A DNA stretch of 33,386 nt from an uncultured Nitrospirota bacterium (GTDB lineage Bacteria > CG2-30-53-67). A program made the translations under genes and the position numbers. Where the stretch lies: positions 1-33,386 of the forward strand of contig CAMYMF010000038.1 in assembly GCA_947259355.1 (NCBI GenBank). The letters are read 5' to 3'. Under the pieces are notes generated by a model. It saw only the letters and a list, made by a program, of their open reading frames with translations, had not been told where the DNA came from and ran no database searches. This document shows, one piece after another, positions 1 to 33,386 of the stretch (the first letter of the stretch is position 1; every line of letters begins with the position of its first letter).

Positions 1-1172
1 CGGGCGCGGGGGAAAACGGCGGCGAGGTGGTTGCCGAGGGGCCTCCCGAGGCGATCATCAAGAACCCCCGTTCCCTGACGGGGCGTTACCTCAGCGGACA
101 GCTGGGCATCCCCGTGCCCGCCCGTCGCCGCACGGCACGGCGGGGGAGCGTCACCATCATCGGCGCCACAGAGAACAATCTCAAGAAGATCGACGTCCGC
201 TTTCCTCTGGGTCTGTTCATCTGCGTCACCGGCCTTTCGGGATCGGGCAAGAGCACCCTCGTGGTGGAAGTCCTTTATAAGGCACTGGCCCAGCGGCTCT
301 TTCGCACGGGGATCCAGGCGGGAGCCCATGAGGATATACGAGGCCTGGAGCTTCTCGACAAGGTGATCGACGTCGACCAGTCCCCCATCGGGAGGACACC
401 GCGGTCCAATCCGGCCACCTACACCGGCGTCTTCACCGATATTCGTAACCTCTTCGCACAGGTTCCGGACGCGCGGTTGCGGGGCTACAAGGCCGGTCGT
501 TTCAGTTTCAACGTCAAGGGCGGGCGATGCGAAGCGTGTCAGGGCGACGGATTGATTAAGATTGAAATGCACTTCCTCCCGGACGTCTACGTGGCCTGCG
601 ATGTCTGTAAGGGGCGGCGTTACAATCGGGAGACCCTCGATATTCGCTACAAGGGCAAAAGCATCGCGGCGGTGCTCGACCTCACCGTGGCCCAGGCCCT
701 GCGCTTCTTCGAGAACATCCCGGGGATCCAGCGCAAACTGCAGACCCTCTACGACGTGGGACTGGAGTACATCAAGTTGGGCCAGTCCGCCACCACCCTA
801 TCGGGCGGGGAAGCACAGCGAGTGAAGCTTTCCAAAGAGCTCTCCCGCAAGAGCACCGGCAAGACCCTTTACATCCTGGATGAGCCCACCACGGGCCTGC
901 ACTTCGCAGACATTCAGAAGCTGTTGGACGTTCTCAATCGTCTGGTCGATTCGGGCAATACGGTGGTCATCATCGAACACAATCTGGACGTTGTCAAGAC
1001 GGCCGATTACATTATTGATCTCGGCCCCGAGGGGGGAGAGGGGGGCGGTCGAATCGTGGCCGCGGGAACACCCGAGGAGATCATGGACGTCCCGACTTCC
1101 TTCACCGGCCTCTATCTGAAGAGAACGCTGGGCGTCGGCAAAGCAGAAAAAAGCTGCCCCACCTGTTCATAG
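1..1172 (+). CDS. uvrA: UvrABC system protein A, C-terminal part (5' end outside window)
   Basis: This is the C-terminal part of the excision-repair damage sensor UvrA, an ABC-type ATPase that dimerises and loads UvrB on DNA lesions in the cytoplasm. The frame is open from the first bases of the window, and the residues before the first GTG (position 27) already fit UvrA, so the gene starts upstream. About 389 of the usual 940 or so residues are present. Visible motifs are the Walker [10 protein letters not shown] (about 230-260), the zinc-finger CxxC pair CEAC...CDVC (about 530-615), the ABC signature [11 protein letters not shown] (about 800-830) and the Walker B with D-loop [10 protein letters not shown] (about 870-905). 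The stop is TAG at 1170-1172. The next gene, aroF, has its own promoter overlapping this stop. Confidence 0.97.
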
Positions 1173-1192
1173 GGCACAACGTCTGCTATAAT
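1164..1192 (+). promoter_or_regulatory. Extended -10 promoter upstream of aroF
   Basis: The sequence contains TGCTATAAT, a perfect extended -10 element (TGnTATAAT; hexamer 1187-1192). A poor -35 (TGTTCA, 1164-1169) lies 17 nt upstream and overlaps the end of uvrA. Transcription would start near 1199 and leave a leader of about 116 nt before the aroF ATG. I see no recognisable riboswitch or leader peptide in that leader. The assignment rests on consensus match only. Confidence 0.6.
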
Positions 1193-1314
1193 GAGGCACA
1201 TTCCGCCCGCAGCCTCGGTCTTCAGGACTGGGGGTTTTGGCCACCACCAGTTGCGCCGCCGCCATCCGGCAGGGGACGCACCAACGAGCGAAATGGATCG
1301 TACAGGGGGGTCCC

Positions 1315-2334
1315 ATGATCATCGTAATGGAAGCTGAAGCCACCGCCGAACAGCTGGAGAAGGTTCTGGAGAAGATCGAGGCACTGGGATACAAGCCCCA
1401 CGTCATGTACGGTGTGGAGCGCAACGTCATCGGTGCCATCGGCGATGAGCGGCACAAGACCAAACTCCAGGTGCTCGAGACCATGGCCGGTGTGGAGTCG
1501 GTGGTCCCCATCCTGCAGCCATACAAGCTGGCGAGCCTCGAAGTGCGCAAGGAACGCACCGAGATAACCGTCGGCAATGTGAGCATCGGTCGGGACACGT
1601 TGATGATCATTGCCGGCCCCTGCTCGGTGGAGAGTGAGGACCAGGTGCTCACCGCGGCCCGGGCGGTCAAAGAGGCCGGCGCCAATGTCTTTCGCGGGGG
1701 GGCCTTCAAGCCGCGCACCTCTCCCTATTCTTTCCAGGGCATGGGAGAGGATGGTTTGAAACTTCTTGCGTCGGCACGGGACGCCACGGGCCTTCCCATC
1801 ATTACGGAAGTGCTCAATCCCCGGGATCTGGATCTGGTCGCCCGGTATGCCGACATCCTTCAGATCGGCGCGCGCAACGTGCAGAATTTCTCGCTGCTCA
1901 AGGAAGTAGGCCAGACCATGAAACCGACCCTGCTGAAACGGGGGATGGCCACCACCATCAAGGAGTTCCTCATGTCGGCCGAGTATATCCTCTCCGAGGG
2001 CAATGACGCGGTCATTCTGTGCGAGCGAGGCATCCGGACCTTTGAAACGGCTACCCGCAACACCCTCGATTTGAGCTGTATCCCCGTGCTGCAGCGATTG
2101 AGCCACCTGCCCGTCGTCGTTGACCCGAGCCACGCCGTGGGCACCTGGCATTACGTGCCGGCCATGGCGAGAGCGGCCGTGGCCGCCGGCGCGGACGGTC
2201 TGATGATCGAAGTACATCCCATGCCTCCGGAGGCACTCTGTGACGGGGCCCAGTCCCTGAAACCAGAGCGCTTTGCGCAGCTGATTCAGGAGCTTGCTCC
2301 CATCGCCACCGCCGTCGGCAAGCGGATGCCCTGA
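1315..2334 (+). CDS. aroF: 3-deoxy-7-phosphoheptulonate (DAHP) synthase, type I-beta with N-terminal ferredoxin-like domain
   Basis: This enzyme condenses phosphoenolpyruvate with erythrose-4-phosphate, the entry step of the shikimate pathway. The ATG at 1315 is chosen because a purine-rich GGGGGG lies 4 nt upstream and the resulting 339-residue protein starts with the MIIVM strand typical of the Thermotoga-type enzyme; the longer frame from 1237 adds residues without family likeness. Residues 1-70 look like the ferredoxin-like regulatory domain. The TIM barrel follows with GPCSVE (101-106), [11 protein letters not shown] (132-142), KRG (208-210) and DPSH (270-273). Cys103, His273, Glu299 and Asp310 fit the metal ligands of the family. 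In related enzymes the N-terminal domain mediates feedback inhibition by aromatic amino acids; I infer the same here. It has its own promoter and is a single-gene unit. Confidence 0.95.
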
Positions 2335-2377
2335 GCCGACACCCCACATGGTTCACTCGCGTTTTGCCCCATAGGCA

Positions 2378-2407
2378 TTGCCATGTCCGTCGCCCCAGTG
2401 TTATCAT
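2378..2407 (+). promoter_or_regulatory. Sigma70-like promoter upstream of the PilZ gene
   Basis: TTGCCA (2378-2383) and TATCAT (2402-2407) are separated by 18 nt. Each matches the sigma70 consensus at 5 of 6 positions. The predicted start near 2414 gives a leader of about 58 nt before the PilZ start codon. Confidence 0.5.
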
Positions 2408-2471
2408 GAAACTGTCTGCAGCCATTCGGTGCAAACACAAGCGGGGTGAACCGAATCCCAGGGAGGTGCAT

Positions 2472-2894
2472 ATGATCCCGGAGAGAAGATCGGATGAGCG
2501 CTATGCCGTGCTCGGATTGAACATGGTGGCAGAATACGCCTGCATCCCGACGGACCCACCTGTCGTGCCGGACGTGAGTGAACTCGACGCGTTCTCCCAG
2601 GAATTCCACGCGGCGGTGGTTCACAATCTCAGTCGGGGCGGGGCCTGTGTGTCGGTGCAGCGCGCGGACGTGGGTCGGGGTCGGGAAATTGAACTCTTTC
2701 TCACCGTGAGCGATCCGTCGGGTCGTGACAAGTCAGACTACCTGACGCTGGAATTGGTGGCAAAGGCCGTCTGGGTCACCGAAGATGCCGCCGGCTACCG
2801 GGTCGGCCTGCAGTTCGTGGAAGTGCCGGAGAACTTTAATGATCTCTTCGCCCGTCTCGTCAAGCGATTGACCCAAAGACAAACGGTATCGTAG
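2472..2894 (+). CDS. PilZ domain protein, putative c-di-GMP receptor
   Basis: This is a 140-residue cytoplasmic protein made almost entirely of one PilZ domain. The ATG at 2472 is preceded by GGGAGGTG (2461-2468). The domain opens with the RRSDERY arginine motif at residues 5-11 (RxxxR) and continues with the NLSRGG motif (D/NxSxxG), the two halves of the c-di-GMP binding surface. The linker between them is somewhat long. No enzymatic or membrane domain is attached, so it probably acts as a stand-alone adaptor in motility, exopolysaccharide or surface-behaviour control; the target cannot be read from the context. It lies between aroF (same strand) and a convergent protease gene, with its own promoter-like sequence and a downstream hairpin. 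Confidence 0.85.
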   Translation: MIPERRSDERYAVLGLNMVAEYACIPTDPPVVPDVSELDAFSQEFHAAVVHNLSRGGACVSVQRADVGRGREIELFLTVSDPSGRDKSDYLTLELVAKAVWVTEDAAGYRVGLQFVEVPENFNDLFARLVKRLTQRQTVS

Positions 2895-2896
2895 AC

Positions 2897-2926
2897 CCGC
2901 TGGCAACGCCGGGAGTTGCCCAGCGG
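2897..2926. terminator. Strong hairpin between convergent PilZ and protease genes
   Basis: CCGCTGGCAAC (2897-2907) pairs with GTTGCCCAGCGG (2915-2926), with one bulged C and a 7-nt loop. It sits immediately after the PilZ stop codon and before the end of the convergent protease gene. No T-run follows on either strand, so it may act as a bidirectional hairpin or 3'-end stabiliser, not a classic intrinsic terminator. Confidence 0.45.
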
Positions 2927-2980
2927 CCCCTTCCCCTGAATGCGGTCCCATTCCAGTACCGTATCCAGGCACACGTCCCG

Positions 2981-5401
2981 TCACGCCTCGTCGCTCTCCT
3001 CACCCTCGTCACGATCGTTTTCCTCGAGTTTCTCGTGCATGGCGCCCAGAGCCGCCTGGACCAATGCATTGAAGGTCCCCGGCGGAAAGGTGCCATCTGC
3101 TCGAACTTCGCCCGCGTCCAGGCCGGTGAGCAGCGCCACCGCCTCGTCCATCTGCTTCACTTCGTAGACATGGAACAGCCCCTCCTTCACGGCGTCCACC
3201 ACTTCCCGGGTGAGGCAGAGGTGCTGCACGTTTTGATGGGGAATGATCACGCCGTGCGCGCCCGTGAGCGAGCGATTTCGACAGGTCTGAAAGAATCCCT
3301 CAATCTTTTCGTTGACCCCGCCGATGGGCTGCATCTCGCCGTGCTGGTTGATGGATCCCGTAATGGCGAGGTTCTGTCGAACGGGCACTCCCGCTAGACT
3401 GGAGAGAATAGCAATCAGTTCCGCGGCAGACGCGCTGTCGCCGTCCACTTCGCTGTAGGACTGCTCAAAGGCCACACTCGCGGAGAGTGACAGGGGATGC
3501 TCTTGCGCGTAACGGCCCCCCAGATAGTTGGACAGAATCATGACCCCTTTGCTGTGGGTCTTGCCGGACAGCTCCACCTCCCGCTCGATATTGATGACCC
3601 CTTTGCGCCCCAGGTAGGTCCGTGACGTGATACGGCTCGGCTTGCCGAAGCTGTAATCGCCGACGGAGTATACGACCAGACCGTTGACCTGCCCCACCTT
3701 CTCTCCCGCCACATCCAACATCAAGACCTCTTCATCAATCTCTTCCTGAATCCGCTCTTCCATCAGGTTGCTGCGATAGACCTGCTCCTGGCGCGCCTTC
3801 TCCACGTGACGGGCCGATACGATGCTCGCCCCTTCTTCGGAAGCCCAGAAGGCTGCCTCCCGGATGAGACTGGCCACTTCATTGAATTGCAGAGAGAGCC
3901 GCTCCTTGTGATCCACCATCCGGGTGATTTGATTCAGCAGCTCAATGACCCCGCCCCGGTCGAGGTGCATTAGATTCTCTTCGCGGCAGACCTTGGCCGC
4001 GAACTGGACGTACCGGGTCATTTCTTCTTCGGACCGCTGGGTCCGGGTGTTGAAGTCGGCCTTCACCTTGAACAGCTTGCCGAAGTCTTCATCGTAGAGC
4101 TGCAGCAGGGAGTAGATGTAGGAGCTGCCGATCACCACCACCTTCAAGTCCACGGGGATGGGCTCCGGTTTCAGCCCGGACACGGAGAGCACACCGTACA
4201 ATTCACCCAGATCCTCGATGGCCAGCTCGTTCTTGGTGATGGTTTTTTTCAGGGCTTCCCAGGACAGGGGATGGGTCAGCAAATCCAATACATGCAGCAA
4301 CAGGTAGCCGCCGCTGGCTTTCAGCAGCGCCCCGGCGCGGATCATGGTGAAATCGGTCTGCAGCGTCCCCAGTCGGGCTCGCTTTTCGATCCGGCCGACG
4401 AGATTGGGATAGGTCGGGTTGGTCTCCTCAATGACCGGTGCGCCCGCCGCTCCGGCGTGATCCACCAGGAGATTCACCCGGTAGCGGGTGTAGTGACGAT
4501 CCTCATGGTTGCCCGCCTGTGTCAACAGGGCCAGTTCCGGTTGAGAGGAAGGGAGGAAGTCCCGAAAGTTCCTGAGGACATCCGCGTAGGCATCTTTCAG
4601 GTACTGAACGATTTTCGCGTGGTTCTTGTACTTGTCCTGTAGCGTTTTGAACCGCGCTTCGATGGTAAAGTTGGTGGCCTCGTGATTGAATGTCTGCAGC
4701 GTTTCCTCGGTCTCCTTGTCCAGTTCCTGGAACTTGAGCAGCAGATCCCGCAGATAATCCGAGATGACCCGTTGTCCTTCTTCAATCTTTTTCTGCTCTC
4801 CCACCGAGAGCCGCTGGGCTTCCTCCTGGCCTAACGGCTTGCCCTGCCGCATCGGTTTGAAGCTGAAACCGGTGCGGGTGCTCTTTATTTCAAACCCCAG
4901 ATCCCGTCCCTTGTTTACCACCTCTTCAAAGAGGGCCTGCTTGCGCCGGTTTCCGCGCTCGATAATCTGATCGCGTTGTTCGATGTAGTCCTTGCTTTGG
5001 AAGACCTCGGGGACTTTGGCCTTCAGATAGAGCACCAACTCATTCATCTCGTGCTGGAACTCCCGGCCTTCGCCCGCCGGCAATTGAATCCCTCTCGGGC
5101 ACTCGGGATGTTGAAAGTTGTGCACATAACACCAGTCGCAGGGCACGGCGCCGTCCTGTGCAAGCTGGCGCACCACCCGGCGGATGAGCGTGCTCTTCCC
5201 GGTGCCCGGGCGTCCCGAGGCATAGATGTTGTAGCCCTTCTGACGCATGCGCAGACCGAAGGAGAGCGCCTTGACCGCGCGGTCCTGTCCGATGGTGGCA
5301 TCTAGAGAGGCCACATCCTCCGTGGTTTCAAACGGAAGGTGAGACAAATCGACGGAGGACCTCAGAAGCGCCGGGTCGACACGATAGGCATTGGGATTCA
5401 T
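2981..5401 (-). CDS. Lon-related ATP-dependent protease (AAA_32/Lon C-terminal type)
   Basis: This 806-residue cytoplasmic AAA+ serine protease is of the Lon-related (LonH/YcbZ-like) family, not Lon itself: it lacks the Lon substrate-binding N-domain and begins directly with the ATPase part. Walker A GRPGTGKST is at residues 63-71. A long helical insertion follows (about 120-300). The Lon-type proteolytic domain fills the last 250 residues, with catalytic Ser656 in DGDSAS and Lys699 in GGVNEK, 43 residues apart as in Lon. The C-terminus is acidic. AGGAGG lies 6 nt before the ATG at 5401. Substrates of this family are poorly known; protein quality control is the likely role. It is transcribed after the small Cys-motif gene (160-nt gap) and could share its transcript. 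Confidence 0.93.
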   Translation of the reverse strand: MNPNAYRVDPALLRSSVDLSHLPFETTEDVASLDATIGQDRAVKALSFGLRMRQKGYNIYASGRPGTGKSTLIRRVVRQLAQDGAVPCDWCYVHNFQHPECPRGIQLPAGEGREFQHEMNELVLYLKAKVPEVFQSKDYIEQRDQIIERGNRRKQALFEEVVNKGRDLGFEIKSTRTGFSFKPMRQGKPLGQEEAQRLSVGEQKKIEEGQRVISDYLRDLLLKFQELDKETEETLQTFNHEATNFTIEARFKTLQDKYKNHAKIVQYLKDAYADVLRNFRDFLPSSQPELALLTQAGNHEDRHYTRYRVNLLVDHAGAAGAPVIEETNPTYPNLVGRIEKRARLGTLQTDFTMIRAGALLKASGGYLLLHVLDLLTHPLSWEALKKTITKNELAIEDLGELYGVLSVSGLKPEPIPVDLKVVVIGSSYIYSLLQLYDEDFGKLFKVKADFNTRTQRSEEEMTRYVQFAAKVCREENLMHLDRGGVIELLNQITRMVDHKERLSLQFNEVASLIREAAFWASEEGASIVSARHVEKARQEQVYRSNLMEERIQEEIDEEVLMLDVAGEKVGQVNGLVVYSVGDYSFGKPSRITSRTYLGRKGVINIEREVELSGKTHSKGVMILSNYLGGRYAQEHPLSLSASVAFEQSYSEVDGDSASAAELIAILSSLAGVPVRQNLAITGSINQHGEMQPIGGVNEKIEGFFQTCRNRSLTGAHGVIIPHQNVQHLCLTREVVDAVKEGLFHVYEVKQMDEAVALLTGLDAGEVRADGTFPPGTFNALVQAALGAMHEKLEENDRDEGEESDEA

Positions 5402-5561
5402 GGGAATCCTCCTGACCGATGGGGCCGCAGGGTCTGTGGATCCCTACAAGAATCGTTTGTCGCAGCGGTTTCGGATCGTCCTCTCAGCCCCGCCGACAAA
5501 GGCGCCCCTCAGGGCAGGCCAGGCAAAGGGTACTGCCCACAAGGTGCCCTTGGGGCGATGC

Positions 5562-5930
5562 CTACTTGATGGCCTTGGGATGGCACAGTTGATTCTTTTC
5601 CGAGGCGACACGGCCGCAGGTATCACAAGCGAATTTAATCGCGGCCACCTTGGGCTTGCACAGATGCCTTGCATTCGTTGACGTCAACCCACAGTGATCG
5701 CACGTGTAGCTCTTGGTGGCCATGACCGGCGTGCAGAGATGTCCCTTCTCAGAGGCCACCCGTCCGCAGGTGCTGCAGGTGTAGGCGGCCGCCTTTTTTG
5801 CTTTCGAGGCTGCAGGCTTGCTCTTCGCGCGTGTGGTCTTCTTCTTGGTGCGTGCTGCCTTCCCAGTAGCGCTTGAAGATTTCGCTTTCTTTTTCGTCTT
5901 CTCTGCCTTCTTTCTGGTTGCCCTGGCCAT
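5562..5930 (-). CDS. Small lysine-rich protein with three CxxCG...LC-P zinc-binding-like repeats
   Basis: I do not recognise a named family. The 122-residue protein has two parts. Residues 1-48 are extremely rich in Lys, Ala, Arg and Ser, like a histone H1-type or nucleoid-protein tail. Residues 49-122 hold three repeats of about 25 residues: [36 protein letters not shown] and [18 protein letters not shown]. Each has a CxxCG pair followed about 10 residues later by (H/Q)LCxP, so each could bind one metal through three Cys plus His in repeats 1 and 2. A plausible role is nucleic-acid binding, but this is inference. GGGAGGCGAG precedes the ATG. It has a good promoter candidate about 150 nt upstream and is followed by the Lon-related protease. 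Confidence 0.8.
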
Positions 5931-6083
5931 GATGCTCGCCTCCCTTTGCTTGAATGATGGAACATTCCGGCGCCGACCCCTGCGGCAACACCCGGATGCC
6001 CGACGGTCAAATCACGCACCCTTGGCAACCCCCGATCTCCTTCCTCGCAGCGAATGCCCCCGGGGCGCTCCAACGGTGACCAG

Positions 6084-6112
6084 AAGGTACCAAACCTGTC
6101 AGAGCCCGTCAA
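6084..6112 (-). promoter_or_regulatory. Promoter candidate for the lysine-rich Cys-motif gene
   Basis: Reading leftward, TTGACG (6112-6107) and TACCTT (6089-6084) are 17 nt apart, and the -10 is preceded by TGG (extended -10). The -35 matches consensus at 5 of 6 positions; the -10 hexamer itself is weak. The predicted leader is about 145 nt. Confidence 0.45.
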
Positions 6113-6199
6113 GCGACGCGAGAGGTCCGGCAGAGCCCTGCCGAGCACACACAGGCTCCCCAGAGCGATGCCGGCCCATTCCCATCGATTGTTTTTGCC

Positions 6200-6228
6200 T
6201 TGACTTGTGCAGCTTATGTGTGAATACT
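6200..6228 (+). promoter_or_regulatory. Promoter candidate for hisI-hisG
   Basis: TTGACT (6200-6205) and AATACT (6223-6228) are separated by 17 nt in a locally AT-rich stretch. Transcription would begin near 6235, about 45 nt before hisI. It is the best sigma70-like match in this gap on the + strand. Confidence 0.55.
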
Positions 6229-6266
6229 GTGGATTTTTTCGCGACAACCACTTCAGGAGCCATACC

Positions 6267-6293
6267 ATGGGGTCTGATCATGAACGCCGTTGA
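6267..6293 (+). other. Eight-codon upstream ORF overlapping the hisI start
   Basis: CAGGAG (6254-6259) is placed 7 nt before the ATG at 6267, which opens a short frame (MGSDHERR) ending in TGA at 6291-6293, just inside hisI. The hisI ATG at 6280 has only a weak GGGG at 6269-6272. Translation of the short frame could feed ribosomes to hisI. It has one His codon, so it is not a classic his attenuator peptide. Whether it is translated is unknown. Confidence 0.3.
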
Positions 6294-6657
6294 CTTCAAG
6301 AAAGGACAAGGTCTGCTCCCCGCCATCGTCCAGGATGCCGCCACGGGGGAGGTGCTGATGCTGGCCTACATGAATGCGGAAGCCCTGAAGCAGACCGCCG
6401 AAACGAAGCGCGCCTGTTTTTTCAGCCGATCGCGCAACCAGCTTTGGGTCAAAGGGGAAACCTCCGGACACACACAGCAGGTGAAAGAAATTCTTATCGA
6501 CTGCGACGGCGACAGCATTCTTCTCAGAGTGGAGCAGGCCGGCGGTGCAGCCTGTCACACCGGATACCGAAGCTGCTTTCACCGCACCCTGCAGGGCGAC
6601 CTAGCGGAAAGGGCGGGCCGGCGCGTCTTTGATCCCAAGGAGGTCTACGGTGAATAA
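6280..6657 (+). CDS. hisI: Phosphoribosyl-AMP cyclohydrolase
   Basis: This enzyme opens the adenine ring of phosphoribosyl-AMP, the third step of histidine biosynthesis. The protein is 125 residues, the length of a stand-alone HisI without a fused HisE pyrophosphohydrolase domain. Family motifs are [16 protein letters not shown], the metal site DCDGD and the C-terminal CHTGYRSCF, which supply the Asp and Cys residues for Mg and Zn. It opens a two-gene unit with hisG, whose GTG start overlaps its end by 8 nt. ATG 6280 is the only plausible in-frame start; its own ribosome-binding site is weak and may depend on the short frame just upstream. The rest of the his pathway is not in the window. Confidence 0.95.
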
Positions 6658-7522
6658 GTTGAAGCTGGGAATCCCCAAGGGAAGTCTGGAGCGAGCCACC
6701 ATTGCCCTCTTTGATAAGTCGGGCTGGCAGATTCGAACCCATGCGAGGAACTATTTTCCTTCCATCGACGACCCGGAGATCGCCTGCGCCCTGGTGCGTG
6801 CCCAGGAAATGCCCCGCTATGTTCAGGATGGAACCCTGGACGTCGGTCTAACCGGCCGGGACTGGTTGCTCGAGAACGAAGCGGATGTGAAGATAATCTG
6901 CGATCTCGTCTACTCCAAGGCCAGTCAGAAACCGGCCCGATGGGTCGTGGCCGTGGCGGGCGACTCCCCCATCCGGGCGCTCGCCGATTTGGAAGGCAAG
7001 ACCGTCTCCACGGAACTGGTGCGCTATACGCGGCGCTACTTCGAGGAACGAAGTATCAAGGTGAATGTGGAATTCTCCTGGGGTGCCACCGAGGCCAAGG
7101 TCGTGGAAGGTCTCGTGGATGCCGTGGTGGAGATCACAGAAACGGAAAGCACCATCCGGGCCCACGGGCTGCGGATCATCCACGACATGCTGGAAACAAA
7201 CACCCAACTGGTGGCCAATCAGGACGCTTGGCGCGATCCCTGGAAACGGGAAAAGATCGAGAACATGGCCACCCTCCTGCAGTCCGCCCTGCGGGCCGAG
7301 CGAATGGTCGGCCTGAAAATGAACGTTCCCAAGAGCAAGCTGAAGGATCTGGTGACGACGTTGCCCAGCATCACCGCCCCCACCATCTCTCCCCTCTACG
7401 AGAGCGACTGGGTCTCGGTGGAGACCGTCATCTCCGAGGAAGCCGTTCGGGAGCTCGTCCCCAAGCTGATGCGTCAGGGTGCGGAGGGGATTATTGAATA
7501 TACACTGAACAAGCTGATCTGA
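6650..7522 (+). CDS. hisG: ATP phosphoribosyltransferase, long form
   Basis: This enzyme joins ATP and PRPP in the committed step of histidine synthesis. The GTG at 6650 is chosen because a perfect AAGGAGG (6637-6643) sits 6 nt upstream and the N-terminus then reads [12 protein letters not shown], the usual HisG opening. The 290-residue length marks the long form, which carries a C-terminal ACT-like domain for histidine feedback (about 215-290) and does not need HisZ. Catalytic-domain features are [12 protein letters not shown] and the PRPP-loop region [14 protein letters not shown]. It overlaps hisI and is presumably translationally coupled. It converges on the sucrose synthase gene with a gap of only 43 nt that has no clear terminator. 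Confidence 0.95.
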
Positions 7523-7565
7523 CACGATCCGGTCTGATCTGCTTCCGCCTTCCCTCCTTCGGCGT

Positions 7566-9986
7566 CTAAGGCACCCCCAGCGTCTGCGCCGCGCGCTGCT
7601 TGAAGAGCAGATGAAAAAGAGTCTGTGAATAGAGCTTCATCTTCCGCTTTTCCTTGTTGGTCACAGCGTATCGCCAGAAGCCGTACAGCTTGGTCAGCTT
7701 CATCAGTTGCTCGTTATAATGCTGCCAAGTATACTTTTCGCGCACCCGGGCTATGGCATTCTGTGAGATGAAGTTCCAGGTGAGCGGCCCGTCGCCGGCA
7801 GTTTCGAGAAACGCCACCAGTTGGTCCCGAATGCGATCGTAGCGCGTCGGATTGATGAGAAAACCGTTGACGCCGTGCTGGATGATCTCGGAGGGGCCGC
7901 CGAACTGGGTGGCAAACACCGGCAGCCCGCACGACATGGCTTCCAAGACGGTCAACCCGAAGGCTTCAAAGAGCGCCGGCTGGACAAAGACGCCTTTCAT
8001 ATCCGCCATGATCCGATAGATCTCACCCGTGTCAGCCTTGGGGAGGTGCTTGCCGATCCAACGGATCTGCCCGTCAAGACGGTATTCCTCGATGAGGTGA
8101 TGGATCCGTTCGATCTGTTCTTTTTCCTCGGGATCCGCACTCTGCGAGACGTTTACCTTGCCCGCCACCACGATAAGGTTGCAGCGGCTCCGGATTTCCG
8201 GGCATTTCCCGAAACACTCCACGAGCCCCGCGACATTCTTGACCTTGTCCAGACGGGCCATGGTGAAAATGGGGATCCGCTTTGCATCCTCCAGGGTGCC
8301 GAAGATTTCTTCATCCCGGGCTTCGAAGAGCAGCCCCGTCAACCGCTGCACCCGTTCCCGGTCTCGCCGGGCCTGGTCGGTGTGCGGAAAATAGACGCTT
8401 GCATCCACGCCGGGCGAGATGACATTGAACTTGGGATGAAAGAGGTTCACGCCGCCCAGCACCTGATAGAAACCGGGCAGGCTGTAATAGAGATAAGACT
8501 CGTACTGACCCCGCACATGGGCTGTTCCGGCGATTTCCTGAAAGGTACTCGCAATAATGAAATCTGCCATGTTCATGGCGAGCAGATCCGCCGTGAATTG
8601 CAGCGAAAAGTGGTACGCAGCCTCCATGTCTTGCCAGTACAGATCGGAGAAGAGGTACTTCGATTTCTCCAGTGCATGGGCTATGTTGCACTGGATGACG
8701 CCCGTTTCCTCCGAAAGAATGGACGCCACCAAGTTGCCGTCGGAGTAGTTGCCGATGATGAGATCGGGGTTGCGTCCTAACTCCCGCGTCAGTTCTTCTT
8801 TCGCCTCATACGCGAAGCTCTCCAGGTAGGGCCAGACCCAGAAGCGGGAGATCCAGTAGTCCACCACATTCTTGTCGCCATCCCGGAAGGGCACCCGCAG
8901 AATCCAACAGTTCCGGGTGTCCTTGATTTTCTCCAGACGGACGTGAGACAGGGTGCCCTCGCTTCTCGGAATGAGCCGTGTCACTACCACGATCTTGGGC
9001 TCCACATCCAATCCCGCCAGACGCAGGCTCTCCTGCAGGTAGCTTTCCATACTTTTGACCTGATCCAGGATATAGACGACCTGACCACCCGTGTCGGGTT
9101 TGCCCAAAACGTTTTCCTGTCCGAAGAAGCCGTGGGGTGAAATCACGGCCACCTTGGAGACCATGGGAATGCGCGAGATGAAGGCCTCCAGCGAGCGGCT
9201 GTCGGGGGCTTCAAAAAGATTGAGCAGCAACTGCTGGGTCTCGAGGACGCGCGGCACACTGTCGCCCCACCCCGGCTCGAAACCGAGTGCACGCAGCCCG
9301 CTCTCCACGCGGGTCGCCTCCCAGGAATCGTCCGTCTCACTGAGCCACTCCGCCGCCCGATCGAGCTGTTCGATGAGTTTGGTATCGTCGCCGATTTTCG
9401 CGCCGTTGATCAGCAGCTGCTTGCCCCCGAGGGAGTGGATCTTGAGGAACTCAAAGAGGTCCTTGTGCCACTTTTCAGGATTTTGAAAGATACTGCTCGA
9501 CAGGTGCCGATTCAGAAACTCAATCCCCTTGCCCACGTTCTTGGGATCCCGCATGTGCGGGGCATAATCGTAAAAGGGGGTGAAATCGATTTTCAGCGGA
9601 ACCCCCTCGGCCCCGTTCGTCCGGAGCACGAAGTAATCTCTCAGATCCAGGAGTTCGCTGACCGAAATCTCCTGTGGTTTTCCCAGTCGGGCACGGGTGA
9701 AGGGAACCTTGTAAAACCGGTCCCTGGTAATCTGGTGTCGATGGATGATCACCACAAAGCGCTCAAACACAATTATCTCCTGGACCTTGTTGAGGAAGGC
9801 CTTCCAGGAAAACGGACCGGTGTCATCCCCGTGTGCCTGTCCCGTCCCCGGCCCTTCTCCCAGCGCCAGAAGGATGTCATTGCGCAGCAGGTATTTCTTT
9901 TGGCCGCGGATCAGCTCGAGCAGAAAGCCCTGAAAGACCTTGACGTCTTCGGATCGCATCAGATCGGTCCACTTGACGAGGCTCAT
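7566..9986 (-). CDS. Sucrose synthase
   Basis: This 806-residue GT4-family enzyme reversibly converts sucrose plus NDP to NDP-glucose plus fructose in the cytoplasm. Length and architecture match plant and bacterial sucrose synthases: an N-terminal regulatory region (about 1-270), a GT-B fold opening with SPHGFFG and KPDTGGQVVYILDQ, and the C-terminal nucleotide-sugar half with the E-x7-E motif EAFGLTVLE (Glu674 and Glu682) followed by GGPSEII. The ATG at 9986 overlaps the stop of the preceding gene as ATGA, and GGAGGAGAG lies just upstream. As last gene of the sucrose operon it would work in the cleavage direction to supply ADP- or UDP-glucose, or run in reverse. The nucleotide preference cannot be read from sequence by eye. 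Confidence 0.95.
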   Translation of the reverse strand: MSLVKWTDLMRSEDVKVFQGFLLELIRGQKKYLLRNDILLALGEGPGTGQAHGDDTGPFSWKAFLNKVQEIIVFERFVVIIHRHQITRDRFYKVPFTRARLGKPQEISVSELLDLRDYFVLRTNGAEGVPLKIDFTPFYDYAPHMRDPKNVGKGIEFLNRHLSSSIFQNPEKWHKDLFEFLKIHSLGGKQLLINGAKIGDDTKLIEQLDRAAEWLSETDDSWEATRVESGLRALGFEPGWGDSVPRVLETQQLLLNLFEAPDSRSLEAFISRIPMVSKVAVISPHGFFGQENVLGKPDTGGQVVYILDQVKSMESYLQESLRLAGLDVEPKIVVVTRLIPRSEGTLSHVRLEKIKDTRNCWILRVPFRDGDKNVVDYWISRFWVWPYLESFAYEAKEELTRELGRNPDLIIGNYSDGNLVASILSEETGVIQCNIAHALEKSKYLFSDLYWQDMEAAYHFSLQFTADLLAMNMADFIIASTFQEIAGTAHVRGQYESYLYYSLPGFYQVLGGVNLFHPKFNVISPGVDASVYFPHTDQARRDRERVQRLTGLLFEARDEEIFGTLEDAKRIPIFTMARLDKVKNVAGLVECFGKCPEIRSRCNLIVVAGKVNVSQSADPEEKEQIERIHHLIEEYRLDGQIRWIGKHLPKADTGEIYRIMADMKGVFVQPALFEAFGLTVLEAMSCGLPVFATQFGGPSEIIQHGVNGFLINPTRYDRIRDQLVAFLETAGDGPLTWNFISQNAIARVREKYTWQHYNEQLMKLTKLYGFWRYAVTNKEKRKMKLYSQTLFHLLFKQRAAQTLGVP

Positions 9987-12166
9987 GCGCTCTCCTCCAG
10001 AAATCCGTAATCTATAATCCCGTCCAGAATCCCGGCGGCATAGGCTTTGTTTGAAAAGTAGACGTTGCGGGCGCCTTTGAGATGATCGAGTTCCTCGCTG
10101 TGGTTGCCCACGACCACCGCCGGCATCTCGCCCCGAAGCATCTCCTCATCGTTGCCGGAGTCACCCGACACCAGGATGTTGGACAGGGGGATGTTCCACT
10201 TGTAGGCCAGATAGCGGATGGCCTTTCCCTTGGAGGCACGGTAGGGCAGAATATCCAGATATTGCTGGTGCGAGAAGATCATGTTGTAGCGGCACTTGTT
10301 CTCGATCAGCAGGGCGTGCAACTGGGCCAGGGTCTCCGGCATGTCCCGGTGTGTGCCGTCGACATAGTAGCTCAACTTGAACGGCCGCTGCGTATCGCCT
10401 TCCTGCAACTCGAGGAAGGCAAATCGGGCCAGCAGCTTCTCGATCTTCTCCCGGTCCCACTTGGCGGAGATGTGGCTCTCCCACCCGCGGTCCGGCGCGG
10501 ACTCCGTACCGTAGTAAACCTCCGCCCCCACCGACGTGATGAGAATGTCCGGTACGGCAATACCGTGTTCCGCCAGAACTTCCACGGCCGAATCGATGGT
10601 GCGCCCCGTGGCAATGCCGAAGCCCACCTCTTCCCGGTACTGCTGCAGCGTGCCCATGAGTCCTTCCAGAGCTCGGTCGTCACCCAGCAGCGTGTTGTCA
10701 ATGTCGGTAATGACGAACTTGTGCACCCGGCTGAGGCGGCGTCCGACGGCGCCCGCGCTGGGCACCTCGTCCCGGCTCGTGCTCTGTTCTGCGACGACTC
10801 TTCTGAGTTTCTTCATGTAGGTCTCGGCATGGGACTCCCAAGAGTAATGCACGCGGACCCGGTTGATGCCGTTGGTGGAGTACTTCTTCCACAGGGCCTC
10901 ATCCACGAGGATCTTCTTAATGGCGCGCCGCAGCTCCCCCGGTCGGTTCACGTCCACCAGGATGCCGTTGGCACAGTTTTTCACAATGTCCTGGGGTCCA
11001 CCGTCCCGTGTCGCCACGATGGGCACGCCACACGCAGCAGCCTCGAGCAACGTCAGACCGAAGGGCTCCGTCAGTGCTGGATTGACGAAAACCCCCTGTT
11101 TTCTCGCTGCGATCCGGTACAGCTCGGGCACCTCGTACTCGAAATCGTGCTGCTTGGGGATGGCCAGTTTGCCGTAGAGATCGAACTTGTCCATCAGGAG
11201 CAGAATCTCCGTCAGCACCTCCCGTTCGTTTTCCCCCATGGTGGAGATATCCTTGCGTATGCCTGCAAAAACGGCCAGGTTGGCGATGGCCTGAAGCTCC
11301 CGGTCCTCACCATAGGCCGTGATGAGCCCATCGATATTCTTGCGTTTTTCCGGACGGCTCAGGGCCAGGATGAGCGGCCGGTCGGGCTTCAGGAAGAAAC
11401 GTTCCATGTTGGCTGTCACCGACACGATGGCCTGTTTGTGCACCTCGTCGAGACCCCCCAGAATGTCGTCGTAGTAGGGATGGAACCGGTCCAGATCGAT
11501 CCCCGGCGGAATGACCTCATAAGGGGGCATCTCCTGGTTGGCATACATCCCATACTGCCCTTCCACTTCCTGGCGGGTGGAGGTGACAATGAGGTCCGCA
11601 TTGCGCAGAATCTCCTCTTCCACACAGATGCGGTGATTGATGCGAAAGCGTTTGTTCATGCTCTCTGAGCTCATCCCTGCCTGCAGGAGGCGCTGCTCCT
11701 TGGGCCGGCCAAGGGAGTGCCCTGTGAAGACAAATGGAATGCCCAGTATGTTGGTCAACTCCAGAGCGATCTTGCCCGCGTCGGCATAATGCCCGTGTAT
11801 CACATCGGGCAGCGCCTGCTCGCTCTTCAGGAAACGGAGGGTCTTGTCCACATATTCCTCCACATAGGGCCACAGGAGTTCCTTGCGATGGTAGCGGGTG
11901 CCGCCGCACTGCATACGCACAATGCGGACCTTGGGGGAGATCTCCTCGATGGGCTCCGAATAATCCGGGGAGACCCTCTTGTCCCGGATGAGGCGGGTGA
12001 AGAGATCCACCTGTCGCACGTCGTCCCGGGCGCCCAGGGCATTGGCGAGTTCCAGGACATACTTGATCTGACCGCCCGTATCGGCGTCCCGCCCCATTTC
12101 CAGGTTGTGCGCCCGAATCAGTCCGTGCAGACTGATCATTTGAATGTAGAGTCCCTTGGGTTTCAT
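9983..12166 (-). CDS. Fused sucrose-phosphate synthase / sucrose-phosphate phosphatase
   Basis: This is a 727-residue two-domain enzyme. Residues 1 to about 460 form a GT4 sucrose-phosphate synthase (NDP-glucose plus fructose-6-phosphate to sucrose-6-phosphate), with GRDADTGGQIKYVLELA, GHSLGRPKEQRLL and the E-x7-E motif EPFGLTLLE. Residues 484-727 form an HAD-type sucrose-phosphatase with motif I DIDNTLLGDD, ATGR and motif IV GDSGNDEEML, which removes the phosphate and makes synthesis irreversible. The ATG at 12166 is preferred over an in-frame start 24 nt upstream: it gives an ATGA overlap with the kinase stop, has GGAGGGGAG just upstream and yields the usual MKPKGLYIQMISLHG N-terminus. It lies between the fructokinase and sucrose synthase genes, both overlapping by 4 nt. 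Confidence 0.95.
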   Translation of the reverse strand: MKPKGLYIQMISLHGLIRAHNLEMGRDADTGGQIKYVLELANALGARDDVRQVDLFTRLIRDKRVSPDYSEPIEEISPKVRIVRMQCGGTRYHRKELLWPYVEEYVDKTLRFLKSEQALPDVIHGHYADAGKIALELTNILGIPFVFTGHSLGRPKEQRLLQAGMSSESMNKRFRINHRICVEEEILRNADLIVTSTRQEVEGQYGMYANQEMPPYEVIPPGIDLDRFHPYYDDILGGLDEVHKQAIVSVTANMERFFLKPDRPLILALSRPEKRKNIDGLITAYGEDRELQAIANLAVFAGIRKDISTMGENEREVLTEILLLMDKFDLYGKLAIPKQHDFEYEVPELYRIAARKQGVFVNPALTEPFGLTLLEAAACGVPIVATRDGGPQDIVKNCANGILVDVNRPGELRRAIKKILVDEALWKKYSTNGINRVRVHYSWESHAETYMKKLRRVVAEQSTSRDEVPSAGAVGRRLSRVHKFVITDIDNTLLGDDRALEGLMGTLQQYREEVGFGIATGRTIDSAVEVLAEHGIAVPDILITSVGAEVYYGTESAPDRGWESHISAKWDREKIEKLLARFAFLELQEGDTQRPFKLSYYVDGTHRDMPETLAQLHALLIENKCRYNMIFSHQQYLDILPYRASKGKAIRYLAYKWNIPLSNILVSGDSGNDEEMLRGEMPAVVVGNHSEELDHLKGARNVYFSNKAYAAGILDGIIDYGFLEESA

Positions 12167-13068
12167 CTCCCCTCCGCATCCAGCCAACACAGAAAGGGCT
12201 CATAGAAGTCCGGCGATTCCGGGATGGCGCCCCGCTGGGCGCACAGGGCAGCGGAAAACTCGGTGGCCCGCGCCAGAATGGTTTCCGGCGCCCAGCCGTG
12301 TAATATGCCCAGAGCCAGGATGGACGCGTAGGCGTCACCCGCGCCCACCGTGTCGACCACCTCGTCCACGGCGACCCCTTCGACGGTGTACCGCTCCGGC
12401 CCATGGTAGAGATCGCTTCCTTGCTCACCCCGCGTCAAACAGAGCCACTCCAACTCATAGCGGGTCATCAGAGAGTCGATGAAGGCAGCGTCCGGGGTGG
12501 ACTCGTCGAGCAGGCTTTTGCACATCTGGAGCTCGTCTTCGTTGAGTTTCACCATCTGGCACGCCTGCAGCGAACGCGTGACCACCGCCGCTGAAAAGTG
12601 TGGCGGCCGCAGATTCATGTCATAGAAGACCCGAGCGCCTCGTGTCTCCGAAAGCAGTTGATCAAGCGTTTCCCGAGAGACGGCCGTTCGCTGGGCCAGC
12701 GTACCGCAATAGAGTATCGCGGGCGCCTCCGCTGCGGCCCGGCGCACAGATGCGTCGTATGCAATATAGTCATAGGCCACATCTGTGAGAATGTCAAACT
12801 GGGGAACGCCCCGCGCGTCCACCCGAACGCGCACGGTTCCCGTTTCCCGCCGGTCGTCAATCTGCAGGGTCTCTGTACCGGGACAGCGACCGAGCGCCTC
12901 GGTGATGCGGCGCCCCCTGTCATCGCTGCCCACTCGGGTGATCAACCGGGTGGGTACCCCGAAGGCACACAGATGGGCGGCAAAATTGAAGGGCGCCCCC
13001 CCCAGACGCTCGTACGCGGGGAAAATGTCGAACAGTACTTCTCCGAAACAGAGGGCCCTTGGGGACAT
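12163..13068 (-). CDS. PfkB-family carbohydrate kinase, probable fructokinase
   Basis: This 301-residue ribokinase-fold sugar kinase has the N-terminal GG motif (LGGAPFNFA, residues 22-30) and the C-terminal PfkB signature DTVGAGDAY with catalytic Asp245. Placement directly ahead of the sucrose-phosphate and sucrose synthase genes, as in sucrose gene sets of methylotrophs and nitrifiers, points to fructose as substrate. It would return fructose released by sucrose synthase to fructose-6-phosphate. It opens the operon; its ribosome-binding site is poor (no clear GGAG before the ATG at 13068), while downstream genes have strong sites. Other PfkB substrates cannot be excluded from sequence alone. 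Confidence 0.88.
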   Translation of the reverse strand: MSPRALCFGEVLFDIFPAYERLGGAPFNFAAHLCAFGVPTRLITRVGSDDRGRRITEALGRCPGTETLQIDDRRETGTVRVRVDARGVPQFDILTDVAYDYIAYDASVRRAAAEAPAILYCGTLAQRTAVSRETLDQLLSETRGARVFYDMNLRPPHFSAAVVTRSLQACQMVKLNEDELQMCKSLLDESTPDAAFIDSLMTRYELEWLCLTRGEQGSDLYHGPERYTVEGVAVDEVVDTVGAGDAYASILALGILHGWAPETILARATEFSAALCAQRGAIPESPDFYEPFLCWLDAEGR

Positions 13069-13109
13069 GGTTCAATCCGAACGAGATGCGCGAACATCTG
13101 AAAAGGTGA

Positions 13110-13138
13110 AGCATATCACAGCAGCATGGGAAAAACAA
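13110..13138 (-). promoter_or_regulatory. Promoter candidate for the sucrose operon, overlapping the mltA terminator tail
   Basis: Reading leftward, TTGTTT (13138-13133) lies 17 nt before TATGCT (13115-13110), which is preceded by TGA, giving an extended -10 (TGnTATGCT). The -35 is embedded in the T-rich tail of the mltA terminator. The leader to the kinase ATG would be about 35 nt. Both hexamers are imperfect. Confidence 0.35.
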
Positions 13139-13166
13139 ATCGGGGCTATTCGGCGTCACAGCCCCG
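13131..13166 (-). terminator. Intrinsic terminator of mltA
   Basis: On the minus strand CGGGGCT pairs with AGCCCCG across a 12-nt loop (stem arms 13166-13160 and 13147-13141), followed by ATTTGTTTTT. The mltA TAG stop codon (13148-13146) lies at the loop/stem border, so termination overlaps the end of the reading frame. Confidence 0.75.
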
Positions 13167-14312
13167 GGCGGTGGTGGTGGATTTTGGCACCAAGAGATAG
13201 AGCCGGCCCCGTGACTGGAGGTGTCCCGCCAGCCGCCCGGCCTCCGGGCCGCGCCCGGCGAAAAGATCCACCCGATGGGGCCCTCGGATGGCCGCCCCCA
13301 CGTCTTGGCTGACCGCAAATCCGCTGCGTCGGCCCAGCCCCGCAGCATTTCCCGCAGCATCGAATTCCGGAACGGGCAGATCATAGAAACAGACGGTTCC
13401 CGTGGGGATCACTTGCGGGTCGGTGGCCAGGGAACGATAGGGCGTCAGCCGGGTGCCCCCGGCCCCCTCGGCGCCGTGCGCCGACTCTCTGAAGAAAATG
13501 TAGCGTTCGTTTTCGTTCATAATGCGTGGCGCTTCTTCGGGGTGGTTGCGCAGATAAGTCTTAATGCGGGGAAGGTTGATCTCGTCCGGACCGAGTCTGC
13601 CCGTGTCCCGCAGGATCCGCCCCACCGAGGTGTAGGGCCGTTCGTTGCTCCCGTCGTACTGCACGTGCCGGACGCGCCCGTCGGGCATACGGATGTCCCC
13701 CGCCCCCTGAATGTGCAGCACGAAGCGCTCGATGGCGCTGTCCAGGTAGAGCAGTTCCAGTCCCCGCCCGTCCAAAGCACCCCCCTGGTCGATTTCCTCA
13801 CGGCTCAGATAGGGGCGGGCCGCTTTGCCGACAACGGGGACCGCCCCCATCAGGCAGGAATGTTGCCGCCGACCCCGAAGCTCCGGTGGGCGCCGGTAAA
13901 GGGGGTAGCGGAAACGCTTCGTCGGGACCGGGCTCCCCTCCAGAAAGGGCTGGTAATAAGCCGTGAAGAGCACGGGCTCCGTCACGGCATAAAGATCAAA
14001 GCGACGGCCAATTTGGGTGCGCAGGGCCTCGGCATCTGACGCGCCGGCCAGTACCTCCAGAAAGAGCGAGAGCGTTTCCCAACGCTGCTGTCGAGAGAAC
14101 GCCGCCCCTCGCCACGGACAAGGCGGTGTCGGGGTCTCGCCGGTGAAGACTTGAAGGGAATGTTGCAGGGCTGTCCGCAGGCCTTCGGAGGCGTCCGTCA
14201 GGGTGAATGGGGGCAAGGCATCTACTTTGTGAAAAGCCGGGTGAACAGCGGCCGGTAGACAGCCTGTGAGATACCAAAAAAAGGGCATGATCAGGCAAGC
14301 AAGACGACGCAT
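13146..14312 (-). CDS. mltA: Membrane-bound lytic murein transglycosylase A (MltA-type lipoprotein)
   Basis: MltA cleaves peptidoglycan glycan strands with formation of 1,6-anhydromuramic acid. The 388-residue protein starts with a hydrophobic signal ending in the lipobox LTGC (residues 15-18), so it is predicted to be lipid-anchored in the outer membrane facing the periplasm. The MltA core is visible: FTAYYQP, the LYLDSAIERFVLHIQGAGDIR segment broken over about 195-217, QYDGSNERPYTSVG, and the C-terminal 3D domain with QDVGAAIRGPHRVDLFAG carrying the conserved catalytic-type Asp. It is monocistronic, closed by an intrinsic terminator. It lies 141 nt after a TPR protein gene on the same strand. 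Its presence is good evidence for a diderm envelope. Confidence 0.93.
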   Translation of the reverse strand: MRRLACLIMPFFWYLTGCLPAAVHPAFHKVDALPPFTLTDASEGLRTALQHSLQVFTGETPTPPCPWRGAAFSRQQRWETLSLFLEVLAGASDAEALRTQIGRRFDLYAVTEPVLFTAYYQPFLEGSPVPTKRFRYPLYRRPPELRGRRQHSCLMGAVPVVGKAARPYLSREEIDQGGALDGRGLELLYLDSAIERFVLHIQGAGDIRMPDGRVRHVQYDGSNERPYTSVGRILRDTGRLGPDEINLPRIKTYLRNHPEEAPRIMNENERYIFFRESAHGAEGAGGTRLTPYRSLATDPQVIPTGTVCFYDLPVPEFDAAGNAAGLGRRSGFAVSQDVGAAIRGPHRVDLFAGRGPEAGRLAGHLQSRGRLYLLVPKSTTTARGCDAE

Positions 14313-14453
14313 CCCTCATCGGGCTCCAGGAGCCTGCATCCGTTCCCAAGCGGCTCTTGCCCGAAGACGGATCTGCTCCGGCACGGTCACACCAATCCTG
14401 TATCGTTGGCTCTTCGATTGCATCCCATTGGATCGCCTGCTCTCCCTCATCGC

Positions 14454-14753
14454 TCACCGGCCCCGATTCGGAACGCTCGGCAGGAAATCGGGATTGATCT
14501 CGTAGGTCTTCTTGAAGGCCATGCGGGCCGCCACGTAGTTGCCCATCTCCTGGTAGGTGTAGCCCAGGTAATAATAGGCTGCCGCGTTCTCCGGGTCCTG
14601 GGCCGTGATGCTTTTCAGAACATCCACCGCGCCCTCATAGTCCCCGCGATAATAATGCTGCAGCGCCTGTGCGAGCGTGGCATCCTGCGCCTGCACGGGA
14701 CCCCCCATGAGAAGCAGCCATACCCCAAGTGTAATCATCGCGATCCGCTTCAT
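14454..14753 (-). CDS. Small exported TPR-repeat protein
   Basis: This 99-residue protein has a classical signal peptide (MKR followed by a hydrophobic run ending in VQAQ; probable cleavage after AQA-like residues near 22-24) and about two tetratricopeptide units (ALQHYYRGDYEGAVDVL; AAYYYLGYTYQEMGNYVAA). It is probably periplasmic and acts as a protein-interaction module; no specific function can be assigned. The ATG at 14753 is chosen over one 24 nt upstream because GGGAGGAG precedes it and it forms an ATGA overlap with the CvpA-like gene. It is the last gene of the long lipid/rnc run. Confidence 0.8.
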   Translation of the reverse strand: MKRIAMITLGVWLLLMGGPVQAQDATLAQALQHYYRGDYEGAVDVLKSITAQDPENAAAYYYLGYTYQEMGNYVAARMAFKKTYEINPDFLPSVPNRGR

Positions 14754-15400
14754 GTTATCTCCTCCCTCAACGGGCACCGTGACGCACCGCAGCCCGGACC
14801 CCCCGGTTGCGTTTGCCCACGGCTCAGCTGCACCGAGCGATCATTGCGCGTCGGTATCCAAGCCTGCCGCCGGGCCGTGTTTTTCCAGATTCTTTCCAAT
14901 TCCTGGCGCGTCGCCTTGAACTTCTCCTTGATCTCGGGCGTTGAGACCCGGGCGACCCAGGAGACGGTGGAGAGCACATAAGGGGTCAAGATCGACTCCT
15001 GCAGGATCACGCTCTTGGGCATGAAACTGGTCACCAGCATCAGGATGACCGAGACAATGAGACACCCTTTGAGAAACCCGAAGACCGCGCCTCCCAGATG
15101 ATTGGCCCAGCCGAGCAGTGCTTTGCGGACAAACTTCTCCGCAAAAGTCCCCAGAAGCCGAACGGCAACGCTGGCACCCACGAAGACAAGGACATACCCC
15201 AGGACCTTGACCGTGGCGTCGTTCTGTAGATAGGACCGAAGAAACTCGGCAGGGTAGACATAGGTGGCGTTGGCGATGACAAACCCCAGGATCAGCGATC
15301 CCAGGGCAAAGACCTCTTTGACCAGCCCCCGGAAAAGACTCATGACAAAGGTCGTACCGACAATGACGATGATGGCGATGTCGAGGGCGTTCATCTGCAT
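14750..15400 (-). CDS. CvpA-family inner membrane protein
   Basis: This 216-residue protein has about four hydrophobic helices in its first 150 residues and the CvpA-type opening MNALDIAIIVIV...FRGLVKEVFALGSLILG. CvpA proteins are inner-membrane proteins linked in enterobacteria to colicin V production and envelope or bile stress; the molecular activity is not established. A polar tail of about 60 residues, rich in Arg, Gly and Pro, follows the family domain and is unusual. Start choice is uncertain: 15400 or 15394 give the normal N-terminus, while an ATG at 15445 would overlap the preceding stop as ATGA and add 15 residues but has no ribosome-binding site. The 3' end overlaps the TPR gene as ATGA. 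Confidence 0.8.
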   Translation of the reverse strand: MQMNALDIAIIVIVGTTFVMSLFRGLVKEVFALGSLILGFVIANATYVYPAEFLRSYLQNDATVKVLGYVLVFVGASVAVRLLGTFAEKFVRKALLGWANHLGGAVFGFLKGCLIVSVILMLVTSFMPKSVILQESILTPYVLSTVSWVARVSTPEIKEKFKATRQELERIWKNTARRQAWIPTRNDRSVQLSRGQTQPGGPGCGASRCPLREEIT

Positions 15401-15441
15401 GGGTACCGTCGTCTCCGATAAGGACAGCCACCCGCCATGGA

Positions 15442-16647
15442 TCATGATCGGTTCGCGCCGCCCAGCTTCTGCCCTGCCTCCTCGAATTCGGCCCGCACCT
15501 TCGTGCGGATATCGGGATCGATCAGATAGTTCAGGCCCGTCAGTGCGAGCGCCTTGGCCGCGATGCCCATGACGCGCTGCGCCTCCTCGCTCTGCACTGC
15601 GTCGCAAAAACCGGTCGTATGGGGCAGGGCTTCCCGGGCACCAATGGTCAGCTCAGGATGGATCACCGGCATCAGGCGGCTGAGGTTGCCTATGTCCGAG
15701 GAGCCGATGTAACCCGTCTCATCGTGGTCCTCCATCACCAGTCCCAGGGCCTCCACATGTTTTTCGAACAGACCGGCCAGGGTGTAATTCGGCAAAAGGC
15801 CTTCGTAGGCCGGTCCCACCGTCTCCATGTCAAAGGAACATCCCGTGGCCTGGGCCGCACCCGCTGCGCAGGCCCGCACCCGCTCGATGAGGGCCTCCAT
15901 GGCCCGATGCTCCAGAGAGCGCACGGCGATGCGCGCTTCGGTGAAAGCCGGAATGATATTGGGCGCATCCCCGCCGCACGTGATGATACCATGGATGCGG
16001 GCATCCTCCGGTATTTGCTGCCGCAAGGCATTGATGGCGCTGAATGTCAGGACCATGGCATCCAGCGCATTGATTCCCAGCTCCGGCGCTGCGGCGGCAT
16101 GGGAGCTCTTGCCGTGAAAGGAAACCTTCAGCTCCGTCATGGCCAGGGTTCTTTTGACTGCAGCATTGCGCACCGAGGGATGAAACATGAGAGCCGCTTC
16201 CACACCCTCAAAGGCCTTTTCCTGAATCATGCGTATCTTGCCGCCGTGCATTTCCTCCGCCGGGGTGCCCAGCACGAAAACGCGGCCGGCCCCATTGGGC
16301 AGGGCTGCCGCCAGAGCCGCACCGGCGCCGGCCGAAGCCACGGCAATCAGATTGTGCCCGCAGGCGTGCCCCAGGCCCGGCAGCGCATCGTATTCGGCGA
16401 GGAACCCAACGGAAGGCCGCTCCGGTCCCCCTTGGAAGGCCCGGAAAGCGGTCGGCAACGACCCCAGGCCGGCCGCCACCTGAAACCCTCTCTCCTTCAG
16501 AAAAGCGCCCAGGAGCCCAGCCGCTTTCCGCTCCTCATACCCCAACTCGGGATGCTCATAAATCGTGCGCGCCATGTCGACCAGCCGGGGAAAAATCCGC
16601 TCCATTTCCGCAACGACTTTTTTCTCAAGCTGTGCCATCTGTTCCAT
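15442..16647 (-). CDS. M20-family amidohydrolase (AbgB/PM20D2-like)
   Basis: This zinc-type metallohydrolase has 401 residues and is cytoplasmic (no signal peptide). The M20 metal-binding signature YDALPGLGHACGHN is at residues 86-99, the GTPAEE motif with the catalytic-base Glu follows, and the dimerisation (lid) domain begins near FHGKSSHAAAAPE. A GHAC-type signature and this length fit p-aminobenzoyl-glutamate hydrolase subunit B and the dipeptide hydrolase PM20D2 better than aminoacylase or DapE. The substrate is unknown. The ATG at 16647 has GGAG 8 nt upstream; the frame continues upstream into rnc without a better start. It lies 31 nt after rnc, so it is probably cotranscribed. Confidence 0.88.
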   Translation of the reverse strand: MEQMAQLEKKVVAEMERIFPRLVDMARTIYEHPELGYEERKAAGLLGAFLKERGFQVAAGLGSLPTAFRAFQGGPERPSVGFLAEYDALPGLGHACGHNLIAVASAGAGAALAAALPNGAGRVFVLGTPAEEMHGGKIRMIQEKAFEGVEAALMFHPSVRNAAVKRTLAMTELKVSFHGKSSHAAAAPELGINALDAMVLTFSAINALRQQIPEDARIHGIITCGGDAPNIIPAFTEARIAVRSLEHRAMEALIERVRACAAGAAQATGCSFDMETVGPAYEGLLPNYTLAGLFEKHVEALGLVMEDHDETGYIGSSDIGNLSRLMPVIHPELTIGAREALPHTTGFCDAVQSEEAQRVMGIAAKALALTGLNYLIDPDIRTKVRAEFEEAGQKLGGANRS

Positions 16648-16678
16648 GGGATGGACTCCGTTCGAACCCCAACGGGCC

Positions 16679-17455
16679 TTAACGCTTCGAAGCCGTTCGC
16701 AGTGCTTTGCCCCGCCTCGACTTGGCCGTAGCAACGGCGCGGCCGCGGCTTTTCTTCTTCCGGAAGCTTTCCAGCACCTGGCGCGCGGCCTCCTGCTGGG
16801 CCTCTTTCTTGCTGCGGCCGCTTCCGGTGCCGAGCACGTCGCCCTTCACGGAGAGCTCCATCACAAAGACCCGCTGATGGTCCGGCCCGGTAGAACGGCT
16901 CAGGGTGTACTCAGGGAGGACACCGAAACGCTCCTGACACAGCTCCTGCAGGGCCGTCTTGTAATCCGAGGGATCTTTGCGTTCCAGCGCCGCCGTAATG
17001 AGGTCGCGGTAATGGGCCAGGACAACCCTGGTGGCGGCGCGCAGTCCACCGTCCAGGTAAACCCCGGCAATCAGGGCTTCCAGCGCATCGGAAAGGAGCG
17101 ACATCTTCTCCCGTCCGTCCGTCCCCTCTTCTCCCTTGCCGAGGAAGAGGAATTCCCCGAGCCCTATCTTTCGCGCCACTGCGGCAAGACTGGTCACCTG
17201 AACGAGGTGGGCCCGAATCTTGGACAGCGCACCTTCGTTGAGTTCGGGGTGCCGCCGATAGAGATGATTGCCGATGATCAAACTCAGCACGGAGTCCCCC
17301 AGGAACTCGAGGCGTTCATTGTTTTCCCGCTGCAGTTCTGGGTTCTCGTTGGTGAACGATTTGTGTGTCAGGGCAATGACCAGAAGCCCCGGATCCTGAA
17401 AGGTGTGGCCGAGGCTTTCCTGGAGTCGGGAAAGCGCGCGGGTGTCCGGATTCAT
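16679..17455 (-). CDS. rnc: Ribonuclease III
   Basis: RNase III is a double-strand-specific endonuclease that processes rRNA precursors and structured mRNAs. The 258-residue protein has the nuclease signature [10 protein letters not shown] (residues 46-55), the second acidic cluster [11 protein letters not shown] with Asp123 and Glu126, and a C-terminal dsRNA-binding domain (about 160-230; KTALQELCQ...[14 protein letters not shown]). A basic tail of about 25 residues rich in Lys and Arg extends beyond the usual end. The ATG at 17455 overlaps the fabF stop as ATGA, so it is coupled to fabF, a common gene order in bacteria. Confidence 0.97.
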
Positions 17456-18687
17456 GGGCAGGCCCGTAGCAACAGGGCTGCATTGGTGCCCCCGAACCCC
17501 ATGGAGTTGCTCAGTGCAGCCCGGACGCGCACCCGTCGGGCCTCGTTGGGCACATAGTCGAGGTCACAGGCCGGATCGGGCTCCTCATAGTTGATGGTCG
17601 GTGGGAGGATCCCTTCCTTGACGGCCATGCCCGTGAAGACGGCTTCGATGCCGCCCGCAGCCCCCAGGAGGTGGCCCGTCATGGACTTGGTGGAACTGAT
17701 GGCAAGTTTTCGGGCGTGGTCCCCGAAGGTCTGCTTGATGGCCAGCGTTTCGAACTCGTCGTTAAACTTAGTCGACGTGCCGTGGGCATTGATATAGTCC
17801 ACATCCTCCGGCGCCAATCCCGCGTCGTGCAGCGCCATCGTCATGCAGCGCGCCGCGCCCTCCCCTTCGGGGGCGGGCGACGTAATGTGGTAGGCATCGC
17901 CGGTGAGACCGTAGCCGACAAGCTCCGCATAGATCGGGGCACCCCGCTTGCGAGCGGCCTCCAGTTCCTCCAGCACCATCACTCCGGCCCCCTCACCGAT
18001 GACAAAACCGTCGCGACCGGCATCGAAGGGCCGGCTTGCCTTCTCGGGCGCGTCATTGCGGGTGGACAGGGCTTTCATGGCGGAAAAGCCGGCCAAACCG
18101 AGCGGGCAGATTGTCGACTCGGCGCCCCCCGCAATCATGGCATCCGCGTCGCCCCGCTGGATGAGCCGAAAGGCGTCGCCGATGGCGTGGGTTCCCGTGG
18201 CGCAGGCGGTGACGGGTGCCGTGTTCGGCCCCTTCGCACCGTAACGGATGGCGATCTGGCCGGAGGCCAGATTGATGATCACCATGGGAATGAAAAAGGG
18301 TGTGACCTTCTTGGGGCCCCGCTCGAGGAGCACCCGGTGATACTTCTCGATTGCCGGCAGACCGCCGATGCCTGCGCTCACGATGACCCCCACCCGCTCC
18401 GCATTGGCCTCATGGATGAGCAGGCCCGATTCGGCCATGGCCATCTGGGTTGCGGCCAGCGCATAATGGATAAAGGTATCCATCTTCTTCTGCTCTTTCT
18501 TGTCGACATAGGGATCGGGGTCAAAACCTTTGACCTCACCGGCAATCTGTGACGGATAGTCGGCGGCGTCAAAGCGGGTAATGCGCTGCACGCCCGAGCG
18601 CCCGTTCACCAAGCCCTCCCACGTCGACTTCAGATCATTTCCCAGGGGGGTCACGGCACCCATCCCCGTAATGACAACTCGTCTCAT
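17452..18687 (-). CDS. fabF: Beta-ketoacyl-ACP synthase II
   Basis: FabF elongates acyl-ACP by decarboxylative condensation with malonyl-ACP. The 411-residue protein starts [17 protein letters not shown] at 18687, with AAAGAGG 8 nt upstream; an in-frame ATG further upstream lies in the spacer after acpP and is rejected. The thiolase-fold catalytic triad is complete: Cys162 in TACATGTHA, His302 in [11 protein letters not shown] and His339 in [12 protein letters not shown]. It lies directly after acpP (72-nt spacer) and is coupled to rnc, the standard fab cluster order. Confidence 0.97.
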
Positions 18688-18759
18688 ACAACGGCCTCTT
18701 TCCAACGGGAGATCTGCCCCGCGCACGCGATCACGGGCATCTCAAACCCGGCGTGTGCG

Positions 18760-18984
18760 TCAGCTTCTCTCCCGTATATAATCGATGGCATGCTGAACGG
18801 TGGTAATCTTTTCCGCCTCTTCATCGGGAATCTCAATCCCGAATTCCTCTTCCAGCGCCATGACCAGCTCCACCGTGTCCAGCGAGTCCGCCCCCAGATC
18901 GTTGACAAAAGAAGCCTCGGGCTTGACGGATGCCAGATCCACGTCCAGCTGCTCTGCAATGATTTTCTTGATCTTGTCTTCCAT
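18760..18984 (-). CDS. acpP: Acyl carrier protein
   Basis: This 74-residue acidic four-helix protein carries growing fatty acyl chains on a phosphopantetheine arm. The attachment residue is Ser34 in the [10 protein letters not shown] motif. GGGAGGGAAAG precedes the ATG. It sits between fabG (80-nt spacer) and fabF (72-nt spacer); both spacers are longer than elsewhere in the operon, which fits the separate control of highly expressed acpP seen in other bacteria, but I find no convincing promoter in them. Confidence 0.98.
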
Positions 18985-19064
18985 TTCTTTCCCTCCCAGT
19001 CGTGAGATCCTGTCTGCCTGTTTGTCTCAAACGCTATGCGTGTTCCCTGCGGATGCTTTCCCGA

Positions 19065-19805
19065 CTACATGTACATACCGCCATTGACGTGAATAACCTG
19101 TCCCGTGATATAGCCGGCCTCCTCGGACGCCAGGAACCGCACAGCCTGGGCAACGTCCGCCGCAGAGCCGAGGCGTGCCATGGGAATCTGGGCGAGAAGT
19201 TTTTCCCTGACATCGTCGGGCAGTGCCTGGGTCATGGCCGTGTCGATGAAGCCCGGTGCCACCGCATTGCAGGTGACCCCGCGGGAGGCAAGTTCCCGGG
19301 CAACGGTCTTGGTCAATCCGATGAGCCCCGCTTTGGAGGCCACGTAGTTGGCCTGCCCGGCATTGCCCATGGCACCCACGATGGAGGCGATGTTGATGAT
19401 CCGGCCGCTACGCTGCTTCATCATCGGCCGTACGAGCGCCCGAATGCACAGAAAGGCCCCCTTGAGGTTGATGCTGAGGACCTGATCCCACTCGTCGTCC
19501 TTCATCCGCATGAGCAGGCCGTCCCGGGTGATACCGGCGTTGTTCACGAGGATATGGATCCGCCCAAATTCCTGAATCCCCTGCTTCACCATGGCCGCCA
19601 CGGCGTCGCTGTCGGCCACATTGGCCTGCAGGGCCAGGGTCCGGACCCCGGCGCTTTGAAGCTCCGCGGCCGTCTCTTCGGCAGCCTCTCGGTTGACGTC
19701 AGACACGATGCAGTCGGCGCCGTGGGCGGCGAGTTCCTGGGCGATGGCTTTGCCGATCCCCTGGGCACCGCCGGTGATGAGTGCCACCCTTTCTTTTAGA
19801 GACAT
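19065..19805 (-). CDS. fabG: 3-oxoacyl-ACP reductase
   Basis: This NADPH-dependent short-chain dehydrogenase reduces beta-ketoacyl-ACP in the elongation cycle. Its 246 residues show TGGAQGIG (11-18) for dinucleotide binding, NNAG (88-91) and the catalytic Ser141-Tyr154-Lys158 in an SxxxxxxxxxxxxYxxxK arrangement, with the typical C-terminus ITGQVIHVNGGMYM. The start codon lies one base after the fabD stop, so it is translated in tandem with fabD. No fabZ or fabI lies in the window, so dehydration and enoyl reduction must be encoded elsewhere. Confidence 0.97.
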   Translation of the reverse strand: MSLKERVALITGGAQGIGKAIAQELAAHGADCIVSDVNREAAEETAAELQSAGVRTLALQANVADSDAVAAMVKQGIQEFGRIHILVNNAGITRDGLLMRMKDDEWDQVLSINLKGAFLCIRALVRPMMKQRSGRIINIASIVGAMGNAGQANYVASKAGLIGLTKTVARELASRGVTCNAVAPGFIDTAMTQALPDDVREKLLAQIPMARLGSAADVAQAVRFLASEEAGYITGQVIHVNGGMYM

Positions 19806-19806
19806 G

Positions 19807-20748
19807 TCAGACCTCCCGGAGGACCGGCGCCTTCTGGATGGCTTTCAAACTTTCCGTGTCCGCCATGTGCCAGACCTGTGCTTCCCGATCGATTCTGCGA
19901 ATCATGTTCGACAATACCCGCCCCGGCCCGATCTCGATGAATGACACCACCCCTTCCGCCTGCATTCGGCGCACACCCGCCTCCCAACGCACGGGCGCCG
20001 TGAGTTGTCGGACCAGACCCTCCCGAATCTGCGCCGGTGTCCGGACCGTCTCGGCATCGGCATTGTTGACGAGCGGCACCGCGATTTCAGCGATGGGCAG
20101 GGCTGCGAGCACCGCTTGGAGCCGCTCGGCGGCCGGTTCCATCAGCGGTGAATGAAAGGGTCCGCTGACGGGCAACAGCACCGCTCGCTTACCACCCCGC
20201 TCGCGAACCAGGCCGATCACCGCTTCCACCGCCGCCGTCTCCCCGGAAATCACGATCTGACCCGGACAGTTGAGATTGGCCGGCACTGCGAGACCGTCCA
20301 CTTCCCGGCAAATCGCTTCGAGCGCGTTCAGTTCCATGCCAAGAACGGCGGCCATGGCCCCTTGACCTTCCGGTACGGCTTCCTGCATGAAGCGCCCTCG
20401 CCGGCGCGCGAGCGGCGCCGCATGGCACAGCTCAAATCCACCGGCCGCTGTCAGCGCCGTGTACTCCCCCAGACTGTGCCCAGCCACCATCGCCGGCCGA
20501 AGTTCCGTTTCACTGCTCAACACCCGGTACGCGGCCATGCTGGCCGTGAGGATCGCGGGCTGGGTCACCTCGGTCCGGTTGAGTTCTTCCGCAGGACCTT
20601 CTTTGCATAGACGCAACAGGTTCATCCCGGTGGCGTCGGAAGCCTCTTCGTAGACAAGCCGTGCCGCCGGGAAATTCTGAACCAGGTCTTCGCCCATCCC
20701 AACACTCTGGGAGCCCTGTCCCGGAAAAACGAAGCCTACCCCGCTCAT
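19807..20748 (-). CDS. fabD: Malonyl-CoA:ACP transacylase
   Basis: FabD moves malonyl from CoA to acyl carrier protein. The 313-residue protein shows FPGQGSQ (8-14) at the N-terminus, the nucleophile elbow GHSLGEY with Ser92, the catalytic His199 in SGPFHSPLM, and TAPVRWE near residue 250. The ATG at 20748 overlaps the etfA stop as ATGA, so fabD is coupled to the electron-transfer flavoprotein genes instead of following fabH as in many bacteria. Confidence 0.97.
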   Translation of the reverse strand: MSGVGFVFPGQGSQSVGMGEDLVQNFPAARLVYEEASDATGMNLLRLCKEGPAEELNRTEVTQPAILTASMAAYRVLSSETELRPAMVAGHSLGEYTALTAAGGFELCHAAPLARRRGRFMQEAVPEGQGAMAAVLGMELNALEAICREVDGLAVPANLNCPGQIVISGETAAVEAVIGLVRERGGKRAVLLPVSGPFHSPLMEPAAERLQAVLAALPIAEIAVPLVNNADAETVRTPAQIREGLVRQLTAPVRWEAGVRRMQAEGVVSFIEIGPGRVLSNMIRRIDREAQVWHMADTESLKAIQKAPVLREV

Positions 20749-21947
20749 GGCGCACCTCCCGGATGCTCGCCAAAAGCTTTGGTGAGCATGGGCACTACTT
20801 CGAAGAGATCCCCCACAATGCCATAAGTGGCCACTTCAAAAATAGGAGCCTCCGGGTCTTTGTTGATGGCTACAATCACGTCGGACGATTGCATCCCAGC
20901 GAGGTGCTGCACCGCACCGGAAATACCGCAGGCGATGTAGAGCTTGGGGCAAACGGTCTTGCCCGTCTGTCCAACCTGGTGGGAATAGGGCATCCAGCCG
21001 GCATCGACGGCGCCCCGGGTCGCGCCCACGGCGCCCCCCACCGCCCGGGCCAGTGCTTCGATGACCGAAAAATTCCCGCCGCTGCCCACACCGCGCCCGC
21101 CGCTGACGATGATGTCGGCCTCGGTGATATTGACCGTCGCCTCGATCTCTTCAATGGTCTTGAGCACTTCCGAGCGCAAGGCCGCCGCACCGTTCATGGC
21201 GACCGCCATAATCTCACCCCGTCTGCCCGGATCGTTCTGCAGTTGCTTGAACACCTTGTGCCGGACCGTCGCCATCTGGGGCCGGTGATTCGGACAGAGA
21301 ATGGTGGCCAGAATATTCCCGCCGAAGGCGGGCCGCGTCTGGAGAAGCTCCCGCGTCTCGGGGTTCACTTCGAGACCCGTGCAGTCCGCCGTAAGGCCGG
21401 TGCCCAGCCGTGCCGCCACCCTGGGGACGAAGGAACGTCCGATGGCCGTGGCGCCCGTGAGAACGATTTCCGGTTTGTGTTCGCGAGTCAGATCGGCCAG
21501 CACGGCAGCATAGGCATCCCCGTTGAAGTCCTTCAATACCGGGTCATCCGCTACATAGACACGGTCCGCGCCATGGGCCACCAGCTCGGAGGCTTTTTCC
21601 CCGATGTCATGGCCCAACAGCACAGCCGCAAGATGTGTGTCGAGGGCATCCGCCAGCCGGCGCCCTTCCCCCAGCAACTCCAGCACCACCGGGGCGATCT
21701 TGCCATGGCGCTGTTCGGCGAAGACCCAGATGCCGCGAAACGCGGTCAGGTCGGCTGCCGGCGTTGCGGGCTGCACCGCCTCCATCTCCAACGCCTCAAA
21801 CTCACAGACCTCCACGCAAGCGCCGCACAGGGTACAGGCTTCATTGATCACCGCCAGCCCATCGATCATTTCAATGGCCCCGAAGGGGCACTCATCCACA
21901 CAGACTTCGCATCCGGTGCATGCCTCTTTGCATACCAGTAAGGCCAC
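20745..21947 (-). CDS. etfA: Electron transfer flavoprotein alpha subunit with N-terminal 2[4Fe-4S] ferredoxin domain
   Basis: EtfA pairs with EtfB to carry electrons between acyl-CoA dehydrogenases and other redox partners. Residues 10-48 add a bacterial ferredoxin module: CTGCEVCVDECP (Cys10, 13, 16, 20) and CTLCGACVEVCE (Cys38, 41, 44, 48), the latter with Glu instead of the usual Pro after the last Cys. The ETF domain I follows (about 70-260) and the FAD-binding domain fills 275-400 with GATRGAVDAGWMP, SHQVGQTGK and ACGISGAVQHLAG. The start is GTG at 21947 with AAGGAC 8 nt upstream. Ferredoxin-fused EtfA occurs in anaerobes and may allow electron exchange with low-potential carriers; that role is inferred. 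It is followed by fabD with an ATGA overlap. Confidence 0.95.
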   Translation of the reverse strand: MALLVCKEACTGCEVCVDECPFGAIEMIDGLAVINEACTLCGACVEVCEFEALEMEAVQPATPAADLTAFRGIWVFAEQRHGKIAPVVLELLGEGRRLADALDTHLAAVLLGHDIGEKASELVAHGADRVYVADDPVLKDFNGDAYAAVLADLTREHKPEIVLTGATAIGRSFVPRVAARLGTGLTADCTGLEVNPETRELLQTRPAFGGNILATILCPNHRPQMATVRHKVFKQLQNDPGRRGEIMAVAMNGAAALRSEVLKTIEEIEATVNITEADIIVSGGRGVGSGGNFSVIEALARAVGGAVGATRGAVDAGWMPYSHQVGQTGKTVCPKLYIACGISGAVQHLAGMQSSDVIVAINKDPEAPIFEVATYGIVGDLFEVVPMLTKAFGEHPGGAP

Positions 21948-21957
21948 GGTTCTGTCC

Positions 21958-22743
21958 TTATACGATGTTCAGTCGCCGGATCTCGGCGACCAGCCGCTCG
22001 ACCTGCTCTCGGGGCTCTCCGGAAAGCAGCTCACCCTTGCGTCGAAACTCGGGGGTGAAAATCTTCCACACCTTCGTCGGCGAGCCTTTCAGCCCGAGAC
22101 GCTCGGGATCGGCACCGATGGCCTCGGAAGACCAGACTGGGATTTGCAGTTTCTTGGCCCGCATCTTACCTTTCAGAGACGGCAGCCTCGGCTCGTTGAT
22201 CTCCTTCACCACGGTCAGGACGGCTGGCAGCTGCGCACGTACCACATCGTATCCGTCATCCATGAGCCGCTCCACGGTAATGGCACCGTCTTCGGCCTCT
22301 TCGATTTTGCGAACGTATGCCGCAAACCCCCAGTTCAGGTTCTCCGCAATCCCCGGTCCGACCTGGGCGGTGTCGCCGTCAATGGCCTGCTTTCCGCAGA
22401 GCACCAGATCAACCCCACCGAGCTTGCGGATGGCCATGGCCAGCGTATAGGAGGTGGCCAGTGTATCGGAGCCTGCGAAGGCGCGGTCCGACACCAACAC
22501 CGCCTGATCGACCCCCAGAGAAATGGCTTCCCGCAGGGCGGCCTCGGCCTGGGGCGGTCCCATGGTGAGAACGATCGCCTCACCGCCGAAGCGTTCGCGC
22601 AGGCGAATGCCCTCCTCGATGGCGTACATGTCAAAGGGGTTGATGATGCTGGGCACCCCTTCGCGAATGAGGGTGTTGGTCTCGGGATCGATCCGAACGT
22701 CCGTCACATCCGGAACCTGCTTGATGCAAACAACGATCTTCAT
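21958..22743 (-). CDS. etfB: Electron transfer flavoprotein beta subunit
   Basis: This 261-residue partner of EtfA has the opening MKIVVCIKQVPDV, SDRAFAGSDTLATSYTLA (85-102) and the nucleotide-site motif CGKQAIDGDTAQVGP (116-130). The IDGDTAQVGP form is the one I associate with ETFs proposed to bind a second FAD and bifurcate electrons; ordinary mitochondrial-type ETFs have an AMP site with a DDDxNQT-like sequence. This suggests, but does not prove, a bifurcating or confurcating ETF. It sits 10 nt after the acyl-CoA dehydrogenase stop and 10 nt before the etfA GTG. Its own ribosome-binding site is weak. Confidence 0.95.
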   Translation of the reverse strand: MKIVVCIKQVPDVTDVRIDPETNTLIREGVPSIINPFDMYAIEEGIRLRERFGGEAIVLTMGPPQAEAALREAISLGVDQAVLVSDRAFAGSDTLATSYTLAMAIRKLGGVDLVLCGKQAIDGDTAQVGPGIAENLNWGFAAYVRKIEEAEDGAITVERLMDDGYDVVRAQLPAVLTVVKEINEPRLPSLKGKMRAKKLQIPVWSSEAIGADPERLGLKGSPTKVWKIFTPEFRRKGELLSGEPREQVERLVAEIRRLNIV

Positions 22744-22753
22744 AAGACATGCG

Positions 22754-23929
22754 TCAGCCGACGGCTGCGCCCTCCCGCTTGCCGGTGTACTCTTTGATCA
22801 GCTCCAGGCCGATGACATTGCGCTGAATCTGGTTGGTCCCCTCATAGATCTGAAGAATCTTCGCATCCCGCATCATCTTCTCCACGGGATATTCTCGCAT
22901 ATAACCGTATCCGCCCATGATCTGCACCGCGTCGGTGGTGACTTTCATGGCCGTGTCCGTGGCGAAGAGTTTGACCATGGCGGCTTCCTTGGAGATCGAT
23001 TTGGGATTGCCGTCGAGATATTTGCAGCTCGCATAGAGCAGCGCGCGGGCCGCCTCCGTCTGCGTACTCATGTCCGCCAGCATGTGCTGAATGGCTTGCT
23101 GCGCGGCGATGGGTTTGCCGAACTGCACCCGGGATTTGGCGTAGGCGGCGGCCTCATCGATGGCCCCCTGAGCCAACCCCACGCCCTGGGCCGCAATGCC
23201 CGGACGGGACTTGTCCAGGGTCTTCATCGTCACGATGAACCCCATCCCTTCCCGGGCCAAAAGGTTTGCCGCGGGAATACGGCAGTCCTCGAAGATGAGC
23301 TCTCGCGTTGCGGACGCCCGGATCCCCATCTTCTTCTCTTTCTTGCCGAACTTAAATCCCGGTGTTCCCTTTTCCACGACGAAGGCTGAGGCACCCCGGG
23401 GCCCCCGGGACCGGTCTGTCATGGCAATGACCGAATAGATGTCGGCCTCCCCCCCGTTGGTGATCCATTGCTTGGTGCCGTTGAGAATATAGGTGTCGCC
23501 GTCCTTGACGGCGGTTGTCTGAATGCCGCCCGCGTCCGATCCGGCATTGGGCTCGGTCAGACCGAAGGCTGCGAGGCTCTTGCCACTGGCAATGGGCGGA
23601 AGATATTGCTGTTTTTGTTCGGTATTGCCGTAAAGCAGGATGGGATACGCGCCGAGACCGCTGGCTGCAAACGAGACGGAAACGGCGATGCACGCCCGAG
23701 AGAGCTCCTCGATGGCCAGACAGTTCTCGAGAATGCCGCCGCCGAGACCACCGTACTCCTCAGGGATGTACAGACCGAACATATCGGCCTCGGCCAGCAC
23801 ACGCATGATCTCCCAGGGGAACTCTTCTTTCTCGTCCAGTTCGGCCCGAACGGGCAACACCTTTTCCCGGGCAATCTGCGCCGCCAACTCCTTGATCATC
23901 TCCTGATCTTCGCTGAGAAAGTAATCCAT
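22754..23929 (-). CDS. Acyl-CoA dehydrogenase (short/medium-chain type)
   Basis: This 391-residue FAD enzyme oxidises acyl-CoA to 2-enoyl-CoA and passes electrons to ETF. Family features are the N-terminal helical domain, FGLTEPNAGSDAGG and QWITNGG in the flavin-binding beta domain, SRVQFGKPIAAQQA, and the catalytic-base Glu363 in QIYEGTNQIQRN, positioned as in short/medium-chain enzymes. The exact acyl substrate is not decidable. AGGGGG lies about 9 nt upstream of the ATG at 23929. It heads an etfB-etfA-fabD-fabG-acpP-fabF run, separated from fabH by 257 nt. With the two ETF genes it forms a complete dehydrogenase/electron-carrier set inside the fatty acid synthesis cluster. Confidence 0.94.
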   Translation of the reverse strand: MDYFLSEDQEMIKELAAQIAREKVLPVRAELDEKEEFPWEIMRVLAEADMFGLYIPEEYGGLGGGILENCLAIEELSRACIAVSVSFAASGLGAYPILLYGNTEQKQQYLPPIASGKSLAAFGLTEPNAGSDAGGIQTTAVKDGDTYILNGTKQWITNGGEADIYSVIAMTDRSRGPRGASAFVVEKGTPGFKFGKKEKKMGIRASATRELIFEDCRIPAANLLAREGMGFIVTMKTLDKSRPGIAAQGVGLAQGAIDEAAAYAKSRVQFGKPIAAQQAIQHMLADMSTQTEAARALLYASCKYLDGNPKSISKEAAMVKLFATDTAMKVTTDAVQIMGGYGYMREYPVEKMMRDAKILQIYEGTNQIQRNVIGLELIKEYTGKREGAAVG

Positions 23930-24096
23930 GACCGTTTCCCCCTGCGCAGCATGACTTGACGTGGGCTCTCACGTCCCCGCGGCCTCACCTGTGCGGTTGC
24001 GCAAAGCCTGCGCTGCAACGGCGTTCCCGCCAACACGGGTGCGTTGAGCCCTCTGCGTGACAGCGGGTTCAGATGAATTGCTGCTGTACCTAACAC

Positions 24097-24125
24097 ATTT
24101 TATTATCTCAGTCAATTCCTTCCAG
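24097..24125 (-). promoter_or_regulatory. Possible internal promoter ahead of the acyl-CoA dehydrogenase
   Basis: In an AT-rich patch within the 257-nt gap, reading leftward, CTGGAA (24125-24120) lies 17 nt before TAAAAT (24102-24097; 5 of 6 matches to the -10 consensus). The -35 is weak. The leader would be about 160 nt. A TTGACT nearby (24115-24110) has no good -10 partner at normal spacing. Confidence 0.3.
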
Positions 24126-24154
24126 AATATCATCGGGTTAGCCCGGACAGCTCC

Positions 24155-24182
24155 CGCGCCGAAGCAGCACGAGGCCGGCGCG
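24155..24182 (-). terminator. Hairpin just after fabH
   Basis: CGCGCCG (24182-24176 on the minus strand) pairs with CGGCGCG (24161-24155) across a 14-nt loop, 4 nt after the fabH stop. No T-run follows, so it may only weakly separate the yceD-rpmF-plsX-fabH unit from the next one. Confidence 0.35.
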
Positions 24183-24186
24183 ACGG

Positions 24187-25179
24187 TCACCATCGAAGCA
24201 GCGCGGACGCCCAGGTCAGCCCGCCGCCGAACGATTCGAACAGCACATGATCGCCCGGGCGTATCCGGTCGGTCCGCACGGCTTCATCCAGTGCGATCGG
24301 TATGGACGCGGCCGAGGTGTTTCCGTAGCGCTCCAGATTGACCACCACCTTTTCCATGGGCAACGCCAGCCGTTTGGCCGTCGCTGTGATGATGCGGATG
24401 TTGGCCTGGTGGGGGATCAGCAGGTCCACGTCGTCGGCCTGCAATCCATTCGCTGCAAGGGCTTCCAGAACAGCCTCCTCCAGAGTCTTGACGGCCACGC
24501 GGAACAGCTCGTTGCCCCGCATGATCAGATAATCCGCTTCGGTGCGTATCAATTCCTGGGTGATAGGATTCCTGGAGCCGTTGCGGGCCACCATGAGCAT
24601 ATCGGCGTACGTACCGTCGGCATGCAGGTGGGTCGACAGTATGCCCCGCACCCCTTCTTCCCCGCGCAAAACGGCCGCCCCCGCCCCGTCTCCGAACAGG
24701 ACGCAGGTGTTGCGATCCGACCAATCCAGAACCTGGGAAAATTTTTCGGCCCCGATGATCAGCGCCGTCCCGACCGAGCGATTGCGCAGAAACTGATCGG
24801 CCACACCCATGGCATACAGGAATCCCGAACAGGCGGCGGAGAGATCGAAGGCCGGTTTCCCCACAATGCCCAGCCGATGGGCCACGATGCAGGCCGACGA
24901 GGGAAAGCTCATGTCGGGGGTGGCCGTCGCCAGTACGATGAGGTCGATCTCCGACGGGGCGATGCCGGCCTGGGCAACCGCCTGTTTTGCAGCCTCGGTG
25001 CCCATGTCGGAGGTACTTTCATCGTCGGCGGCGATGCGGCGCTCCCGAATGCCCGTTCGGGTCCGGATCCACTCATCCGACGTGTCCACCCGTTCGGCGA
25101 GGTCCGCGTTGGTCATCACGTGGGCAGGCAGATAGCTGCCCGTGCCGATAATCCGGCTTCTGATCCTTCCTTCAATCAT
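24187..25179 (-). CDS. fabH: Beta-ketoacyl-ACP synthase III
   Basis: FabH starts fatty acid synthesis by condensing acetyl-CoA (or another short acyl-CoA) with malonyl-ACP. The 330-residue protein begins MIEGRIRSRIIGTGSYLP at 25179, with GAGGCGAAGGA upstream and an ATGA overlap with the plsX stop; a longer frame reaching into plsX is rejected. The catalytic triad is intact: Cys117 in AACSGF, His257 in PHQAN and Asn287 in GNTSAAS. The chain-length or branched-primer preference cannot be judged by eye. Because it is coupled to the end of plsX, the break in plsX upstream should reduce its translation if real, although fabH has its own ribosome-binding site. Confidence 0.97.
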   Translation of the reverse strand: MIEGRIRSRIIGTGSYLPAHVMTNADLAERVDTSDEWIRTRTGIRERRIAADDESTSDMGTEAAKQAVAQAGIAPSEIDLIVLATATPDMSFPSSACIVAHRLGIVGKPAFDLSAACSGFLYAMGVADQFLRNRSVGTALIIGAEKFSQVLDWSDRNTCVLFGDGAGAAVLRGEEGVRGILSTHLHADGTYADMLMVARNGSRNPITQELIRTEADYLIMRGNELFRVAVKTLEEAVLEALAANGLQADDVDLLIPHQANIRIITATAKRLALPMEKVVVNLERYGNTSAASIPIALDEAVRTDRIRPGDHVLFESFGGGLTWASALLRW

Positions 25180-26187
25180 TCCTTCGCCTCGACGGGCGCC
25201 GTGTTCGCGCCGCCCGATCTTTCTCCGCTGTTCAACGCCGAGTCGGCCACCCGCCCAGTCTCCCCCATGACCGCTGCGTATTCCGTCATCCCGGCGGCAA
25301 TCTTGGCCGGAATCTCGTGGGCCACACATTCCGCGGCAATTCGGATCCCATTCATCAGGGCCTTGCCCGACGAGCCGCCATGGCTGATAATCACGTTGCC
25401 GTTCACACCGAGCAGGGGCGCCCCACCCACTTCCGAGTAATCAAAGCGCTTCTTGAAGCGCTGAAAGGCCGGCGCCAGAAACCAGTATCCCAGCTTGCGC
25501 CATCCGAGGGAGGCAATCTCGGCGCGCAGCACCCGGCTCATGACTGAGGCGACGCCTTCACTGATTTTCAGTGCAATGTTTCCCACAAAGCCATCGCAGA
25601 CAACCACGTCCACCGTACCGTTGTACACATCCCGACCCTCCACATTGCCGACGAAGTTGATGGGCAGTGCCTTGAGAGCACGGTGGACCTCCTTGGTCAG
25701 CTCGTTGCCCAGGATGACGTTCTCGGCCACGGTGAACACCGGGATCAGCTGGAAGTGCTGGTGCACCATGCCGATGCCGGCCACGAATGTTCGGCAGGAC
25801 GGTGGCGATGGCCGGACGGTCCACACCGGGAATGGTTCGCAGCACAAACTGGGCCGTGGCCATGACGGCACCGGTGTTGCCCGCGCTGAGACAGGCTTGG
25901 GCGGACCCTGCTTTGACCAGGTTCACCGCCACACGAATGGATGAGTCTTTTTTCTTCCGGAGAGCCTCCACAGGGGATTCGTCCATACGAACCACCTCGG
26001 AGGCGTGGTGGATGGTGATGCCCAGACCGGAGATATCGTGCCGCTTCAGGGCCTCTCCGACCTTGGCCTCATCACCCACCAAAATGATCTCATGGCCAAA
26101 CTTTCCAGCCGCAAGGACACTCCCTTCGACCACCCGGTCCGGCGCGTAGTCCCCGCCCATGGCATCGACGGCAATTTTCAATGTCAC
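25176..26187 (-). pseudogene. plsX: Phosphate acyltransferase PlsX, interrupted by foreign sequence and frameshifted
   Basis: PlsX makes acyl-phosphate from acyl-ACP, the donor for PlsY in phospholipid synthesis. The N-terminal part is normal for about 137 residues (IAVDAMGGDYAPD, VRMDESPVEALRKKKDSS, CLSAGNTGAVMA, RPAIATVLPNIRG). The C-terminal part is normal from GNELTKEVHRALK onward (NFVGNVEGRD, VVVCDGFVGNIALK, GVNGNVIISHG), but in a different frame. Between them about 55 family residues, including the segment that in other PlsX proteins reads like LLDxGANVDC, are missing; about 84 nt of unrelated sequence stand in their place. Translation from the start would run off frame and stop at 25558. 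The start is GTG 26187, or more likely TTG 26181, which has GAGG 5 nt upstream. It could be a true pseudogene or an assembly chimera. Confidence 0.9.
25704..25787 (-). other. ABC-importer ATPase fragment inside plsX
   Basis: Read leftward in the frame of the plsX 3' part, this piece encodes FVAGIGMVHQHF, then QLIPVFTVAENVILGNE. That is the Q-loop region of sugar/nucleoside (BmpA/YufO-type) ABC importer ATPases, not any part of PlsX. Every one of its 28 or so codons ends in G or C, stricter than the codon use of the flanking plsX sequence, which suggests a donor of higher GC content. At the downstream junction the PlsX and ABC sequences share a GNE(x)TK-like coding stretch, so short homology probably guided the join. 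Confidence 0.85.
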
Positions 26188-26244
26188 CTCAACAGAAAGC
26201 CCGTGAATTGATCATCGACCGGTCAGCAATACCTGCGAGGAAGG

Positions 26245-26427
26245 TCAAACCTCTTCGACCGCAATGACCTCCCGGCCTTTGTAATGTCCGCAACTGGGAC
26301 ACACATAATGGGGAAGCTTGGGCTCCTGGCACTTGGGGCAACGCGACAGGCTGGCCGTCTGGACCTTGAGGTGCGTCCGCCGCTTGTCTCGCCGGGCCTT
26401 GGATATTCTTCTCTTCGGTACCGCCAT
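26245..26427 (-). CDS. rpmF: 50S ribosomal protein L32
   Basis: This 60-residue large-subunit protein has the basic N-terminus MAVPKRRISKARRDKRR and a complete zinc ribbon with CPKC and CPSC, so it is the zinc-binding form. It lies 11 nt after the DUF177 gene and ahead of plsX, the conserved yceD-rpmF-plsX-fabH order that links ribosome and lipid synthesis. Its ribosome-binding site is weak (AAGAGAAAG). Confidence 0.98.
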   Translation of the reverse strand: MAVPKRRISKARRDKRRTHLKVQTASLSRCPKCQEPKLPHYVCPSCGHYKGREVIAVEEV

Positions 26428-26438
26428 AACGCTTTCTC

Positions 26439-26966
26439 TTACGAATCAGGATCCTTTAAAAGTTCCTTTAATTTGGCAAAACGCGTGTCCGACGCCGCGG
26501 GGACACACTCGCATGGACTTACGTTGAGATTCTGACCGCACTGCGGGCAGAGACCCCTGCAGCTCTCGCGGCAGAGCGGTTTGAGCGGCAGGCTCTCCGC
26601 CACCTGGCCGGCCACCAGCTCGTCCACGTCGATATCTGCCCCGCTGTAGGTCAGCACATCCATATCATCGGCCAAGAGCTGCACTTCCCCGTGGCCTTCA
26701 GCCTTTTCCGCAGGCCGGATTTCCACGGCAAATTCGGTATCGATGGGAAGGGAGAATTCCTCGAGACATCGGGAACACTGCAAGGTGGCCGTTGCCGCAA
26801 CACGCCCCCACGCCTGCACGAACTGGTCGACTCGGCTCAACTGCAGACGGGCCACGATCGTACCAGCAAAGCGGAGGGCCGCCTCCTCCTTGAAAAAACG
26901 ACTTCCCGCCTCCTCGAGCTCAAGACGCAGCCCCTCCGGCGGGATCTCATCAATCTGTACTCGCAT
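26439..26966 (-). CDS. yceD: DUF177 (YceD-like) protein
   Basis: This 175-residue cytoplasmic protein belongs to the YceD family, which in E. coli and plants is associated with 23S rRNA accumulation. It has the CSRCLEEF CxxC pair near the middle, the DxDVDELV segment, and a C-terminal Cys cluster (LCRESCRGLCPQCG) that probably binds zinc. The ATG at 26966 gives the usual MRVQIDEIPPEGL start; the frame continues upstream into non-family residues. It is first in the rpmF-plsX-fabH unit, behind a strong promoter about 140 nt upstream. Confidence 0.9.
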   Translation of the reverse strand: MRVQIDEIPPEGLRLELEEAGSRFFKEEAALRFAGTIVARLQLSRVDQFVQAWGRVAATATLQCSRCLEEFSLPIDTEFAVEIRPAEKAEGHGEVQLLADDMDVLTYSGADIDVDELVAGQVAESLPLKPLCRESCRGLCPQCGQNLNVSPCECVPAASDTRFAKLKELLKDPDS

Positions 26967-27110
26967 TCCGTCACGCCCCTGCGGGGCCCGCCACAAGAGA
27001 CGGCACCGCCTTGTGCGCTGCCCGCCGAAAGGGCGTATTCTGTTCCAGTCCCGCCGTCGGCCATACTGCACCACGCAGCATCCCCCCGGGCCAAGAACGT
27101 GAAAAGGTTA

Positions 27111-27139
27111 TATATAATTGCCGCCGCACAGATTGTCAA
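27111..27139 (-). promoter_or_regulatory. Strong sigma70-type promoter of yceD-rpmF-plsX-fabH
   Basis: Reading leftward, a perfect TTGACA (27139-27134) is followed after exactly 17 nt by TATATA (27116-27111) in an AT-rich patch. Transcription would begin near 27104, about 138 nt before the yceD start. It is the best consensus promoter in the window. The remaining 26967-27252 gap between phoU and yceD shows no other feature and no clear phoU terminator. Confidence 0.75.
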
Positions 27140-27252
27140 GAAAAAGTTGGACGCCCTCGCGATAACTCTCTATGAAATAAAGGAAATCGCCGAAGCCAAG
27201 GGACGCTGAGGCCTCTGGGTCCTCTCGGCAAATCATGCACCCAAACGCCGGG

Positions 27253-27930
27253 CTAAATCTGCTCGATGTCCATGTGTCGGATGATTTTTCCCTCCACCAT
27301 GTAGACCACCATCTCAGCAATATTGGTGGAGTGGTCAGCAATCCGTTCCAGATATTTGGAGACAAAGATGATCTTCGTGGCACGGGTGACACAGGCGGGA
27401 TCTTCCATCATATAGGTCAACAGCTCCCGCAGAATCTGGCGGTTCAGATCGTCGATGGCGTCGTCGTCCTTGCAGACCGTCAACGCCAGCGCGGTGTTGT
27501 GGTTGACAAAGGCGTCCAGCGAATCCTTGAGCATCTTCTCCGCCATCTCCGCCATGCGCGGGATGTCGATGTAGGGTTTGAGCTGCGGCTCCCGGTTCAG
27601 CTCGATGGCCCGCTCGGCAATATTCACCGCCTCGTCGCCGATCCGTTCGATGTCGGTGCAGATCTTGAGGGCCGTCGTGATAAACCGCAGATCCTTGGCC
27701 GCAGGCTGGCGCAGCGCCAGAATGTGGATGGCCTCTTCATCAATTTCGACCTCCAGCCGGTTGACGGTGAGGTCCTTGGTGAGCACGTCTTCCGCCAGGG
27801 AGGACTGACGATTGCGCAGCGCCTGGATGGAGTCCCGTATCATCCCCTCGACGAGCCCGCCCATGTAGAGGAGTTTCGACTTGAGCTGCGCCAGTTCCTG
27901 ATCAAACCGCTGTGAGGTATGCCCGTTCAT
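27253..27930 (-). CDS. phoU: Phosphate transport system regulatory protein PhoU
   Basis: PhoU is a peripheral cytoplasmic protein that links the Pst transporter to the PhoR sensor kinase and prevents runaway phosphate uptake. The 225-residue all-helical protein shows the two symmetric PhoU repeats, each with the metal-binding helix motif: ERIGDEAVNIAE and ERIADHSTNIAE. AAAGGAAA precedes the ATG at 27930. It is the last gene of the pst operon, 51 nt after pstB. No phoB or phoR lies in the window. Confidence 0.96.
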   Translation of the reverse strand: MNGHTSQRFDQELAQLKSKLLYMGGLVEGMIRDSIQALRNRQSSLAEDVLTKDLTVNRLEVEIDEEAIHILALRQPAAKDLRFITTALKICTDIERIGDEAVNIAERAIELNREPQLKPYIDIPRMAEMAEKMLKDSLDAFVNHNTALALTVCKDDDAIDDLNRQILRELLTYMMEDPACVTRATKIIFVSKYLERIADHSTNIAEMVVYMVEGKIIRHMDIEQI

Positions 27931-27981
27931 TCCGATTTCCTTTCCGCCGGCAAAGCGTCGCGTTCCCGGCGCCTGTTTGCC

Positions 27982-28752
27982 TCAACCGAAACGGCCGGTG
28001 ATGTAGTCTTCCGTTCTTCTCTGGGCAGGCCGGGTAAACAAAACATTGGTTTCTTCGAATTCTACCAGTTCTCCCATGTAAAAGAAACCGGTGTAGTCCG
28101 AGACCCGGGCAGCCTGCTGCATGTTGTGGGTCACGATGACAATGGTATAGTTGACCTTGAGGGCATCAATGAGCTCCTCGATCTTCAGCGTGGCCACCGG
28201 GTCCAGCGCCGAGCACGGCTCGTCCATGAGGATTACTTCCGGCTCGGGGGCAATGGCTCGCGCAATGCAGAGGCGTTGTTGCTGGCCGCCGGAGAGCGCC
28301 GTGGCGGAAACGTCGAGCTTCTCCTTGACTTCATCCCACAGGGCCGCGCGCATGAGCGCGTCTTCCACTCGCCCGTCCAGCTCGGAGCGGCCCATCTTGC
28401 CTTTGAGTTTCAGTCCATAGGCCACATTGTCATAGATGGTCATGGGAAAGGGGGTCGGCTGTTGAAATACCATGCCGACCTTCATCCGCAACTCGATGGC
28501 ATCCACTGCGGGGTCGAGAATGTTCTTTCCGTCAAGGATGACCTCACCGGTGGCACGGTGTCCCTTGTAGATTTCGTACATCCGGTTGTAAGTGCGGATA
28601 TGGGTCGACTTGCCGCAGCCCGAAGGTCCGATGAACGCGGTCACCCGCTTTTCCGAGATGTCCAGGGTATTGCCCTTGAGTGCCTGATGATCCCCGTAGT
28701 AGAAATCGAGGTTCCGCACGGAGATCTTGCTCAGCTCCCGCATGGTGCTCAT
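27982..28752 (-). CDS. pstB: Phosphate ABC transporter ATP-binding protein
   Basis: PstB powers high-affinity phosphate import. Its 256 residues include Walker [11 protein letters not shown]-loop [11 protein letters not shown], signature [14 protein letters not shown], Walker [13 protein letters not shown] and the switch [12 protein letters not shown]. After Walker A it reads [10 protein letters not shown], a variant of the more usual LLRTFNRMND seen in some lineages. The start at 28752 overlaps the pstA stop as ATGA; an ATG two codons later (28743) is also possible. It is coupled to pstA. Confidence 0.97.
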
Positions 28753-29600
28753 GATGCCTTCCTCCGGCCCAGAAGCAGCCGGGCCCCCACGGTGAAAAGG
28801 AGAACACCCGCGGTGATCAGCAGCGATCCGCCCCACGCCATGGCCTGCCAATCCACATAGGGGGACATGGCATAGTTGAAAATGGTGACCGTCAGGTTTC
28901 CCATGGGCTCATTCAAGGAGCGGCTCCAGTAAGGGCTGTTCAGCGCGGTGAAGAGCAGGGGCGCCGTTTCCCCGCTGACCCGGGCCACCGCCAGCATCAC
29001 CCCCGTCATGATCCCCGTGCGCGCGCCCCGAATGACAACATCCAGGGTCATCTTCCAGTAGGGGGCCCCCAGGGCCAGGGCCGCTTCCCGCAGCCGATCG
29101 GGAATGAGCTTCAGCATCTCCTCGGTGGTCCGGGTAACCACGGGAAGCATGATGATGGCCAGAGCAATGCTGCCCGCGTAGCCCGAGAAATGACCGGTGC
29201 GCAGCACGACCACGGTGTAGACAAACACACCCACCACGATGGATGGGGCACTCATGAGAATGTCGGAGCAGAATCGCACCACCGTTCCGAAGCGGTTCGC
29301 CCGCCCGAATTCGGCCAGATAAATACCGGCCAGAACGCCGATGAGTACCCCCAGTACCGTGGCCACTGCCGTCATGAGGACGGTCCCCACAATGGCGTTG
29401 GCCAGGCCGCCCCCTGCGACGCCGGGCGGCGTCGGCAGTGCCACCAGGAACGACCAGTTGATGGCTCCCGCGCCCCGGTGGATGACCACCGTGAGAATCC
29501 AGATGAGCCCGCTCAGACCGAGCAGCGAAGCCACAGCGGACAGGCCGAAAACCAGCCGGTTGACAAGGTGGCGCTGTTGCATAGATCTTAACTTCACCAT
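28749..29600 (-). CDS. pstA: Phosphate ABC transporter permease PstA
   Basis: PstA is one of the two inner-membrane channel subunits for phosphate. The 283-residue protein has about six hydrophobic helices and the EAA-type loop that contacts PstB ([13 protein letters not shown]), followed by [16 protein letters not shown], typical of PstA. GGGAGGGAC lies just before the ATG at 29600. It is 31 nt after pstC and overlaps pstB by 4 nt. Confidence 0.96.
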
Positions 29601-29631
29601 GTCCCTCCCGGCCGAACAGTGACGACACGCC

Positions 29632-30711
29632 TCATTTCTTTCCCTCCTGCCGGGCGATGAAGCCGAGCCAGAGATGGGCCAGGCTCAACACCACGAAGGT
29701 GATCAAGAACAGAATCAGACCCAATTCCACCAGGGCACTCAGATAGAGGGGCTCCGCGGCCTCTGTGAATTCGTTGGCCAGGGTGGAGGCAATGGTATTG
29801 CTCGCCGCGAAGAGAGAACCTGACAGCCTATGGGTGTTGCCGATGACAAAAGTCACGGCCATGGTCTCTCCCAGGGCACGGCCCATGCCAAGAAAGAGGG
29901 CTCCCACCAGTCCGCGACGCCCATAGGGAATGACGATCTTTCGGGTCACTTCCCAGGTAGTGCTGCCGAGGCCGTAGGCCGACTCCTTGAGCATTCCGGG
30001 CACCAACAAGAAAATGTCCCGAGTCACTGAAGTCAGGAAAGGCAGGATCATCAATGCCAGGATAATGCCCGCCGTCAGCATGCCGATACCCATGGGCGGG
30101 CCCTGGAAAAGCGGCAGGAACCCGAGATATTTCGCCAACATGGGTTGCACATGATCGGCCATGATCGGCGCGAAGACGAAAAGGCCCCACATGCCGTAGA
30201 TGATGCTCGGAATGGCAGCCAGCAACTCGATGGCTGTGCCCAGCACCGAGCGGACGGCCGGCGGTGCCATCTCCACCAGAAAGAGTGCGATGCCCAAACT
30301 CAGGGGCACCGCAAGGATCATGGCGATCGCAGTGGAGACCAGCGTCCCGACGATCGGCGCCAGCGCGCCGAAATCCTGTCGCACCGGATTCCAAGCCTGG
30401 GAGACGAGAAAACCGAGACCGAATTCCTGAATAGAGGGCTGGGCATTGCGCCACAGCTCCAGCACGATGCCCGCCATCAGCACGATCAGCACCCCCGCGA
30501 AAAGGGCCGTCACGCCCCGGAAGAGTGGATCGAGACGTCCCGCGCGAAGGGCCCACGCTCTGCTCCTCTGCAGCGGACGAATGGGAGGACGCACATAGGG
30601 TTCCGGCGCCGGCAGCCCCGTCTCAGCGTAATTAGGGCCCACCAGGCCGGAGTCGGGAAGCACCCCCGCCGGGCTCGTCTCATCAACCGGTGCGCCAAAG
30701 GGTCTGTCCAC
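29632..30711 (-). CDS. pstC: Phosphate ABC transporter permease PstC with long N-terminal extension
   Basis: PstC is the second inner-membrane channel subunit. The transmembrane core starts near LFRGVTALFAGVLIVLMAG and contains ESAYGLGSTTWEV (EAA loop) and MGRALGETMAVTFVIGN. In front of it lies a Pro-rich, non-hydrophobic stretch of about 60 residues not usual for PstC; the total is 359 residues against about 300-320 in most members. The start is uncertain: GTG 30711 (GAGGAG 10 nt upstream, 29-nt overlap with pstS) is preferred; TTG 30744 would add 11 residues, and GTG 30594 would remove most of the extension. Either way it reads on directly from pstS. Confidence 0.9.
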   Translation of the reverse strand: MDRPFGAPVDETSPAGVLPDSGLVGPNYAETGLPAPEPYVRPPIRPLQRSRAWALRAGRLDPLFRGVTALFAGVLIVLMAGIVLELWRNAQPSIQEFGLGFLVSQAWNPVRQDFGALAPIVGTLVSTAIAMILAVPLSLGIALFLVEMAPPAVRSVLGTAIELLAAIPSIIYGMWGLFVFAPIMADHVQPMLAKYLGFLPLFQGPPMGIGMLTAGIILALMILPFLTSVTRDIFLLVPGMLKESAYGLGSTTWEVTRKIVIPYGRRGLVGALFLGMGRALGETMAVTFVIGNTHRLSGSLFAASNTIASTLANEFTEAAEPLYLSALVELGLILFLITFVVLSLAHLWLGFIARQEGKK

Positions 30712-31777
30712 CGGACCGAATCTCCTCTGCCCACGTTCGTTCAATCAACCCCACCACGTTTTCCGGCATGGGAATATAATGGAGCGCCAGGGCCTGCGCT
30801 CGGCCGTTTCGGAAACACCACGCAAAGAATTCCAGCAGCTGCTTCGCCTCCGCGCCGTCCTGCTGTTCCCGGTGCAGCAGAATGAAGGACGCACCGGTAA
30901 TGGGCCAGCTCTCCTGCCCCGGCTGATCGGTCAGCACCATATAGTATCCTGCGGCATTCGCCCAGTCGGCATGGGCCGCAGCAGCCTGGAAGCTCTCCGC
31001 CGTCGGAGCGACGAACCGAGCGTCCCTGTTCTTCAAGAGCACATGGGCCATCTTATTCTGCAGGGCATACGCATATTCAACGTATCCGATGGCACCGTCC
31101 ACGCGCGCCACATAGGCAGCCACCCCCTCGTTGCCCTTGCCCCCGACGCCCACCGGCCAGTCGAGGGCTTTGCCGAAGCCGACACGATCGTGCCAAGCGG
31201 GGGAGACCTTGTCGAGATAGTTGCTGAAAATCCAGGTGGTCCCCGAGCCGTCAGAACGGTGCACCACGGTGATCGCTTTCGCCGGCAGGGCCAAGCCGGG
31301 ATTGACGGCCACGATGCGCGCATCGTTCCAGACGGTGACGGTGCCCAGAAAGATATCCGCCAGCAGATCGGGCGTGAGCCTAAGGACGCCGGCCGCCACG
31401 CCCTCAATGTGCACCACGGGCACCACACCGCCGATGACCATGGGGAACTGGATCAGGCCCGCCTCTGCGAGTTCTTTCGCCTGCAGGGGGGCATCGGAGG
31501 CACCGAAATCCACCGCCTTTGCTTTAATCTGACGAATCCCACCGCCCGAACCGATGGATTGGTAATTGATGCCGACACCCGACTCCTTGTGGAATTCGTA
31601 GGCCCACTTGGCGTAGATCGGGTAGGGAAAACTGGCCCCCGCACCATTAATGGTGACTCCTTTGCTCTCGGACATGCCCTTGGGACGACCCTGATCCGTC
31701 GCCTGGCCGCCACAGGCCAGACCCAGACAGAGCAACGCCCCCACCAGCCAGCCGGTCTTTCTCATTTCACTCAGCAT
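30683..31777 (-). CDS. pstS: Phosphate-binding periplasmic protein PstS
   Basis: PstS captures phosphate for the PstCAB channel. The 364-residue precursor has a signal sequence (MRKTGWLVGALLCLGLACGG); the Cys could be lipidated, although the lipobox is imperfect, or cleavage may follow GQA. The mature domain begins GVTINGAGASFPYPIYAKW and contains the phosphate-binding loops GSGGGIRQI, FGASDAP and RSDGSGTTWIF. AAGGAGG sits 4 nt before the ATG at 31777; Met5 (31765) is an alternative. It opens pstSCAB-phoU and is preceded by Pho-box-like repeats. Confidence 0.96.
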   Translation of the reverse strand: MLSEMRKTGWLVGALLCLGLACGGQATDQGRPKGMSESKGVTINGAGASFPYPIYAKWAYEFHKESGVGINYQSIGSGGGIRQIKAKAVDFGASDAPLQAKELAEAGLIQFPMVIGGVVPVVHIEGVAAGVLRLTPDLLADIFLGTVTVWNDARIVAVNPGLALPAKAITVVHRSDGSGTTWIFSNYLDKVSPAWHDRVGFGKALDWPVGVGGKGNEGVAAYVARVDGAIGYVEYAYALQNKMAHVLLKNRDARFVAPTAESFQAAAAHADWANAAGYYMVLTDQPGQESWPITGASFILLHREQQDGAEAKQLLEFFAWCFRNGRAQALALHYIPMPENVVGLIERTWAEEIRSGGQTLWRTG

Positions 31778-31810
31778 GGGACCTCCTTCTGTTTGATTTG
31801 TACCAGAGAA

Positions 31811-31828
31811 ATGTTAGGGTTGTGTTAG
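31811..31828 (-). promoter_or_regulatory. Pho-box-like direct repeat upstream of pstS
   Basis: Reading toward pstS, CTAACAC-AACC-CTAACAT: two 7-mers separated by 4 nt, repeat period 11 nt. The layout is that of the PhoB box (CTGTCAT-AAAT-CTGTCAC), and the CTAACA core also resembles PhoP-type TTAACA repeats. An extended -10-like TGGTACAAA follows 6-8 nt downstream (31797-31802). Binding by a PhoB-type regulator is inferred from position and spacing. Confidence 0.6.
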
Positions 31829-32030
31829 AAAAGCCGGAGCGTGGGCAGACAACAACGGGGCTTTCTCTAGGGCCTAGCGCTGCACTCCCCGGAACTTTCA
31901 TGCAAATCTTGAACCCGATTCGCATTCTTTTTTCCTTGTCCAAGGGCAACCATCCATGCCCCGCTCACGCTTGCCCGCCGTCTGAGTGCTACCGAGACTA
32001 GCATCTCTATGTTCAGGTCTTGTACGCTTT

Positions 32031-32048
32031 GCGTTAGAATTCTGTTAG
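32031..32048 (-). promoter_or_regulatory. Second Pho-box-like repeat, 220 nt upstream of the first
   Basis: The same arrangement and orientation recur as CTAACAG-AATT-CTAACGC, with a possible third degenerate unit CGTACAA again 11 nt further (32021-32027). It is too far from pstS to be its core promoter element. It could act as an auxiliary site, drive an unannotated leftward transcript, or affect glgC on the other strand. Confidence 0.45.
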
Positions 32049-32168
32049 AAGGAAGTGGTGCCAACCCTCCTTCAGAAGCGAGGGTGTTTCCGCTGCACAG
32101 GTGGCGTGAGCCCGGCGAACGGCTGTCCCAGGTAGGGGGAAGCATCGCGTGCCCCATGGGACTGCCTG

Positions 32169-32177
32169 TGGTATAGT
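32169..32177 (+). promoter_or_regulatory. Extended -10 promoter candidate for glgC
   Basis: TGGTATAGT (32169-32177) fits an extended -10 (TGnTATAAT with one mismatch). No good -35 is present at 17 nt. Transcription from about 32184 would give a 65-nt leader holding a small hairpin (CCCGG/CCGGG, about 32195-32210) before the glgC ribosome-binding site. Confidence 0.45.
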
Positions 32178-32247
32178 TTCAACGGTTGTGGTTTCCCGGT
32201 GACGCCGGGCGTCGTGAGCGTGTGTGTTGGACAAGAGGAGGGATGCC

Positions 32248-33386
32248 ATGAGGGGTGTGACGGCAGTCATTCTCGGGGGCGGGCAGGGGACCCGATTGTT
32301 GCCCTTGACAGAAAAGCGGGCCAAACCGGCCGTCGGGTTTGCCGGCAAGTACCGGCTCATCGACATCCCCATATCCAGTGCCATCAACGCCGGCATCACG
32401 CGGGTCTACGTGCTGACGCAGTTCATGTCGGCCAGTCTTCACCGCCACATCATGCAGACCTACCAGTTCGACACCTTCACTGACGGGTTTGTCGACATTC
32501 TGGCCGCGGCCCAGACCCCCAAGGGCTCCGACTGGTTTCAAGGAACCGCGGACGCTGTCCGGGCGACCCTGCACCACATCACCTATTATGATGCGGAGCA
32601 GATGTTGATTCTCTCCGGGGACCATCTCTATCGAATGGACTACCGCGAGTTGATCCGCTTTCACCGGGAAAACGGCTCGCAAATCACCCTCTGCGTCTAT
32701 CCCGTGACCCGGGAAGAAGCGCCCCATCTGGGACTGCTCCGTGTCGACTCGACGGGCCGTGTGCAAGCGTTCACCGAAAAACCGAAAGACCCGGGTATCA
32801 TCAGCCATTACCACGCGCCGGAAGCGCTCTTTCGCGAGGCCGGCCTTCGGTTTGACGCAGAGCGGTATCTCGCGTCCATGGGGATTTATGTTTTTGAGCC
32901 AGAGGTCCTCGTGGAGGCGTTGGCCGAGGCGTCCCAGACGGACTTCGGCAAGGAGGTCATCCCGGCGGCCATCGCCCGATACACGGTCATGGCCTACCCC
33001 TTTTTCGGATACTGGAAGGACATCGGGACCATCGGCTCGTTCTTCGAAGCCAACATCGCCCTGGCCCAGTCCAACCCACCTTTCAAACTCTATGAGCCTC
33101 GCTGGCCGATTTTCACCAGGACCCGCGCCCTGCCGCCGAGTCGCGTGATCCGCTCCGACATCCGGGACAGTCTCGTCGTCGAGGGCTCGGACATCACCGG
33201 CGCCGAGATCAGCGACTCCATTGTGGGGATGCGGAGCATCATCAGGGAAGGAACGGTTCTCAACGAAGTGGTCATGCTGGGTGCGGATTTCTACGAGGGG
33301 GAGACCCTTCTCACGCCCCGGGGGGGCGACATGGGGCCCATGCCGTCGCTCGGCATCGGTCGGGGCTGCCATATGGAACGCACCAT
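32248..33386 (+). CDS. glgC: Glucose-1-phosphate adenylyltransferase, 3' end outside window
   Basis: GlgC makes ADP-glucose from ATP and glucose-1-phosphate, the committed step of bacterial glycogen synthesis. The 379 residues present are the bulk of a protein usually about 420 long; the frame is still open at the window edge. Visible motifs are [20 protein letters not shown] (nucleotide loop), [28 protein letters not shown] (catalytic Asp), FTEKPKDP and GYWKDIGTI, followed by the start of the left-handed beta-helix. GAGGAGGG (32235-32242) precedes the ATG at 32248; an ATG at 32243 is out of frame. It is divergent from pstS, so phosphate status could influence it through the shared upstream region, and ADP-glucose ties it to the sucrose synthase in the window. 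Confidence 0.96.

Follow-up and report, generated by a model that had tools for sequence, protein, structure and literature searches.

Is the plsX gene of this uncultured Nitrospirota draft a real gene, rebuilt around a piece of foreign DNA, or a join made outside the cell? Within the window (the whole 33,386-nt stretch of DNA analysed), plsX lies on the minus strand from 26187 to about 25177, and its PlsX profile is covered in two pieces that occupy different frames.

The plsX locus and the extent of the replacement

The gene order is rpmF–plsX–fabH, the orthologous position to that in a same-genus genome (G001), which has an intact plsX and was our reference for alignment and dN/dS. Profile searching of the whole draft places PF02504 at this single site, as two minus-strand pieces in two frames: 25777–26181 (profile positions 1–136, E 6e-41) and 25308–25715 (positions 186–322, E 2e-40). 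The preliminary description had raised the prospect of a second intact plsX, a plsB or the donor ABC gene elsewhere in the genome; the PF02504 search of the draft found no second plsX, and neither a TIGR03703 PlsB nor a BMP-type ATPase was found there.

The N-terminal part of plsX (25781..26187, minus strand; PF02504 1–136, TIGR00182 1–131) comprises approximately 135 codons from a GTG start, and its frame continues out of register across the foreign patch to 25558, where a stop closes it at 209 codons. The C-terminal part (25176..25710, minus strand; PF02504 186–322, TIGR00182 186–329) runs from GNELTKEVHR to the stop and shares its frame with the patch, not with the N-terminal part; patch included, this frame reads VAGIGMVHQHFQLIPVFTVAENVILGNELTKEVHR. 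TIGR00182 positions 132–185 are absent from the locus, and the two halves score 150.6 and 135.2 bits, each below the 243.4-bit cut-off for membership in a single frame. Both flanks are clear PlsX phosphate acyltransferase (PF02504, TIGR00182), between rpmF and fabH as expected, but 51 codons have been swapped out and the frame is broken, such that no full PlsX is encoded.

DNA alignment to the congener shows 83–87% identity on both sides of plsX, ending at 25781 and restarting at 25710. The interval spans 70 nt (25711–25780) in the window and 153 nt (51 codons) in G001, a difference of −83 nt that puts the two sides out of frame. The break, together with the two-frame profile match, bears out the view that plsX is a chimera with its middle replaced. 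A loss of some 55 residues, including a GANVDC-type segment, had been put forward: the GANVD segment, readable in the G001 DNA, is indeed among the missing codons, but the count is 51. Elsewhere in the 6.3 kb aligned to G001 the two genomes are colinear, the remaining gaps carrying no further signs of gene breakage.

Values of dN/dS against G001 are 0.083 for the N-terminal half of plsX, 0.059 for the C-terminal half and 0.122 for fabH. Purifying selection on both plsX halves is strong, and the low values flanking the patch indicate that plsX has not decayed, ruling out an old pseudogenization. Synonymous differences from the congener are 0.44 in the C-terminal half (25179–25710) and 0.21 in the N-terminal half (25786–26187); this approximately twofold difference could hint that the flanks come from different strains, local variation being the ordinary alternative.

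Identity of the patch and its two seams

The 70-nt patch (25711..25780, minus strand) cannot be aligned to the congener plsX. Its frame reads VAGIGMVHQHFQLIPVFTVAENVIL, continuing in frame to the PlsX sequence GNELTKEVHR, and contains GIGMVHQHFQLIPVFTVAENVIL, the Q-loop region of a BMP-type ABC-importer ATPase. The best nucleotide match in a single genome (phylum of G251) is 92% over 88 nt (E 7e-31), within a gene for a 516-residue ATPase, L267. Across the patch core, L267 is identical at 68 of 71 nt, and two further genes of the same order (that of G882), L279 and L281, at 66 of 71 nt each. The Q-loop pattern GIGMVHQHF-x-LIP-x-FTV-x-ENV-x-LG is present, and the residues over GIGMVHQHFQLIPVFTVAENVILG are identical in L267. 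Judged by sequence, then, the patch is a piece of a BMP-type (nucleoside/sugar) ABC-importer ATPase, as first proposed, with a similarity far beyond chance. No Pfam family was returned for the 32-residue patch stretch. Searching this reading against 386 diverse genomes gave matches in ABC-ATPase-type frames, mostly of at least approximately 500 residues, with the window itself as the exception; a family of PlsX proteins carrying the same segment, which the preliminary description had held to be incompatible with a chimera, was not seen.

These data settle a lesser reading, in which the patch would be true PlsX sequence so divergent that it resembles an ABC ATPase. This reading has the shared GNELTK word in its favour and nothing more; it is refuted by the 92% nucleotide identity to an ABC ATPase gene and by the loss of alignment to the congener plsX, and we give it practically no credence. 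A complete duplicated ATPase (Walker A/B, signature, approximately 500 residues) does not describe the locus, where 70 nt have PlsX on either side. The patch matches the first ATPase half of the BMP-type importers in its Q-loop region, but at only about 24 codons it lacks the Walker A, signature and Walker B motifs of those proteins, and the neighbourhood showed no transporter genes. Donor-type genes in the phylum of G083 (91% over 80 nt) adjoin BMP lipoprotein and permease genes (L159, L166).

G or C occupies the third position in all 23 patch codons checked, as had been noticed from the sequence, versus about 72–77% in neighbouring genes; donor-type loci have a G+C content of approximately 0.59–0.71, in line with the high-GC donor suggested earlier. 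On sequence similarity, the closest relative found of the patch comes from a high-GC genome whose phylum is not that of the window. A donor inside the same genome is unsupported: no BMP-type ATPase was found there, the best other match being 46% over 26 residues. The class of G208 fell short as a donor group (at most 63 of 72 nt), and the phylum of G083 is surpassed as closest donor by the phylum of G251 and the order of G882. Exact scanning of the genome contig collection with a 62-mer of the patch gave no match, nor did a relaxed pattern with several third codon positions left free (including GGCAACGAG); an exact 47-mer was likewise without a match in viral contigs. The plasmid matches listed lie at 73–84% identity, in rhizobial, other proteobacterial and haloarchaeal ABC genes. 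With a cross-phylum donor type up to 68/71 nt identical, the patch entered either very recently or never.

The right seam, GGGCAACGAGCTGACCAAGG (25691..25710, minus strand), is identical to the congener plsX, and 14 nt of it, GGCAACGAGCTGAC, are common to plsX and a real ABC gene of the donor order (L280, reading LGNELTNG), confirming the shared GNE-x-TK stretch that had been suspected here. In ABC genes of that order the stretch reads LGNELTTG or, with the exact GGCAACGAGCTGAC, LGNELTNG, and a same-phylum gene reads GNEATKGG. Plausibly, a donor with LGNELTKG would have approximately 20 nt in common with plsX at this point. The left seam, CGTGGC (25780..25785, minus strand), has at most about 5–6 nt that may be common to plsX and donor: plsX ends in CATTCGTGG, where the congener has CGCGG, and the donor-type gene L117 can read GTGGCCGG. 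A 15-mer spanning the left seam occurs in none of the fetched donor-type genes. The locus thus combines foreign sequence that was found nowhere else in the genome with a clear shared word at the right seam and very little at the left.

The need for plsX and alternative routes

Where a species has only one route, each enzyme is essential (PMC11633183, PMC1950310). The window's genome has plsY; TIGR03703 PlsB went undetected in it as in the others of the eight class members searched, which speaks against PlsB as a backup. Strong purifying selection on both plsX halves, with plsY present and PlsB undetected, makes a long-inactive plsX unlikely. The preliminary description had called PlsX essential, which fits this genome, with some doubt arising from an acyltransferase–hydrolase fusion.

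This fusion is an 841-residue frame on contig 63 of the draft (L163, 1267–3789) with a weak PF01553 match and an α/β-hydrolase region; a fusion of the same type is present on contig 63 of the same-family genome G004 (L164, 2932–5184). PF01553 also occurs in long frames in G001, G003, G005, G006 and G007, that is, in most relatives searched. The fusion is not TIGR03703 PlsB; it is possibly an alternative glycerol-3-phosphate acyltransferase, and with such long acyltransferase frames in most class members a backup for plsX is conceivable.

Of the 41 genomes first searched, most have a near-full-length PlsX match. PlsX was undetected in four well-completed genomes, G002 and G004 of the same family and G006 and G007 of the same class. 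In G002 and G004 fabH is undetected too and plsY is present; in G006 and G007 fabH is present and plsY undetected. These absences may be real losses or may reflect missing contigs, the latter being an equally good account of the undetected fabH in G002 and G004.

An assembly or library chimera weighed against a recent event

Of the two origins offered at the outset, illegitimate recombination and an assembly chimera, the second is clearly favoured: we consider it probable that the plsX patch is a local chimera from assembly or library, rather than a real gene. Such a chimera would have formed while the library of a metagenome was prepared, or as the metagenome was assembled or its gaps were closed. 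Where plsX reads were exhausted or the path was ambiguous, BMP-type ABC ATPase sequence would have been inserted from a high-GC member of another phylum occurring alongside; the downstream half of plsX would have been joined at the word common to both genes (GGGCAACGAGCTGACCAAGG or most of it), and the upstream half attached by a low-homology join. We infer that software or the library, not the cell, produced the join; in the organism itself plsX is very probably intact.

Several lines of evidence converge on an assembly or library origin. The window's genome is a fragmented, incomplete draft (94 contigs, 3.1 Mb, 89.7% complete, 2.8% contamination), its fragmentation pointing to a metagenome bin. 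The donor type belongs to another phylum and is near-unchanged, with no further trace of it found in the genome; one seam lies at a shared word; both plsX halves are strongly constrained; plsY is present and TIGR03703 PlsB undetected; the draft has only one, broken plsX, whereas that of the congener is intact; and the rest of the 6.3 kb is colinear with the congener. Local assembly errors that corrupt genes have been described in uncurated metagenome bins, and put wrong protein-coding genes into public databases (Chen et al. 2020, PMC7111523). The present case resembles these errors and chimeras in being a short non-native stretch within a protein gene of an uncurated draft, but the defining sign in that work is missing read support, whereas here the judgement comes from the assembled sequence, with a left join that has little shared sequence.

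Three observations count against an assembly origin. An ordinary k-mer join would need more than the roughly 5–6 nt possibly shared at the left seam; exact and relaxed scans of the genome contig collection did not turn up the exact donor; and over the approximately 110 kb set against the congener no other foreign patch was seen, so patches of this kind are not widespread in the assembly, one odd in-frame deletion aside. This deletion lies in a methyltransferase-like gene on contig 12 of the draft (L178, approximately 9141–9165), where 57 in-frame codons are absent relative to the congener (L217, 4857–5012), with a short CTCGAG repeat at both breakpoints; it could be a further slip of the assembly or a loss that really occurred.

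The alternative that survives best, although we regard it as unlikely, is a very recent real event in which microhomology-mediated (illegitimate) recombination exchanged 153 nt of plsX for foreign ABC DNA and so inactivated the gene in the sampled strain or in part of its population. The shared word at the right seam and the few nucleotides at the left fit microhomology-mediated joining, the short left seam being equally typical of this process and of a software join. The well-completed relatives without detectable PlsX suggest that plsX may be dispensable in the lineage, and the long acyltransferase frames in most class members (fused to a hydrolase in the window's genome and in G004) might act on glycerol-3-phosphate. 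Against such an event stand the almost unchanged cross-phylum donor type (68/71), the absence of decay in the remaining plsX, the retention of plsY and the failure to find the donor gene elsewhere in the genome; to our knowledge, a core gene very rarely acquires such a 70-nt patch from another phylum. Its fuller form, a natural strain in which plsX has just been knocked out by a 70-nt interphylum microhomology-joined patch and the loss is tolerated via another route to lysophosphatidic acid (for example, the acyltransferase–hydrolase fusion), strikes us as highly improbable.

There is next to no chance that the locus is a working variant, in which a restart inside or before the patch would yield a truncated ABC/PlsX hybrid that retains some function. 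Patch and C-terminal half do share a frame, which a mechanical ORF list gives as 231 residues with a GTG start, but that start comes only from the listing; the hybrid would lack the N-terminal half and the 51 central codons (which in the congener include the GANVD segment), each half on its own stays below the TIGR00182 cut-off, and such an architecture was not seen in relatives, either among the 41 genomes first searched or among the 386 diverse genomes.

If the assembly or library chimera is the true origin, the draft presents as broken a core gene that the organism probably has intact, and a translated database would take in a false ABC/PlsX hybrid; the finding is then an error to be flagged in databases and not new biology. 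A real patch would offer an unusual sighting of DNA crossing between phyla by microhomology into a gene otherwise held under constraint, and one would then have to ask how phospholipid synthesis begins in this lineage.
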